From positions 620,001 through 684,000 of the forward strand of contig NZ_WNXC01000001.1 of the NCBI RefSeq assembly GCF_014172405.1: 64,000 nucleotides of DNA, read 5' to 3'. The notes under the pieces are model-generated. The model saw only the letters and a list, made by a program, of their open reading frames with translations, was not told the origin of the DNA and searched no databases. Numbering within the stretch: position 1 is the first letter of the stretch; the number at the start of each line of letters is the position of its first letter. The translations under genes and the position numbers were made by a program. Shown here piece after piece: positions 1 to 64,000 of the stretch. This DNA is from Pedobacter gandavensis (lineage in GTDB: Bacteria > Bacteroidota > Bacteroidia > Sphingobacteriales > Sphingobacteriaceae).

Positions 1-1
1 A

Positions 2-2281
2 GAAAAGGCGTCCTATTCTCAGATTCTTGAATTTGCAGTAGCTAAAGCAATTGAAGAAGAAACGCTGTTAGGGATGCTGAAAGCCATGGTAGAGGCCCAG
101 TTGTTGTTTACGGATTTAGATGCTAATATTATAGGGCCAGAGTATTTTGCGCGTACTGACCAGTCTCAGGGGGAAGCAGCCGGAGCATACTTGATAGCGG
201 AAAGAAAAGTATTGTCCGGAGATCTGATTAGCGCCCCATTGAAGTATTTATCTCCTTGTATCACTACTTTACTTGATTTAACTCAAAACAAAGTAAATGA
301 AGGTTTTAGTGTTTTTGTTAAGGAGTTTTATAAACGATATGAAGGGCAGGAGGTTTCCTTGATGAATGCGCTTGATCCAGAGTTAGGAATTGGTTATGGG
401 CAGTTAACTTCAGCGGCCAGGGAAGTAGGTTTGGCTCAGGAGCTGCCTGGGCATGTCCAAAAAAAGAGTTCAACTTTAATCCCTTGGACGGGTTTAACCA
501 AGGCATTGATGAAAGCCATGCTTAAAGGTGATCGTGGTCAGACTGAGGTGTTGCAGTTGAGAGATTTAATCCCTGCCCAGCAAGAGGAAAATAGTGTGAA
601 ACCTGCAAATAGCTTTAGTGTACTAGCGAGGTTTGCAGGGGATTTAGTCGTCTTGGATAGTATTGGTGGTTGCACTGCAAATGCTTTGGCTGGGCGCTTT
701 ACGCTGGCAAGTGAATCTTGTACTCAACATTGTAAAACAATCGCGGCAGCAGAGGCGGAAGCAAATCCAGCGGTGATTTTCTTTGATATGGCTTATATGG
801 CGGAAGGAAGAGTAGATAACATCAATCGTAGAAAGCAGATTTATACCTATGAATTACCTATTCTCAACTACTCCTGTAGCGAGGCGCTGATTGGCCTAGA
901 TGATATTTTAATACGGGTTCAAGGTGACGAAGTTATTCTATTTTCAAAGAAATATGGAAAAAGATTGATTCCAAGACTAGCTTCTGCCTACAATTACAGC
1001 AGATCAGACCTGTCTGTGTATCGGTTTTTATGTGATTTGCAGCATCAGGGAATCCAGTCTCAGGTCTTGTTTGATGTGCAGCAGCTGTTACCGGGGCTGG
1101 ATTATTACCCGAGAATTCAATACGAAAATCTGGTATTATCTGCCGCCAAATGGCGGGTAAAAGGAGCGAGACTGAAAGGAGGTTGTACGGTCGGGGCTCT
1201 GGATGAAATTGGGGTGCCTCGTTACTTTTCTGTTGGATCCGGAGATCAGACTTTGTGTTTCGACAAAGCTAATCCTATCGATCTTACATTCTTTAAATAC
1301 TACCTAAATCAATATGACGATTTCGTTATAACAGAGGTTATTGGTGTAGATAGTCAGGTGTTTAAGGATGAGTATGGTAAGTTTTACTTTACTCAGATTT
1401 TGTTGGCAATAAGTCACCAGGAGGAAATGTATCCGGCTTATATTTCCCGAGATGTCAGCCGTGATTCATTGACTGAACCGGTCATCATGCCTGGGAAAGA
1501 TTGGTTGTGTTATGAGATTTATTGTCATTCGGACAGGAGTAATTTCCTTTTATCAGAACGGATCAGAGGGTTTATCAACACCTATAGTGCTGCTTTCCAT
1601 ACTTGGTTTTTTATCAGGTATAATGATCCGAGCCCGCATCTTCGATTGAGGATTCAACTGAAGGATCAACAGTCGGGATATATATACATGACTAAACTCA
1701 TGGAGCTGTTTGCTCCAGATCTCCTGGAAGGCTTGATCAAAGATGTCCAGTTGAAAACCTATTACCGGGAGCTTGCCCGTTATGGTGGGCCTCAAATGCT
1801 ACTTACAGAACAGCACTTCAGTAGGGATAGTCTTTATGCGCTGGAGCTTCTTGCAAACCATCCAGAGGATTTTTCAATTTATACAAATTGCATCAGTCTG
1901 ATGAAAGCCGCGCTGGAAGCTCTGCAGTTGGAAAAGAAGGAAATACTGGGATTTGTCAGAAAGGTGCAGCGTGCTTTTGAGCAGGAGCACCACCTTAAAA
2001 CAGAAGATTTCAAAATGGTGAACCGGGAATGGACTAATTTTAAAGCCCAGCCTCAAGAAAATGGAGTTCAAAATGAATTGCAATTCAGGGAGCTTAAGCA
2101 GTCTTTCCTGAGTACCCTTGAGGCTACTGCGGTGGGACAAAGGCGAAGCTTGTACTGTAGCCTGTTTCATATGCACATCAACCGGCTATTTTCTGATCAT
2201 CAAAGGGCACATGAGCTCATCATTTATAGTTTCTTATACAAGCAAATGCAAATGGATCTGCAAAAGGCGACCTCGATTTAA
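2..2281 (+). CDS. Class I lanthipeptide dehydratase (LanB), 5'-truncated by window edge
   Basis: The reading frame is open from base 2, so the gene begins outside the window; 759 residues are visible. LanB enzymes are usually about 1000 residues, so roughly a quarter is missing. The enzyme glutamylates Ser/Thr of a precursor peptide using Glu-tRNA and eliminates glutamate to give Dha/Dhb. The C-terminal ~260 residues, from the DWLCYEIY segment on, form a typical SpaB-C/thiopeptide-type elimination domain, with FFIRYNDPSPHLRLR and the later ELARYGG motif. The upstream part fits the glutamylation domain (Lant_dehydr_N). The gene converges on the histidine kinase, with 12 bases between stops. 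A candidate substrate gene lies 1.2 kb downstream on the same strand. Family assignment is strong; the product and the rest of the cluster cannot be seen. Confidence 0.9.
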   Translation, partial: EKASYSQILEFAVAKAIEEETLLGMLKAMVEAQLLFTDLDANIIGPEYFARTDQSQGEAAGAYLIAERKVLSGDLISAPLKYLSPCITTLLDLTQNKVNEGFSVFVKEFYKRYEGQEVSLMNALDPELGIGYGQLTSAAREVGLAQELPGHVQKKSSTLIPWTGLTKALMKAMLKGDRGQTEVLQLRDLIPAQQEENSVKPANSFSVLARFAGDLVVLDSIGGCTANALAGRFTLASESCTQHCKTIAAAEAEANPAVIFFDMAYMAEGRVDNINRRKQIYTYELPILNYSCSEALIGLDDILIRVQGDEVILFSKKYGKRLIPRLASAYNYSRSDLSVYRFLCDLQHQGIQSQVLFDVQQLLPGLDYYPRIQYENLVLSAAKWRVKGARLKGGCTVGALDEIGVPRYFSVGSGDQTLCFDKANPIDLTFFKYYLNQYDDFVITEVIGVDSQVFKDEYGKFYFTQILLAISHQEEMYPAYISRDVSRDSLTEPVIMPGKDWLCYEIYCHSDRSNFLLSERIRGFINTYSAAFHTWFFIRYNDPSPHLRLRIQLKDQQSGYIYMTKLMELFAPDLLEGLIKDVQLKTYYRELARYGGPQMLLTEQHFSRDSLYALELLANHPEDFSIYTNCISLMKAALEALQLEKKEILGFVRKVQRAFEQEHHLKTEDFKMVNREWTNFKAQPQENGVQNELQFRELKQSFLSTLEATAVGQRRSLYCSLFHMHINRLFSDHQRAHELIIYSFLYKQMQMDLQKATSI

Positions 2282-2293
2282 AATTACCTTCCC

Positions 2294-3382
2294 CTAATTT
2301 GCGCCAAGGTGGATTTCCAGGGAAAGGATAAACTGCTCATCCTGTTTGGACGTATGGAGTGCTGCATGGTCTCCATACGCTGCTTTTAATCGTTTTTTTA
2401 TGTTATCCAGGCCAATATGATGGCTCGGATGCAATTGGTTTTTGTTGATGAGGTTTTTAGTTTCCACCCGTAATACACCCTCCTCGTATTTTAAATTAAG
2501 GTAGGCAGGGTGGGCTTCCTGGAGCAGGTCACCGTGTTTAAACATGTTTTCGGTGAGGGTCATTACCAAAAGTGGAATGATTTCGAGTTCTGCAACCTCA
2601 TCTTCATATTCCAAGCTAATAAAAAGCTGCTGATGTGATTTCAATTTATGCAGTTTAATCAGATTTTCCACTTGTTCCAGTTCTCCAATCAAAGGGCCGG
2701 TGGAATGGCTCACTTCCTCAATAGAATACCTCATCATTTCTGACAACGTAATAATAGCTTCTGCAGCATCTGGGGCTGCTTTCCTGGTGCTTGTGTAAAT
2801 GAAGTTCAAAGTGTTAAAAAGAAAATGCGGATTGATTTGTGCTTTTAAATGTGCATGTTGAGATTTGATCAGATCGGCATAAATTCTTTGATTCTCAATA
2901 ATAATCAACAGCCTTTCCTTTTCTTTTTCTTCAGCACGTTTTCTTTCTTCAAAATAGCGGAGGATATAATAATAGGCGCTGGAAAAAAGGATGAAATACA
3001 CAACGCGATAGGAAGTTCCAAGGTAAGCATCTAGACTCAGTTGTGGTGGATTGGTAAAAACTAAAAATCCATTTCGATGAAGGAAATCTGTAAGATTCAG
3101 CGTAAAGTAAACGTAGACTGCGACTTCTAATGCGATGAAGAGAGGTAGCCTCCAGAGTGCTTGAACGGTCTTCATCTTTGCGGCAGGCATAACAAAATGC
3201 GCGTGAAAATAAAATAGAATAATATTAAAAAAATAAAAGAAAGCATATACTCCAACTGGAGCAAATTGTTTTCTTATGAGTCCCATGATGACTACTTCGT
3301 AAAAAATAAAGATAAACCATCCAATGAAATGGATCTTGTATTTACGTAAGAAGTTAATCAGGAAGGGAGGGAAAATATTCAT
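2294..3382 (-). CDS. LytS/YehU-family membrane sensor histidine kinase
   Basis: A 362-aa protein with four hydrophobic segments (about residues 17-36, 43-65, 78-97 and 125-142), a charged coiled linker (145-175), and a His_kinase domain with the signature QINPHFLFNTL. The presumed phospho-accepting His is H186. A C-terminal ATPase region follows (ENMFKHG as N-box-like motif, HHIGLDNIKKRL near the end). There is no large extracellular sensor domain, as usual for Bacteroidota LytS kinases. It should phosphorylate a LytTR regulator; one is encoded 263 bp upstream on the same strand. The gap between them carries a small opposite-strand gene that looks like a lanthipeptide precursor. The ATG at 3380-3382 is the only convincing start. 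Confidence 0.9.
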   Translation of the reverse strand: MNIFPPFLINFLRKYKIHFIGWFIFIFYEVVIMGLIRKQFAPVGVYAFFYFFNIILFYFHAHFVMPAAKMKTVQALWRLPLFIALEVAVYVYFTLNLTDFLHRNGFLVFTNPPQLSLDAYLGTSYRVVYFILFSSAYYYILRYFEERKRAEEKEKERLLIIIENQRIYADLIKSQHAHLKAQINPHFLFNTLNFIYTSTRKAAPDAAEAIITLSEMMRYSIEEVSHSTGPLIGELEQVENLIKLHKLKSHQQLFISLEYEDEVAELEIIPLLVMTLTENMFKHGDLLQEAHPAYLNLKYEEGVLRVETKNLINKNQLHPSHHIGLDNIKKRLKAAYGDHAALHTSKQDEQFILSLEIHLGAN

Positions 3383-3466
3383 TTCGTGTAAAAAAAAAAG
3401 GCGTTAGCGTAATACTTTTTTATTGACCATTGATCCGATCTAATTTTCATAAAAAAACTTATTATT

Positions 3467-3625
3467 ATGAAAAAAGACATCGTTTCGTTCGATCTAAAAA
3501 AAAGTACATTATTTGTATTCAAATCAAAAAAAAGTAAATCAAGACTTTTTCCAACTTTAACCGATCCAACCAATGGAACTGCAATATCCCATACTTGTAC
3601 ATTTCTCATTTCAGATGCTGAATAA
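3467..3625 (+). CDS. Candidate lanthipeptide precursor peptide, 52 aa
   Basis: ATG at 3467-3469, TAA at 3623-3625, 52 residues. It starts MKKDIVSFDLKKSTLFVF and ends GTAISHTCTFLISDAE. Residues 7-11 (SFDLK) resemble the FNLD-type LanB recognition box of class I leaders. Residues 19-26 are basic (Lys/Ser/Arg). The C-terminal part, from about residue 27, is rich in Thr/Ser (T30, T32, T35, T38, S41, T43, T45, S49) with one Cys (C44), enough for a single (methyl)lanthionine ring plus dehydro-residues. It follows a LanB on the same strand, lies between a kinase and its regulator, and is followed by a hairpin. No Shine-Dalgarno sequence is seen, which is normal here. A weak TAATTTTC -7-like element lies at 3441-3448. 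I infer a precursor from composition and context; I cannot match it to a named peptide. A spurious small frame remains possible. Confidence 0.62.
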   Translation: MKKDIVSFDLKKSTLFVFKSKKSKSRLFPTLTDPTNGTAISHTCTFLISDAE

Positions 3626-3635
3626 TTCAGCCCTT

Positions 3636-3681
3636 ACGATGAAATCTATTCAGAGATACTTCGGTTAGATTTCATCGTTTT
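3636..3681 (+). terminator. Hairpin after the candidate precursor gene
   Basis: Perfect 13-bp inverted repeat: ACGATGAAATCTA at 3636-3648 and TAGATTTCATCGT at 3666-3678, 17-nt loop, then TTT. It begins 10 bases after the precursor stop, so it can end plus-strand transcription. The left arm contains the TAG stop codon of the response regulator (3646-3648) and the right arm lies inside that gene's last codons. Read on the minus strand it is not followed by a T-run. Confidence 0.6.
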
Positions 3682-4392
3682 CTCCGCTAGGAACATCAGG
3701 AATTGTTTCTTGTATGTTGTACCCAATGGAATCTCCATCTTGTTACTCAGTACAATTGTATTTCCTTCTACTTTTTGAATGTAATTTACAGCAACAATGA
3801 AGGAGCGTTGTACCCGCACAAAATTGTTGATGTCTTGTAACTTGCATTCCAGTTCTTTCATGGTCAAATAAGCGACATGCGTTTCTGTGTTGGTGTGAAT
3901 TTTTACGTAATTGTTCAAACCTTCAATGGTAATGATATCTTTTATATTGATTTTTGTGTATTTCTGAATTTGATCTGTTTTAATAAAGAAGAAATCATCG
4001 GCAGGGACAATGGTTTTACTTGTGTTTTCCAAACTCATTAGTCTTTTGATCATTAGCGCAAATTTACTCATCGAGATTGGCTTCAATAAATACTCATTGG
4101 CTTGTACTCCGAAAGCTTCATAAGCATATTTGGAATGACCTGTGGTGATAATCAGGTATTTTGTTTTCGCTCTAATCGCTACGGAAAGATCTAATCCGGA
4201 TATACCAGGCATATCCATATCCATAAAGACAATATCAATGTTGTCTTCCTCAGAAATTTCCATTAATGCCTGTAAAGGATCAGTAAAATACTTTAGCAGC
4301 TGTAGATTAGGTATGGCTTCAATGTAATCTGCCAGGAGTTCTACAGCATGCTTCTCATCGTCAATAATGACGCAGTTTAATTTTTTATCCAT
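3646..4392 (-). CDS. LytTR-family response regulator
   Basis: 248 aa from the ATG at 4390-4392, which is preceded by AGGAGGAGATCA, a good Shine-Dalgarno. The frame is open a further 65 codons upstream, but that part is low-complexity and lacks domain character. An N-terminal receiver (1-120) has D11/D12, phospho-acceptor D58 in the FMDMDMP segment, and K104 in YLLKPIS. A C-terminal LytTR DNA-binding domain (about 140-245) includes the NNYVKIHT and RVQRSFIV strands. It is the likely partner of the LytS kinase downstream on the same strand. Given the adjacent LanB and precursor-like gene, it may control the lanthipeptide locus; that is inference. Its last codons form one arm of the hairpin at 3636-3678. 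Confidence 0.9.
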   Translation of the reverse strand: MDKKLNCVIIDDEKHAVELLADYIEAIPNLQLLKYFTDPLQALMEISEEDNIDIVFMDMDMPGISGLDLSVAIRAKTKYLIITTGHSKYAYEAFGVQANEYLLKPISMSKFALMIKRLMSLENTSKTIVPADDFFFIKTDQIQKYTKINIKDIITIEGLNNYVKIHTNTETHVAYLTMKELECKLQDINNFVRVQRSFIVAVNYIQKVEGNTIVLSNKMEIPLGTTYKKQFLMFLAEKTMKSNRSISE

Positions 4393-4930
4393 TGATCTCC
4401 TCCTATAATTCAAATACTTATTAATAAATCTAATCAAAAAATATATTCGCAACGTAAAAACCACATTTGACGTAATACATTTTTTTGTTACATGAAATTT
4501 ATTAAGGATCTGTAAAGATAAATCAAATTTGGGGATAAAACTACATTTCGAGCATAGGTTGCAGGATTCTGGACTTAAATAACTCATAAATTAGCTTAGA
4601 CTGACTATAAAGGCAATTATTTCATTAACCACATAAATCCAATCATTCACCACGTGAAACCTGTATTTGGTGTAAAAGAATTCGTGAATATAAAAGCCTT
4701 GATTACTTTTAGACCATCCCCCCTATAAAACAAGATTCCTGGTGCATGGAGGTGCATCAGGGATTTTAATTAAAAGAGATCTATACGCACTCAAATCATA
4801 CCCAAAAGGGGGTAACACCCCTTTACACTTCTTCCATATTATGTTTCTTGTAATTTTTTTCAAACCTTCATTGCAATAGCATTCTGGTATTTGGCAATTC
4901 CGCGCTTTTGTTATATTTGAGTTTAAATCT
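4393..4930. other. 538-bp intergenic region with hairpin
   Basis: AT-rich gap between the divergent response regulator and cupin genes. I found no coding frame longer than about 36 codons on either strand and nothing resembling a second precursor. A compact hairpin lies at 4805-4824: AAAGGGG, loop GTAACA, CCCCTTT. A short repeat of GGTGCAT occurs at 4741-4756. The cupin promoter occupies the right end. The leader of the response regulator mRNA may start in the left half. Confidence 0.6.
4890..4919 (+). promoter_or_regulatory. Bacteroidota-type promoter of the cupin gene
   Basis: TTTG at 4890-4893 and TATATTTG at 4912-4919, separated by 18 bases. This fits the known Bacteroidota consensus TTTG-N19-TAnnTTTG closely. 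The predicted transcription start, near 4926, would lie only a few bases before the ATG at 4931, so the mRNA would be nearly leaderless. Confidence 0.55.
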
Positions 4931-5272
4931 ATGGATATGCAAAGCGAATTGTTTCAAATAGAAGCAGAAATGCCCTGGGAAGACCTTGGCGATGGAATAA
5001 AAAGACAGGTGTTTGGCTACAATGACCAGATCATGTTGGTTAAAGCTAAATTTGAGGTTGGCGCAATAGGAACCTTACATGAACATCATCATACGCAGGT
5101 GACTTATGTAGATAGCGGAATCTTTGAAATGACCATTGGAACAGAGAAAAAGACACTTGTAAAAGGAGATGGGTTTTATGTCCCACCGCATACGATCCAC
5201 GGTTGTGTATGTATCGCGGCAGGAACACTGATAGATTCTTTTAGTCCAGCTCGGGAAGATTTTTTGAAGTAG
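4931..5272 (+). CDS. Small cupin-domain protein
   Basis: A 113-aa single-domain cupin. The metal-binding motif is visible as HEHHHTQVTYV (motif 1, three or four His and a later Glu in the SGIFEM strand) and PPHTIHG (motif 2). Single-domain cupins of this length are often small-molecule or metal-binding proteins, sometimes enzymes such as pectin-degradation KdgF-like lyases; I cannot choose a substrate. No signal peptide, so it is cytoplasmic. The start at 4931 is supported by the promoter just upstream; a second ATG at 4937 is possible. The 3' end overlaps the convergent MFS gene by 32 bases. Confidence 0.85.
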   Translation: MDMQSELFQIEAEMPWEDLGDGIKRQVFGYNDQIMLVKAKFEVGAIGTLHEHHHTQVTYVDSGIFEMTIGTEKKTLVKGDGFYVPPHTIHGCVCIAAGTLIDSFSPAREDFLK

Positions 5273-6482
5273 GCTCGTCTACAGCCTTCATAAATTTGTA
5301 TAAATAAGCACAAGCCAGTAACAGGCATGTCAGGATCAACCATAGGGTGTTGTAACCATGATGATCGGCGATATAAAATCCAGCAGATGGACCTACAACT
5401 TGTGCAACAGACCATACTAACATGTATCCGGCTGCATATTGTCCCCTGTTAAATTCATTTGCCCTACTCATTACAAACGTATTGACAAAGGGTAGGGCAA
5501 ACATTTCACCAACAGTGAAAAATACGATGCAAAGCACCCCTAATACTAGGGGTGATCCAAAAGGCAACATCAATACCAGAAAGGAAGCTGCAATTAATAG
5601 GACGCCAATGGTGATAAAAAATACTGAAGATTTTTTTCCTTCAATTTTATGAATCATTACCATTTCAAAAAGGGCAATAATCACTCCATTAAGGCCTAAA
5701 ATCAGACCAATCATAAATTCATCAATCTTCCAGGATTCTTTAAAAAACACTGGAACGACCCTAAACATCAGGAAAAAACAGATGATAAAAATGGTACTCA
5801 GGAGTAGAAACTTGATAAACAGCACATCTTCCCATGGTTTGCGCACTACGATGCCTTTCACCTTTTCTTTAATGGTCTTTCTGTAACCTTTGATTTTTGG
5901 CAGGAACCATAAAATCGCCAATCCGGCAAAGATGCCTACTGCACCATCCACATAAAATAATAGTCTGTAATTATAGGACGCAATCAAACCACCCATACTT
6001 ACTCCAAAGGCCCAGCCAATATTTGTGGCCAAACGGTTCAAAGAGTATGATCTTGTTTCCAAACCAGGCTTGGCATAAGCAGCGATGGCCGCGAAATTTG
6101 CCGGACGAAAAGCTTCCGCGAAGAAACTGATTACGACCGCCAGAATGCAAAGTGTATGAAAATGTGTAATGCTGGCAAAAAAAAGAAAAAAACTACCTCC
6201 GATGATAGCCGAAAGGATTTGAACCGGCCTAAAACCAATCATATCCGTTAATTTACCACCCGCCGCAGATCCCATAATTGAACCCACGCCAAATAGCGTA
6301 ATGACCAATCCGGCATCGGAAGGGGAGCGGTGCAAAGATTGGGTAACATATAATCCCATAAAGGGAACGGCCATATAACCACTGCGGTTAATGAGCATCA
6401 CAATGCTCAAAATCCAGGTTTCCCGACTCAGTCCTGAGAACGATCTCTTGTAGTTCCCTGCAATATCTTGAAGTAATGACAT
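5241..6482 (-). CDS. MFS transporter (MdtH/YfcJ-like drug efflux type)
   Basis: A 413-aa protein with about 12 hydrophobic helices. It has the MFS A-like motif between helices 2 and 3 (GGKLTDMIGFRPVQI) and the central cytoplasmic loop rich in Lys/Arg (FLPKIKGYRKTIKEKVKG). It is the length expected for a 12-TM H+-coupled exporter. The substrate cannot be inferred from sequence. It converges on and overlaps the cupin gene; the overlapping tails encode the poorly conserved C-termini (VDEPTSKNLPELD). Confidence 0.85.
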   Translation of the reverse strand: MSLLQDIAGNYKRSFSGLSRETWILSIVMLINRSGYMAVPFMGLYVTQSLHRSPSDAGLVITLFGVGSIMGSAAGGKLTDMIGFRPVQILSAIIGGSFFLFFASITHFHTLCILAVVISFFAEAFRPANFAAIAAYAKPGLETRSYSLNRLATNIGWAFGVSMGGLIASYNYRLLFYVDGAVGIFAGLAILWFLPKIKGYRKTIKEKVKGIVVRKPWEDVLFIKFLLLSTIFIICFFLMFRVVPVFFKESWKIDEFMIGLILGLNGVIIALFEMVMIHKIEGKKSSVFFITIGVLLIAASFLVLMLPFGSPLVLGVLCIVFFTVGEMFALPFVNTFVMSRANEFNRGQYAAGYMLVWSVAQVVGPSAGFYIADHHGYNTLWLILTCLLLACAYLYKFMKAVDEPTSKNLPELD

Positions 6483-6603
6483 GATTTATTTTAATCCTGA
6501 AAAGCGTCTTTTAGGACACTTGTAATATTTCTGCCAAGATATCAAAATAAAATTGCCATTGTAGCAAAACAAACTAACTTTAGAAAGTTCAAATGAAGAA
6601 ATT

Positions 6604-7179
6604 ATGGCAATTAACTTACGTAAAGGCGAAAAAATTAACATTGGTCTCACAAAAATTAGTGTAGGCTTAGGTTGGGATCCAAATGAAGGGACAGGGCATG
6701 ACTTTGATCTGGATGCTTCTGCATTTATGGTGGATGGAACGAGAATGATTCCCGCTGAAGAATATTTCGTTTTTTATGGAAATGATAAATCGCCTGATGG
6801 CGCATTGTTCCATACAGGTGACGATCCTACAGGTGGTAATAGTGCGACTGGTGACGATGAAATTGTTAAGGTTGACCTTTCTCTGGTAGATGAACGGATT
6901 CAAGAAATCCTGTTTGTAGTGACCATACATGAAGCACAAGTCAGGAGACAGAATTTCGGACAAGTACGCAGTTCATACATAAGAATTGTAGACGATACCA
7001 ATGGTGATGAAGTGGCTAAATATGAGTTAGATGAAGATTTCTCTATTGAAACAGCGATCGAATTTGGTAGGCTTTATAAGAGAAATGGTAGCTGGAAATT
7101 TGAAGCTTCTGGTAGAGGTTATAAAGAAGACCTGGCTTTTTTCCTGTCTAAATATTATACAGGGGAAATTATCAAATAA
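6604..7179 (+). CDS. TerD-family calcium-binding stress protein
   Basis: A 191-aa cytoplasmic protein made of one TerD domain. It starts with the hallmark MAINLRKGEKINIGL, followed by VGLGWDP and DFDLDASAFMV, and later the acidic GDDEIVKVDLS segment that in the family binds Ca2+. TerD proteins are linked to tellurite and general stress resistance and to a phage-defence-associated ter system, but here no terC, terZ or other ter gene is adjacent, so this is a solitary copy. AATTG-N19-TAACTTTA at 6551-6582 resembles a Bacteroidota promoter and gives a ~16-nt leader. It converges on the PAS kinase, 16 bases between stops. Confidence 0.92.
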   Translation: MAINLRKGEKINIGLTKISVGLGWDPNEGTGHDFDLDASAFMVDGTRMIPAEEYFVFYGNDKSPDGALFHTGDDPTGGNSATGDDEIVKVDLSLVDERIQEILFVVTIHEAQVRRQNFGQVRSSYIRIVDDTNGDEVAKYELDEDFSIETAIEFGRLYKRNGSWKFEASGRGYKEDLAFFLSKYYTGEIIK

Positions 7180-7195
7180 TTCCCCCTGGTAGTTA

Positions 7196-9814
7196 TTACC
7201 TCAAGGAGAGGGCAGTTGGTGGCTCATGGATCGGGAGAAGGATATGAAATATAGTCCCTTTTCCCGGTTCACTTTCCACCTGGATCGTGCCTCCAAGGTC
7301 TTCTACTTGTGTTTTAACCATAAATAGACCCATTCCTTTTCCATCAACAGCTACATCAAACCTTTTATAAAGGCCAAATAGCTGACTGCCATGTTTCTTT
7401 AGGTCAATCCCTTTCCCATTGTCTTCAAATACAATATTCAAATGTTTTCCGCTGAGGTAAGTTTTAATGATCATTCTAGGGGAGGTATGGTGCTGCCTAT
7501 ATTTTATACTGTTCAGAATCAGGTTATAAAAGATACTGTATAGGTAACCACGGACCGTAAAAATCTTCTCTTCTTCCAGTTGATATTCAAAAGTCATATT
7601 TTCACTTACAATCAGATTATTGATGCTGTCCTTGATTTCTTCCACAAGAACTTGTAGTTCTACGAGCTCTTTCATGCGCTCTGGCGCATCTTTTTTTACG
7701 GTGAGTACATAGTTAAGATCCTTGATTACGGTATCCAGGTTTTTGATGGAAGTACGTAATCCACGCATAAGTTCAGCAACTGCAGATGGGTCAGATTCCA
7801 TATCACTTAATAAATCACTAAGCCCCATGATATTCGCAACTGGTGCACGTAGGTTATGTGAAACCACGTACGTAAATTGTTCCAGATCTTTGTTTCTGCG
7901 AATCAATTCAGAAGTCATGGCATGCTGTGCTTTGGCAATATTTTTCTGTTCGGTAATGTCTTTGATGGATAATATGAATCCCCAATATTGCTGGTCTTCA
8001 TCATTTACTCCAATCCACTTTAAAGCATACCATTTTTCTGATCCATCTTTTTCAATGACATTTGTTTCATAGGACATGTTCTGCCCCTTGATCACATCAT
8101 CGACAATCTTTTGAAGTCTTCCTCTTTTGTTTTTAGCAAAATAATCGAATATACTATTCCCTTCCAGTTCTTTAAAGTGCCCACGGAATTCTGCAATTTC
8201 TTTTGCCATTTGGCTGTAGGAGATGATGTTTAGTTGTTGATCCACCAAAATGTAAGCGGCGTCAGTATGGTCTAATAAAGTACGGAGATTGGCTTCAGAT
8301 TTTTTAAGCGTATCCTCGGCAGCTTTTACGGCAGTCACATCCTGAAGCGTACCATACAGGCGGGTAGTGACTCCATCTTTATTAAATTCAATCCGGTTTT
8401 CTCCCTGTAGTATTTTCACTTCTCCTTTCGCATTTTTAATGCGGAAGCTGGTTTTCATGTTTTTTCCTAAGCGGATCAATTTATCGACTTCATACGCTAC
8501 CCGGAGTTTGTCTTCCGGATGAATAAGGTTATCAAAATATTCATTTATCGGAACTAATGATTCATCTGCCCAATAAATCTCTTTTAACCCGTCGGACCAG
8601 GTTAATTCCTGCTTGATCAGGTCGAAATTCCAATTCCCAATCTGCGCCATTTTTTGTGCTTCAGAAAGGACAGCTTCTGCCTGTTTGATCCGCTTTTCAG
8701 TTTCTTTCCATTGCGTAATGTCACTGATTACACCATCTACTGTGTGAATTCCCCCATCGAGAAAATGTGGGACTGCTTTTATCTCAATCCATCGAATGCT
8801 ATTGTCCTTTCCAATAATCCGATACTGGCTTTTTGTTTGTTCCCCTTTTTCCAATAGCACCCCATCACGCAGGGCAATATGGCGGTCTTCCGGGTGAATC
8901 ACATCGTACCATAAATCAGGATTTTCATGGAATTCCTCTAAATTGTAACCATAAATCCTGGAACAACCCGCAGACAACTTCATGTACCTATTTTGGCGGA
9001 TATCTTTTAGGTAGAACCCCTCATTTACGGCATCCAATAATTTTTCAATTTCATGGCTTACCTGCTCTTTTTCTTTTCTGTACTGTACTTGTTCCGTGAC
9101 TTCCATTCCGGAGAGGAGTAGACCATTGATCAGCCCCTTTGAATCGCGTAAAGCTTGAATCGTGAAATTAAAATAAGCACCATTTGATAAGGAAGGGCTG
9201 ACTTCTTTAATGATAAAAGTCTTTCCTGTTTCATATACCAGATCTGCTTTTTCATTTAAAAAAGCAAGGTCAGTACCTCCATAAACCTCCTTTAAAGTTT
9301 TGTCTATCATTAGATTATTTCCAATGTTATTTTGAAAATAAGTGTTTACAAAAGTAAAAATATGTTGAGGCTTCTTGAGGATGGCTATGGCAGAAGGGAT
9401 TTCTTGAAGTACCGCAATTTTTTTGAAACTATCATTCAAAGCGCATCGTTCTAAAGCTTGTGAAATGGCATTGGGTAATCTTCTTAGGCGGTCTTCGAAA
9501 AGGTAGTCAGCAGCACCATAACTCAGCATTTTAAGGGCTTCCTCTTCAAATGCTGGCTTGATGATACAGATAAAAACAGCTTGATGATCAAGCTCCTGCA
9601 GCCTGTTTAAGGCCTGGTGACCAATGGAGTGTTCTCCATCACAAAATCCAAGTACCACATTGGGAACGAAGCTTTTTAAAGTAAGGTTAAAATCAGATAG
9701 GTCTGATGTTTTTAGCTGTTGACATTTAAACTCTGACTGATCTAAAGTGTTTTTTATTAAACTATTATCATTAGCTGGATCTCCCAAAATAAGGATTCTC
9801 AGAATGTTTTTCAT
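7196..9814 (-). CDS. Soluble multi-PAS sensor histidine kinase with receiver-like N-terminus
   Basis: 872 aa with no membrane helices. Residues ~5-125 resemble a response-regulator receiver fold (ILILGDPAND at the start, FICIIKP with a Lys, ADYLFED) but the phospho-site region VVLGFCDGEHS is atypical. Four PAS/PAC-like modules follow (about 130-250, 260-385, 390-510, 520-640), with typical PAC endings such as GTLQDVTA and ILSIKDITEQ. The kinase core has HNLRAPVANIMGLSDLL as H-box, NLILNSIKY as N-box, DNGKGID and GMGLFMV as G-boxes. It is therefore a cytosolic redox/ligand-sensing kinase. No response regulator is adjacent, so its partner is unknown. Confidence 0.9.
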   Translation of the reverse strand: MKNILRILILGDPANDNSLIKNTLDQSEFKCQQLKTSDLSDFNLTLKSFVPNVVLGFCDGEHSIGHQALNRLQELDHQAVFICIIKPAFEEEALKMLSYGAADYLFEDRLRRLPNAISQALERCALNDSFKKIAVLQEIPSAIAILKKPQHIFTFVNTYFQNNIGNNLMIDKTLKEVYGGTDLAFLNEKADLVYETGKTFIIKEVSPSLSNGAYFNFTIQALRDSKGLINGLLLSGMEVTEQVQYRKEKEQVSHEIEKLLDAVNEGFYLKDIRQNRYMKLSAGCSRIYGYNLEEFHENPDLWYDVIHPEDRHIALRDGVLLEKGEQTKSQYRIIGKDNSIRWIEIKAVPHFLDGGIHTVDGVISDITQWKETEKRIKQAEAVLSEAQKMAQIGNWNFDLIKQELTWSDGLKEIYWADESLVPINEYFDNLIHPEDKLRVAYEVDKLIRLGKNMKTSFRIKNAKGEVKILQGENRIEFNKDGVTTRLYGTLQDVTAVKAAEDTLKKSEANLRTLLDHTDAAYILVDQQLNIISYSQMAKEIAEFRGHFKELEGNSIFDYFAKNKRGRLQKIVDDVIKGQNMSYETNVIEKDGSEKWYALKWIGVNDEDQQYWGFILSIKDITEQKNIAKAQHAMTSELIRRNKDLEQFTYVVSHNLRAPVANIMGLSDLLSDMESDPSAVAELMRGLRTSIKNLDTVIKDLNYVLTVKKDAPERMKELVELQVLVEEIKDSINNLIVSENMTFEYQLEEEKIFTVRGYLYSIFYNLILNSIKYRQHHTSPRMIIKTYLSGKHLNIVFEDNGKGIDLKKHGSQLFGLYKRFDVAVDGKGMGLFMVKTQVEDLGGTIQVESEPGKGTIFHILLPIHEPPTALSLR

Positions 9815-9883
9815 TAGTTAAACGTGTTATTTGTAGGTAAAGGATAATATAGACAAAATTTTAAAATCCATGCCAATATTTTG

Positions 9884-9926
9884 ATAAAAAACAAAAAGCC
9901 CCCTAGGAGGCTTTTTTTTTTTTTTT
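9884..9926 (-). terminator. Bidirectional-looking terminator with a 15-T tract
   Basis: AAAAAGCC (9893-9900) pairs with GGCTTTTT (9909-9916). On the minus strand it is followed by TGTTTTTT, ending the DUF4136 lipoprotein mRNA before the PAS kinase gene. On the plus strand it runs into 15 consecutive T (9912-9926). Confidence 0.75.
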
Positions 9927-9939
9927 AGTATGCTAAAAA

Positions 9940-10521
9940 TTACGGCAATTTTTTGAAGATATTCTCTACTATTTTTGGAATTTCATCAATTGCTTTTTGT
10001 GGATCTGTCAATTCACCTTCAGCCCAACCTCTCCAGATTACCTTTGAACTACTACGCTCGATGATATCGATCATAATATTGCCTTCTTTAATAGGCATTC
10101 TACGCTCTCTGCTACCTACATATACAGGAAATGGATTGTCATACACATAGAAGAACCTGGCACGACCTCTGTAATAAGCAACCCTAGGACTTAGCATTGG
10201 TGGTTGATTATAATAGATTGGCTCATCATAGACCTTCATGGCTTTACTCACAATGGCAGAATAACGAATCAATAGATCAGGATTTTTGTTATCTATTGTT
10301 AAACCCTTTTTAGTCAGTTCTGTTTCTGTAGTCTGTACAATTTTATCAGTAACGATGTCATTGTTGTAAATGTTATTGGTTTGTCCATCCTCTGGTGGAA
10401 GCCATGCATAGGTTTTGAAATCGGTTCCAACCGGTTTACTACCAACTGCATAGTAGTTGTACGGTGAGCAGGCTGACAGCATCCCTGCGGTCAGGAGTAA
10501 TAATAATAGTTGTCTTTTCAT
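9940..10521 (-). CDS. DUF4136-domain lipoprotein
   Basis: 193 aa. The lipoprotein signal (residues 1-18, lipobox LSAC) is clear, with the mature protein starting at Cys18. The rest is a DUF4136-type domain: an early FKTYAW strand, ATLxxKG-like TELTKKGLTIDNKNPDLLIRY, and a C-terminal IDIIERSSSKVIWRGWAEGEL. Family members are envelope lipoproteins of unknown biochemical role. It is followed by a terminator, so it is probably monocistronic. Confidence 0.88.
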   Translation of the reverse strand: MKRQLLLLLLTAGMLSACSPYNYYAVGSKPVGTDFKTYAWLPPEDGQTNNIYNNDIVTDKIVQTTETELTKKGLTIDNKNPDLLIRYSAIVSKAMKVYDEPIYYNQPPMLSPRVAYYRGRARFFYVYDNPFPVYVGSRERRMPIKEGNIMIDIIERSSSKVIWRGWAEGELTDPQKAIDEIPKIVENIFKKLP

Positions 10522-10712
10522 GGTAAACGTTTTTTAGAGTAGGATAAATTTTAATGCTTTTTTATTATAGGTTATTTTGGTTGTAAATGACCACAGAACC
10601 AATTTTTTATACCTAATAATAGTATTACAATAAAACTCTCAAAATGTTTAGCCAAGTTTAAAAAAATCTAAAAAAAAGGAAATTTTCTTACTACAAACTT
10701 TGGATGGATTTG

Positions 10713-11321
10713 TTAAAACTTGACCCGTAAACCTATTCCCAGTTGAAATATATCTGCAAGGGTAAGGGCAGAGGTATTCTGGAAATAATTAATGAGGTAA
10801 AAATCGTTGGTATTGATTTCTGAATAAATGCTGATGGCTTTGACCCCAGAATCTTTCCAGATTTTTTTCATATCGAATTCCAGCTCATTGCCGATTGATA
10901 GGTGTGGCCTTAATGCTTCAGACCAATAATAATATTTATCGGGATAAAGCTCCTTATCGAAAGCAAAAGAAAGTTCCGGATGAAAAGTATAGGTCGCAAA
11001 GAATCCTGGATTAAATGGATAGAATTTCCCCCAGTCTTTCAACTTTATTTCATAAAATTTATAGGCAAATTTTGCGGTAACAATATGTAGTTCGCCGCCT
11101 TTCGAAGCGGGAACATAACCATAATTGAAATCTAGAATTCCTTTTTTATTCTTAAAAAGATCATAGCCTGCACCAACACTGAAATAGCCGATGCTTCCTG
11201 CAAACTGTACAATTGCATTATCTGGAACCAAGAAATTTAGCTTTTGGGCAGATGCTTTCCCAGAAAAAATGAATAGTACTGCTAATGATATATAGGCGCG
11301 TTTAAAATGATATCCGTTCAA
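10713..11321 (-). CDS. Exported protein, probable outer-membrane beta-barrel
   Basis: 202 aa with a signal peptide (to about SGKASA-Q at residue 25). The remainder alternates short aromatic-rich amphipathic strands (GSIGYFSVGAGYDLF, LDFNYGYVP, FFATYTFHP) and ends in a charged-aromatic strand finishing in Phe (LGIGLRVKF), a typical outer-membrane barrel ending. I do not recognise a named family. Its start lies 20 bases inside the end of the metallophosphoesterase gene upstream, so the two are probably co-transcribed and translationally coupled. Confidence 0.7.
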   Translation of the reverse strand: MNGYHFKRAYISLAVLFIFSGKASAQKLNFLVPDNAIVQFAGSIGYFSVGAGYDLFKNKKGILDFNYGYVPASKGGELHIVTAKFAYKFYEIKLKDWGKFYPFNPGFFATYTFHPELSFAFDKELYPDKYYYWSEALRPHLSIGNELEFDMKKIWKDSGVKAISIYSEINTNDFYLINYFQNTSALTLADIFQLGIGLRVKF

Positions 11322-12102
11322 AACTTATTTTATGATTAATGATTTCAACTAATAAAAACTCTTCATTACCCATGGCACTGGTTACGACATACGGGATTTT
11401 GGAATCGTCAGGGTAAAAAAGGTCATAAACATGAGAATGGGCATGTAAAGAGGCTAAAAATCCAGGGGTTTGTGCAAAAACTCCGGTATAATCTTTAACT
11501 AAAGTCGTGTCAAAGTCGGTTGATATGGGAGAGACATGAGAAACAGCCAGATAATTACTAACGCCTTCTTCCGGTTGTAATTCTGAATTTAACCAGGGGA
11601 TATTAGGAATCATTCCATTAAAACTATATTCTCTGCTGTTGGTGTCATGGCAAACGAATTTTGTTCCACCGTAGCTGAATGAATAATTTAAAGCACCAAA
11701 CATGCGTTCGAAAACTTTTTTTCCGCGACCAGTCATATCATGATTACCAATAACGCCCATGTAAGGAACATTTAACTTCGCCAGACTTCTGGCAATCCAT
11801 TCCATTTCCTTTAATACGCCAAATTCAGTGAAATCACCAGCAACAAGCACAAAGTCAATGTCTGTCATTTCATTCACTTTTTTAACAAAACTAACCGTTT
11901 CGTCACGTGACCTTTGCGTATCACCTGTTAAAATAAATCGGACAGTTTTGTCGTTTTTGCCTTCTCCAAGTTTTTTTAAATTGGTGGCATTAAGATCTCT
12001 GGGAGAGTTTCTGTCGAATGACTGATCTGTGCTGTATTCAAAACGGTTACAGCTCCCCAAACCAACACTTAAAACAAGCCCTAGTAGTATAAATTTGTTC
12101 AT
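11302..12102 (-). CDS. Calcineurin-like metallophosphoesterase lipoprotein
   Basis: 266 aa. Lipoprotein signal MNKFILLGLVLSVGLGSC with Cys18 as the lipidated residue, so it acts in the periplasm or outer membrane. Calcineurin-fold motifs are in order: GDTQ (family usual GDxH), AGDFTEFG, GNHD, an isolated H in VSHVSP, and AHSH in place of GHxH. These would bind a dinuclear metal centre. The Gln in motif 1 departs from the consensus His. The substrate is unknown; phospholipid, nucleotide or phosphodiester hydrolysis are all possible. It overlaps by 20 bases with the next gene, whose product is a barrel-like exported protein. Confidence 0.85.
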   Translation of the reverse strand: MNKFILLGLVLSVGLGSCNRFEYSTDQSFDRNSPRDLNATNLKKLGEGKNDKTVRFILTGDTQRSRDETVSFVKKVNEMTDIDFVLVAGDFTEFGVLKEMEWIARSLAKLNVPYMGVIGNHDMTGRGKKVFERMFGALNYSFSYGGTKFVCHDTNSREYSFNGMIPNIPWLNSELQPEEGVSNYLAVSHVSPISTDFDTTLVKDYTGVFAQTPGFLASLHAHSHVYDLFYPDDSKIPYVVTSAMGNEEFLLVEIINHKISFERISF

Positions 12103-12228
12103 AGAAAATCCCGATGTTTTCGCAAACCTAAGGTTTAAACAAAGAGTTTAAACATCTATTAATGCGTTATGGCATTCCTATAACTGTTAAATGGCATTAA
12201 TTTAACATTTCTGTCAAACTCAAAAGAA

Positions 12229-12675
12229 TTACAAATTGGTAGTAATATCAGAAAGTAGGTTAACTGCTTGAGCCTCTTCTGCTAAAGTTCGGAAGGAGGA
12301 AATAGGTATAAATTTCCAGGAAATCTGCTGGTCTTCCAACACTTTTAATACTTCTATAGCCTGATTCATTAAATGTTGCTCAAAAAATAGTTGTTTGCTG
12401 GATGCCCAGGCTTTAGGGTCCCCAAGATTTGCCGGCCAGGTATACAATTTATGGGCTTCAATTGACTTTTCTTCCAGTATATGTGTTGATATTTTAGAGA
12501 TCAGGGGACTAATGTCAAACTGTTGAATGGCAGCATGGATACCGGATTCGTTTTTGGTGATACCCAGCGCCTTCGCGCTAAATCCAACAACCAGGTGGTT
12601 TTGCCCTTCCAATTGTGAAGGACTTCCAAAAAATAAATATTTCCCAGGAGTCAATTGTTGAAGTGTTGTCGCCAT
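12229..12675 (-). CDS. Hypothetical cytosolic protein, 148 aa
   Basis: I do not recognise the family. The protein has no signal peptide or membrane helix. It is a mixed alpha/beta sequence with a Gly-Lys-Tyr strand near the start (LTPGKYLFFGSPS), an amphipathic helix around 95-115 (FFEQHLMNQAIEVLKVLEDQ) and a predicted C-terminal helix. It is flanked by spacers of over 100 bp on both sides, so it is likely monocistronic. Normal codon use and length support a real gene. Confidence 0.65.
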   Translation of the reverse strand: MATTLQQLTPGKYLFFGSPSQLEGQNHLVVGFSAKALGITKNESGIHAAIQQFDISPLISKISTHILEEKSIEAHKLYTWPANLGDPKAWASSKQLFFEQHLMNQAIEVLKVLEDQQISWKFIPISSFRTLAEEAQAVNLLSDITTNL

Positions 12676-12751
12676 AATGATGTTTCAGGCAAAGCTACAT
12701 TATATATGGCACCTTTATAAGTACAGTTTTTGATTTTAATGCCTAAAAAAG

Positions 12752-12781
12752 AAAAAGGGCCGGATTTCTCCAGCCCTTTTT
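12752..12781 (-). terminator. Terminator after first small exported paralog
   Basis: AAAAAGGGC (12752-12760) pairs with GCCCTTTTT (12773-12781), with a few more inner pairs. On the minus strand the stem is followed by CTTTTTTAGG. It lies 30 bases past the stop of the 103-aa exported protein gene. Confidence 0.8.
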
Positions 12782-12810
12782 AAACATACACTTATACTTT
12801 TGAATACGTA

Positions 12811-13122
12811 TTATTGAATTACTTTACCATCAGCTCCGATTTTGATAGCCGCCGTTTCTGCATCTTTCTTAACTTCTATATGATAATATTGTGTCTTGTC
12901 TGCATTAGTAACCAGGAAAGCAGCTGTTGGCGTCCATGCTTTAACAGGCTCTGATTGTAAAGTTGTTTTTACTGCTTCAGGTAAATCTTTCAATTCTACA
13001 GGAACTTTAGTAGTACTATCTTGTTTTACTGTAATAGCTACTGGATTTTTTACTTCTGTTGCGTTTGCTGCTGAGATTCCTGCGAAAGCTAAAAATGCTG
13101 CTGATAAAATGATCTTTTTCAT
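12811..13122 (-). CDS. Small exported protein, PepSY-like; paralog A
   Basis: 103 aa. Signal peptide about 1-21 (cleavage after ISAANA). The mature ~80 residues are an alpha/beta unit with LKDLPEAVKTTLQ helix and a YYHIEVKKDAETAAIKIGADGKVI hairpin, like the small periplasmic PepSY/BLIP-type domains abundant in Bacteroidota. The function is unknown. By my count it is about 82% identical to the 104-aa protein at 14764-15078. Both have the same upstream element at exactly the same distance from the ATG. A terminator follows each, so they are separately transcribed duplicate genes. Confidence 0.82.
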   Translation of the reverse strand: MKKIILSAAFLAFAGISAANATEVKNPVAITVKQDSTTKVPVELKDLPEAVKTTLQSEPVKAWTPTAAFLVTNADKTQYYHIEVKKDAETAAIKIGADGKVIQ

Positions 13123-13171
13123 ATCTATTGTGTTACTGTTAAATATTCTTGTTAATTCTGATTAGGAATGG

Positions 13172-13205
13172 TTAATAATGATGCCATGGCGATTCACTTT
13201 TGGCA
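13172..13205 (-). promoter_or_regulatory. Conserved upstream element of paralog A
   Basis: On the minus strand this reads TGCCAAAA-N12-GGCATCATTATTAA, ending 49 bases before the ATG. The same two blocks, with the same 12-base spacer and same distance, lie upstream of paralog B (15128-15161). It lacks the usual TAnnTTTG -7 motif. It may be an alternative-sigma promoter or a regulator site (TGCC...GGCA is an inverted repeat). Confidence 0.6.
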
Positions 13206-13250
13206 CACAGCTGATATTCAGTCAATTATGAGAATGTGTCGAATTTAAAC

Positions 13251-13267
13251 TGTAGAGATGCTCTACA
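13251..13267. repeat. Short inverted repeat
   Basis: TGTAGAG-ATG-CTCTACA, a perfect 7-bp inverted repeat with a 3-base centre, about 130 bp upstream of paralog A and 43 bp past the stop of the oxidoreductase gene. It could be an operator or a small hairpin; there is no T-run on the minus strand directly after it. Confidence 0.4.
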
Positions 13268-13309
13268 CTTTGTGGCTTAATGAAGCGGTTTAGATAAAAA
13301 CGGACTACC

Positions 13310-13888
13310 TTATTTTTGGTGTTGACCCATAAGATGAATCTTGTCGAGCCATTTTTGTCGCTGTTTTGCCGTTGCTGTCTTAATAATACCAATGGTACTT
13401 AACCTCACAGGGCTTACTCCACAAAATTCCAGTGTGCTTTTTTTCAATTGTCTAATGCTAGGACTCCCATAAGCGAAACGGTAATACCAACCAGGTTGAT
13501 CTATAGTGGTAATGATTCTTGCTGTTTTTCCGGTCAATAACTTATCCCAGAAAATGGAGTTTTCTCGATACTGGAAGGTAAGGCCTGGAAGAAATAATCG
13601 ATCGATAAACCCTTTCATAATGGCAGGTAAGCCTCCCCACCAAACCGGATGAATCCATACCAGGTGATCTGCAGATCTGATCATTTCTAAACTACGGAGG
13701 AGATCTGGCTCTAGTTCCATTCTTTTAGTATACCCAAAAGCGAGGTTTGGGTTAAATTGGAGCTCTGCAATATTAATCTGGCTAATTTGCGCACCTGTTT
13801 TCTGTGCACCTGAAAAATAGGCTTTCGCTAGTGCATGATTAAAACTATCCGGATTAGGATGTCCGTTTATAAGGAGGATTTTGGTCAT
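13310..13888 (-). CDS. NAD(P)H-dependent oxidoreductase (flavodoxin-fold, MdaB/KefF-like)
   Basis: I start at the ATG at 13886-13888 (MTKILLINGHPNPDSFN), giving 192 aa; nine more in-frame residues upstream lack similarity. The N-terminal Gly-His-Pro-x-x-x-Ser flavin phosphate loop, the central WIHPVWWGGLPAIMKGFIDR motif and the downstream G-K-T-A-R-I-I segment are those of FMN/FAD quinone oxidoreductases. The predicted role is two-electron reduction of quinones or nitro compounds. It lies just downstream of a Crp/Fnr regulator on the same strand (gap 67 bp), which suggests joint regulation. Confidence 0.88.
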   Translation of the reverse strand: MTKILLINGHPNPDSFNHALAKAYFSGAQKTGAQISQINIAELQFNPNLAFGYTKRMELEPDLLRSLEMIRSADHLVWIHPVWWGGLPAIMKGFIDRLFLPGLTFQYRENSIFWDKLLTGKTARIITTIDQPGWYYRFAYGSPSIRQLKKSTLEFCGVSPVRLSTIGIIKTATAKQRQKWLDKIHLMGQHQK

Positions 13889-13955
13889 TTTTACGATTAT
13901 GAAATGGTATCTCACAAAAGTAGTTGGAACAAGGAGGTCGTTTTAGGACAAATGT

Positions 13956-14522
13956 CTATAAAGAAATTTCATTTCTCAGGCGACTGAGGTGCCTTGGCGT
14001 AATCCCTAAATAGGAGGCCAGATATTGTAAAGGGATTTGTTGAACGTAAGTCGATTGGTTTTCTAATAAGTCTAAGTATCTTTTTTTCGCCTTCTCCTGT
14101 TGAAATTGAAAAACCCGCTTTTCCAATTCCAGATATTGCTGCTCAGCAATAATTCTCAGAAATTGGCTCCAGTTGGGATTCGTTGCCGATAAATAGTCCA
14201 AGTCTCTTTTTTGAATCAAAAGCAAGTCTGTTGGTGCCAAAGCCTGTATGTTTTCAATAGTTGGCTTTCCAGTGATAAAAGAAGCGTAGGCAGTCATTAA
14301 TGCACCTGGAAAGGTGATGCAATAAGTGGTTTCTACTCCCGTTTCTGCTCGGAAAAATGTCCTTAGAATCCCCGTGTTTATAAAAGCAACTTCTTTACAC
14401 GTTTTCCCCTCCTGAATAAAAAAATCTCCTTTTTGTAGTTTTTTTGGCTTCATCATTTTTACGAGTTCATTGATTTCTGCCGAACTAAAGAGTTGAAAGG
14501 AAGTTAGAAAATTACGGATCAT
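13956..14522 (-). CDS. Crp/Fnr-family transcriptional regulator
   Basis: 188 aa: a cyclic-nucleotide-binding-like beta-roll (about 25-115, with KKLQKGDFFIQEGKTCKEVAFINTGILRTFF) followed by a long dimer helix (EQQYLELEKRVFQFQQEKAKKRY). It ends with a short winged helix whose recognition helix is TPRHLSRLRNEI. The cAMP-contacting residues of Crp are not evident, as usual in this Bacteroidota subfamily. It probably controls the NAD(P)H oxidoreductase gene next to it. A promoter with a TATATTTG -7 box lies upstream. Confidence 0.9.
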   Translation of the reverse strand: MIRNFLTSFQLFSSAEINELVKMMKPKKLQKGDFFIQEGKTCKEVAFINTGILRTFFRAETGVETTYCITFPGALMTAYASFITGKPTIENIQALAPTDLLLIQKRDLDYLSATNPNWSQFLRIIAEQQYLELEKRVFQFQQEKAKKRYLDLLENQSTYVQQIPLQYLASYLGITPRHLSRLRNEISL

Positions 14523-14561
14523 CTGTTTTGTGCTTTATACGCCTTTGGAGCGTTTGAGCTT

Positions 14562-14594
14562 CAAATATATCATAAAAGAGGAAACCCCATCAAT
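14562..14594 (-). promoter_or_regulatory. Promoter of the Crp/Fnr regulator gene
   Basis: On the minus strand, ATTG (14591-14594), 21 bases, then TATATTTG (14562-14569), matching the Bacteroidota -33/-7 consensus. This gives a leader of about 35 nt to the start at 14522. Confidence 0.45.
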
Positions 14595-14691
14595 TTAGTG
14601 GTCTTGTCAAGTTATTAGTTTGTATTGAGGTTTTCTTTAGGGACTAGAATATGTTAAATAAATAGGGAGAGATTGGTAGAAAAAAGCATAG

Positions 14692-14727
14692 ACAAGCAGA
14701 AGCCGGAGTAATCCGGCTTCTGCTTGT
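14692..14727 (-). terminator. Strong hairpin after second small exported paralog
   Basis: A perfect 16-bp stem (14692-14707 with 14712-14727) and a 4-base loop. On the minus strand it is followed by CTATGCTTTTTT. It lies 36 bases past the stop of the 104-aa gene and shields the Crp/Fnr gene from read-through. Confidence 0.8.
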
Positions 14728-14763
14728 AAAAATACTGCTTCAATTATTATTCAACTGCTCGTA

Positions 14764-15078
14764 TTAAGATTTAATTGGCTTACCATCTTTATCTAGTTTT
14801 ACTGCAGCAGTTTCATCACCTTTTTTAATGTCGATGTGATAATAGCTGGTTTTATCTGCATTTGTTACTAGAAATGCTGCTGTTGGTGTCCATTGTTTTA
14901 CAGGTTCTGTCTGTAAAGTCGCTTTAACTGCTTCTGGCAAGTCAGCCAATTCTACTGGAACTTTAGTGGTACTGTCTTGTTTAACTGTAATGGCTAAAGG
15001 TTCTTTTACTTCTGTTGCGTTTGCTGCTGTTAATCCTGCGAAAGCTAAAAATGCTGCTGATAAAATGATCTTTTTCAT
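14764..15078 (-). CDS. Small exported protein, PepSY-like; paralog B
   Basis: 104 aa, signal peptide ending around LTAANA, and a mature domain nearly identical to paralog A (84 of 103 aligned residues identical by my count). Most changes are conservative and concentrated in the C-terminal hairpin (KKGDETAAVKLDKDGKPIKS). The predicted role is a periplasmic small-ligand or protein-binding unit; no enzymatic residues are apparent. It shares with its paralog the upstream block TGCCAAAA-N12-GGCATCATTATTAA. Confidence 0.82.
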   Translation of the reverse strand: MKKIILSAAFLAFAGLTAANATEVKEPLAITVKQDSTTKVPVELADLPEAVKATLQTEPVKQWTPTAAFLVTNADKTSYYHIDIKKGDETAAVKLDKDGKPIKS

Positions 15079-15127
15079 ATCTCTTGTGTTTCAGTTAATA
15101 TTCTAATTAATTACGTTTTGCATAGGT

Positions 15128-15161
15128 TTAATAATGATGCCGTAAATTAATGTTTTTGGCA
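15128..15161 (-). promoter_or_regulatory. Conserved upstream element of paralog B
   Basis: On the minus strand TGCCAAAA-N12-GGCATCATTATTAA, with the 3' end 49 bases before the ATG, as in the paralog. The spacer sequences differ (GTGAATCGCCAT versus ACATTAATTTAC), so the blocks are conserved while the DNA between them has diverged. This argues for function. Confidence 0.6.
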
Positions 15162-15486
15162 TTTATCTGAAATACAAGTGGTTGTGTTTTTTTAGCAGCA
15201 TGTAATCATGTAGCATTATTCCACAGTTTGTGGGGGATAGAAGCAGCTAATTTCAAATTTATATCGGATTCCATGGAGGAAAAGTTTATCTAATAGGATG
15301 TTTAGATTGCCACTGTATTGACCTTATGATTTCAATTTACCTCAGTGGAGATTAAATCGGGGTTAAGGCGCGTTTCCTAGGCAAGTAGGCCTAGCAAAGC
15401 CCTAGTAGATCCCCAGAAGTCTCCTCCCAATGCCTTGATAATGCGCCACACTATATCTTGTCATTATGGCAATTGCATATAACATA
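15162..15486. other. Intergenic stretch with no recognisable gene
   Basis: About 325 bp without a credible coding frame. It contains a loose inverted repeat CCACTG (15310-15315) / CAGTGG (15343-15348) and a CTAG-rich patch near 15378-15410. It is more GC-rich than neighbouring spacers. I see no tRNA or known RNA fold. It could be a gene remnant. Confidence 0.4.
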
Positions 15487-15529
15487 AAAAGAGGTTGCGC
15501 ATCTTTTTATCGATGAGACAACCTCTTTT
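15487..15529 (-). terminator. Terminator after outer-membrane protein gene
   Basis: AAAAGAGGTTG (15487-15497) pairs with CAACCTCTTTT (15519-15529), with an inner CATC/GATG extension. On the minus strand it is followed by TTATGTTATA. It lies 28 bases past the stop of the barrel protein gene. Confidence 0.75.
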
Positions 15530-15556
15530 GGCTGGTAATACTTTGAAAAGTAGCGG

Positions 15557-16138
15557 TTAATTCATATCTCTTTCCACCTTTTTAGCAGTACTCTGTCCAG
15601 GAAGATAAATTTGGAAACCTACCCCTAGACTTAAGGTATGGCTATAGGCACTACTACCAAAACCTACGATTCCATTGTATTTTAATAAAGCTTCTAATCC
15701 AATAGAACGGGTTACGAAATACGTCCAACCTGGTCCGAAACTAAACCCAAGGCCATTGGTAGAACCTCCAGATCCTGCAGGGTTGATTCCATTGATGCCT
15801 ACAGTAGCTTCACCAAAAAATCTTGAATTTTTAACGACCTCATTGGCACCTGTCATGCCGTAAAATCGTCCTAGGGCACCAACGCCATAAGAAACACTGG
15901 TTCCTGCTCCTTTAGCTGTGGCAAGACCAAAATTAACATCTCCACCCAGTGCAAGACCATCTTGAATAAACCAGGCTGCTTTTGGATTGATATTTAAGCT
16001 AAAGACATTGGGCTTATCTAGCCCAAACTGGAGGTTAGTGATGTTGGCACCCATCATCACATTTCCTTTCTGTATCTGCGCTGATGCTCCGTAAAGCAAG
16101 CCGACACATAAACTAAGTGTTAAGCATAATTTTTTCAT
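15557..16138 (-). CDS. Outer-membrane beta-barrel protein (OmpW/porin-family-like)
   Basis: 193 aa from the ATG at 16136-16138 (MKKLCLTLSLCVGLLYGASAQ, a good signal peptide); the upstream in-frame extension is not needed. The mature protein has repeated glycine-rich amphipathic strands (KGNVMMGANITNLQFGL, ALGGDVNFGLATAKG, TVGINGINPAGSG) and a near-terminal TLSLGVGFQIYLP strand. This is a typical 8-stranded barrel pattern of Bacteroidota proteins annotated as outer membrane beta-barrel. The exact ligand is unknown. Confidence 0.8.
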   Translation of the reverse strand: MKKLCLTLSLCVGLLYGASAQIQKGNVMMGANITNLQFGLDKPNVFSLNINPKAAWFIQDGLALGGDVNFGLATAKGAGTSVSYGVGALGRFYGMTGANEVVKNSRFFGEATVGINGINPAGSGGSTNGLGFSFGPGWTYFVTRSIGLEALLKYNGIVGFGSSAYSHTLSLGVGFQIYLPGQSTAKKVERDMN

Positions 16139-16335
16139 CTTGTAGAATTTAAATGTAATAAGGTAACAAATATGGAGGGGTTTGGTTTTAAAAACTCTTA
16201 GCACTTAGGTGTTTAGCGACGTTTGTTTTGGCGATCCAATAAAATAGGAGTACTTTTTCTGGTCTTTACTATACCTTTAAAGGCCTTCGTAAAATATCTT
16301 ACTACCTTTGATGGAATACGATCAATTATATTTAA

Positions 16336-16833
16336 ATGAAATTATCTTTTGGAACGGTCATTAATGATCAGCCTAATTATTTTGTGGAAAAGATTTGGAA
16401 GGGACTAACGAACCTTTCAGTTCATTTGGAAAAGGATTATTACGAGTATCTACAACGCCATTTGGAAAAGTTTAACCATAGTTGGGATGGAGATCAATAC
16501 ACGGAATTTTTAGAACCAAAGCTACATACCATCCGTAAGGATATGGATGATTTGTGGCGAGCTGGTATGGAAATCACGATGGTTATTAATAAAGACAGCC
16601 CGCAAGAATTCCAATTTGCACCCATTTTATCTTGTCAGTCTATTCAGAAAATTGAACTCCATAAAACGGAAAATGGATGGGTTCAAATTCGTATTGATGG
16701 TCGGTTCTTAACAACAGAAGAAGTTCAGGAATTTGCCGTAAATGACGGTTTTTCTAACGCAGATGCTTTATATGCTTACTTTAAGGGTGGCTTTAAGGGA
16801 AAACTGATTCATTGGACCGCCTTCAAATATTAA
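16336..16833 (+). CDS. ASCH-like domain protein (hypothetical)
   Basis: 165 aa, cytosolic. The C-terminal third (VQIRIDGRFLTTEEVQEFAVNDGFSNADALYAYFKGGFKGKLIHWTAFKY) has the pattern of ASCH/PUA-like folds: a strand with polar residues, DGF, an aromatic helix, and a final GKLIHWT strand. The N-terminal part is helical. ASCH domains bind RNA or modified nucleotides; here the assignment is by fold-like pattern only. A TACCTTTG -7 element lies at 16303-16310. The AraC regulator follows after 13 bp, so the two are probably one operon. Confidence 0.6.
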   Translation: MKLSFGTVINDQPNYFVEKIWKGLTNLSVHLEKDYYEYLQRHLEKFNHSWDGDQYTEFLEPKLHTIRKDMDDLWRAGMEITMVINKDSPQEFQFAPILSCQSIQKIELHKTENGWVQIRIDGRFLTTEEVQEFAVNDGFSNADALYAYFKGGFKGKLIHWTAFKY

Positions 16834-16846
16834 CCGGTTATAGTTT

Positions 16847-17710
16847 ATGATTGTTACCTATCAGATTGAAGATTTCTGTTCTCCATGTCTAATTCCAGGT
16901 CAGTTCATGATGGATAGATTTGAAAATATCGGCCGACCGGCTAATATGGAATGGCCACATAAACATAATTTCTATGAGATTTTATGGTTAGAAAGGGGGC
17001 CTTCTAAACATACTATTGACCAGCATTCTTTTGAACTTTCTTTAGATTCGATTTTTTTTATTGCCCCCGGACAAATTCATGAACTGGCGCAGGAAGGAGA
17101 TTTAAGGGGATATAGCATTATGTTTACGGCAGATTTTCTGGCCATGGGAGATACCTCTCAGGAGACACTTTCTCAATTGTCATTTATGGAGAATACGTAT
17201 CAAAACCCCGCTTTAGCTCTAGTTCCGAAAGAACTTGATGCACTTTTCGCCTCCTTAAACCTGCTCCATACTGAAGCAGGAAGAATAGACCGATCTGCAA
17301 ATGTCATCAGGCATTTGTTGTTGGTATTTCTGTTTCAAATCAAGAGAATGGTCGCAGAATTGCCCGTTTCCGGTAAAGATAACCTTCAAGTACTGACCGT
17401 TAAAAAGTTTAAAAAATTGGTAGAAAGCCATTTCAAACAAGAAACGAGGCTTTCTTTTTTTGCAGAGTCCTTGTTTATGACGCCCGCACATCTCAATGAG
17501 GTTGTGAAAGCGATTACTGGCAAAACAGCAGGTGAAACGGTAAGGGAAAGATTACTTTTAGAGACCAAAAGGATGTTAATGCATGGCCATTTGACTGTTG
17601 GACAAATCGCTTCAGAACTTGGATTTGCAGATTTTTCCTATTTCTCCAGACAGTTTAAGAAGCAAGAGGGAGTTAGTCCGGCGGCATTCCGTAAAATGAA
17701 AGCCGATTGA
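16847..17710 (+). CDS. AraC-family transcriptional regulator
   Basis: 287 aa: an N-terminal cupin-like sensory half (WPHKHNFYEILWLERG around 37-52, then FIAPGQIHEL) and a C-terminal double helix-turn-helix. The latter has LSFFAESLFMTPAHLNEVVKAITG as first helix pair and VGQIASELGFADFSYFSRQFKKQEGVSPAAFRK as the signature AraC motif. The effector is unknown. It follows the ASCH-like gene closely on the same strand and may regulate it or a distant operon. Confidence 0.92.
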   Translation: MIVTYQIEDFCSPCLIPGQFMMDRFENIGRPANMEWPHKHNFYEILWLERGPSKHTIDQHSFELSLDSIFFIAPGQIHELAQEGDLRGYSIMFTADFLAMGDTSQETLSQLSFMENTYQNPALALVPKELDALFASLNLLHTEAGRIDRSANVIRHLLLVFLFQIKRMVAELPVSGKDNLQVLTVKKFKKLVESHFKQETRLSFFAESLFMTPAHLNEVVKAITGKTAGETVRERLLLETKRMLMHGHLTVGQIASELGFADFSYFSRQFKKQEGVSPAAFRKMKAD

Positions 17711-17768
17711 CGCTCCTAAAGTACCAATAATGCCTTTTTTTATCCTAAAATCGAGTATCAATTCTAAA

Positions 17769-17776
17769 TACCTTTG
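17769..17776 (+). promoter_or_regulatory. Probable -7 element of ribB
   Basis: TACCTTTG, a perfect match to TAnnTTTG, 28 bases before the ribB ATG. The -33 box is not clear. No FMN riboswitch can fit in the 94-bp spacer. Confidence 0.4.
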
Positions 17777-17804
17777 CACTTGAGTAATTTAAGCGATAGA
17801 TAGC

Positions 17805-18425
17805 ATGAGAATTAAACTAAATACCATTCCTGAGGCAATCGACGCCCTAAAAGAAGGCAAAGTCATTATTGTGGTAGACGATGAAAACCGGGAGAATGAA
17901 GGTGATTTTATCACCACAGCCGAGGCAGCAAGTCCGGAGGTGATTAATTTTATGATTACTCATGGCAGAGGACTAGTTTGTGCGCCATTAACTAATCAAC
18001 GCTGTCAGGAGTTAGAACTTCATCAAATGGTACAGCAGAATACTGCTGCTTATGAAACTAGTTTCACTATTTCAGTAGACCTGATTGGAAATGGGTGTAG
18101 TACAGGTATTTCTGCCTCCGACCGTTCCAGAACCATCCGGTCCTTAATAGATCCTAAAGTTAAAGGTTATGACCTGGGTAGACCAGGACATATATTTCCC
18201 TTGCGAGCACATGACGGTGGGGTATTGGCTAGACCAGGACATACAGAAGCAACCGTAGATCTGGCTCGTTTGGCAGGGATGGAGCCCGCCGGTGTACTGG
18301 TAGAGATTCTTAAAGAAGATGGGGAAATGGCTCGCTTACCTGATTTAATGAAAATAGCCATTAAACATAAATTGAAAATCATTTCTATTGAAGACCTGAT
18401 CATTTTCCTGAGAAAGCAAAACTAA
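17805..18425 (+). CDS. ribB: 3,4-dihydroxy-2-butanone 4-phosphate synthase
   Basis: 206 aa, the length of a stand-alone RibB. It makes 3,4-dihydroxy-2-butanone 4-phosphate from ribulose 5-phosphate for riboflavin synthesis. Signature motifs are [13 protein letters not shown] (metal and substrate-binding acidic loop), [37 protein letters not shown] and [11 protein letters not shown] with the catalytic His, then the terminal [11 protein letters not shown]. There is no GTP cyclohydrolase II domain, so ribA must be elsewhere. The stop codon interlocks with that of the convergent gene (4-bp overlap CTAA). Confidence 0.96.
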
Positions 18426-19693
18426 GGCGAATAGGTCTGATCTGATAACCTTTTGATCATTGCCGAACTTTGTTCACGTCCATGTTCCAAACGGTCTTTG
18501 AAGAAAAGCTTAGTTTGATCAAAATGTTGTTTGTAACCCTCCATATCCCCGTACCCAATAATAGAGGTCCATTCCCGTACTGCGGAATGAAATTCCAGAT
18601 CGTCGGCACGGATGCTTTTATCGAACAATGCAGCAGTGATAGATTCTTCCAATAGTTCCTCATTGCGGAAAAGGTATTCAACAATCCCGAGGCGCAAACG
18701 AAAAGGAGGAGTCTGGCAAATCAGGTTGTCATAAGGATTGGTTTGTAAGTGGTACCAGGAATCTGCCATACTCAATAAACTCAAGTGAGAATTTGCTTTT
18801 CTAATGCCCGGACTGGAAGAGAGAGAAAATTCCTGCATGATCTGATCATCCAATAACAAAGGCTTCCTGCTTTCATGGAAAACAAAATCCCGAACTTTAT
18901 ACAGCCGGGTTCTGAAGGCCTGCTCTTCCTCCATGATCATCATTTTGAAAAGCTCAGATTCCGACTGTGCATAGCGCTTAACTTGTAGTCTGGCAAATGG
19001 GTTTAAGATCGCCAGGCCAGCATATATATGTGCTTTATAACTAAAGATCCGAAGTGTAGTGAGAATTTTCACATTGTCTATTCCGCCCAGGTAAGAGGCA
19101 TTTTCCCAGGGAAAGAAACCTGCGGATGCCCAAGCGGTTCCCATACTTTCAAAACCAACGTGGGTAGCAGCCTGGGTATCGGCAACAATACGATCATGGT
19201 CTTTGTAATCCTTGATTTCTACCATTTCAGAGCCTAAACAGGAGAGGAGATCCGTCATGCGCTGGTAAGCTTCTACAGTAGTTCGGTGTGGGATTACAAT
19301 CATTTTCTGCCCTGCGGGATCAAATCCGGGGCCATGAAGCGAATGACAAGTAATGATGTGTACGTCTTTTGGTAAGTGCTTTTCGAAAGCCATGATTTCA
19401 GGATGCTTCACGGAAGTTTGTCCAGCCACAATCGCACCATATTTGGTGGAGCTGCCATAACGCTCCAGCACTTCTTCAATACGTTCAGATTCTACCGCAT
19501 AAAAGATCACATCACAAATTCTAGACACTTCTTTACCGTCATAAAGAATGGAAATCCCCAATGGGTTCAGTTCTTCTTCCAGTTGTGCCCGTCTTTGCGG
19601 AAGGTCTGAGCCATAAACAACATAACCTGCTTTGGCAAACCCCTTGGCGTACATCTTTCCCATATCGCCTAAACCGATAATTCCTACATTCAT
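18422..19693 (-). CDS. Fungal-type (TYR1-like) prephenate dehydrogenase
   Basis: 423 aa. An N-terminal Rossmann motif GIIGLGDMG is at residues 4-12. The sequence then follows the yeast TYR1 prephenate dehydrogenase pattern as I remember it: [41 protein letters not shown], the C-terminal [50 protein letters not shown] and [12 protein letters not shown]. Bacterial TyrA is usually 280-370 aa without this long C-terminal half. Predicted reaction: oxidative decarboxylation of prephenate to 4-hydroxyphenylpyruvate for tyrosine synthesis. A diverged substrate is possible. No other aromatic gene is nearby, which weakens the pathway call. Confidence 0.8.
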
Positions 19694-19774
19694 AAAACCT
19701 GTTCTTAATACAAAGAAGCGAAATAACGATGGATGATAAAATGACTACCGTCACATCATCCATATGGGTGTTAT

Positions 19775-22039
19775 TTAATAAACGACTACCTCATCCGTAA
19801 ACATAAAACCTTTTTTCTCATTCTTTGCCGTAATCCTAAGGTATCTGGCAGTATTTCCTTTGAGGTCAAAAATGAAAGTTTTGAACCTTAATGAGGCATC
19901 TGTATCCGGTACATCATTATCTACTTGTGGTATTGTTTTGAAATTGATGCCATCAGCAGAAAGGGCAATTTTAACATTTGCAGGCATGTAGACTCCTGGG
20001 CCGGTCAATTGCATAAATCTCATTTTCAATTGTTGCAAGCTTTCTGGATTCTCCAGGTCGATGGTGATATCCAGGTCGCCGAGAAAACCTTGCCATTGTC
20101 CGTCCCCATAAGTCAGGTCTCCGGTTTGTCCGTTAACTAAGTTCAACTCTTTTTGCGCAGGGTAATTGCTGCTGTATTTATTGTTGTAGGTTACTTTTTT
20201 ACCAATGGCTTTGTGCAGATCGATTGTTAATTCCTGTACTTTCCCTGCTGGAACTTGATCTTTGAAAATTACTGCTTTTACGATTCCGGTTTGATTTAAG
20301 GAAATTCCATCTTTATAGACTGAGGATTTCGAGGTTGGTGTGCTTCCGTCTAAAGTATATCTGATTTCCGGCTGGAATTGCTCAGAATTGATAGTTACCT
20401 GCGCCAGCTTTTTTAGCATATCAAAACTGGAAAGAATACTCAAACTGTTGGATGGTGGGTAGTAGTTTACATTCAACTGCTGTAATAAGCGGTAATGCTT
20501 TTGCAGACGAGATTGAAAATCTTCCCAGCTTTTTTGGGGAATCGAAGTCCAGGCAACTTCAGAGAGGGCAATTACCCGTGGGAATACCATATAATCCACC
20601 TGATTAGCCGTTGGCATATATTCTGCCCATACATTGGCCTGTACACCCAATACGTGTTTTTGCTTTGCAGGATCAATTTCGGTAGGAATTGGTTGGTAGC
20701 TGTATACTTTTTTTAAGGGTAAGTAGCCACCAATGGCTTCTGGCTGTCCGATGGGATTGGTTTGATAGGAATCCAGGTAGAGGTGTGAACCGGGTGTCAT
20801 AATGACATCATGCCCGGAGTTGGCAGCTTCAATACCTCCTTTTTCGCCACGCCAGCTCATAACGGTTGCATTTGGTGCCAATCCACCTTCCAAGATCTCA
20901 TCCCAGCCAATCAATTTTCTTCCTTTGCTGGTGAGGTAAGCTTCTATTCTTTTGATGGCATAACTCTGTAAACCATGCTCGTCTTTTAGGTCATGCGCTT
21001 TAATTAATTTTTGGCATTTCGGACATTGTTTCCAGGCTGTCTTATCTGCTTCATCTCCACCAATGTGAATGTACTTGGAAGGAAAGATATCAAGTACTTC
21101 ATCCAATACGTTTTGAAGAAAAGTAAAGGTCTCTTCGTTTCCAATGCAGAACTCCGAATTCTTATAAGGGAGGCCATAACAGGATAAGTTCGGGTAGGCG
21201 GCAAGGACCTCTTCACTATGTGCCGGCATTTCTATTTCAGGAATTACGGTAATGCCTCTTTTTGCAGCATAGCTGATCAGTTCCTTTGCTTGTTCAGCTG
21301 TATAGTAGCCTCCGAATGCACTAGGACTTCCCATTTCAGCATATTTACGACCATTGCTCCACCAGTTTTTCCAATTGGCATCGGTTCTCCATGCAGCAAA
21401 CTGGGTAAGTTTCGGATATTTCTTAATTTCTAAACGCCAGCCGGCACCATCAGTCAGATGCCAATGGAAGGTATTTAATTTATATAAGGATAAAAGATCG
21501 ATGTATTTTTTTAGAAAAGTTATTGGTAAGAAGTGACGCGATACATCTAACATTAATCCACGGTAACCAAAAGCAGGCTGATCTTCAATCCATACTGCAG
21601 GTAATGATTTGGTGTCAGTTCTGGTATAAGCAATCTGGCGTAAGGTGGAAATACCATTCAATAGTGCTTGTGGCTGATGTGCAGTAATTACAATGTTATG
21701 GCTTGTGATTTCAAGCCGGTAGGCATTTGTGGCAAGGGTATCTTCTTTAGCTGCTTTAATTAGGATTACGCCTTGCTTTGGAAGCTGCTTTAGATTTTTA
21801 AGCGTGCTTACCTGATCGAATTTTAGGTAAGGATGCTCTTTTAATAGTGACGCTGCATCTTTAAAGTCGGGACTGGCAAAAACTTCCGTTTTTGTAGTAT
21901 ATATATAGTGTCCTGCTTTCGCAATTTGAACCTTTGGTCTTGGAATTATAAATAAAGAATCTTGCGCTATGGTAATTTGAGGTGTTAAATATATTGTTGC
22001 AGCAATAGAAAGGGCTGCAACCCATTTGGTCGTATTCAT
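19775..22039 (-). CDS. GH20 beta-N-acetylhexosaminidase, exported
   Basis: 754 aa with a signal peptide ending near TIAQ (residue 25). It removes terminal beta-GlcNAc/GalNAc from glycans such as chitin oligomers or glycoprotein glycans. Order of parts: GH20b domain (~30-150), TIM barrel (~150-510) with acid pair D329-E330 in HIGGDEAD, a chitobiase C-terminal-like module (~540-620, RYTLDGSTPTSKSSVYKDG), and a C-terminal discoidin-like F5/8 module (~640-754). It is monocistronic, facing away from the DUF2314 gene. A TAAATTTG -7-like motif lies upstream (22069-22076, minus strand). Confidence 0.93.
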   Translation of the reverse strand: MNTTKWVAALSIAATIYLTPQITIAQDSLFIIPRPKVQIAKAGHYIYTTKTEVFASPDFKDAASLLKEHPYLKFDQVSTLKNLKQLPKQGVILIKAAKEDTLATNAYRLEITSHNIVITAHQPQALLNGISTLRQIAYTRTDTKSLPAVWIEDQPAFGYRGLMLDVSRHFLPITFLKKYIDLLSLYKLNTFHWHLTDGAGWRLEIKKYPKLTQFAAWRTDANWKNWWSNGRKYAEMGSPSAFGGYYTAEQAKELISYAAKRGITVIPEIEMPAHSEEVLAAYPNLSCYGLPYKNSEFCIGNEETFTFLQNVLDEVLDIFPSKYIHIGGDEADKTAWKQCPKCQKLIKAHDLKDEHGLQSYAIKRIEAYLTSKGRKLIGWDEILEGGLAPNATVMSWRGEKGGIEAANSGHDVIMTPGSHLYLDSYQTNPIGQPEAIGGYLPLKKVYSYQPIPTEIDPAKQKHVLGVQANVWAEYMPTANQVDYMVFPRVIALSEVAWTSIPQKSWEDFQSRLQKHYRLLQQLNVNYYPPSNSLSILSSFDMLKKLAQVTINSEQFQPEIRYTLDGSTPTSKSSVYKDGISLNQTGIVKAVIFKDQVPAGKVQELTIDLHKAIGKKVTYNNKYSSNYPAQKELNLVNGQTGDLTYGDGQWQGFLGDLDITIDLENPESLQQLKMRFMQLTGPGVYMPANVKIALSADGINFKTIPQVDNDVPDTDASLRFKTFIFDLKGNTARYLRITAKNEKKGFMFTDEVVVY

Positions 22040-22068
22040 GCTTGTTGGTTTCGGGTTTGTGTGTTATT

Positions 22069-22076
22069 CAAATTTA
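22069..22076 (-). promoter_or_regulatory. Probable -7 element of the GH20 gene
   Basis: TAAATTTG on the minus strand, 29 bases before the start at 22039, matching TAnnTTTG. The -33 box is not clear. Confidence 0.35.
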
Positions 22077-22197
22077 CATATTATTTGTAAGAAGAAAAGA
22101 AACTGGCATTCTGTATTGTTTCCATGGTATAGTAAAGATTTCTTTTATTAATTATAAAAGAAATTATTATATTTAAAAAACCATAAATTACACGCTC

Positions 22198-23085
22198 ATG
22201 GGTTTCTTGTCACAATTTTTCAAAAAAGGTAGATTAGAGGAGAGGAAAAACGAATTCAGTCTGGGGTATATTCCAAAAGAAGATGAACGGATGAATTGGG
22301 CGATTGAAAAGGCTCGGTTAACATTATGGTATTTTGAAGAACATTTAAAAAGGCCGAAGCCTGGCCAGGATTACTTTTCAATTAAAGTAATGGTTAAAGA
22401 TCAGGATCGGGTAGAACACCTTTGGTTGACTGCACCAGATTTTGACGAAGAAGGAAACCTTTATGGAAGAGTGGGGAATGAACCTATTCAAGTGAATAAT
22501 ATAAAATTGGGACAGCAAATTGGCATTGGTCGGTCTTTAATCTCTGACTGGATGATTGTAGAACATGGGATATTGCTTGGTGGATATACCATTAGAGCAG
22601 TTCGTGATGTACTTCCTGATATAGAAAAAGAATTATTTGATGAGTCAATAGGTATTGCCATCGATGCCGGTGCAGATCATTTTATCCCAGATTTTAGTAC
22701 ACCGGAAGGAGCCATCACTGCTTTGGAAGATGCTTATCAAAATAAAGACCTTTTAAAGGTTCTTTCTTGTATGGATTTTAGGGAAGAAGCCCGGGTATTA
22801 TTAGGACTTTTAGAATTAGGAGAAAACGATGAGGTGGCGATTCGAGAAGCTTCAGAAGCGCTTGAAGCAGCTTATATTGAAAATTTGGAAGAAAATGGGA
22901 TGCCTAATGTTGTAGATCTTAAACGGGCATTTTCCAAACGAGATAAAATTACTAATGATTATTGGATCATTACGGAGATCCTTACTTTTCCAAATGGAAA
23001 CGTGATAGAACAACGCTTGAAAACAGTTAAAACTGACGATGGCTGGAAAGTGGTTGGCGTATTTAGAGATAACATCGCTTCCTGA
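22198..23085 (+). CDS. DUF2314-domain protein
   Basis: 295 aa, cytosolic. Residues ~25-145 match the DUF2314 pattern (an ERMNWAIEKAR helix, YFSIKVMVKDQDRVEHLWL, GRVGNEPIQVNNIKLGQQIGI, SDWMIVEHGILLGGYT). From about residue 165 there is an NTF2-like domain (a TPEGAITALEDAYQNKDLLKVLSCMDF helix, then DYWIITEILTFPNGNVIEQRLKTVKTDDGWKVVGV). The fusion of a DUF2314 unit with an NTF2-like fold is seen in immunity/stress proteins; no activity can be assigned here. It is flanked by gaps of over 150 bp. Confidence 0.75.
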   Translation: MGFLSQFFKKGRLEERKNEFSLGYIPKEDERMNWAIEKARLTLWYFEEHLKRPKPGQDYFSIKVMVKDQDRVEHLWLTAPDFDEEGNLYGRVGNEPIQVNNIKLGQQIGIGRSLISDWMIVEHGILLGGYTIRAVRDVLPDIEKELFDESIGIAIDAGADHFIPDFSTPEGAITALEDAYQNKDLLKVLSCMDFREEARVLLGLLELGENDEVAIREASEALEAAYIENLEENGMPNVVDLKRAFSKRDKITNDYWIITEILTFPNGNVIEQRLKTVKTDDGWKVVGVFRDNIAS

Positions 23086-23124
23086 TCTTAAGCGTTCAAC
23101 AGAAAGCGATATTATCAAATATAA

Positions 23125-23220
23125 CTAATGATCGCTGGTATCTACTGGTGTTTTAATGAAGGACAGGTAGTATGCAGTCACCATAATGATAACTACAAGA
23201 GAAAGTAAGAAAACTAACAT
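23125..23220 (-). CDS. Candidate 31-aa single-pass membrane peptide
   Basis: ATG at 23218-23220, TAG at 23125-23127. The product is one hydrophobic helix (MLVFLLSLVVIIMVTAYYLSF) and a short polar tail (IKTPVDTSDH). It has the length and layout of CydX/KdpF-like small membrane proteins but matches none that I know. It lies in a 376-bp gap that otherwise has no gene. No Shine-Dalgarno or TAnnTTTG motif is evident. The rest of the gap (23221-23461) is AT-rich and featureless. Confidence 0.4.
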   Translation of the reverse strand: MLVFLLSLVVIIMVTAYYLSFIKTPVDTSDH

Positions 23221-23461
23221 ACGTATTGATATTTAAAGTTGATAAATAATTATGGTATGAAGGTAATGATTCTTTTTTAGACGTACTTAATATGCTTACT
23301 GTTTTTTTACATTCGAAATAACCAACTCTTTTTCATTGTTTTACCTTGATTTTAGCGCTAAAATTTTCATGAAATGAAGCTTCTTTCTTCGGGTTATAGG
23401 CATAAATTGCTTTTACAATCGTAAATTAGCCGCGCCTTGACCCCTTAATCCCTAATTGAAT

Positions 23462-24151
23462 ATGGCCTTAAAGAGAGTATTAAAAGTCGGTTTAGATTCT
23501 GCCGCACCGTTCCCGATGCACTCAGACTATAATTCTGAACGATTTGAGGGCTTTGAAGTAGATCTTTTGAGCGCAATCGCAAAGCACCTGGATTTCGAAA
23601 TACAGTACGAAGTCTCTTTATGGAAGAAAATACTTGGAAAATTATTCAAAGGGGAGCTGGATCTGATCTGCTCTGCGGTCACGATGACAGCTACACGTAA
23701 ACACATCCTGGAATTTACAGAGCCTTATTTGCATTTCCGACTTTGTGCCGTAGTGCCTGCCAATGATGTATTGATCAATGAGGTCAAAGATTTAAAAGAA
23801 AAAAGGGTAGGTGTAAGAATCGCAGCGGAAGCGGAACGCCATGTGCATACCAAATTTCCAGATGCTAACATGGTACATGCGGATACCAATAAAGAATTGT
23901 ATCATCAACTGGAATTGGGGGAGATTGACGCATTAATTGACGATTCTCCAATTGCGAATGGCTTTTTGCAAAAGAACGACAAATTAAAAATAGGCTTGTT
24001 TTTACCCGGCACAGACTCTCAATATGCCATTGCCATGAAAAAGGGTGATGTGGAATTGAAGAACCAGTTTAATGAAGCCTTGAAATTAATTAGAGAGAAC
24101 GGAACTTATGATGTCCTTTATAATAAATGGTTTTTCGGAATGAATTTCTAA
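23462..24151 (+). CDS. Solute-binding protein family 3 domain without signal peptide
   Basis: I use the ATG at 23462 (229 aa); a TTG two codons upstream is possible. The fold is a periplasmic amino-acid-binding protein (SBP_bac_3): LKVGLDSAAPFPM start, GFEVDLLSAIAKHL, CSAVTMTATRKHILEFTEPYL (two-lobe hinge and carboxylate-binding region), and LGEIDALIDDSPIANGFL. The family is normally exported, but no signal peptide or lipobox is seen even in the upstream frame, so the protein appears cytosolic or leaderless. Its end interlocks with a convergent potassium channel gene (4-bp overlap). No ABC transporter genes are adjacent. Confidence 0.8.
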   Translation: MALKRVLKVGLDSAAPFPMHSDYNSERFEGFEVDLLSAIAKHLDFEIQYEVSLWKKILGKLFKGELDLICSAVTMTATRKHILEFTEPYLHFRLCAVVPANDVLINEVKDLKEKRVGVRIAAEAERHVHTKFPDANMVHADTNKELYHQLELGEIDALIDDSPIANGFLQKNDKLKIGLFLPGTDSQYAIAMKKGDVELKNQFNEALKLIRENGTYDVLYNKWFFGMNF

Positions 24152-24966
24152 AGTTTTGTTGCGCAATATTTACAGAATTTAGCATCGTCATCGTGGCCTT
24201 CTCGGCCACAGCCCGGACAAACTTCATGATGAAAACCTTTTTTTCTGGCTGCAACCGCCATTTCTGTCGTAATAATTCCGGTTGGGACGGCAATAATGGC
24301 ATAACCAATCAACATGATTAAGGAGGCTACAAATTTACCAAGTGGCGTTACCGGAGAGATGTCACCATAACCAACAGTAGTAATGGTGACAATGGCCCAA
24401 TAAATACTTTCGGGAATATTGGTAAACCCATTTTCCCGGTTTTCTATCAGGTACATCATTGAGCCCAACACAATTACCAGAGCAAGCACCGTGAGCATGA
24501 AGATGCTGATTTTACGCATACTTCCCCTTAAGGCCACGGTTAAGAACTTCATTTCTGAGAGATAATGGCCCAGTTTAAAAATTCGGAATACACGGAGTAA
24601 CCTCAAGGCACGCAAGGCAAGCAAGGATTGAGCGCCAACAAAAATCACACTTAGGTAAGAGGGAATAAGTGCTAATAAATCTACTATACCCAGCGGACTT
24701 TTGATGTAATTTATCGGATGTTTGATAATGATCAATCTCAGGGTGTATTCTATCGTAAACAAACCAGTAAAGGTCCATTCCATAATAGAAAATATATCGC
24801 CATACTTTTGATGATAACTTTGAATACTATCTAGCATCACGACCAGAATACTGGTGAAAATCGCAATCAGTAAGGCTACATCAAATGCTTTTCCTGCATA
24901 GGTGTTGGACTCATAAATGATTTCATGGAGCTTAGCCCGCCAATCCTGATTTTTTTGTTGCTCCAT
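24148..24966 (-). CDS. Voltage-gated-type potassium channel with C-terminal zinc ribbon
   Basis: 272 aa. Six TM segments are predictable; the S4-like helix has R119, R122, R125, R128 spaced every three residues, the pore filter TVGYGD is at 197-202, and S6 follows. The filter is that of K+ channels. After S6 there is no RCK domain but a short cytosolic tail with C250-x2-C253 and C265-x2-C268, a likely zinc ribbon. The N-terminal 22 residues are hydrophilic. It likely forms a K+-selective tetramer in the inner membrane. It overlaps the convergent solute-binding gene by 4 bp. Confidence 0.9.
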   Translation of the reverse strand: MEQQKNQDWRAKLHEIIYESNTYAGKAFDVALLIAIFTSILVVMLDSIQSYHQKYGDIFSIMEWTFTGLFTIEYTLRLIIIKHPINYIKSPLGIVDLLALIPSYLSVIFVGAQSLLALRALRLLRVFRIFKLGHYLSEMKFLTVALRGSMRKISIFMLTVLALVIVLGSMMYLIENRENGFTNIPESIYWAIVTITTVGYGDISPVTPLGKFVASLIMLIGYAIIAVPTGIITTEMAVAARKKGFHHEVCPGCGREGHDDDAKFCKYCATKL

Positions 24967-24985
24967 ACTTGGACTTTTTCGAGGT

Positions 24986-25690
24986 TTAGCTGAAAATTCT
25001 TAAGAAATGATTCTCCAGGTGATTTCTCATGGCATTCCTAAACAATTCTGGAGAACCGTTTTCCAGGATATCTACCAAACCTTTGTGGGATACAAACTTT
25101 TTAATCGTTGCAGGTTTTTTTAACAAACCACTGTTATGAACGTAATCAAATACTGGGAGTAATAATTTCTGGAATTTCTTTAACGTTTGATTTCCGGTGA
25201 TTTCGTAAAGTTTTCCATGAAAAGTAATTTCGTGATCGATGTGAAAAACATAGTCTTCTGAGGTGTCTGGCTCATTTTTAACGATTTCTTTAAGCTCCTT
25301 GATGTGCTCTGCAGTAATGTTCTGGAATAGGAAATCGGCCATGCCAATTTCTAAAACCAAACGCATTTCAAAAATTTCCTTTAAGGTTTCCTGATCTAGT
25401 AAATGCGGATCAAGGGATTTTCCAATGATGCTAAATATATCTGGACTGGTGATCACTGAACCTTTTTTCTTTTTCGTTTCAATCAGTCCCCTCATTCTTA
25501 ACCTTAATAATGCTTCGCGGGTTACGGTTCTGCTTACGCCTAGGTTCTTTGATAAATCTATTTCTGTAGGAATGACATCTCCGATTTTTAACTTCCTGTC
25601 TACCAGTAGTTGTACGAGGTTGGCTTCCACTTTATCTACCAAACTGCTGGTATCCATCTGGATAAATGTATTCACTGTAGTGCTTTCCAT
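24986..25690 (-). CDS. FadR-type GntR regulator, probable sialic acid locus regulator
   Basis: 234 aa from the ATG at 25688-25690 (MESTTVNTFIQ); an upstream in-frame extension of 22 residues is unlikely because it would run through the operator-like site. The N-terminal winged helix includes IPTEIDLSKNLGVSRTVTREALLRLRMRGLIETKKKKGSVIT. The C-terminal all-helical FCD-type domain (FEMRLVLEIGMADF, HIDHEITFHGKLYEITGN) carries the metal/ligand His residues. It is divergent from the susC-susD-nan operon, so it probably represses it and responds to a sialic acid catabolite; that is inference. NanR and UxuR belong to the same family. Confidence 0.85.
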   Translation of the reverse strand: MESTTVNTFIQMDTSSLVDKVEANLVQLLVDRKLKIGDVIPTEIDLSKNLGVSRTVTREALLRLRMRGLIETKKKKGSVITSPDIFSIIGKSLDPHLLDQETLKEIFEMRLVLEIGMADFLFQNITAEHIKELKEIVKNEPDTSEDYVFHIDHEITFHGKLYEITGNQTLKKFQKLLLPVFDYVHNSGLLKKPATIKKFVSHKGLVDILENGSPELFRNAMRNHLENHFLRIFS

Positions 25691-25702
25691 ATTATGTATA
25701 AT
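25691..25702. promoter_or_regulatory. Half-site-like operator at GntR start
   Basis: ATTATGTATAAT sits directly against the regulator start codon. It repeats the first 11 bases of the full palindrome at 25821-25837. It probably mediates autoregulation. Confidence 0.5.
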
Positions 25703-25820
25703 AATAACTAATTGAGAGTATACGTCTAAAATAGTACTAATAAAGCGATTTATCAAAAATGGCTAAAAAAAAATATAAAAAATTCTTGCTTTCAAATAAT
25801 ATTTATCTCAACTTAGTAGT

Positions 25821-25837
25821 ATTATGTATAACATAAT
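25821..25837. promoter_or_regulatory. Operator palindrome before susC
   Basis: ATTATGTATAACATAAT: two perfect 7-bp arms (ATTATGT/ACATAAT) around ATA, 22 bp before the susC start used here. The GT-N3-AC core is the one known for FadR-type GntR operators. The same half-motif recurs at the regulator's own start. Confidence 0.6.
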
Positions 25838-25859
25838 GCTAACCAATAAACCTAAAAGT

Positions 25860-28800
25860 ATGAAACAGTTTTACCTAAAAACAATTGTTTTAGTATGCTG
25901 CCTATTCTCCGTAATGGGTGTATTTGCACAAAACAAAAAGCTGAGCGGTACCGTGACCGCTGAAGATGATGGGCAAGGGATTCCCAGCGTCAGCATTTCC
26001 ATCAAAGGAACTAAGTCGGGCACACAAACCGATATGAATGGAAAGTTCATTATTGAAGCCAATCCAAACGATGTTCTTGTGTTTACTTATGTCGGCTACC
26101 TGACTCAGGAGCAGAAGGTTGGAAACAATACCAATCTAAAAGTAGTGATGAAGCCTGCAGCTGCGAATCTTGATGAGATCGTGGTCGTAGGTTATGGTAC
26201 GCAAAACCGACGTACCGTAACCAACTCCATCGCGAAGTTAGATAAAGAAGTTTTAGCAAACGCGCCACGCGCCAATGTCGGATCTGCTTTACAGGGAACG
26301 ATTGCCGGTGTTCAGGCGATTAGTAAAAGTGGACAGCCGGGTGTTGGCCCAACTGTATTTTTAAGAGGTGGGGCATCCATCAATTCACCAGGAACGCCAT
26401 TGGTAATTGTTGATGGGGTTATTCGAGATTATAATGACATCGCTTCTGAAAACATCCAGTCTATGGAAATCTTGAAAGATGCAGCTTCAACTGCGATCTA
26501 TGGTGCCAGAGCAAACAACGGGGTTATCTTGATCACCACAAAAACAGGCGCAGCAGGTGCCGCGCAAATCAATTATAAATTTACCGGTGGTTATAACGTA
26601 AGAAGAGATGGCTATACCTATTTAGGTGCTAAAGATTATATCTATTATACGCGTTTAGGTTACCTGAATTCTGGAAAACCAGTAGGAGATGCAAATAATG
26701 CAAGAGGCTTAGGATTAATCAATGACGCAGCCAATCTGGCAAGTTTTGACATCAGAAAATATGTGGATGGAACAACTGTATTGCCAACAGGATGGGGTAT
26801 CGTTGATGATCCTTACGGAGGTCAGTTGATGTACAAAGATCATGGTGGTGAAATTGAGAACCTGGTATTCAGAAATACCTATACTAAAGACCATTATGTC
26901 AGTGCTACAGGTGGCAATGACAAAGGTAAATTCTTTGCTGCTTTTGATTCCTATAATGAGGATGGGGTGATTGTGGGTTCTAGCTATAAACGCTACACTG
27001 CAGATTTAAATGGCTCGTATAAAGTCAGACCTAATATCGAGATTGCCGGTGGTACCACGCTTTCAACTTCTTCTCAATTGGGTACAATTGGTGGTGAGGT
27101 GAACTCACTGTACAGAAGTTTAGCAATTTGGCCAACTTTTAACCCATGGTTAGATGAGGCTAAGACCGCTCCAAATCCTGGAAATAGTGCCAGTGATGGT
27201 AATCCATTATATTGGTTGAGCAGATTAAAGCGTCAGAATGAAGTGAATAAAGTAGTAATTAACGGTTCCATTAAATGGGATTTACTACCTGGATTATACT
27301 TCAAAGGTACTGCCAATGCTTATTTACTAGATAGAAAAGATGAGTCTTTCCAGAAATCTACACAGACCTACGCCAATATCTTTGCCAACCCACAATCAAT
27401 AGGTTCTGCAAGTAGAGATGCGATTTTGTTGTCAAGAAGAGATTTTCAGACGCAATTTAACGGGATATTAAACTATAATAAATCTTTAGATCTGCATAAT
27501 TTTACTGCGATGGTGGGTGCAGAAACCTTCCAGGTTAAAACGTTCAATTCGCAGTTGTATGGTCAGAATGCCCCTACAGATGAAATTCCTACAATTAATG
27601 CTTCTACAGTTTTCCCTGCAACAGTAAATGGTGCAAAAGCAAACTATAGTGAAAAATCAGTATACCGCATCAATTCATTCTTCGGAAGGTTTGCTTATGA
27701 TTTTGATCAGAAATATCTGTTTACCGCAGTACTTCGTGCGGATGGTGCTTCCAGCTTACCTGACCAACACAAATGGGGTTATTTCCCAGGTGTTTCAGCA
27801 GGATGGAATGTTCAAAAAGAAAAGTTCTATGTGAATGCTGGAGTTGATAAATATGTATCTACTTTAAAACCTAGAGTGAGTTATGGGGTGAATGGTAATA
27901 TCGCTGGTTTGGGCAGGTATGAAGTTCAAGGGGTATACACTTCTCCACCAAATTATGATGGTGCTGGTGGTTTTTACCATGATAAATTGGCCAATCAGGA
28001 TTTAAGATGGGAGCGAAGCAAAACTTTAGGTGCTGGTTTAGACCTTGGTTTATTGCAAGACAGAGTTACCTTGTTATTTGATTATTACGATCGCAGAACT
28101 TCAGATTTGTTAACACCGCTTTTATTTCCTGATTATGTGGGTTATCCTCCAATTCAAACCAACTCAGGGACATTGCAAAATAAAGGTTATGAATTTGCAG
28201 TAAATGCAAAAGTATTGAATACGGCTGGTGGTTTTACACTAAGCCTGGGTGCGAATGCCAGTTTTGTGAAGAACAAAGTATTGAAACTTCCTTACAATGG
28301 CAATGAAAACAACAGACAAGGTGGATTACAGGTGTATGATGCTAAAACTGGTCAGTTAAAATGGGTAGGTGGAATTCAGGAAGGTCAAACTATCGGTGAT
28401 ATTTATGGCTTCAAACAAGTATCCATCTTTAAAGATGATGCAGAGGTACAACGCATTGCTGGCAATAGAAAAGATATGATCGCCAATGTAAACGGACCTA
28501 ATTTACCCAAAGGTACTGCTCCAGGTACTGGCAGAATCACCCCAGGTGATGTAAACTGGTTAGATGTAAATGGTGATGATATTATTGATTCAAGAGATCA
28601 GGTGTATCTTGGAAATATGGCGCCAAAATGGACCGGTGGTTTTAATGCCAATGCGAATTATAAAGGATTCAATTTGTATACCAGATTTGAGTTTGCTTTA
28701 GGCCATACCGTTTACAATGATCTATTAGCACGTACACTAGGTAACTATCAGGGTACTTTCAACTATACCGATCTGATTACTAAAGCTTGGAGTCCTGATA

Positions 28801-29171
28801 ATACCGTTACTGATATTCCTAAAGTATATTTTGCCGATCAGGTACAAGGTTCTAAACAGAACTATACCAGAGCGAATAATGCTGGTGCTGTAGTAAATGG
28901 AAACAATTCATTGCTGTATGAAAAAGGAGATTACCTGGCATTAAGAGAACTTACCCTTTCTTATACCTTGCCAAAATCATTAATGGCTAAAACTAAATTC
29001 TTAGCGAATTCTAGAATTTATGCTACTGGAAGTAACCTTTTCTACATCACTAAGTTTACCGGTTCTTCTCCAGAGGCTCCTTTGGATGCTAATAACAAAC
29101 TTACTGGTGTGTATTTAGGTGCATATCCTACCGCGAGATCTTTTGTTTTGGGCTTAGAAGTTTCCTTTTAA
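25860..29171 (+). CDS. SusC/RagA-type TonB-dependent outer-membrane transporter
   Basis: About 1103 aa from the ATG at 25860 (MKQFYLKTIVLVCC, a good signal peptide); an upstream in-frame ATG at 25824 lies within the operator and is less likely. An N-terminal carboxypeptidase-like domain (~25-105, SGTVTAEDDGQGIPSVSISIKGTKSGT) precedes the plug with the SusC motifs (DEIVVVGYGTQ and GARANNGVILITTKTG), then the 22-strand barrel with an aromatic C-terminus (LGLEVSF). It imports glycans or sialylated oligosaccharides with the adjacent SusD. Substrate is inferred from the nan genes downstream. Confidence 0.95.
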   Translation: MKQFYLKTIVLVCCLFSVMGVFAQNKKLSGTVTAEDDGQGIPSVSISIKGTKSGTQTDMNGKFIIEANPNDVLVFTYVGYLTQEQKVGNNTNLKVVMKPAAANLDEIVVVGYGTQNRRTVTNSIAKLDKEVLANAPRANVGSALQGTIAGVQAISKSGQPGVGPTVFLRGGASINSPGTPLVIVDGVIRDYNDIASENIQSMEILKDAASTAIYGARANNGVILITTKTGAAGAAQINYKFTGGYNVRRDGYTYLGAKDYIYYTRLGYLNSGKPVGDANNARGLGLINDAANLASFDIRKYVDGTTVLPTGWGIVDDPYGGQLMYKDHGGEIENLVFRNTYTKDHYVSATGGNDKGKFFAAFDSYNEDGVIVGSSYKRYTADLNGSYKVRPNIEIAGGTTLSTSSQLGTIGGEVNSLYRSLAIWPTFNPWLDEAKTAPNPGNSASDGNPLYWLSRLKRQNEVNKVVINGSIKWDLLPGLYFKGTANAYLLDRKDESFQKSTQTYANIFANPQSIGSASRDAILLSRRDFQTQFNGILNYNKSLDLHNFTAMVGAETFQVKTFNSQLYGQNAPTDEIPTINASTVFPATVNGAKANYSEKSVYRINSFFGRFAYDFDQKYLFTAVLRADGASSLPDQHKWGYFPGVSAGWNVQKEKFYVNAGVDKYVSTLKPRVSYGVNGNIAGLGRYEVQGVYTSPPNYDGAGGFYHDKLANQDLRWERSKTLGAGLDLGLLQDRVTLLFDYYDRRTSDLLTPLLFPDYVGYPPIQTNSGTLQNKGYEFAVNAKVLNTAGGFTLSLGANASFVKNKVLKLPYNGNENNRQGGLQVYDAKTGQLKWVGGIQEGQTIGDIYGFKQVSIFKDDAEVQRIAGNRKDMIANVNGPNLPKGTAPGTGRITPGDVNWLDVNGDDIIDSRDQVYLGNMAPKWTGGFNANANYKGFNLYTRFEFALGHTVYNDLLARTLGNYQGTFNYTDLITKAWSPDNTVTDIPKVYFADQVQGSKQNYTRANNAGAVVNGNNSLLYEKGDYLALRELTLSYTLPKSLMAKTKFLANSRIYATGSNLFYITKFTGSSPEAPLDANNKLTGVYLGAYPTARSFVLGLEVSF

Positions 29172-29191
29172 TCAATAATAGATTAAACATC

Positions 29192-30760
29192 ATGAAAAAT
29201 AACTATAAAAATATAATCGCAGCAGCCCTTTTGGTAATGAGCCTTGGCGCCTGCAAAAAAAGTCTGGATTTAAAACCAATCAGTAACCTGAGTGATGATA
29301 CTTTCTGGAAAACAAATGATCAATATGATGCCTTCGTAGCTGCTGTTCATGGTAAATTCCGTGGTCACAATAGTAGTTTTATGTTTCTGGGGGAGTTAAG
29401 GGCTGATATTTACGGAACTGAGCCGGGAAGCGCTGCTTCTTTCACCGGTGAAGCCTCTCAAGGGCTAGAGCGGATGTGGTTGCAAACTCTGACACTCGAT
29501 GCTGCCGGAGTCAATACATTTGGTGGTTTTTACAGCAATATCAATCAATTGAATCTATTGATCCATAAGCTGAATACTGGGAATGTAGTGTCTGAAGCTA
29601 CAAAAAAATACGAATTGGGTATGGCCTATGGCATGCGTGCCTTTTATTATAACCAGTTGTACCGCAGTTGGGGCAGCACGGTAATCGTTACCGACTTTAT
29701 CGATGCTGCTAACCTGGATTTGTTTAACCTTGCTAAAGCGGCTTCTCCTGCAGCAGATGTGCTGAAGTTGATCAGAGCAGATATTGAATTGTCGCTGGAG
29801 AACTTTGGTACCAATTATACGATTCAACACAATAAAGGATATTGGTCTAAATCAGCTACGCTGATGCTGAAAGCGGATAACTACCTATGGAGTGCCCATA
29901 GAGAAGGTGGTGCTGCCGATGCAACTACGGCTAAAACGGCTTTAACTGACATTCAAACTAATGTTCCGGCATTAGGTTTATTAACAACTTCAAGCAATGC
30001 ATTAAACACCCCATTTGCAGATCTTTTCTCGACTACAAACAGGGGAAATAAAGAGGTTATTTTGGCCAGTAGGTATTTGCTAAATGAAGCGGAATTAAGT
30101 TTTATTCCGAGCTCATTTACTCCTCAGACGGGCCTGATCACGAATTTTTATGACTCTTTGGCCAATAGACAGTTTAGTGTGACTGCTGAGAATTATAGTG
30201 GTCTCTTGCGTGCACCAATCAAAATTGCAACCTATAGAAAGTTCAATGAGAAAGATACCCGTAGAGCTGGGACCATTCAGGCAGCTTATAAAATGCCAAC
30301 AGCCGGGAACTATGTCATTGCTGGTACTTTCCTGAAAAAATTCCAGGGCCAACAAGATGCAGCAACCAGAAAATACACCAATGACTATCCAATTTATCGT
30401 TATGCTGATTTACTTTTATTACTTGCAGAAGCTAAAGAAGTATTAGGAGAAAGTCCTGCAGCTGAGATCAACTTAGTAAGAGCCAGAGCCTACGGTGTAA
30501 ATTATGATCCGGCAGTGCAAGGTTTCCCTAATATGCCTGGTGATGGTGACATAAAACAAGCGATTTTAAAAGAACGTTTGTTTGAGTTTATTGGCGAAGG
30601 AAAGCGCTGGTATGATTTAAGACGTATGGGTGATAATTATGTTTATGCCAACACGACCTTGCTACCGGCTGATGCTTACAAATTGTTCTGGCCGATAGAC
30701 CGTACTTCTTTGACAAATAACAAAGCCCTGGTTCAAACCACTGGCTACGCTCAATTCTAA
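29192..30760 (+). CDS. SusD/RagB-type nutrient-binding lipoprotein
   Basis: 522 aa. Lipoprotein signal with the lipobox LGAC and lipidated Cys21 (then KKSLDLKP). A SusD-like N-terminal domain (helical, DDTFWKTNDQYDAFVAAVHGKF) is followed by the RagB/SusD C-terminal part with DLLLLLAEAKEVLG, FIGEGKRWYDLRRMG and the LWPID-like ending. It sits on the outer face and captures glycan for the SusC partner, 20 bp upstream. Confidence 0.95.
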   Translation: MKNNYKNIIAAALLVMSLGACKKSLDLKPISNLSDDTFWKTNDQYDAFVAAVHGKFRGHNSSFMFLGELRADIYGTEPGSAASFTGEASQGLERMWLQTLTLDAAGVNTFGGFYSNINQLNLLIHKLNTGNVVSEATKKYELGMAYGMRAFYYNQLYRSWGSTVIVTDFIDAANLDLFNLAKAASPAADVLKLIRADIELSLENFGTNYTIQHNKGYWSKSATLMLKADNYLWSAHREGGAADATTAKTALTDIQTNVPALGLLTTSSNALNTPFADLFSTTNRGNKEVILASRYLLNEAELSFIPSSFTPQTGLITNFYDSLANRQFSVTAENYSGLLRAPIKIATYRKFNEKDTRRAGTIQAAYKMPTAGNYVIAGTFLKKFQGQQDAATRKYTNDYPIYRYADLLLLLAEAKEVLGESPAAEINLVRARAYGVNYDPAVQGFPNMPGDGDIKQAILKERLFEFIGEGKRWYDLRRMGDNYVYANTTLLPADAYKLFWPIDRTSLTNNKALVQTTGYAQF

Positions 30761-30774
30761 CATAATATTTGGTG

Positions 30775-30807
30775 TAGGAGTGGAGGCCTTTATGGCCAAC
30801 ACTCCTA
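30775..30807 (+). terminator. Hairpin between susD and nanA (attenuator or mRNA processing)
   Basis: TAGGAGTG (30775-30782) pairs with CACTCCTA (30800-30807), plus an inner GGCC/GGCC stem. No T-run follows, so it likely sets the relative level of susCD and nan transcripts rather than ending transcription completely. Confidence 0.55.
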
Positions 30808-30849
30808 ACTTATACATCCCTATTTTGCATTCTTTAAAACACATATAAA

Positions 30850-31779
30850 ATGACGATTCAACACTTACAAGGCCTGATTGCTGCGCCCTTTACACCAATG
30901 GATGAAAATGGACAGTTAAATGTATCCTTGATTCCAAGCTATTACCAGTTTTTAAAAGCGAACAAAGTTACGGGCGCATTCATTTGCGGATCTACCGGAG
31001 AAGGCGTGTCCTTAACCAATACCGAGAAAAAAGAAGTGGCACAAGCATGGGCAGATTGCACCCGTGGCGACAATGATTTTAAGGTAATGATGTTTTTGGG
31101 AGGAACGAGTGTTGCCGATTGTAAAGATCTGGCTGCATTTTCTCAGCAAATTGGTCTTTATGCCATCTCATTTACCGCCCCTTTCTATTTTAAACCTGCA
31201 AATGTAGAAGTATTGGCTACCATCTGTGCGGAAATTGCGGCTGTTGCACCTGATATGCCTTTTTATTATTACCATATTCCAGTATTAACGGGTGTCGGTT
31301 TTGCCATGTACGACTTGTTACAGGCTATTGATGGTAAGATTCCTAACTTCGCTGGAGTGAAATATACACATGAAGATTTCATGGATTTCCTATCTTGTAT
31401 CCATTTTAAAGAAGGTAAATATGATATGCTTTGGGGTCGTGATGAAAATATGCTTTCTGCATTGGTTTTAGGAACTAAAGGCGCTGTAGGTAGCACATTT
31501 AATTATGCCGCTCCCTTGTATTATGATATGATAACCGCTTTTGAAAACAATGATTTGAAAAAGGCACAACTACTACAACAACAATCAATCGATATGATCA
31601 GATTATTAGGTAAATATGGTGGTATTGCTACTGGTAAGGCCTATTTAAAATTAGTTGGCGTAGATTGCGGTGAATTTAGATTGCCTGTGAAAAATATGAG
31701 CGCAGCGCAGTTTGAGAGTTTTAAACAAGATGTAGCCGCTGTTGGTTTCGATAATTTTAAATCAAAAGCAGCGCATTAG
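30850..31779 (+). CDS. nanA: N-acetylneuraminate lyase
   Basis: 309 aa DapA-superfamily TIM barrel. It splits Neu5Ac into ManNAc and pyruvate. The visible motifs are APFTPMDENGQL, CGSTGEG (pyruvate-binding GSTGE), the Tyr cluster at 139-141 (YYYHIP) and the Schiff-base lysine K171 in GVKYT. Adjacent sialidase, NanM, MFS and epimerase genes make NanA the clear assignment over dihydrodipicolinate synthase. Confidence 0.94.
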   Translation: MTIQHLQGLIAAPFTPMDENGQLNVSLIPSYYQFLKANKVTGAFICGSTGEGVSLTNTEKKEVAQAWADCTRGDNDFKVMMFLGGTSVADCKDLAAFSQQIGLYAISFTAPFYFKPANVEVLATICAEIAAVAPDMPFYYYHIPVLTGVGFAMYDLLQAIDGKIPNFAGVKYTHEDFMDFLSCIHFKEGKYDMLWGRDENMLSALVLGTKGAVGSTFNYAAPLYYDMITAFENNDLKKAQLLQQQSIDMIRLLGKYGGIATGKAYLKLVGVDCGEFRLPVKNMSAAQFESFKQDVAAVGFDNFKSKAAH

Positions 31780-31788
31780 TCATTAATA

Positions 31789-32964
31789 ATGAACGCGATG
31801 AGCAAGTACCTATTTTATTTATCAGTCCCCCTTATGTTGACAACAGCCGTGTTCGCACAAAAAACTTCTGCTGAACAGATCGAATGGTCTATTGCAGCTA
31901 AATTACAAGCGCCCGATGGGCAAACTTCCATTGGATTTGCCGGGGCGATTAATGCGGTTCTTCAGAATCGTCTTATTGTGGCTGGAGGTGCTAATTTCCC
32001 AGATAAGAAACCCTGGGAAGGTGGTAAAAAACACTATTCTAAGGAGATTCATATTTTAGAAAAAACAGGAAATACATATTCATGGAGTAAAGAAAAGGTG
32101 TTTTTGCCAGAGGCGATTGCCTATGCCGGAAATACCACTACGAAATTCGGGATTGTATACGCAGGTGGGGAAAATGAGCAAGGATTATCCAATCAGGTTT
32201 TTCTATTGAAACAGGATGAACTTAGTTCTAAAATAATAGCAAAACCTTTAGCCAACTTGCCTATCGCCTTAACAAATGTTGCCTTAACCAGTATTGGGAA
32301 TTTGGTATATGCCATTGGTGGTGATCAGGAAAAATCAACATCTAAAGCTGTATTCAGCCTGGATTTGAGTTTGCCTAATGCAACATGGAAGGTATTACCA
32401 GCCCTGCCAATTCCTTTGGCAAATTCAGTTGTGGTGGTGCAAAGTCCTTCAAAACAGGCCCTGATTTATGTGATTGGTGGTCGTACTAAAACTCCTGAAG
32501 GGATTAGCGACTTGCATTCAACCGTATTCATTTATAACCCTGAAAAGCAAGAATGGAAAGCAGGAGCAAAGATTAATGATGGAAAAGAAGAGATGAATTT
32601 CTCTGCTGGAACCGGTCTGGCTGTGGGTAAAAATCAGATTCTAATCTTTGGTGGCGACAATGGAAAGACTTTTCATCAGATAGAAATTTACCTATCTAAA
32701 ATTGCTAAAACTGAGAACCCTGAGGAAAAAGCAAGGTTGACAGCGGAGAAGAACCAGTTAAGTATCCATCATAAGGGGTTTTATAAGGGACTTTTACGCT
32801 ATGACGTTGTCAATAATACCTGGTCAAAAATAGGTGAATTGCCTTTTCTGTCACAGGTAACGGCCATGGCCACAAAATGGAACAATGATATCTTCATTTC
32901 CAGCGGAGAAGTGCAACCTGGCGTCAGGACACCGAACATTATGCTGGGGAAAATAAAAGACTAG
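31789..32964 (+). CDS. nanM: N-acetylneuraminate epimerase (Kelch propeller)
   Basis: 391 aa with a signal peptide ending near VFAQ (residue 24). The repeated Gly-Gly Kelch motifs (VAGGANF, YAGGENEQG, IGGDQEKS, VIGGRTKTPEG, IFGGDNGK) form a six-bladed propeller. NanM interconverts alpha and beta anomers of sialic acid in the periplasm so that uptake and the lyase reaction proceed. It starts 9 bp after the nanA stop, so they are coupled. A second start codon at 31798 is possible. Confidence 0.9.
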   Translation: MNAMSKYLFYLSVPLMLTTAVFAQKTSAEQIEWSIAAKLQAPDGQTSIGFAGAINAVLQNRLIVAGGANFPDKKPWEGGKKHYSKEIHILEKTGNTYSWSKEKVFLPEAIAYAGNTTTKFGIVYAGGENEQGLSNQVFLLKQDELSSKIIAKPLANLPIALTNVALTSIGNLVYAIGGDQEKSTSKAVFSLDLSLPNATWKVLPALPIPLANSVVVVQSPSKQALIYVIGGRTKTPEGISDLHSTVFIYNPEKQEWKAGAKINDGKEEMNFSAGTGLAVGKNQILIFGGDNGKTFHQIEIYLSKIAKTENPEEKARLTAEKNQLSIHHKGFYKGLLRYDVVNNTWSKIGELPFLSQVTAMATKWNNDIFISSGEVQPGVRTPNIMLGKIKD

Positions 32965-32966
32965 AA

Positions 32967-34208
32967 ATGAAAAACACAAACAGATATGCCTGGGTGGTGG
33001 TTGGATTATTGTGGGTGGTGGCACTATTAAATTATATGGATAGACAAATGTTGTCTACCATGAAGCCTGCAATGCAGATCGATATTCATGAACTGCAATC
33101 GGCCACAAACTTCGGCTACCTGATGGCTATTTTTTTATGGATTTATGGGTTTATGAGTCCGGTATCCGGAATTATCGCCGATAAATTCAACCGAAAATGG
33201 CTGATCGTTGGCAGTTTGTTCGTTTGGTCATTGGTGACCTATTTAATGGGCTACGCCACTACTTTTAACCAAATTTATTGGCTGAGAGCTTTGATGGGTG
33301 TAAGTGAGGCATTATATATCCCTGCGGGATTATCATTGATTGCCGACTTCCACTCTTCGAAAACCAGATCACTAGCCATTGGAATCCACATGACCGGCCT
33401 CTACATGGGCCAGGCTTTGGGAGGTTTCGGTGCAACCATTGCCGATAAGTTTTCCTGGCAAGCGACTTTCCATTCCTTTGGAATTGTAGGGGTCGTCTAT
33501 GCCTTTGTATTGGTGTTTTTCTTAAGAGAAAAGAAGGCTTCCGAAAATGTAAGTATGGATGATGAGATTAAGATGAAAGTAAAACCTTCCATTTTTAAAG
33601 GATTCGCCATTCTATTCACCAATATTTCTTTCTGGATTATCCTGTTTTATTTTGCCGTTCCAAGCTTACCAGGTTGGGCAGCAAAAAACTGGTTGCCTAC
33701 GCTTTTCGCTCAAAACCTGGATATTCCTATGGCTACTGCAGGCCCGCTGTCGACCATTACTATCGCTTTCTCTTCTTTTGTAGGAGTGATCTTTGGTGGG
33801 ATTCTTTCAGATCGATGGGTGCAGAAAAACATTAAAGGTCGTATTTATACCAGCGCCATCGGTTTGGCATTAACCATTCCTTCTTTGCTGTTTTTAGGTT
33901 TCGGCCATTCTTTGTTTCATGTACTAGGTGCCGCATTATGCTTCGGCTTAGGATTCGGAATGTTCGATGCCAATAATATGCCGATCCTTTGTCAGTTTGT
34001 TTCCTCAAAATATAGAGCTACAGCTTATGGATTGATGAATATGACCGGGGTGTTTTTTGGTGCATTTATTACGGATTTATTGGGAAAATCTTCAGATGCG
34101 GGTCATCTGGGACAGGATTTTGCCATGCTTGCCGGAATTGTATGTATAGCCTTGTTTGTACAACTCTACTTCCTTAGACCAGTAGTAAACGATTTTGCAG
34201 ATGCTTAA
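32967..34208 (+). CDS. nanT: MFS transporter, likely sialic acid permease
   Basis: 413 aa with about 12 TM segments; the MFS motif between TM2 and TM3 appears as GIIADKFNRKWLIVG. The signature NYMDRQML in TM1 is typical of the anion:cation symporter (ACS) group, which includes hexuronate and sialate carriers. It starts 2 bases after nanM and sits within the nan operon. Substrate is inferred from context. Confidence 0.85.
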   Translation: MKNTNRYAWVVVGLLWVVALLNYMDRQMLSTMKPAMQIDIHELQSATNFGYLMAIFLWIYGFMSPVSGIIADKFNRKWLIVGSLFVWSLVTYLMGYATTFNQIYWLRALMGVSEALYIPAGLSLIADFHSSKTRSLAIGIHMTGLYMGQALGGFGATIADKFSWQATFHSFGIVGVVYAFVLVFFLREKKASENVSMDDEIKMKVKPSIFKGFAILFTNISFWIILFYFAVPSLPGWAAKNWLPTLFAQNLDIPMATAGPLSTITIAFSSFVGVIFGGILSDRWVQKNIKGRIYTSAIGLALTIPSLLFLGFGHSLFHVLGAALCFGLGFGMFDANNMPILCQFVSSKYRATAYGLMNMTGVFFGAFITDLLGKSSDAGHLGQDFAMLAGIVCIALFVQLYFLRPVVNDFADA

Positions 34209-34307
34209 TACCAAATACTAATTTTTAATTCAGATGCTAATTGTCCATTGCTAATCCCTTTAATATTTATTTGCTGATACCTAATAATTCACGAAAAAAA
34301 ACTAAAA

Positions 34308-35882
34308 ATGATGATTTCACAACACTACAAGTATGCTGCCCTCTCTGTCCTTTTATTGGCCACAGGCTTTACCGCCCATAGTCAAAATGTTTCAACCAAA
34401 TCTGCTGGATTAACCATCACAGCCCAACAAACCGTAAACCCGATCTTAAAAAGAAAGGCCGTTAATCCTGTATGGCGGATGGAGATAGAGGTTCCTGCGG
34501 AAGGGTTGGAATTTAAAACCTTATCAGGCACGCTAAATAAAGCCGGAATAACCGACCTTAAATTTTTAGAAGCTTATTTGAGTACGGAGAACAAAGCGCA
34601 TGAGCAAGTGCTGGATGTGAAGAAAAGAATAGGTGCGGTAGAGGTTACTGGAAAAAACTTCCAAATTCCTTTGGATGCTAAATTGGCAGCAGGTAAACAA
34701 GTGATCTGGATCAGTGCAACTTTAAAGCCTGAAGCCAACATTGACGACCGTATAGAATTGAAAGTTTCAAACTTAACTGATGCAGGTTTGGTAAAACATA
34801 AAATTGGTATTTCAGGTCCTCTAGCTGCTACTAGATTAGGAATTGCATTGAGAAATCCCAATGATGACGAGGTGAATTCTTACCGTATTCCCGGAATTAC
34901 GGAAACAGCTAAAGGAACATTAATCTCTGTTTATGATGCACGCTACAAGAATAGTGGTGATTTGCCAGGTAATATTGATGTAGGCATGAGCAGAAGTACA
35001 GATGGTGGTAAGACTTGGGAGCCGATGAAAATCATTATGGATATGGGTGCTCCCCATGAAAATAATGGGGTTGGTGATCCTTCCGTTTTATTCGATCCGG
35101 TAACAAAAACCATCTGGGTAGCCGCATTATGGAGTAAAGGAAATCGCTCTATTGCAGGTTCTGGCCCAGGTCTTTCTGAAGATGAAACCGGACAATTTGC
35201 AGTAACCAGCAGTACCGATGATGGCTTAACCTGGTCAAAACCATACAGCATTACCAATCAGGTGAAAAATCCAAAATGGAGGTTGTTTTTCCCTGGTCCG
35301 GGAAATGGAATTGCTATGGCTGATGGTAAAATTGTTTTTCCAGCTCAATATTGGGACGAAAACAAAATGCCACATTCTACTTTGATCTACAGTGCTGATC
35401 ATGGGAAAACCTGGAAAGCAGGAGTAGGTGCTAAATCTAATACCACAGAAAGTCAGTTGGTAGAAACTACACCGGGAAAACTTATGCTAAATATGCGCGA
35501 TAATCGAGGGAAATTTAGAAGTGTAGCTACAACTACAGATATGGGACTAAGCTGGGAGACACACGCTACTTCCTACAAAACACTGATCGATCCGGTTTGT
35601 ATGGCCAGTCTGATTAAGGCCCGCGTAAAAGTAAAGGGAAAAATGAAAGATGTATTGTTTTTCAGTAACCCGAACTCTTCAACAGATAGGAAAGACCTGA
35701 CGATTAAAGTGAGCCTTGACCTTGGAGAGACCTGGCAAGATGCCAATTTACTGGTTGATGACAGAGACTCTTTCGGTTATTCTGCACTTACAAAAATTGA
35801 CGACCAAACTTTAGGTTTGTTATACGAAGGTGTGCGTGATTTATATTTTGTACGTATCCCGGTTAATGACCTGATTAAATAA
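34308..35882 (+). CDS. nanH: GH33 sialidase, exported
   Basis: 524 aa with a signal peptide (to about TAHSQ). The N-terminal ~150 residues form the sialidase-associated beta domain seen in Bacteroidota NanH. The catalytic propeller has R193 in the YRIP motif, D in VYDARY, and four Asp boxes (SRSTDGGKTW, SSTDDGLTW, YSADHGKTW, TTTDMGLSW), with the late YSALTKIDDQTLGLLYEG carrying the nucleophile Tyr/Glu region. It releases terminal sialic acid. Either of the two adjacent Met codons (34308, 34311) can start it. Confidence 0.93.
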   Translation: MMISQHYKYAALSVLLLATGFTAHSQNVSTKSAGLTITAQQTVNPILKRKAVNPVWRMEIEVPAEGLEFKTLSGTLNKAGITDLKFLEAYLSTENKAHEQVLDVKKRIGAVEVTGKNFQIPLDAKLAAGKQVIWISATLKPEANIDDRIELKVSNLTDAGLVKHKIGISGPLAATRLGIALRNPNDDEVNSYRIPGITETAKGTLISVYDARYKNSGDLPGNIDVGMSRSTDGGKTWEPMKIIMDMGAPHENNGVGDPSVLFDPVTKTIWVAALWSKGNRSIAGSGPGLSEDETGQFAVTSSTDDGLTWSKPYSITNQVKNPKWRLFFPGPGNGIAMADGKIVFPAQYWDENKMPHSTLIYSADHGKTWKAGVGAKSNTTESQLVETTPGKLMLNMRDNRGKFRSVATTTDMGLSWETHATSYKTLIDPVCMASLIKARVKVKGKMKDVLFFSNPNSSTDRKDLTIKVSLDLGETWQDANLLVDDRDSFGYSALTKIDDQTLGLLYEGVRDLYFVRIPVNDLIK

Positions 35883-35894
35883 TCAATACACATA

Positions 35895-35933
35895 AATCTC
35901 TGTAGTTGAGTTGATCAACTGCAGAGATTCTTT
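35895..35933 (+). terminator. Terminator after nanH
   Basis: A 15-bp stem (35895-35909 with 35915-35929, one G-U pair) and a 5-base loop, followed by CTTTT. It separates nanH from the esterase gene and may end or attenuate the first operon segment. Confidence 0.65.
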
Positions 35934-36022
35934 TATGATCAAGTATGGCTGGTTCTGTTGTTTTTACTTGAAATGCATTAAACCTCAACCCATAAACCAA
36001 ATAAGAAAATATACACGACAGC

Positions 36023-38128
36023 ATGAGAACCACAAAAAAAATCATCCTAATCGTATGGTTATTGTCGCTTTCTTTACAATTTAACCTGTTTGCACAGGGT
36101 AAAAAGATAAAAGTAGCCTGCATCGGAAATTCCGTAACTGCAGGTTATTTGCTTAAAGACCCTACACAGGAAGCTTATCCATCAGTTCTCCAAGGACTTC
36201 TGGGCGATGCTTATGAGGTAGGTAATTTTGGCCTGGGCGGAGCCACTTTGTTGAAAAAGGGTCACAGGCCATATTTTAAAACCAAAGAGTTTACTGCAGC
36301 CTTAAATTTCCAGGCAGATATTGCCATTGTACACCTGGGGCTAAATGATACGGATCCTAGAAACTGGCCGGAATACCGCGATGAATTTCAACGCGATTAT
36401 GCCTGGTTACTGGATACTTTAAAGAAGAATAATCCCAAAATCAAATTATATGTTTGTCGCCTAAGTCCAATTTTTAGCGAACACCCAAGATTTAAATCTG
36501 GAACCCGTGAATGGTACTGGCAGATACAAAAAGAGATTCCATTGATCGCAAAAGATAATCAAGCTTCGCTGATTGATTTGAATACACCCTTAAACAGTCG
36601 CACAGACTTATTTGCTGATAACCTGCATCCGGATAAGGAGGGGGCAAGTATTATTGCGCATACAATTTATGAAAATATCACTGGGGATTATGGCGGATTA
36701 AAGCTGCCTGTTCTGTTTACAGACCATATGGTTTTGCAGCGTGACCAGGCGATTCCTGTTTATGGAACCGCTGACGCAAATGAAACGGTTACGGTTACTT
36801 TTAAGGGGCAAAAGAAAACTGTAGTTACTGGAAAAGATGGGAAATGGAAAATAGAATTTCCTGCAATGCCTCATGGCGGACCTTTTCAGTTGGTGGTAAA
36901 TGACAGGAAAAAGAAGATCGTTTTAAATGACGTATTGTTAGGTGATGTTTGGTTATGCTCCGGACAGTCTAACATGTATTTTAAGTTGAAACAAGCAGCC
37001 AGCGGTGCTGCAGAATTAAAGCAGTTCCGGGCACAGCCAAAATTAAGGTTGATGAAATTTACTCCCCTTGCAGAAACTGATGCCGTATCCTGGGACAGTA
37101 CTACTTTAGCTAAACTCAACCATTTGGACTATTTCTCTGGAAACTGGGAAACAGCCAATGCCAGTAATGCCGCAGATTTCTCTGCGATAGGTTATTATTT
37201 TGGTCAGCAATTAATGCAAGAGGAAGGGGTACCCATCGGACTGATCGAGATGGCTGTTGGTGGTTCTACTTTGGAATCCTGGATCGACCGCTATACTATG
37301 GAGCATGATCCACAACTGGTAGATGTGCTAACCAATTGGCGTAAGTCGGATTTTGTGCAAGAATGGGCACGTGGACGCGCAAATCTAAACCTTAAAAACG
37401 CTCAAAACCCAAGACAACGCCATCCTTATGAACCCGCTTATAATTATGAAGCAGGAATTTCAAAGCTGATTGCCTCTCCAATAAAAGGGGTGATCTGGTA
37501 TCAGGGAGAAAGTAATACTCAAAATCCAGAACTTTATGCACACAGTTTTCCGGTATTGATCAAAAGTTGGAGAGCAAAATGGGGCATTGATTTTCCATTT
37601 TACTACGTACAACTTTCAGGTATTAACCGCCCTTCATGGCCTTATTTTAGAGATATGCAGCGCGAAGTTCAATATGAGGTACCAAATACTTATATGGCCG
37701 TTAGCTCAGATCTTGGGGACTCTCTGGATGTCCACCCGACTAAAAAGAAGGAGGTGGCTCTGCGACTGGCTTTACAGGCATTAAAACATAGCTACCATAA
37801 ATCAGTTGTTGCTGAAGGGCCGGTTGCAGAATCTGCGCTATTAAAAGGCAATAAAATAGAGGTTTCTTTTGTTAATGGCAACTACCCGGTGCTAAAGGGT
37901 GGAGAACCTATAATCGGTTTCGAACTGCTTTTGGAAAAAGGAGTCATTCTGCCGGTAGTAGCTACGGTAGTTAATCACAAAGTTGAACTTCAAATCCCTT
38001 CACAAACAAATACAGAAAAAATAAGAAAAGTAAGGTATAGCTACGCGCCATTTAGTCGCGCAAATCTGGTTAATCAAACTGGATTACCAGCTTCCACCTT
38101 CACTTTACCAATAAAATTAAGCAACTAA
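36023..38128 (+). CDS. Two-domain sialate O-acetylesterase (SGNH + SASA)
   Basis: 701 aa with a signal peptide to about residue 25. The N-terminal SGNH hydrolase (~27-215) has Ser37 in GNSVT, Gly in GLGGATL, Asn in GLND and the DNLHPD block. The C-terminal SASA-type esterase (~225-701) has S316 in GQSNM, the WYQGESNT motif and SLDVHPTKK with its Asp-His pair. Both catalytic sets look intact. It removes O-acetyl groups from sialic acid so that NanH and NanA can act; the two-domain form resembles Tannerella/Bacteroides NanS-type esterases. Confidence 0.88.
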   Translation: MRTTKKIILIVWLLSLSLQFNLFAQGKKIKVACIGNSVTAGYLLKDPTQEAYPSVLQGLLGDAYEVGNFGLGGATLLKKGHRPYFKTKEFTAALNFQADIAIVHLGLNDTDPRNWPEYRDEFQRDYAWLLDTLKKNNPKIKLYVCRLSPIFSEHPRFKSGTREWYWQIQKEIPLIAKDNQASLIDLNTPLNSRTDLFADNLHPDKEGASIIAHTIYENITGDYGGLKLPVLFTDHMVLQRDQAIPVYGTADANETVTVTFKGQKKTVVTGKDGKWKIEFPAMPHGGPFQLVVNDRKKKIVLNDVLLGDVWLCSGQSNMYFKLKQAASGAAELKQFRAQPKLRLMKFTPLAETDAVSWDSTTLAKLNHLDYFSGNWETANASNAADFSAIGYYFGQQLMQEEGVPIGLIEMAVGGSTLESWIDRYTMEHDPQLVDVLTNWRKSDFVQEWARGRANLNLKNAQNPRQRHPYEPAYNYEAGISKLIASPIKGVIWYQGESNTQNPELYAHSFPVLIKSWRAKWGIDFPFYYVQLSGINRPSWPYFRDMQREVQYEVPNTYMAVSSDLGDSLDVHPTKKKEVALRLALQALKHSYHKSVVAEGPVAESALLKGNKIEVSFVNGNYPVLKGGEPIIGFELLLEKGVILPVVATVVNHKVELQIPSQTNTEKIRKVRYSYAPFSRANLVNQTGLPASTFTLPIKLSN

Positions 38129-38132
38129 ACAC

Positions 38133-39317
38133 ATGAACTACACTAAAGAAGACCTGACCGGATTACAACAGTTTTATAACCATCAACTTTTAAATGATAC
38201 CGTTCCTTTTTGGTTTCCAAGATCTGTGGATACCGAATTTGGTGGGTACCTGTTAATGAGAGATCAGGATGGTACACTGATAGATGATGATAAAGCTGTT
38301 TGGATACAAGGGAGAGCGGCATGGTTGCTTTCTACTTTATACAATACCATAGAACCGAAAAAAGAGTGGTTATCAGCCGCAAAATCAGGGATAGATTTCT
38401 TGAACAAATATTGCTTTGATGACGATGGACAGATGTTTTTTCATGTGACCAGAGATGGTCAGCCAATTAGAAAACGTAGGTATTATTTTTCAGAAACCTT
38501 TGCCGTGATTGCCAATGCAGCTTATGCAAAAGCCAGTGGTGATCCTGCAGCAGCAGAAATGGCTAGATATCTTTTTGGAAAGTGTATTGAGTACTCCACA
38601 ACGCCAGGTTTATTGGCGCCTAAATTTACAGGAACCAGACCTACGAAAGGAATTGGAGTGCCTATGATTATGATGAACACCGCACAACAATTGAGGGAAA
38701 CCATTGGAGATCCGCGTTGCAATGAATGGATTGATAAGTGGATTGCTGAGATTGAGACCTATTTTGTGAAGGATGATATTCGTTGTGTGATGGAGCAAGT
38801 GGCACCTGATGGCAGTATTGTGGATCATATCGATGGAAGAACACTTAATCCTGGTCACGCAATTGAAGGCGCCTGGTTTATTCTTCATGAAGCTAAATAC
38901 AGAAATAATGATCCAAAGCTGATCGCATTGGGCTGTAAAATGCTGGATTATATGTGGGAACGCGGATGGGATAAAGAACATGGAGGTATTTTATATTTCA
39001 AGGATGTATACGATAAACCAGTACAGGAATACTGGCAGGACATGAAGTTCTGGTGGCCGCATAATGAGGTGATTATTGCCACTTTATTAGCCTATACGAT
39101 CACTGGTGATGAAAAATATGCAAAATGGCATAAAATGGTCCACGACTATGCATATGGTCATTTTCATGATAAAAAGAACGGAGAATGGTTTGGATACTTA
39201 CATAAAGATGGAACCCTGGCGCAAACGGCTAAAGGAAACTTGTTTAAAGGACCTTTTCATCTACCAAGGCAAGAATGGTATTGTGCAGCGTTGTTAACAG
39301 AATATCTTAAGAAATAA
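38133..39317 (+). CDS. AGE-family N-acylglucosamine 2-epimerase
   Basis: 394 aa (alpha/alpha)6 barrel of the AGE/RnBP family. The visible motifs are WIQGRAAWLL, RRYYFSETFAVIANA, and HNEVIIATLLAY, with Arg/His/Glu residues in the barrel. It interconverts ManNAc and GlcNAc, the step after NanA. It is cytosolic and starts 4 bp after the esterase stop, so it is co-transcribed. The next kinase step has no gene here. Confidence 0.88.
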   Translation: MNYTKEDLTGLQQFYNHQLLNDTVPFWFPRSVDTEFGGYLLMRDQDGTLIDDDKAVWIQGRAAWLLSTLYNTIEPKKEWLSAAKSGIDFLNKYCFDDDGQMFFHVTRDGQPIRKRRYYFSETFAVIANAAYAKASGDPAAAEMARYLFGKCIEYSTTPGLLAPKFTGTRPTKGIGVPMIMMNTAQQLRETIGDPRCNEWIDKWIAEIETYFVKDDIRCVMEQVAPDGSIVDHIDGRTLNPGHAIEGAWFILHEAKYRNNDPKLIALGCKMLDYMWERGWDKEHGGILYFKDVYDKPVQEYWQDMKFWWPHNEVIIATLLAYTITGDEKYAKWHKMVHDYAYGHFHDKKNGEWFGYLHKDGTLAQTAKGNLFKGPFHLPRQEWYCAALLTEYLKK

Positions 39318-39342
39318 ATTTTATTATTCCTGAATTATAATT

Positions 39343-41337
39343 ATGTTTATCCGTAACCTTTTAATACTGACCATCGTGCTGCTCTCCATCGATATGTTGT
39401 ATGCCCAAGCCCCAACTCTGAAAGAGGACCAGCGGGCAATACCTGCTTTAATGCCGCTTCCTCAGCGACTTGAAAAGAAAAGCGGTGTATTTGATTTCAA
39501 AAGTTGTAAGGTAATTGTAGTCCGGGATGAACATTTTCTTCCTGAAGCCAAGCTCTTGCAAAAAGTGCTTAAAAGTCAGGGGATAGAAGTTAAAATAGGA
39601 ACACAGGTTCCGGAAGGTTCAGCATACCTGGTCTTTGATAAAGATGAAATGCTGGATGCAGAGTTTAAACAGGAGGCCTATCGTCTTACGGTAAACCCTG
39701 ATAAAGTTGTGATCAAAGGCCTGACCAGAAAAGGGGTTTTCTACGGAATTCAAACTTTAAAACAGCTAATTGCTTTAGATAAAAAGGCGGTTGCTTGTGA
39801 TATCGTCGATTGGCCTGCGTTCTCCTGGAGAGGATACATGGTGGATGTAGGACGTAATTTCCAATCTGTCGCCATGCTCAAACAGCAAATAGATGTAATG
39901 GCTGCCTATAAGCTGAATATTTTTCATTTTCATGCGACAGAAGACATCGCATGGAGACTGGAAAGTAAGCTCTATCCGCAATTAACAGCTCCGGAAACGA
40001 TGCTGCGCAATAAAGGTGATTTTTATACCGTAGCCCAAATAAAAGAGCTGATTGCTTATTGTAAAGAACGAAATATTCTACTCGTGCCGGAAATTGATAT
40101 GCCCGGACATAGTGATGCTTTCAAAAGGGCGATGAAAACGGAAATGCAAAGCGATACCGGCTTGAACATTGTAAAAAACCTTTTAAAAGAATTCATTAAA
40201 ACTTATAACCTTCCTTATGTACATATTGGTGCGGATGAAGTTAAAATTACCAATGTAAACTTCCTTCCCGAAGTAACAAAAGTGATTGAGCAGCTCGGTA
40301 AAAAAGTAATCGGATGGGAGCCCGGTGGGAATTTTACGGAGAGTACCATCCGACAATTGTGGATGGAGGGTGCAACGAAAGTGAGTAAGAATAAAAACAT
40401 TCAATACATCGATTCAAGACACCTTTACCTGAACCATATGGATCCATTGGAGAGTGTGGCGACGATCTTCAATAGGAAGATTTCCAACTTAGATAAAGGC
40501 AATGCAAATGCTTTGGGTGGTGTAATTTGTAATTGGCCAGACCGTAATATAGGAAAGCAAGAAGACGCATTGACGCAAAATCCAGTTTACCCTTCGATCC
40601 TTGCGTTTTCTGAACGCAGTTGGAGAGGAGGAGGGATTCCGGGCTGGATGGCCAAAATTGGAAAACCTGGATCTACAGAAGCACTTGATTTTAGGGAATT
40701 TGAAAGTCGGTTGATGCAGCATAAAGAACGCTATTTTACGCGTTTACCTTTTCCTTATGTGGCTCAATCTGACATCAGCTGGAAGCTGATTGGTCCATTT
40801 GCCAATGGTGGAAATTTAACCGCTTCATTTGATCCGGAATCAGCTAATGTAAATAAGGATAGTCTTCCTGCAGCCATGGAAGTGTTAGGTGGAACTATCA
40901 TACTCAGACATTGGTGGACGCCACAGGTGACGGGAGTATTGGATAAGCCTCAGGAAAACACCACTTGGTATGCCTACCGTAAAATATGGAGTGAGGAGGA
41001 GGAAACCAAAGGTTTTTGGATCGGTTTTAACAATATGTCCAGATCTTATGCTTCCAGTTCTCCAGAAAAAGGGACTTGGGATAATCGCAAAAGTACTGTT
41101 CATGTGAATGGTCTGTTGATTGATCCACCCGCATGGAAACAGGCAGGTTTATCAGGAAACATGGAAATTCCACTGATAGATGAGGGGTATGAGTTCAGAG
41201 CGCCAACAAAAATAACCTTAAAAAAGGGCTGGAATGACGTGCTGATCAAATTGCCTATTGCCAGCTTTAAAGGGGTAGATTGGAAAAATCCACAGAAGTG
41301 GATGTTCACCTTTGTTGAAGCAAATCCGTCCTTATAA
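39343..41337 (+). CDS. GH20 beta-hexosaminidase of the sialic acid locus
   Basis: 664 aa, signal peptide ending around LYAQA. A GH20b domain (~30-145), then the TIM barrel with the motif HIGADEV, acid pair D298-E299; the usual HxGGDE has Ala in place of the second Gly. The C-terminal ~190 residues (from about 480) form a beta-rich module (GPFANGG, WYAYRKIW, VHVNGLLID, GWNDVLIKL), like a carbohydrate-binding or jelly-roll domain. It acts with sialidase on glycan ends. It lies 25 bp after the epimerase and overlaps the convergent tesA by 6 bases. Confidence 0.9.
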   Translation: MFIRNLLILTIVLLSIDMLYAQAPTLKEDQRAIPALMPLPQRLEKKSGVFDFKSCKVIVVRDEHFLPEAKLLQKVLKSQGIEVKIGTQVPEGSAYLVFDKDEMLDAEFKQEAYRLTVNPDKVVIKGLTRKGVFYGIQTLKQLIALDKKAVACDIVDWPAFSWRGYMVDVGRNFQSVAMLKQQIDVMAAYKLNIFHFHATEDIAWRLESKLYPQLTAPETMLRNKGDFYTVAQIKELIAYCKERNILLVPEIDMPGHSDAFKRAMKTEMQSDTGLNIVKNLLKEFIKTYNLPYVHIGADEVKITNVNFLPEVTKVIEQLGKKVIGWEPGGNFTESTIRQLWMEGATKVSKNKNIQYIDSRHLYLNHMDPLESVATIFNRKISNLDKGNANALGGVICNWPDRNIGKQEDALTQNPVYPSILAFSERSWRGGGIPGWMAKIGKPGSTEALDFREFESRLMQHKERYFTRLPFPYVAQSDISWKLIGPFANGGNLTASFDPESANVNKDSLPAAMEVLGGTIILRHWWTPQVTGVLDKPQENTTWYAYRKIWSEEEETKGFWIGFNNMSRSYASSSPEKGTWDNRKSTVHVNGLLIDPPAWKQAGLSGNMEIPLIDEGYEFRAPTKITLKKGWNDVLIKLPIASFKGVDWKNPQKWMFTFVEANPSL

Positions 41338-42060
41338 AATGGGCTTTAATTTCGCCCATACATTTTCTGCCAGGATTTTTTGTCCGGCAACTGTAGGGTG
41401 AATTCCATCTTTCTGATTCAGCTCTGGTATTCCAGCAACGCCCTGAAGTAGGAAAGGAACCAATATCATATCGTTTTTCCTGGCAAGTTCCGGGAAAAGC
41501 GATTTGAACTCATTCGCATATTTAGCGCCCATACTTGGAGGTATCTGCATCCCGGCGAGTACAATCTTTACTTCTGGATATTTTTTCCTTACTTTATCAG
41601 TGATCTGCTGTAGGTTGCTTCTAGTATCTGATAAAGGAATTCCTCTCAATCCGTCGTTAGCCCCTAATTCCAGTACCAATATGTCAATAGGTTGCTTTAA
41701 TAACCAGTCGATTCTGGTGTTGCCTGCCGCAGAGGTTTCTCCGCTTAATCCTGCATTGACCACCTTGTAAGGAAGTTTAACCTCCTTTATTTTTTGTTGT
41801 ATTAAAGCAGGAAATGCTTCGTTTACCTGTAATCCATAACCCGCAGTGAGGCTGGTTCCAAAACATAGAATGGTTTTTTCTCTTTCTGCGGTTGTACTTG
41901 TATTTGCTTGTGCTGCTATTTTGTTTTTTGAAGAAGTATCAGGTTCCGTTTTTCCTGAGGTATCTGTTGATCCCTGGTTTTGTGCACAGGAACTGAATAG
42001 CGCCATGGCCGAAAACATAAACATCAAAACAAATGAACCTTTGAAATTAGACTGTAACAT
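41332..42060 (-). CDS. tesA: GDSL lysophospholipase/arylesterase TesA-like lipoprotein
   Basis: 242 aa. A lipobox LFSSC puts the lipidated Cys at 25, followed by a Ser/Thr-rich tail (26-60) and an SGNH domain. Catalytic S70 is in GTSLTAG, with Gly in GLSGET, Asn in GANDG, and D218/H221 in KDGIHP. Its E. coli homologue TesA is a multifunctional lysophospholipase/thioesterase. It is divergent from ybbA-ybbP, as in E. coli. Confidence 0.87.
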   Translation of the reverse strand: MLQSNFKGSFVLMFMFSAMALFSSCAQNQGSTDTSGKTEPDTSSKNKIAAQANTSTTAEREKTILCFGTSLTAGYGLQVNEAFPALIQQKIKEVKLPYKVVNAGLSGETSAAGNTRIDWLLKQPIDILVLELGANDGLRGIPLSDTRSNLQQITDKVRKKYPEVKIVLAGMQIPPSMGAKYANEFKSLFPELARKNDMILVPFLLQGVAGIPELNQKDGIHPTVAGQKILAENVWAKLKPIL

Positions 42061-42144
42061 ATATAATTATTATTTATCGAAGTATCGTAAATGTTTGTTA
42101 AAGCCAGTATATTTAACAACAAGCAGTATTGTTGCTGACAAGTT

Positions 42145-42912
42145 ATGCTTTATGCATCACTACAGAATTCAATACTTGCATTCCAGAATCATTATTTTAA
42201 GCAAGACTCTAATTACATCACCTTGGAACACATCCTTAACATCCGAAATGTAAGTAAAATTTACGAAAATGCAGGTCATAAATTGACTGTACTTGATCAG
42301 ATCAACTTTTCCATTCAAACCGGTACTACTGTGGCTATTACTGGTCCTTCGGGAAGTGGAAAGACCACTTTGCTGGGTTTATGTGCAGGATTAGACCGTT
42401 CAAGTTCAGGGACAGTTTCTCTAAATGGCATCGATTTAGATCATTTAACAGAGGATGAAAGGGCAGCAGTAAGAAATCGATATGTGGGTTTTATCTTTCA
42501 GAACTTCCAGCTTTTACCTACGCTTACTGCATTGGAAAATGTGATGGTACCCTTAGAATTGAGAGGGGAAAGGAACATCAAGAAACATGCATTGGATTTG
42601 TTGGATAAGGTTGGGCTTGCTGATCGCTCAGGTCACTATCCGGTACAGCTATCTGGTGGGGAGCAGCAACGGGTCTCTCTAGCCAGAGCATTTTCAAATC
42701 AGCCGGCCATATTATTTGCGGATGAGCCCACAGGGAATCTGGACGCTGAAACCAGTGATAAAGTAATTAAGTTGTTGTTCGATTTGAATAAGGAAGCAGG
42801 AACAACCTTGGTGATTGTTACCCATGATCTGGATCTGGCCGCAAAAACCAATAGGATGATCAAATTAAAAGGAGGTGTAGTTGTTGCTGATTTAGAATTG
42901 AACCATGCCTGA
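42145..42912 (+). CDS. ybbA: ABC transporter ATP-binding protein, YbbA/LolD type
   Basis: 255 aa if started at the ATG at 42145; a TTG at 42223 (LEHILNIRNVSK) would remove a non-conserved 26-residue extension and is a real alternative. Walker A is GPSGSGKTT, Q-loop QNFQLLPTL, signature LSGGEQQR, Walker B ILFADEPT, and H-loop VTHD. It is paired with the permease next door by an 8-base overlap. In E. coli YbbA-YbbP, divergent from tesA, are suggested to move lipids or other lipophilic substrates. Confidence 0.9.
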   Translation: MLYASLQNSILAFQNHYFKQDSNYITLEHILNIRNVSKIYENAGHKLTVLDQINFSIQTGTTVAITGPSGSGKTTLLGLCAGLDRSSSGTVSLNGIDLDHLTEDERAAVRNRYVGFIFQNFQLLPTLTALENVMVPLELRGERNIKKHALDLLDKVGLADRSGHYPVQLSGGEQQRVSLARAFSNQPAILFADEPTGNLDAETSDKVIKLLFDLNKEAGTTLVIVTHDLDLAAKTNRMIKLKGGVVVADLELNHA

Positions 42913-45472
42913 GCTTAATTTCAACATTAAAAGACCGATAAATTATTCCTGGTTAGTAAAAATGGCCTGGCGGGATTCAAGGAAGAATCGCTCCAGACTT
43001 TTACTGTTCATGTCCTCCATTATTCTGGGGATTGCAGCACTTGTAGCGGTTTATTCCTTTAAAGCCAATTTACAAAGAGACATTGATGAACAAGCAAAAA
43101 CACTAACCGGTGCGGATTTGATCATTCAGAGTCGCAGACCATTGAGTCCTGCTGTTACGGCCTTGCTAGATACCTTAGGTCTGCATCGTGCAAAGGAGAA
43201 AAATTTTGTCTCCATGGTCTATTTTCCGAAAGGGGAAGGTAGTCGCTTGGTTGAAGTTAAGGCTTTAACAGGTGATTATCCTTTTTATGGCAGCATCGAA
43301 ACAAAACCAGTTGCCGCTGCCAAAACTTTTAAAAAAGGTAGAAGGGCATTGGTCGATCATACCTTGATGCTGCAATATCAAGCAAAGCCCGGAGACTCCA
43401 TCAAGATCGGGAACCTGAGTTTTGCAATTGAAGGCAGCCTGGAAAGTGTGCCCGGACAAACGGGCATTACAAGTATGGTGACTCCAGTGGTTTATATCCC
43501 ATTGGAATACCTGGAGCAAACTGGTCTGATGCAACTGGGAAGTAGGATTCAGTCCCGTTATTTTTACCAATATAAAGACGTTTCTGGCGTAAACAGTGAT
43601 TTAAAGCGGCATCAGCAATTGCTGGATAAGGAACAGTTGAGTTATGAAACGGTTGCGACAAAGAAAGAAAGTACCAGTAGGGCTTTTAAAAACCTGAATC
43701 AATTCCTGGCTTTATCAGGGTTTATCGCGTTGTTATTGGGGTGTATTGGCGTAGGCACCTCGATTCAAGTTTACATCAAAGAGAAATTAGGCGCCATTGC
43801 CACCTTAAGGTGCCTGGGTTTAAATGCAAAAGAAGCTTTTTTGATTTACCTGATTCAGGTTGGGGTGATTGGCCTACTCGGTGCCATTGCCGGTGCTTTT
43901 CTGGGCACAGTGCTACAGTTTTTACTGCCCGTAGTCTTAAAGGATTTTATCCCGGTTGAATTGTCTATGGGTGTCTCTTGGGCAGCAATTGGACAAGGTT
44001 TAGCCACAGGCTTAGTCATTTCAGTTTTATTTGCCATGCCATCCCTGATTTCCGTTCGAAGTATTTCTCCTTTAAATGCGATAAGAGCTTCTTTTGAGGA
44101 AGCAAAACCTAGGCGAGATTTCCTAAAATGGTTGGTTTACTTGTTAATCATTGCCTTCGTCTATGGCTTTACTTATTTGCAGATGAACAATGGGATGCAA
44201 GCATTAGCGTTTCTAGTTGGAATTGTACTTTCATTTTTGCTGCTGATTGGTCAGGCTAAACTCTTGATGGTCATCTTGAGGAAAATGATTCCTCAGCGTA
44301 TGGCTTATGTTTGGCGTCAGGGCTTTGCGAATCTTTACCGTCCCAATAATCAAACGATGTTACTCAGTGTAGCCATCGGTTTATCGACGCTTTTTATTGT
44401 CACGCTTTACCTGGTACAAGGTGTACTTTTAAATAAAGTAGCCGTTTCCGGATCGGAGACAAAATCTAATATGGTGCTTTTTGACATTCAGCCCGCACAA
44501 AAAGAACCACTTGTGAAGTTGTTGAAAGCGGAGCATTTGCCTGTATTAGGACAAGTTCCTATTGTGACAATGAGAATTCTTGAAATTAATGGTAAGACTG
44601 CAGCTCAATATGAGGATACAACAGCTAAAGAACCTGGAAATCGAACACCCAGAGCTTTTAGTGGGGAGATTAGAGCCACTTATCAGGCCGATTTAAGACC
44701 GACAGAGCTGTTGACTGAGGGTAAATGGACTGGAACCACTACGGAGAATGGAACTGTTTTCATATCATTAGAAAAAGCCTATGCAGATCGGATTAAAGTG
44801 AAAATTGGAGATTCGATCGTATTTGATGTTCAAGGATTACCATTAAAGACAAAAGTGGGTAGTTTCAGGTCAGTAAATTGGAATACCGTACAACCAAACT
44901 TCAGGGTAGCATTTCCTACAGGTGTATTGGAACAAGCCCCACAGTTTTATGTATTCATGACAAATGTACCTGCTGCAGAACGTTCCGCTGATTTACAATC
45001 TAAGGTATTGAGACAATTCCCTAATGTTTCAATTGTTAATTTAGATATGATTGTTAAAACTATTGAAAATCTGTTAGATAAGATTAATTTTGTGATCCGA
45101 TTTATGGCTGGTTTTAGCATGGCTACCGGATGGATTGTCTTGCTTTCTTCGGTCATGAGTAGCAAGGGGCAGCGGTTAAAAGAAAGCGTTTTGCTGCGAA
45201 CTATGGGGGCCAGCAGGAAGCAAATTATGACCATTACTGGTTTGGAATATCTCTTCCTGGGCTTCATTGCTACCGCTGCAGGAATCATCCTTGCATTACT
45301 CGGAAGTTGGGCACTTGCTGAATTTGCACTTCAAAGTAATTATGCGCCAGAGCTCTTGCCTTTATTGGTATTTCTGTTCGCTATACCCTTATTGGTCATG
45401 CTAACAGGCCTGTACAGCAGTAGAAGTGTGTTAAACCAACCACCTTTGCAGATCTTAAGAAAAGAATCCTAA
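42905..45472 (+). CDS. ybbP: FtsX-family ABC permease, YbbP type
   Basis: 855 aa, close to E. coli YbbP (804 aa). One N-terminal TM helix (~35-55), a periplasmic domain, two blocks of FtsX-type TM helices (about 255-500 and 705-850), and a second large periplasmic domain (~510-700). It overlaps the ATPase gene by 8 bp and is followed after 10 bp by a DUF2784 gene. Confidence 0.9.
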   Translation: MPELNFNIKRPINYSWLVKMAWRDSRKNRSRLLLFMSSIILGIAALVAVYSFKANLQRDIDEQAKTLTGADLIIQSRRPLSPAVTALLDTLGLHRAKEKNFVSMVYFPKGEGSRLVEVKALTGDYPFYGSIETKPVAAAKTFKKGRRALVDHTLMLQYQAKPGDSIKIGNLSFAIEGSLESVPGQTGITSMVTPVVYIPLEYLEQTGLMQLGSRIQSRYFYQYKDVSGVNSDLKRHQQLLDKEQLSYETVATKKESTSRAFKNLNQFLALSGFIALLLGCIGVGTSIQVYIKEKLGAIATLRCLGLNAKEAFLIYLIQVGVIGLLGAIAGAFLGTVLQFLLPVVLKDFIPVELSMGVSWAAIGQGLATGLVISVLFAMPSLISVRSISPLNAIRASFEEAKPRRDFLKWLVYLLIIAFVYGFTYLQMNNGMQALAFLVGIVLSFLLLIGQAKLLMVILRKMIPQRMAYVWRQGFANLYRPNNQTMLLSVAIGLSTLFIVTLYLVQGVLLNKVAVSGSETKSNMVLFDIQPAQKEPLVKLLKAEHLPVLGQVPIVTMRILEINGKTAAQYEDTTAKEPGNRTPRAFSGEIRATYQADLRPTELLTEGKWTGTTTENGTVFISLEKAYADRIKVKIGDSIVFDVQGLPLKTKVGSFRSVNWNTVQPNFRVAFPTGVLEQAPQFYVFMTNVPAAERSADLQSKVLRQFPNVSIVNLDMIVKTIENLLDKINFVIRFMAGFSMATGWIVLLSSVMSSKGQRLKESVLLRTMGASRKQIMTITGLEYLFLGFIATAAGIILALLGSWALAEFALQSNYAPELLPLLVFLFAIPLLVMLTGLYSSRSVLNQPPLQILRKES

Positions 45473-45482
45473 AATACGTTAG

Positions 45483-45854
45483 ATGAGTTTAGTTGCCCTC
45501 GATTACTTTTATACCCTGCTCCATTTGTTAATTATTGGATTTAACCTCTTTGCCTGGGCATTTCCGGCCACAAGAAAGCTACACCTATATGGTGTAGCGC
45601 TAACCTTAGGTTGCTGGTTGATTCTAGGGATCTGGTACGGAATTGGCTATTGCCCGATCACAGATTGGCAGTGGCAGGTAAAGGAGCAACTTGGAGAAAA
45701 TAACCTGCCCAATTCTTTTGTGAAATACTATGGAGATCTGGTAACCGGTTCCGATATCAACCCAGTACTTATTGATGGTCTAACACTTGGTCTGTTCCTG
45801 ATTTCAATCTCCATTTCTGTTTATCTTAATTTTTTTATTAAAAAAACAAGATAA
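45483..45854 (+). CDS. DUF2784-family membrane protein
   Basis: 123 aa with about four TM helices. The pattern WYGIGYCPITDWQWQVKEQLGENNLPNSFVKYY is that of DUF2784 (CPxTxWxWxLR...). Function unknown; it follows the ABC permease closely and may belong to the same operon. Confidence 0.8.
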   Translation: MSLVALDYFYTLLHLLIIGFNLFAWAFPATRKLHLYGVALTLGCWLILGIWYGIGYCPITDWQWQVKEQLGENNLPNSFVKYYGDLVTGSDINPVLIDGLTLGLFLISISISVYLNFFIKKTR

Positions 45855-45856
45855 AA

Positions 45857-45890
45857 ACGGAGCTGTAAATGAGTACTGTAACAGCTCTGT
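45857..45890. terminator. Hairpin downstream of DUF2784 gene
   Basis: ACGGAGCTGT (45857-45866) pairs with ACAGCTCTGT (45881-45890), one wobble. It starts 3 bases after the stop. A T-rich run follows it only on the minus strand (GTTTTTATC), so as a plus-strand terminator it would be weak. Confidence 0.45.
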
Positions 45891-46045
45891 TACTCTGGTG
45901 TTTATCGGACAATCCACTTCCGCACAGCCGATTGTTCCACGATAACGAGGATGTTATTGGATGAATTTCCCCTCTAAATCCCTACTTTTAGAAAAATTAC
46001 CCATAAAAAACGCGTTTGATTATCGTTTTGTTAATGCCATGATTT

Positions 46046-46795
46046 ATGAAAAAATACCTGATAATCCCTCTTTTTTTTGCTGCTGCGACCTGGAGTTCCT
46101 GCTCTTCAGTATATATGCCTAACGTTCCAAATACGCCCATGTTGAGCGCTAAAGGTGAGCTGAGTGCCGGAGCACACATATCGCCAAAAGGAAATGCAAG
46201 TATCAACGGCGCTTATGCGGTTTCTAATCATTTTGGTGTATTGTTTAGCGGTTCCTACATGAAAAATGAGCGAACAAGAAAGGATTTTCGCCATAAGTTA
46301 GTGGAGATTGGCGGTGGATACATTGATACCTTTGGGCCGGATAACAACCGGATTATTGAGATCTATGCCGGTTATGGTGGGGGTAGTGCCAATCGGAATT
46401 TTAGAGAATTTGATAATGATGTGCTGATCAGCAATAGCCAGGAGGAGGTGACCTTTACAAAAACGTTTATCCAGGTAAACTACAGCTCTAAAAAGAACAG
46501 CTACCTCAACTTGTTTGGAAATAGATATGCTTTAAACTACGGTACTGCGATTAGGATTAGCCATGTAGGTATGAATACCTTTCTCATTAACAATATAGGA
46601 CAGCCGAAAGAAGACAACATGTTCATTGAGCCTGTTTTCTTTACCCGCATGAAGTTAAGTGATGCAGTACAGCTTCAATACACCTCCAGCGGTAACTTCG
46701 GACTAAAAGACCGAAAGTTTATGACTGCTGGAAATTCCATTTTCACCATCGGTGCAGTGGTTAACCTGGGTGGTAAAAAGAAAGTCACCAATTAG
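46046..46795 (+). CDS. Surface lipoprotein, barrel-like
   Basis: 249 aa. Lipoprotein signal MKKYLIIPLFFAAATWSSCSS; the lipidated Cys is at 19. The remainder has repeated short amphipathic strands (GELSAGAHISPKGNASINGAYAV, HFGVLFSGSYM, EIGGGYIDTFG, IIEIYAGYGGG) and ends TIGAVVNLGGKK, as in small outer-membrane barrels. I do not recognise a named family. It interlocks with the convergent HD gene through a 4-bp overlap (TTAG). Confidence 0.7.
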   Translation: MKKYLIIPLFFAAATWSSCSSVYMPNVPNTPMLSAKGELSAGAHISPKGNASINGAYAVSNHFGVLFSGSYMKNERTRKDFRHKLVEIGGGYIDTFGPDNNRIIEIYAGYGGGSANRNFREFDNDVLISNSQEEVTFTKTFIQVNYSSKKNSYLNLFGNRYALNYGTAIRISHVGMNTFLINNIGQPKEDNMFIEPVFFTRMKLSDAVQLQYTSSGNFGLKDRKFMTAGNSIFTIGAVVNLGGKKKVTN

Positions 46796-47652
46796 GAAAT
46801 AGATAACATGGCTTTAAGGTTCCTGAGTTTGGTGGTTATCGTGCTTCCTTTTTTCAGGAAGGCTGGGTAGCCTTTTAAAGTTTTAATGGCTTTAACAGCC
46901 TCATATCCCAATGCGATGCTTCTGATTTTGTTCAAAAGAAAAGTATCATCCTTAAATAAGTCCGCTTCCTGTAAAAAGCCATTTTTTAGGAAATCCCGGA
47001 TCAATACCGCCATTTGTTGATTGGCATAAAGATGCAAGGGAAGCTGAAATACTTCCTTTTTTAATCGTTCATAAAGGGTATTGATCCAATCCACTTGCTC
47101 CTTATTGGTCACCACAATCTGCCCATGTTGCATCCTGATGTGTTCCAAAAATAAGATCGCCGCCGGTCTATTGATTAATCCCGCATGAATGGAATCGCGA
47201 AGGGTATAATCCAATCGGTCTGCACAAAGATCAGGGAGCGGTTGCTCCAGAACCGGGAACTCCCCATCTAAGATCTGATTCAGGTGATAACCGTGTTTTT
47301 GGAGTAAAGCAGGAATTTCTGAATTCATCAGGACCTCTGCAAACATTTCCTCATGGTAATTCTCTTCCTTGTTTTTAAACACGTAATCGCAAACATGAGA
47401 AAAGGCCGTATGGGAAATGTCGTGTAGTAAACCGGCAATTTGTTCCAATTCAGTGCCACCAAGCCTCCTGATCAACAACATCACGCCAATTGAATGTTCC
47501 AATCGGGTATGACTAATCTCTGGATTTACTAAAAAGATCGCGCCACTTTGATGGATTCCCCCCAATCTTTTTAATGCTGGACTAGCCAGTAAATCAGCAA
47601 AAACTGCAGGAAGTTCTACATTTCCATAAAGCAAATCATTTACAATTACCAT
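46792..47652 (-). CDS. HD-domain phosphohydrolase
   Basis: 286 aa from the ATG at 47650-47652 (MVIVNDLLYGNVELP); 19 upstream residues are not conserved. The HD motif metal ligands are visible: H in RLEHSIGV, HDISHTAFSH with the HD doublet, and D in CADRLDYTLRD. Relatives hydrolyse nucleotides or cleave phosphate from phosphorylated ligands. It converges on the surface lipoprotein gene, with a 4-base interlocked stop. Confidence 0.87.
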   Translation of the reverse strand: MVIVNDLLYGNVELPAVFADLLASPALKRLGGIHQSGAIFLVNPEISHTRLEHSIGVMLLIRRLGGTELEQIAGLLHDISHTAFSHVCDYVFKNKEENYHEEMFAEVLMNSEIPALLQKHGYHLNQILDGEFPVLEQPLPDLCADRLDYTLRDSIHAGLINRPAAILFLEHIRMQHGQIVVTNKEQVDWINTLYERLKKEVFQLPLHLYANQQMAVLIRDFLKNGFLQEADLFKDDTFLLNKIRSIALGYEAVKAIKTLKGYPAFLKKGSTITTKLRNLKAMLSIS

Positions 47653-47813
47653 GTTTTTTGAATTAAAAACGTTTAACAATGAATCAATTGAGTACCAATG
47701 CGGATGCAATTATACTAATTATTTTAGTTTTATTATGAAAAATGCTAATATAAATAGATGGTTCTTAAGACAGTTTTTCTACTTATCTTTGGCCAATCAT
47801 TCATCATTTCTCC

Positions 47814-49004
47814 ATGCAACAATCTTCCGATTCTATCTATACCTTCCAATTTGGTCTGGTTTGTTTAAGCTCATTTCTCTTTTCTGCCAGCTTCAATATG
47901 TTGATCCCAGAGCTGCCTGCTTATTTAACGGCGATGGGTGGTGCAGAGTACAAAGGATTTATCATTGCGCTTTTTACGCTTACCGCCGGGATTTCAAGGC
48001 CGTTTAGCGGAAAACTGACTGATACCATTGGGAGGGTGCCGGTAATGGCAGTAGGATCCTTAGTTTGCTTTTTATGCGGCTTCCTTTATCCCATGCTAAC
48101 CACCGTTGCAGGTTTTCTGTTTTTAAGATTAATTCACGGCTTTTCTACCGGATTTAAGCCTACAGCTACCGCAGCTTATGTGGCAGATCTAGTGCCGGTT
48201 AACAGGTGGGGAGAAGCCATGGGGGTACACGGGGTTTGTTTTAGTACCGGACTCGCTATTGGCCCTGCAATTGGCAGTTTAATCACAGACCATTTTGACA
48301 TTAACATCTTGTTTTACTGTTCTTCTCTTTTCGCCCTCTTGTCTATTGTCATTCTGGCGAATATGAAAGAAACACTTCCCAATAAAGAGAAGTTCAAGTT
48401 TAGCCATTTGAAAATTAACAGGAAAGATATTGTGGAATGGAAGGTGATTCCAGCGGTTATTATCATTTTCATGACTTATATCAGTTATGGTGCTATCCTC
48501 ACGGTGATTTCTGATTGGAGTAAGGCTTTGGGCACCAGTAACAAGGGATTATTCTTTATGGTGTTTACCTTAACCTCTCTTTTGATTCGATTCGTGGCAG
48601 GTAAGGCCTCCGATAAATACGGAAGGCCAGTGATCCTTAAATTCTCTTTAGTACTCCTGGCTGCTTCGACGCTCTGGATCGCCCTGGCAGACTCTTCTTT
48701 CATGCTGATGTCGGCTTCTGCTTTGTATGGTGTAGCCACTGGAATGCTATCCCCAACGGCAACAGCATGGACCGTGGATCTGAGTGATCCTCATCACCGT
48801 GGTAAAGCTATGGCCACCATGTATATCGCGCTTGAAGCCGGAATTGGCTTAGGTGCTTTACTAGCCGGATGGTTGTTTATTGATGATCTGGCCATGATTC
48901 CAGTTACTTTTTATGCTTGTACAGGAATTACGCTGATGGCATTGGTTTACCTGCAATTTATCTATAAACCGCTAAGTTTAAAGCCAGAACAGCTGCTGAA
49001 ATAA
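47814..49004 (+). CDS. MFS transporter, 396 aa
   Basis: About 12 TM helices with MFS motifs SGKLTDTIGRVPVMA (between helices 2 and 3) and AGKASDKYGRPVILK in the second half, showing the usual internal duplication. It resembles drug/sugar exporters of the MdtG/YcaD type. Substrate unknown. Divergent from the HD gene. Confidence 0.85.
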   Translation: MQQSSDSIYTFQFGLVCLSSFLFSASFNMLIPELPAYLTAMGGAEYKGFIIALFTLTAGISRPFSGKLTDTIGRVPVMAVGSLVCFLCGFLYPMLTTVAGFLFLRLIHGFSTGFKPTATAAYVADLVPVNRWGEAMGVHGVCFSTGLAIGPAIGSLITDHFDINILFYCSSLFALLSIVILANMKETLPNKEKFKFSHLKINRKDIVEWKVIPAVIIIFMTYISYGAILTVISDWSKALGTSNKGLFFMVFTLTSLLIRFVAGKASDKYGRPVILKFSLVLLAASTLWIALADSSFMLMSASALYGVATGMLSPTATAWTVDLSDPHHRGKAMATMYIALEAGIGLGALLAGWLFIDDLAMIPVTFYACTGITLMALVYLQFIYKPLSLKPEQLLK

Positions 49005-49112
49005 TCAATGCCTTTTGATCTAGCTAAAATTAATTCAGCTTTTCTGTTGTTTTCTGAAAAGTTATGTCAAATAAATTTATATTTTAGCCAGCTAATCAAT
49101 ATTTAAACCACA

Positions 49113-50798
49113 ATGAGCGGACTTCACAAATACGATTACATCGTATTTTTTATTTACTTCATTATCGTATCTTCTTACGGCTTTTGGATTTATTACAAAA
49201 AGAAAACTGCATCGGCAGATTCCAAAGATTACTTTTTAGCAGAGGGTTCTTTAACCTGGTGGGCCATTGGAGCCTCACTGATCGCTTCTAATATTTCTGC
49301 TGAGCAGATGATTGGAATGAGTGGTTCAGGCTTTAAGCTCGGACTAGCGATTTCCGCTTATGAATGGATGGCTTCTGCAACTTTAATCATTGTAGCCGTG
49401 TTCTTTATGCCGGTTTACCTAAAGAATAAAATCTTTACCATGCCCCAGTTTTTAAGTCAACGTTACAATGAAAAAGTAGCGATGATCATGGCGGTATTCT
49501 GGTTGATGTTATATATCGTTGTAAACTTAATGTCTATTCTTTACCTAGGGGCCTTGGCCATTAGTGGTATATCAGGATTAGATTTAACCGCCTGTATTCT
49601 TGCCCTGGCAATTTTTGCCATTTTCATCACCCTTGGTGGGATGAAAGTAATTGGATACACGGATGTAATTCAAGTGTTCTTTTTAATCTTGGGTGGTCTG
49701 GTAGCTACTTACCTTGCTTTAAACCTGATTTCAGGTGGTGAGGGGATCATCAAAGGTTTCGGTGTACTAAGAACTGGTGCCTCAGAACATTTCCACTTGA
49801 TTTTCAAAAAAGACAATCCTAATTACATGGACCTTCCAGGTTTAAGTGTATTGATCGGTGGGATGTGGATCGCAAACTTAAGTTACTGGGGATGTAACCA
49901 GTACATCACGCAAAGAGCATTGGGTGCTTCTTTACCAGTTGCAAGAGCCGGACTTCTTTTTGCAGCTTTCCTTAAAATGTTAATGCCGGTCATCGTAGTG
50001 ATTCCTGGTATCGCCGTATATTATATCGTTAAAGAGAACGTTGGCGGCATCAAAGCAGGAGATTTATTGACTGCCTCTGGTGTGGAAGATCCTAATAAAG
50101 CATATCCTGCATTATTAGGTCTGTTGCCAATCGGCTTAAAAGGGCTTTCCTTTGCAGCTTTAACGGCAGCAATTGTAGCTTCCCTTGCTGGAAAAGCAAA
50201 TAGTATCGCAACGATCTTTACCCTGGATATTTATAAAAAAGCATTTAATCCAGGAGCAGGAGAACGCACGATGGTTAACGTGGGTAAAATCACAGTAGTG
50301 GTTTCTATGTTGATGGCAGTAGTGCTTTCACTGATTGTGGGTGATGCGTTAATGGGAGAAGGAAAACAAGGTTTCCAATACATTCAGGAGTATACCGGAT
50401 TCGTATCGCCAGGTATTTTTGCAATGTTCATTCTTGGATTCTTCTGGAAGAAAACAACTTCTAATGCAGCATTATTCGCTACTATAGGTGGTTTTATCGT
50501 ATCTGTACTCCTTAAATTCTTACCAGGATGGGTTGATCTATCTGGTTTACATGAATATGGATGGGCAATAGCCAATTCAACTGGTGTATTTGAGATTCCA
50601 TTTATGGATAGAATGTTGATCGTTTTCGCGGTTTGTATTCTAGGAATGTACCTGATCAGTATTTATGAAGGTAAAAAAGGTGTAGTGACCAATGGATTAG
50701 AGATTGATGCTAAAATGTTTAGAGTGTCGACTTCATTTGCCGTAGGTGCCTTAATCATCTTTGCGATGATTGTAGCCTTGTATTCTGCTTTCTGGTAG
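49113..50798 (+). CDS. Sodium/solute symporter, SSS family (SglT-like)
   Basis: 561 aa, about 14 TM helices. The SSS signature regions are visible: WAIGASLIASNISAEQMIGMSGSG (TM1-2), TLGGMKVIGYTDVIQVFF, NLSYWGCNQYITQRALGA and SSL-like AALTAAIVASLAGKANSIATIF. Length and motifs match sodium/glucose (galactose) cotransporters such as vSGLT. It is followed by a terminator and converges on the glycoside operon, so sugar uptake is plausible; substrate unproven. Confidence 0.88.
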   Translation: MSGLHKYDYIVFFIYFIIVSSYGFWIYYKKKTASADSKDYFLAEGSLTWWAIGASLIASNISAEQMIGMSGSGFKLGLAISAYEWMASATLIIVAVFFMPVYLKNKIFTMPQFLSQRYNEKVAMIMAVFWLMLYIVVNLMSILYLGALAISGISGLDLTACILALAIFAIFITLGGMKVIGYTDVIQVFFLILGGLVATYLALNLISGGEGIIKGFGVLRTGASEHFHLIFKKDNPNYMDLPGLSVLIGGMWIANLSYWGCNQYITQRALGASLPVARAGLLFAAFLKMLMPVIVVIPGIAVYYIVKENVGGIKAGDLLTASGVEDPNKAYPALLGLLPIGLKGLSFAALTAAIVASLAGKANSIATIFTLDIYKKAFNPGAGERTMVNVGKITVVVSMLMAVVLSLIVGDALMGEGKQGFQYIQEYTGFVSPGIFAMFILGFFWKKTTSNAALFATIGGFIVSVLLKFLPGWVDLSGLHEYGWAIANSTGVFEIPFMDRMLIVFAVCILGMYLISIYEGKKGVVTNGLEIDAKMFRVSTSFAVGALIIFAMIVALYSAFW

Positions 50799-50818
50799 CA
50801 GATCGTAAATTACAAGAT

Positions 50819-50854
50819 AAAAAAAGGGGTTTCTGTTAAGAAACCCCTTTTTTT
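50819..50854 (+). terminator. Bidirectional terminator between convergent transcripts
   Basis: A perfect 16-bp stem (50819-50834 with 50839-50854) and a GTTA loop. The A-rich left end and T-rich right end serve both strands. It lies between the SSS stop (50798) and the stop of the minus-strand oxidoreductase (50881). Confidence 0.85.
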
Positions 50855-50880
50855 ATGGATCAATGTTGTGCAGCTTTAGA

Positions 50881-52104
50881 CTAAGATAGGTTATATTTTG
50901 GCTCCCAGCGCTCAATCTGCTGGCCGTACAACGCTTTATTCGCCAAATGCACACAGAATGCAGTGGTTGCACCAGTGATCACATTGGAGTCCGGTTGTTT
51001 CTTCTCCAGAATAGATTTATGGAAATCTTTTAAGGAGTAATAAGTACCGTCTTTGGCTGGTAACTCTGTTTTAATTGGAATCCCGCCATTTTTATCCCAG
51101 ACGATTTTTGTCGCTCCGGTTACGCCATCCACAGTTTCCAATTCTTTCTGATGACTTTTTTCCGGGTAAAAGATTGCTTCATTCACCAATAAAGAAATGG
51201 TTCCTTTAGTTCCTTTGAGTTTAAACAAATAGCCATCTCTTTCATTACCTAATGTGGTTCCGAAATTCCCAATCATATCCTCATACCGAAACATCACCTG
51301 AACATTGTCGTAGGTCTCCCTGCCATCTTTATAAGTGTCAATACCACCCGTAGCCATAATTTCCTGAGGATGGGTACGGAAGGCCCAATTGATGAAATCT
51401 ATCTGGTGGGAGAGTAATTCAGCCATGAGTCCGCCCGAATATTCTTTATACATCCGCCAATTTACCTTCCTTTCTAAAGAGGGATTCGCGATCGGTCGTC
51501 TCCAGTTGTTATTCCTGTCCCAGCGACTTTCTATCTGTGTTACTTTTCCCAAATAGCCATTGTCGATCATTTCCTTGACTTTATAATAGATAGGTGCATA
51601 CCGATATTGATGACCTACCTGTAAGGTTTGTCCAGGATGTTTCTTTACCAATTCTACCAAGGCAAAAGCCTCTGGAATATTGTAAGTCATGGTTTTTTCC
51701 AGATACACGTGCTTTCCCGCTTTTAAGGCATCGGAAGCAATCGGAAAATGCATGTTCAATGGTGTGGAGATGAAAACTGCTGAAATTTGCTGATCATTTA
51801 ATAAATCCCGGTAATTGGTATAAGATTTTACACCAGCAGCACCTGGTTGCTTTAAGGTTTCATTGATTCTGAAATCCAGTACATCTGCAATCGCAACCAG
51901 TTCAAACTCCTCAGGTAGCTGACTGGCGATATGAATGAGTCCTTTTCCCCGGTCTCCACATCCAATAACACCTATTTTTATCCTGTTTTCAGGAGCAATA
52001 CGTCTTCCATCTCCAAAGGGATTTGTAGCCAATAGGTCCTGGGGTAATAACAGTCCTCCAGCCAGAATACTGCTATTTTCTATAAATTTCCTTCTGAACA
52101 TCAT
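50881..52104 (-). CDS. Gfo/Idh/MocA oxidoreductase, Tat-exported
   Basis: 407 aa. A twin-Arg signal (MMFRRKFIENSSILAGG) suggests folded export by Tat. N-terminal Rossmann motif (KIGVIGCGDRGKG), LEKTMTYN (like the EKP motif), and a C-terminal alpha/beta GFO substrate domain with YKEYSGG and SHQIDFINW. It probably oxidises or reduces sugars at C3 in the periplasm, with the neighbouring homologue and DUF1080 enzyme. It overlaps its upstream partner by one base (TAATG). Confidence 0.9.
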   Translation of the reverse strand: MMFRRKFIENSSILAGGLLLPQDLLATNPFGDGRRIAPENRIKIGVIGCGDRGKGLIHIASQLPEEFELVAIADVLDFRINETLKQPGAAGVKSYTNYRDLLNDQQISAVFISTPLNMHFPIASDALKAGKHVYLEKTMTYNIPEAFALVELVKKHPGQTLQVGHQYRYAPIYYKVKEMIDNGYLGKVTQIESRWDRNNNWRRPIANPSLERKVNWRMYKEYSGGLMAELLSHQIDFINWAFRTHPQEIMATGGIDTYKDGRETYDNVQVMFRYEDMIGNFGTTLGNERDGYLFKLKGTKGTISLLVNEAIFYPEKSHQKELETVDGVTGATKIVWDKNGGIPIKTELPAKDGTYYSLKDFHKSILEKKQPDSNVITGATTAFCVHLANKALYGQQIERWEPKYNLS

Positions 52105-53462
52105 TAATATTTAAAAGGCTTACCATCTACCATTACCTCTTGTTTCACCTCATCAAAAACCGCTTTTTTACCGGTCCTGGCTGCTGCATTGGTCATGATA
52201 TTTGCAATAGAGTGGTAATAACCCGCTTCCACCGGTGCATTGGTCTCCTTTCTGCTGCGAATACATTCCATCCAGTTTCTCATATGGGCAGAGGTCAATT
52301 TATCACCACCAGTGTTCGCGGAGGCTGCAACTTTTTCTACCATATCAGAAAGCTTTAATTCTGGCAATAGATTTGGTTGCATATTCATCGCACTGGCTGC
52401 ACCAGCTTTTAATCCACCTTTCGGAGAAACCATATTGGTGTTTAGATTCAATTCACCACCATTTGCATAATAAATTTCTGCTGGGTTTTCATCGCCATTG
52501 TGCATTCTTGAAGTAAAGACTACCTGGAAACCTTTTTCTGTATTGTTGTCTGGTCCATAATCAAATACCGCGGTGGTGGTATCCCAGTTTCTGCGACCAT
52601 CTTTCCATTGGTAAATGCCACCATTGGCGACTACACTTCTCGGATGTTTTAATCCGGTAAACCAATGAACGGTATCGATTTGGTGTGACATCCACTGTCC
52701 AGGCATTCCTGACGAATAAGGCCAGAATAAGCGGTATTCCAGGTATTTTCTCGGATCCCATTCTTCAAAAGGGCGATTGATCAGGAAGCGTTTCCAATCC
52801 GTATCTTCTTGTCTCAGTTTAGCGACTAAATCGGGTCTGCGCCATCTTCCAGGTTGATTCACATTCCAGCTGAGCTCAACCATGGTGATGTCACCAAATT
52901 TTCCATCTTTAATAAAATTGGAAGCCGCTTTATAATTCCCACCACTTCTCCGTTGAGAACCAATCTGTACGATCTGTTGGGATCCCTTAACGGCTTTTAG
53001 CGCCGCTCTGGCGTCCTCCATGGTTTCTGCGAAGGGTTTTTCACAATACACATCACACTTGGCTTTGATGGCTTCTATGGTGTGCACAGCGTGTTGGAAA
53101 TCAGCGGTACTCACAATTACTGCATCTATATCCTTTAAATTGTATAATTCGTCATTATTACGACAAGCGGTAATGTCATGATCTAATTTAGCTTTAAGAA
53201 TACCTTGACCAACACCTCGGCGGTAATTCCATAAATCAGACACGGCAACGATGTCGAAATTGAGTTCTTTATGGTGATTTAGGAAGCTCGGCAGGAGGGA
53301 GCTGTTAAAACGATCGGAAAATCCGACCACACCAACCCTTACCCGGTCGTTGGCGCCAATGATATTGCCATAACTTTTTGCACTTAAACCCATAGTTCCC
53401 ATATAAGTTCCGGCAGCTGCAATCGCAGATTGTTTAATGAATTTTCTTCTTGAAGATAACAT
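52104..53462 (-). CDS. Gfo/Idh/MocA oxidoreductase, Tat-exported (second copy)
   Basis: 452 aa. Twin-Arg signal (SSRRKFIKQSAIAAAG). Rossmann motif (VRVGVVGFSDRFNSS), CEKPFAET, and a longer C-terminal domain with WMSHQIDTVHWFTG. The fold matches its neighbour; it is not a close duplicate. It sits between the DUF1080 protein and the first oxidoreductase on the same strand. Likely a sugar 3-dehydrogenase or the reverse reductase; the direction is not shown by sequence. Confidence 0.9.
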   Translation of the reverse strand: MLSSRRKFIKQSAIAAAGTYMGTMGLSAKSYGNIIGANDRVRVGVVGFSDRFNSSLLPSFLNHHKELNFDIVAVSDLWNYRRGVGQGILKAKLDHDITACRNNDELYNLKDIDAVIVSTADFQHAVHTIEAIKAKCDVYCEKPFAETMEDARAALKAVKGSQQIVQIGSQRRSGGNYKAASNFIKDGKFGDITMVELSWNVNQPGRWRRPDLVAKLRQEDTDWKRFLINRPFEEWDPRKYLEYRLFWPYSSGMPGQWMSHQIDTVHWFTGLKHPRSVVANGGIYQWKDGRRNWDTTTAVFDYGPDNNTEKGFQVVFTSRMHNGDENPAEIYYANGGELNLNTNMVSPKGGLKAGAASAMNMQPNLLPELKLSDMVEKVAASANTGGDKLTSAHMRNWMECIRSRKETNAPVEAGYYHSIANIMTNAAARTGKKAVFDEVKQEVMVDGKPFKY

Positions 53463-53473
53463 AACAGGGGAGA

Positions 53474-54835
53474 TTAAAGTTGTTTCAATTTGATGCTTCT
53501 AAAGGATACCTGGTCACCATGATCCTGCAATAAAATGTGCCCTTTTGGAGCCATTCCAAAGTCTTTCCAGTTTTTATACTTGCTGTCCGCTACCAAAGCC
53601 AGGAATTCTGCTGATCCTCTGGTATATTCCAGGATTTTGTATCCATTTAACCAATATTCAATCTTGTTATCTGGATAAACACGAATCAAGCCTCTGTTCC
53701 AGTCGCCGATTTTACGTTGTGCATTAGGTATTTTTTTGCTGGTCATCAGGTCGTATAAAGAACCTAAAGTACGGTTGCCATCTTTTCCTAGTTTCGCATC
53801 AGGATGCCTGGCATCGTCTAGAATCTGGTATTCCGGACCAATCGCAGAGCCCTTGTTTCCTTCTGTCAAGGTCACAAAATATTTCACGCCACTATTTGCA
53901 CCTTCGCTAAGCTTGAAGTCGAATTTGAGTTCAAAAGCACCATATTGTTTCTCGGTTACGATATCACCACCATTGGTAGACTCTGCGCCATTTGATTTCT
54001 GCACGCTCAGTTCTCCATCTTGTATCGTCCATCCACTTTGCGGGAAGCCTGGTTTATAGGCGCCTTTCCATCCTTTACTCGTTTTACCGTCCCACAATAA
54101 AGTATAACCTTCTGCTTTTTCCTGAGTTGACAGGTCATTCGGCACCAGGTTCACCACAAATATTTGATCAGTTTTTGATGGCTTTAGATTTTCAGTCTGA
54201 ATTCGGATGTTTCTCCAGCGAATCTGTTTGCCCGGTGTGTCATTTTTGCCGATCGCATGAACCTGCAATGCAATAAAGCCAGCAGGTGTCATCGCGTCCA
54301 CCACATTGGCCGCTGGAACCCCATTTACCCAGGTACGGATAGAGTTCCCAATACATTCAACACGATATTTATTCCATTGTTGATTCTTGAAAGCAGCTTT
54401 TCCCTTCGGATTGATATCCATTGGGTACAACCAACCTCTTCTCGATTCGTCATAAATCCCGCCGCTAAATTTCCTGTCGGATGGGTCAATCTCCACCTGA
54501 TAACCATGTACTTTTCCGTTTAAGTAATCCGATTTACTTTCGCTTCGGATCTGTACACCGGAATTCATAGAATCGTCTACAAATAACTCAAGTTCCAGGA
54601 TAAAATCCCCATAGTTCTTCTCGGTGGTTAAGAAGGAGTTTGGCTGATTAGGGACAGTAGTACCCACAATTTCTCCGTTTACAACATCATATTTTGCTTG
54701 TCCATTGAGCTGTTTCCATCCCTGTAAGTCTTTTCCATTGAATAAATTTTGCCATTTCTGAGTCTGTGCCTGTAAATTTACAGGACTCCCTGCCCATAGC
54801 AAGGCAGCTAAAAGTAGTACTGGTTTGGTTCTCAT
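53474..54835 (-). CDS. Double DUF1080 (3-keto-disaccharide hydrolase-like) protein
   Basis: 453 aa with a signal peptide ending around LQAQ. Two DUF1080 (3keto-disac_hyd, LamG-like jelly-roll) domains: ~28-212 ([39 protein letters not shown]) and ~240-452 ([36 protein letters not shown]). The family cleaves glycosides that carry a 3-keto group. It starts downstream of the DUF6807 gene by 20 bp and 11 bp before the GFO gene. A tandem double-domain form is less common than the single one. Confidence 0.9.
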
Positions 54836-54855
54836 TTGTGTGGTTTAGGTATGTT

Positions 54856-55890
54856 TTAATTTTTTGTTTTACTGAACTGCGCTGCTTGTTCATTTAAGAG
54901 ATCTGCAGTTGGTTTTTCATTGGAGCTGATGAAAATCCGGTAACGAAAAGTAACAGATTCACCAGGAGCGAGGCTAAGGTTTAAGTTTTCTTTACCATTG
55001 CTAAATACTTGTTGTCCTAATGGATTAGCGGCAAATAAACCGTAATCTCTGGCATGCCAATAGGTTGGATATCCGGGGTTCTTTGGATGGTCAATGATGG
55101 CAATGGACACTTGCTGTTGGTCTTTAACCCCTGCCAATAAGCACCAATTACCTCTTGTTCCCCAGGCATCATTGCCTTTTTTTCCTGCGCTGGTCAGGTA
55201 ATCGCCATTTGCGCCATTGCCAGAAGCAGAAACTTTCGTCCGGTTCCCCTGACTGTCGGTGAATTCTGCAGTTTGATTGGAAGGCATTTCTAATTCTTTA
55301 GTCACCCTAAGCGCAATCATGCCATCCTTGACATCTTTGAATTTTACCGTGTCTTTCTGCGCGGTAAGCCTGGTTACTCGATCTATGGTCCTGTTGTTTT
55401 CATTCCCTGAAAAAGTAAAGGTGGTTTCTTCTTTTAGTAACACCTGTCGATCCTGCCTTTCCCAATTTGCAGTGTAACTCAATTCCCCCTTTTTACTGCC
55501 AGATTTATAGCCGGTCAATTGAACCGCTCTAATCCAGCCATACTTGCTTTTTTTTGACTCTGGGATATTGTAGGAGTTGTTCCAGAAATCCAACCCGTTT
55601 ACACTTTCATAATTGAGCCATAAGCCCACATGGTGTGGATGGTCTGTACGCTCCTGATCTCTGGTGTTTAAGGGAAATCCCCGGGTTAGGGTAAGACCAG
55701 TTGCCGTTTGAAGCGGATATAAAATTGGTTTTTCCAGGCTATCCGGATAAATGAAGCTGGTAAAAAACTTCCCGTCAACAATAACGTCCAGCTGTTTCCC
55801 TTTTTTCTGCGGTTGGAAACTGACAGATTTAGTCTGCGCATGAGATTGCAGGCTTAACCCACAAAAGGCAAGGATAAGATATTTGGTCAT
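54856..55890 (-). CDS. DUF6807 (PmoA-like) exported protein
   Basis: 344 aa. Signal peptide (to about QSHAQ). The hallmark of the family is visible: RTDHPHHVGLWLNYESVNGLDFWN, together with the later CLLAGVKDQQQVSIAIIDHPKNPGYPTYWHARDYGLFAANPLG. Often annotated 'methane oxygenase PmoA' by name only; there is no evidence for methane oxidation. These proteins recur beside GFO and DUF1080 genes, so it is probably a carbohydrate-active protein. First gene of the four-gene operon. Confidence 0.85.
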   Translation of the reverse strand: MTKYLILAFCGLSLQSHAQTKSVSFQPQKKGKQLDVIVDGKFFTSFIYPDSLEKPILYPLQTATGLTLTRGFPLNTRDQERTDHPHHVGLWLNYESVNGLDFWNNSYNIPESKKSKYGWIRAVQLTGYKSGSKKGELSYTANWERQDRQVLLKEETTFTFSGNENNRTIDRVTRLTAQKDTVKFKDVKDGMIALRVTKELEMPSNQTAEFTDSQGNRTKVSASGNGANGDYLTSAGKKGNDAWGTRGNWCLLAGVKDQQQVSIAIIDHPKNPGYPTYWHARDYGLFAANPLGQQVFSNGKENLNLSLAPGESVTFRYRIFISSNEKPTADLLNEQAAQFSKTKN

Positions 55891-56095
55891 ACTTGGTCAG
55901 GTTTTACACGGCTAAACTGCTAAACAGTCTGATCGTATTAAGCTAATATACTTTTCTTCCCGCAAAACCGGTTTAATTAAGAACTTAAATACATAGAAAA
56001 ATTACGAAAACGATGGAGTAGGTAGGATGTATTTCCACAAATACCCTTATCATTGCAACGCGGAATTCTTAATCGTGTAATCACCAATCCACCAT

Positions 56096-57124
56096 ATGAA
56101 AAGGAAACGTTTTCTCTCTTTTATGCTGACTGCAGGATTAACCCTTCCTGTTACTGTTTCTCTAGGAAAGACAGTTGAAACTCTGGATGATCTCCCAATT
56201 AAACAACCACCTTACTTAAAAGCGGGAGATACCATTGGAATTACCAGTCCGGCAGGTTTCATCACTATGCCGGAAATTCTACCAGCGATAGCCATGATGG
56301 AAAGCTGGGGATTTAAGGTTAAAATCGGGAAAACTATAGATCAGCGTGATTTTACTATGGGTGGGACGGATCAGGAGCGTGCTGCAGACCTTCAGCAGAT
56401 GTTGGACGATCCGGAAATCAAGGCGATCATGTGTGCCAGAGGTGGCTATGGCTTGGTGAGAATCATAGACCTGCTCAACTTTGATCGTTTTGTAAAAACA
56501 CCCAAATGGATCATTGGTTTTAGCGATGTGACCGTTTTGCACTGTCATTTAAACCGCCAATTTGGAATTGCTTCGATACATTCCAAAATGTGTAACTCTT
56601 TTCCTACAGATCCTGCTGTAGCAGATGCAATGCAGTTGGCCACCATCATGTCGATCAAGAAATTGCTAAAAGGAGAAAATATGCAATATCAAGGGCCCAT
56701 CGTTGGCATCAACAAGCCGGGGAGGGCCTCCGGGATTTTGGTCGGTGGTAACCTGAGTATCATTGAAAGTATGGCCGGTACAAAGTCCGACTTGATCACC
56801 GATGGGAAAATCCTGTTTGTGGAGGATACCGGAGAGTACCTTTATAATCTCGATCGTATGTTTTGGAACCTGAAAAGAACAGGGAAACTGGATCGCTTAG
56901 CCGGTTTAATTATTGGTGGATTTAAAGTTAAACCTGATGATCCCGGGGAAGAGTTCGGAAAAACGATCTATGATATTGTTCAGGAGAAAGTTAGCCATTA
57001 CGGGTACCCTGTTGCTTATGACTTTCCGATTGGACACCAAAAAAACAATTTCGCCCTTAAATGTGGCGTAAAACACAGTCTGGAAGTAGGGGCAAATGGA
57101 AGCCGACTTTCCGCCTTAGGTTAA
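56096..57124 (+). CDS. S66 LD-carboxypeptidase (MccF/LdcA type)
   Basis: 342 aa with a hydrophobic N-terminus (MKRKRFLSFMLTAGLTLPVTVSLG) that looks like a signal peptide. The S66 features are GGYG (115-119), the nucleophile S143 in GFSDVT, the E-containing EDTGEYLYNLDR and the H in FPIGHQKNN. It would cut the L-Lys/DAP-D-Ala bond of murein tetrapeptides, or detoxify MccC-like conjugates. An exported copy favours the murein role. Confidence 0.9.
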   Translation: MKRKRFLSFMLTAGLTLPVTVSLGKTVETLDDLPIKQPPYLKAGDTIGITSPAGFITMPEILPAIAMMESWGFKVKIGKTIDQRDFTMGGTDQERAADLQQMLDDPEIKAIMCARGGYGLVRIIDLLNFDRFVKTPKWIIGFSDVTVLHCHLNRQFGIASIHSKMCNSFPTDPAVADAMQLATIMSIKKLLKGENMQYQGPIVGINKPGRASGILVGGNLSIIESMAGTKSDLITDGKILFVEDTGEYLYNLDRMFWNLKRTGKLDRLAGLIIGGFKVKPDDPGEEFGKTIYDIVQEKVSHYGYPVAYDFPIGHQKNNFALKCGVKHSLEVGANGSRLSALG

Positions 57125-57143
57125 AACGGTTCCTGAACACCAG

Positions 57144-57401
57144 CTAGCTTTTAAATCCGGGAGGATTTTTCGGTTTTCTGCTAAACCAGGATTTTACCTT
57201 ATTAAATAAAGTCACTACTTTTTCCTTCGGTTTTCGAGTGTATTTCTTCGCAATATACCCCGGACTATATTGATGGATGTATGTCTTCAGATCTTCCTTA
57301 AATGTTTCCTCATAGCGTTCCTGATCCAACAATAATTCAGCCTGCCTCTTTTTTAAATCTTTTAGATTGTTAATCTCCTTGTAATTGTAGCTTTTTTCCA
57401 T
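57144..57401 (-). CDS. Hypothetical small basic protein
   Basis: 85 aa from the ATG at 57399-57401 (MEKSYNYKE); a TTG start 13 codons upstream is less likely. Strongly charged: an N-terminal helix with many Lys/Glu (LKDLKKRQAELLLDQERYEETFKEDLKTYIHQY) and a basic tail (KKYTRKPKEKVVTLFNKVKSWFSRKPKNP). No TM. I do not recognise a family. It lies 68 bp after the YtxH-like gene, likely in its operon. Confidence 0.6.
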   Translation of the reverse strand: MEKSYNYKEINNLKDLKKRQAELLLDQERYEETFKEDLKTYIHQYSPGYIAKKYTRKPKEKVVTLFNKVKSWFSRKPKNPPGFKS

Positions 57402-57469
57402 GTCATCCCGTTTTCTATCTATATCCCCATGCTTTTCCAAAAAGCCTTAATTTCTGTTCCTGTAGCACA

Positions 57470-57715
57470 TTAAACGTGCTCTACATGATCGTTGAAATCT
57501 TCATTAAAAGTATTCATTAAGCGATCTTTAATGTTTTCCAAGTGTTGTAATTGCGCTTTGGTATGGTCCTCGCTTTGATGTGCCCGCTTAGCCCTGGAGA
57601 CTTCATGCCCATTTAATTGTTTCTTTTTCCTTTCAGGAGCTAATAATAAGCCCAATGCAGCACCAGCTGCCAAACCTGCAAAAATGCCTAGTATTATTTT
57701 TGTGTCGTTGTTCAT
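57470..57715 (-). CDS. YtxH-like small membrane protein
   Basis: 81 aa. An N-terminal TM helix with Gly/Ala (IILGIFAGLAAGAALGLLLAPE) and a charged tail ending in a helix (LENIKDRLMNTFNEDFNDHVEHV). This is the YtxH/general-stress small-protein layout (GxLAGAALGLLLAPxxG). It is divergent from xseA, with 50 bp in between. Confidence 0.75.
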   Translation of the reverse strand: MNNDTKIILGIFAGLAAGAALGLLLAPERKKKQLNGHEVSRAKRAHQSEDHTKAQLQHLENIKDRLMNTFNEDFNDHVEHV

Positions 57716-57765
57716 ATCTGTATTTATAGCGTCGTTGCTGCATTATAAACTATCAAAGGGTTGAT

Positions 57766-59190
57766 TTGTTTTTAGATTTCCTAACTTTAGACCATAATCA
57801 CAGATACCTAGAACTTTTGAGCACTATTCCCTCCATAAAACTCTCCGAACTGACCCGCCAAATTCAACAGGCAATTGATGGTGTTTTTGGGCAGCAGACC
57901 TTCTGGATCATCGCTGATATTACCAACTACACCTATAAACCACAAAGCAATTACCATTATTTTGAACTGGTAGAAAAAGACAAGACTGCGGCAAGAATCC
58001 TGGCAAAAGTGGCTGGAAGGGCATGGGGAAATGCTTCTTTGAACATCACGAACTTCGAAAAAGCAACTGGTCAGAAGTTCAAAAATGACATCAATGTACT
58101 CGTCCAGGTATCCGTCCAGTATAATCCAGCATTTGGATTGCAATTGAATCTTCTGGATATTGACACCAATTTCACGTTGGGCTTATTTGAGCAGCAACGA
58201 AAAGAAACTTTAGAACGCTTGCTTCGTGATAACCCAACATTCATTCAAAAAGAAGGAGATCGTTACCTCACCAGAAATAATAGCCTGATCTTAGGTCCGG
58301 TTATTCAACAGATTGCGGTGATCTCTTCTGATACTTCCGCAGGGTTTCAGGATTTCAGACACAGTCTGGAGCACAATCCTTTTGGCTATAAGTTTGAAAT
58401 TGACGATTATTTTGCGTTGGTACAAGGCGATGGTAATGCAAAGCAATTCCTGGCACAAATCATTGCCGTATATGAATCTAAAAAACCTTATGATGCGTTA
58501 ATCATTATTAGAGGCGGAGGCTCGCAGACGGATTTTCTGCTGTACGATAACTACGAACTCAACCGGGCAATTGCCAAATTTCCGATTCCCGTCATTACCG
58601 GAATCGGACACCAAAAAAATGAGACCATTGCCGATTTAATGGCACATACCTCTACCAAAACACCAACTAAAGCAGCGGAGTTTATCATTGCTCATAACCG
58701 CAACTTTGAGGATCGGCTAACGGGAATCCAAAAGATGATCCTGATCAAAACCTATCAAATGATCAATCACCATAAAGACAGACTGGTGCAACTGAATCAA
58801 TCTACCATAAATACCAGTCGAAATCTGTTACACGGCCACCATAACCACATTTTGCAGTTGTCAGGATTGATCCTCAGCAATCCAAGGATGCTCATTTCCA
58901 ATAAAAGAAAAGATCTGAGCAACCTCAGTCAGAACATGCAAACCTATAGTAGAATGTATTTTCTGAACAAAAAAGGAAACATTGCCCATTTTCAATCTGT
59001 GATGAGAATCATGAGCCCTCAGAATATCCTGAACAAAGGTTTTGCAATTTTAAAGGTAAATGGGAAAATAGTAGGCAATGCCGATCAGATCGATGTAGGG
59101 GAGGAATTAACCGTCAGATTGGCCAATTCAGAAATCAAAACAACAGTAAAATCAAAATCAGCATACGATGAAAACGAATTTAACCTATGA
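57766..59190 (+). CDS. xseA: Exodeoxyribonuclease VII large subunit
   Basis: 474 aa if started at the TTG at 57766; there is no early ATG, so the start is not certain and another TTG near 57820 is possible. An N-terminal OB-fold (IKLSELTRQIQQAIDGVFGQQTFWIIADIT) precedes the catalytic domain (ISSDTSAGFQDF, IIRGGGSQTDFLLYDN, ITGIGHQKNETIADLMAHTSTKTPTKAAEF) and a coiled-coil stretch. The GGG-S and the GIGHxxDxT-like segment match XseA. It overlaps xseB by 23 bp. Confidence 0.93.
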   Translation: MFLDFLTLDHNHRYLELLSTIPSIKLSELTRQIQQAIDGVFGQQTFWIIADITNYTYKPQSNYHYFELVEKDKTAARILAKVAGRAWGNASLNITNFEKATGQKFKNDINVLVQVSVQYNPAFGLQLNLLDIDTNFTLGLFEQQRKETLERLLRDNPTFIQKEGDRYLTRNNSLILGPVIQQIAVISSDTSAGFQDFRHSLEHNPFGYKFEIDDYFALVQGDGNAKQFLAQIIAVYESKKPYDALIIIRGGGSQTDFLLYDNYELNRAIAKFPIPVITGIGHQKNETIADLMAHTSTKTPTKAAEFIIAHNRNFEDRLTGIQKMILIKTYQMINHHKDRLVQLNQSTINTSRNLLHGHHNHILQLSGLILSNPRMLISNKRKDLSNLSQNMQTYSRMYFLNKKGNIAHFQSVMRIMSPQNILNKGFAILKVNGKIVGNADQIDVGEELTVRLANSEIKTTVKSKSAYDENEFNL

Positions 59191-59371
59191 ATTAGCCTAT
59201 AAAGAATTGGCAGAAATTGCGCAGGAAATAGAGACAGAATCAGTTTCTGTGGATGTTTTAGCAGAAAAGGTGAAACGCGCATCAGAACTCATTGAATTCT
59301 GTCAGAACAAGTTGCGTGCAACAGAGACAGAAGTAAATAAGATCATTAAACAAATGGAACAGCAAAAGTAG
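59168..59371 (+). CDS. xseB: Exodeoxyribonuclease VII small subunit
   Basis: 67 aa helical protein. MKTNLTYELAYKELAEIAQEIETESVSVDVLAEKVKRASELIEFCQNKLRATE has the standard XseB helix-hairpin pattern (YE.AL.ELE.IV..LE.....L.....), confirmed by its overlap with xseA. Confidence 0.92.
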   Translation: MKTNLTYELAYKELAEIAQEIETESVSVDVLAEKVKRASELIEFCQNKLRATETEVNKIIKQMEQQK

Positions 59372-59411
59372 TATATTAGTCACATTCGTAAACCATTTAA
59401 GTTTAAACAAT

Positions 59412-60332
59412 ATGTCTACACAAGGGAATTTTAACGCCGAACAAGAGGAAGAATTTTTCAATAAGATTGACCAGGTTTATGATTTAACGGAGGCTTCAAA
59501 CTTTGATGCCGCGGAACAATTGTTAATGGAGATCAATGGTTCAATCACAGGACCTAAGGAAAACAGTAGTGTAGGAGGAGTAGTGCTCGACAGCATTTAT
59601 TCTTTTTATGAGCAAACGGGAGCTTTAGAAAAGGCCTTGCCTTTCTTCCTGGAGGAAACCGAGTATTTAAAAGAAAAGATGGCCCATGAAAAAATCCATT
59701 CCACGCGTCACTTCCTGACCACCGGAGCAATCTATTATGCTTTAAATGATTTGGACAATGCCAGAGCTAACTTTCTAATCGCCTATGATAAAGAAGGTAG
59801 CAAGATTTTCATGGATGAAAACTCAGATTACCTGAAGATTGCTTTAATGGATGATCCGGAATTTGTCGCTTTCAAGGAAACATTTGTTCCTAATGAAGAC
59901 GAAGCGCAGCTGGAGCTTTCTGAAGAGGAGCATGAGCTATTGGAGAAATACTGTGAAGAAGGAAATGCGGAGATGGACAAAGAAAACTATCCTGCAGCCA
60001 TTGCCGCTTTTACGAAAGCATTAGAAGTATTGCCTGCACCAAAAGACGACTGGGATGCTACGGCATGGATTTCTGCGTCAATCGGAGATGCTTATTTTGC
60101 GGAGAAAAAATACAAAGAAGCATTAGACCATTTACACCGTGCCTACCAGATTTATGGTGAAGATGATCCGAATGCATTTGTGTTATTGCGTATGGGACAA
60201 AGTTACCTGGAGCTAGGTGAAGAAAAGCATGCTACAGATTACCTGCACCATGCTTATAAGTTAGAAGGTAAAGAATTATTTGAAGATGATAAAAAGTACC
60301 TTACATTTTTAGCATCTAAAGTGACTCTTTAA
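59412..60332 (+). CDS. Tetratricopeptide repeat protein
   Basis: 306 aa, acidic, cytosolic. TPR-like repeats in both halves, e.g. FDAAEQLLMEING, EKALPFFLEETEYLKEKM, ALNDLDNARANFLIAYDKEG, ENYPAAIAAFTKALEVLPAP, EKKYKEALDHLHRAYQIYG, GEEKHATDYLHHAYKLEG. No catalytic domain. It lies 40 bp after xseB and may be in the same transcript. Confidence 0.85.
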   Translation: MSTQGNFNAEQEEEFFNKIDQVYDLTEASNFDAAEQLLMEINGSITGPKENSSVGGVVLDSIYSFYEQTGALEKALPFFLEETEYLKEKMAHEKIHSTRHFLTTGAIYYALNDLDNARANFLIAYDKEGSKIFMDENSDYLKIALMDDPEFVAFKETFVPNEDEAQLELSEEEHELLEKYCEEGNAEMDKENYPAAIAAFTKALEVLPAPKDDWDATAWISASIGDAYFAEKKYKEALDHLHRAYQIYGEDDPNAFVLLRMGQSYLELGEEKHATDYLHHAYKLEGKELFEDDKKYLTFLASKVTL

Positions 60333-60349
60333 GTTTACCATTTATAAAA

Positions 60350-61335
60350 CTATAACCAGTTATTATCTTTATACCAGCTGACGGTTTCTATTAATCCTTT
60401 TTCAAGGTCATAGATTGGTTCAAAACCTAAGTCAGCTTTTAAATGGCCGATATTACATGCCCAGTTAATGGCTGTAAGTTCGGCCATTTTTTCTTTGTTC
60501 AATGTTGGTGTATTCTTGCTTTTCGCATAGAAAATATCCATCATAGCAGCCATGAAACCGACCACCGAAACCGGTAAATGAAATTTAATGGTTTTCTTAT
60601 TTAGCGCTTTTTTAATGTATTCTGCCAAGGCATAACGACTATAAATATGGCCGTCAGAGACATTATAGCTTTTTCCAATCAGGGGAGAAGAGAGTGCTTT
60701 GACAATTACAGCTGCCAGATCCTTTACATAAATAAAGCTCAGCTGCTGCTTGAAGCTACCAATATGAGGCTCTAATCCCTTGTTAATCGTGTTAAATAAG
60801 ATGAATAAATCTTTCTCCCTTGGACCATATACCGCTGTTGGGCGGATCACCATCAATGGAAGATTAGGAATCTCCGATAAATATTGCTCTGCTAATAATT
60901 TGCTTGCACCATAATTGGTCACCGGATGCCCCGGAGAATCGTCCTGAATTTCGGCAGATAAATCGGTTAAAGGACCTATTGCCGCCAGACTGCTCACAAA
61001 CACAAACTTTTGCAGGTCAATATTAGCCGTACTTGCCGCCAGGGCAAGATTTTTGGAAAACTCGGCATTGACCTTATTGTAAGCTGCTTCGGTCTTTGCT
61101 TTGGTAATCCCTGCCGCATGGATGATGTAATGGTATTGCTGCTCTTCCAAGGCAGCTTTAAGGCGCTCTACGGAAGTATAATCCAAAGTAGTGTAATGGA
61201 TGTCAAATTCTTTCAAATGAGACTTATCAGTACCCGGACGGACTGCAGCGTGCACTTCCAGTCCGGCTCCTAATGCTTTTTCTATCAAATGATAGCCCAC
61301 AAATCCTGTTGCACCGGTAATTAATACCTTTTTTA

Positions 61336-61339
<4 letters not shown>
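60350..61339 (-). CDS. Extended SDR, probable 3-ketosphinganine reductase (CerR-like)
   Basis: 329 aa NAD(P)-dependent extended SDR. Motif TGATGFVGYHL, then YHIIHAAGITKA, catalytic S in FVSSLAAIG, YGASK for the YxxxK pair and RPTAVYGPREKD. Annotation would be 'NAD-dependent epimerase'. The closest functional parallel is CerR of Caulobacter, an epimerase-annotated SDR that reduces 3-ketosphinganine. It is third in the operon after SPT and the acyltransferase-like gene, with a 4-bp ATGA overlap, which supports the ceramide role; not proven. Confidence 0.72.

Positions 61340-64000
<2,661 letters not shown>

Follow-up and report, generated by a model that had tools for sequence, protein, structure and literature searches.

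The window, a 64,000-nucleotide stretch of a Pedobacter gandavensis contig, contains a small cassette in which the gene for a 52-residue peptide lies on the plus strand between the minus-strand genes of a LytS-type sensor histidine kinase and a LytTR response regulator, downstream of a plus-strand gene for the dehydratase LanB (Table 1). The order LanB, kinase, peptide, regulator, with these orientations, is found across Pedobacter. The original prediction, which presented the peptide as a class I lanthipeptide precursor, correctly placed a LanB on the same strand about 1.2 kb upstream (it ends 1,186 bp before the peptide gene), and it mentioned neither the kinase nor the regulator that bracket the peptide. 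In full, lanB encodes 932 residues (G000:C11:619483-622281, the same as L006:15483-18281) and matches the Pfam families Lant_dehydr_N (7e-51) and Lant_dehydr_C (1.4e-50). The kinase keeps its place and orientation in related cassettes; a structure model of it built from three sequences has a mean pLDDT of 53, too poor to identify a ligand domain. The regulator is 94-95% identical in the nearest cassettes, and its start was taken at MDKKLN, the longer mechanical frame reaching 4587.

Table 1. Features of the cassette, in window coordinates
Feature	Position	Strand	Basis
LanB dehydratase, C-terminal 759 of 932 codons; start outside the window	2..2281	+	Pfam domains, full frame
LytS-type sensor histidine kinase, 362 aa	2294..3382	-	Pfam His_kinase PF06580, 1.9e-18
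LytTR-type direct repeat TTCGTGTAA-N12-TTAGCGTAA, upstream of the peptide gene	3383..3412	+	Pattern match
Putative Bacteroidota -7 promoter box TAATTTTC	3441..3448	+	Invariant in 10 aligned homologous upstream regions
Precursor peptide gene, 52 aa	3467..3625	+	ATG start, TAA stop; family profile, conservation
Inverted repeat and U-run, GATGAAATC...GATTTCATCGTTTT	3636..3681	.	Kept downstream of homologues
LytTR response regulator, 248 aa, start MDKKLN	3646..4392	-	Pfam Response_reg 1.6e-16, LytTR 2.4e-18

The full peptide is MKKDIVSFDLKKSTLFVFKSKKSKSRLFPTLTDPTNGTAISHTCTFLISDAE, beginning MKKDIVSFDLKK and ending CTFLISDAE. Its position, start and stop codons are exactly as first described, and the translation bears out SFDLK near the N-terminus (residues 7-11), a Lys/Arg-rich stretch (residues 11-26), a Thr/Ser-rich C-terminal half and a single Cys (C44). 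Shuffling the 263 bp region with its composition kept yields a plus-strand ATG frame of at least 52 codons in 2.4% of cases; such a length is not very improbable by chance, and conservation is therefore the deciding evidence for a gene. Homologues beside LanB genes in other Pedobacter, which had been proposed as a check, fill the corresponding slot in nine other genomes of the genus, at 58-80% identity and with the same LanB, kinase and regulator flanking them. These genomes include Pedobacter sp. PLR, in which the peptide is 80% identical, and Pedobacter polysacchareus; in further species identity is 71-74%. Conservation beside lanB extends to the reading frame itself and is not that of frameshifted DNA: pairwise dN/dS among the ten peptide gene sequences has a median of 0.22, and pairs differ on average by 0.206 at first, 0.172 at second and 0.360 at third codon positions. 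The 52-codon frame is a real conserved gene under purifying selection. That it might be a chance open reading frame, for which its frequency in shuffles could be cited, is vanishingly improbable given conservation at the codon level and a slot kept across the genus, and we rejected this explanation.

The gene forms a small, separate transcription unit, since a conserved TAATTTTC box precedes it and an inverted repeat follows its stop codon. The Bacteroidota -7 box has the consensus TAnnTTTG, which the putative promoter element fits. The inverted repeat is a probable bidirectional terminator, shared by the convergent peptide (+) and regulator (-) genes at their ends; a search of the cassette region against Rfam gave a chance match only, falling on this hairpin.

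A profile built from 27 diverse members (alignment A2) detects the peptide family at E <= 0.05 in 97 of the 145 genomes searched from the genus. In a sample of 400 genomes from the taxonomic family, it detects the peptides at E <= 0.001 in 98, which belong to 5 of 25 genera. The peptide thus belongs to a genus-wide Pedobacter family and is not a one-off. Neither the 27 diverse members nor the window precursor matched any NCBIfam or Pfam model above cut-off. The family consensus is MKxxxxxKLxKxTLFVFKSxK...TDPTxxTxTxxT, with KLKKxT[LAV]Fx[FY]K as its constant part; the likeness of SFDLK to an FNLD-like LanB-binding box, on which the original prediction drew, holds in the closest clade and does not extend to the family. 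By pattern we gathered 71 distinct precursors from the fetched loci, an undercount, as a divergent member at L093 escaped the collecting pattern and was spotted by eye. An LxKx5F arrangement (hydrophobic, K/R, F/Y) stands in register in 69 of the 71, against 25 precursors expected from shuffles to show the pattern in any register. In the window peptide it occupies residues 10-18, so that the leader would comprise approximately residues 1-22 and the core approximately residues 23-52. Cores have a median Ser/Thr content of 28%, and Cys occurs in five of the 71 precursors, never twice. In one subclade near-identical copies stand in tandem at this position (for example L062, L063, L066 and L074), and some genomes have at least six tandem copies. 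In many genomes the kinase, peptide and regulator also form a trio without an adjacent LanB (L053-L061, L068, L069, L072 and L076), and a LanB cassette is found at another site in such genomes. G122, with its trio at C1:604322 and its LanB cassette at C1:5737994, has two cassettes and one cassette-type LanB. The peptides of the LanB-free trios have a leader of the same type as the cassette peptides, so that the simple interpretation is that a single LanB modifies them in trans.

The peptide gene is preceded by a direct repeat that is the sole match in the window to the pattern TTCGTGTAA-N12-TTAGCGTAA (0.04 expected). Another repeat, TTAACGTAG-N12-TTGGTGTAA, is found 64 bp before the start of lanB (L006:15390-15419, the same as G000:C11:619390-619419), and the two have an identical 21-bp period and 9-12-9 bp layout. 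LytTR regulators bind 9-bp direct repeats, mostly 12 bp apart, just upstream of the -35 element (PMC6193735). Over the fetched loci (0.8 Mb) there are 40 matches at period 21, compared with 0-4 at each of ten other periods. More than half of these (22 of 40) are at most 400 bp upstream of one of the two genes: 11 precede lanB and 11 a peptide gene (the latter count excludes the window's own site and includes a weak-looking one at L060). In the close clade both lanB and the peptide gene have such repeats. The pattern was first derived from close-clade promoters, which leaves only the sites of the other clade as independent ones, and the majority of these flank the regulator gene instead of preceding the peptide. 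In the tandem-copy clade the strict repeat is located beyond the regulator gene, and peptide promoters have one good half-site and a weaker one. The window's genome overall is not enriched for a loose form of the pattern (13 matches versus 34 for the reversed control), and the evidence for these sites is therefore their comparative position and not their count. The repeats suggest that peptide and lanB are probably co-regulated, with the regulator as their predicted ligand. Half-site-like GACGTAATACATTTT and ATTTGGTGTAAAAGAATT are also present at window positions 4471-4478 and ~4680-4700 (+), between the regulator and cupin genes, and have no partner at 21 bp.

The window's genome (completeness 100%) encodes exactly one LanB and gave no match to LanC above threshold. 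LanB is present in 96 of the 97 peptide-bearing genomes of the genus, the exception being an 80%-complete genome, and in 20 of the 48 peptide-free ones (Fisher p 6e-16, a value that ignores relatedness and so overstates independence among genomes of a single genus). LanC is absent from 52 of the 97. These figures bear on whether the peptide could escape modification and serve the two-component system as a regulatory micropeptide, with LanB a mere neighbour acting on another substrate. That it keeps its place between the two regulatory genes at loci with no adjacent LanB would suit such a role, but the near-constant company of LanB, the promoter repeats common to lanB and the peptide gene, and a cassette in which no second short frame resembling a precursor was seen make it quite unlikely.

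A tree of 43 LanBs unites the 31 cassette enzymes in a single clade (support 100/100) set off by a long branch; the remaining 12, also from the genus, fall outside it, and nine of these are linked to a LanC. Cassette LanBs are also shorter, at 928-944 residues versus 1022-1078 for the intact others. R83, R87, T89, R464, R784, R786, E823, R826, H961 and R966 (NisB numbering), together with the N-terminal Arg matching NisB R14, are invariant in all 31. We take these positions to matter for NisB activity. With all eleven checked active-site residues conserved, the cassette LanB looks competent for both glutamylation and elimination. Three LanBs from outside the cassette clade (1024-1055 aa; L088:4390-9322, L090:3743-9311 and L091:4551-9475) likewise have a kinase and a LytTR regulator as neighbours, with no LanC adjoining; L091 has in addition a Cys-free, Thr-rich short frame at 9631-9771 (+) and a C39-type transporter. 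These loci are possibly a second type of LanC-free system.

What stands of the proposed class I lanthipeptide precursor is a precursor-like gene linked to LanB, probably co-regulated with it and furnished with a Bacteroidota-like leader. The lanthipeptide part is not supported, in view of the lack of LanC in the genome, the scarcity of Cys in the family and the lack of a clustered protease or exporter. A conventional class I lanthipeptide whose C44 forms a single (methyl)lanthionine ring, either without an enzyme or through a cyclase acting in trans, would account for the one Cys that follows several Thr/Ser in both the window peptide and its closest relative. It is very unlikely, as no LanC was found in the genome, 66 of the 71 distinct precursors have no Cys, and the cassette LanBs are separate from LanC-linked LanBs in the tree; as the chemistry of the family we rejected it, there being no LanC and no conserved Cys.

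Our preferred reading, to which we give a probability of about 0.55, is that the peptide is the precursor of a RiPP that is dehydrated by LanB, poor in Cys, ring-free and LanC-independent, is made under the control of a dedicated two-component system and most likely serves as an autoinducing signal. The kinase and LytTR regulator would activate the peptide and lanB promoters through the 9-12-9 bp direct repeats. LanB would bind the KLKKxTLFVFKSKK-type leader and, to judge from its catalytic residues, would use glutamyl-tRNA to dehydrate Thr and Ser of the TDPTNGTAISHT-type core. With LanC absent and usually no Cys, the product would stay an open chain bearing Dhb and Dha, which unlinked machinery would trim and export and which the cognate kinase would then sense, most likely as an autoinducer. 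The cassette LanB of a genome would also act in trans on the peptides of its LanB-free kinase-peptide-regulator copies. The parts of this scheme differ in strength: linkage, co-occurrence and enzyme homology make dehydration of the window peptide by the cassette LanB highly likely, an uncyclised product is likely, and signalling through the neighbouring kinase stands at slightly under even odds. The fullest form of the proposal, in which the ring-free dehydrobutyrine peptides made by a full-length LanB are autoinducers of a dedicated LytS/LytTR system and one LanB serves several such channels per cell, is put forward tentatively.

The cassette neighbours in the window include no linked leader protease or exporter, which counts against reading the peptide as a LanB-made RiPP. 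An intact C39-type frame is found elsewhere in the genome (G000:C11:1332518), and a C39-peptidase match with three stop codons at G000:C14:532891-533253 is apparently a broken gene. At L058:401-3596, a LanB-free kinase-peptide-regulator trio has two further genes beside it, one of them the frame of a C39-peptidase-like ABC transporter, which is a candidate exporter for the peptide family. The window cassette has no immunity gene either, which, like the missing exporter and protease, weighs against a linear LanB-dehydrated peptide that is secreted as a bacteriocin-like or other effector, its production switched on by a kinase that senses envelope stress or a competitor. Such an effector, for which common regulator sites at precursor and lanB, the higher dose afforded by tandem near-identical copies and the often antimicrobial nature of lanthipeptide-type products can all be argued, is rather unlikely. 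The LanB-free copies in several genomes, each with its own kinase and regulator, fit signalling better, and it is mainly this pairing of one kinase and one regulator with each peptide, as if in separate channels, that leads us to prefer a signal over a bacteriocin. The type of the kinase speaks against signalling: Pfam assigns it to PF06580 His_kinase only, with no HATPase_c_5 domain of the AgrC/ComD type used by known peptide pheromone systems.

As judged by its genes, the cassette resembles the initial half of the class I lanthipeptide pathway, but the peptide should not be filed as a lanthipeptide, because no LanC was found in the window's genome and core Cys is rare in the family. With nisin, the PedA15-type peptides of Pedobacter lusitanus and the pinensins it has in common a full-length LanB with intact glutamylation and elimination residues, a Ser/Thr-rich core and a leader that resembles the LxLxKx5L motif reported for Bacteroidetes class I precursors (PMC7268733), and its production, like that of nisin, may be under a two-component system. 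It differs from them in that the cassette has no LanC, Cys is nearly always absent, no C39 exporter or protease is linked in the window, the precursor sits between kinase and regulator on the opposite strand to both, and the LanB, at ~930 aa, belongs to a separate clade. The precursor also has no Gly-Gly cleavage site of the kind at which a Gly-Gly protease released PedA15.2, a lanthipeptide of P. lusitanus (PMC12328550). The arrangement of a kinase, a LytTR regulator and an adjacent small peptide gene is that of Agr, ComCDE and Sil, and 9-bp direct repeats with a 12-bp spacer before regulated promoters are those of LytTR systems (PMC6193735); unlike in Agr, ComCDE and Sil, the kinase is LytS-type PF06580, the peptide is a candidate LanB substrate, the host is a member of the Bacteroidota and no exporter is linked.

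LanC is likewise absent from this cassette and from the PEARL/pearlin systems and the thiopeptide and goadsporin pathways with their split LanBs, in which LanB-family chemistry proceeds without it. The cassette enzyme differs from those in being a full-length, two-domain LanB with no further tailoring enzyme seen; PEARLs are short LanBs without an elimination domain, and here the Lant_dehydr_C match (1.4e-50) and the elimination residues are intact. Linaridins are linear, dehydrated, Dhb-rich RiPPs made by non-LanB enzymes; a linear dehydrated product is also what is predicted here, with a canonical LanB as the linked enzyme.

The usual interpretation of a LanB is as one half of a lanthionine pathway. 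A large lanthipeptide survey used PF05147 (LanC) as bait, and the Cys-free precursors that it met were not counted as lanthipeptides (PMC7268733). Because mining of this kind starts from LanC, a LanC-free family could be overlooked, and a branch that occurs in about two thirds of sampled Pedobacter genomes would be invisible to it. Our literature search on LanB without LanC, dehydropeptides and Pedobacter pheromones, which covered few subscription-journal papers and not the structural study from Pedobacter lusitanus, returned no matching report. If the peptide is indeed dehydrated and sensed by the adjoining kinase, it would represent a peptide-pheromone class for Bacteroidota, a dehydrated pheromone in Gram-negative members of this phylum and a new RiPP family. 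The small size of the cassette makes both dehydration and sensing directly testable.

In the tandem-copy clade, at L078:7085-7290 (+) and ten further loci (alignment A4), the period-21 repeat beyond the regulator is followed by a TAATCTTTA box and then by a strongly conserved, apparently non-coding stretch, TGTTTGCCAAAAAC ... TGTGTAGCCTG...CAGGCCATACA, with a predicted hairpin and almost no covariation. No Rfam family matches this stretch, and it could be a small RNA under the same regulatory system.
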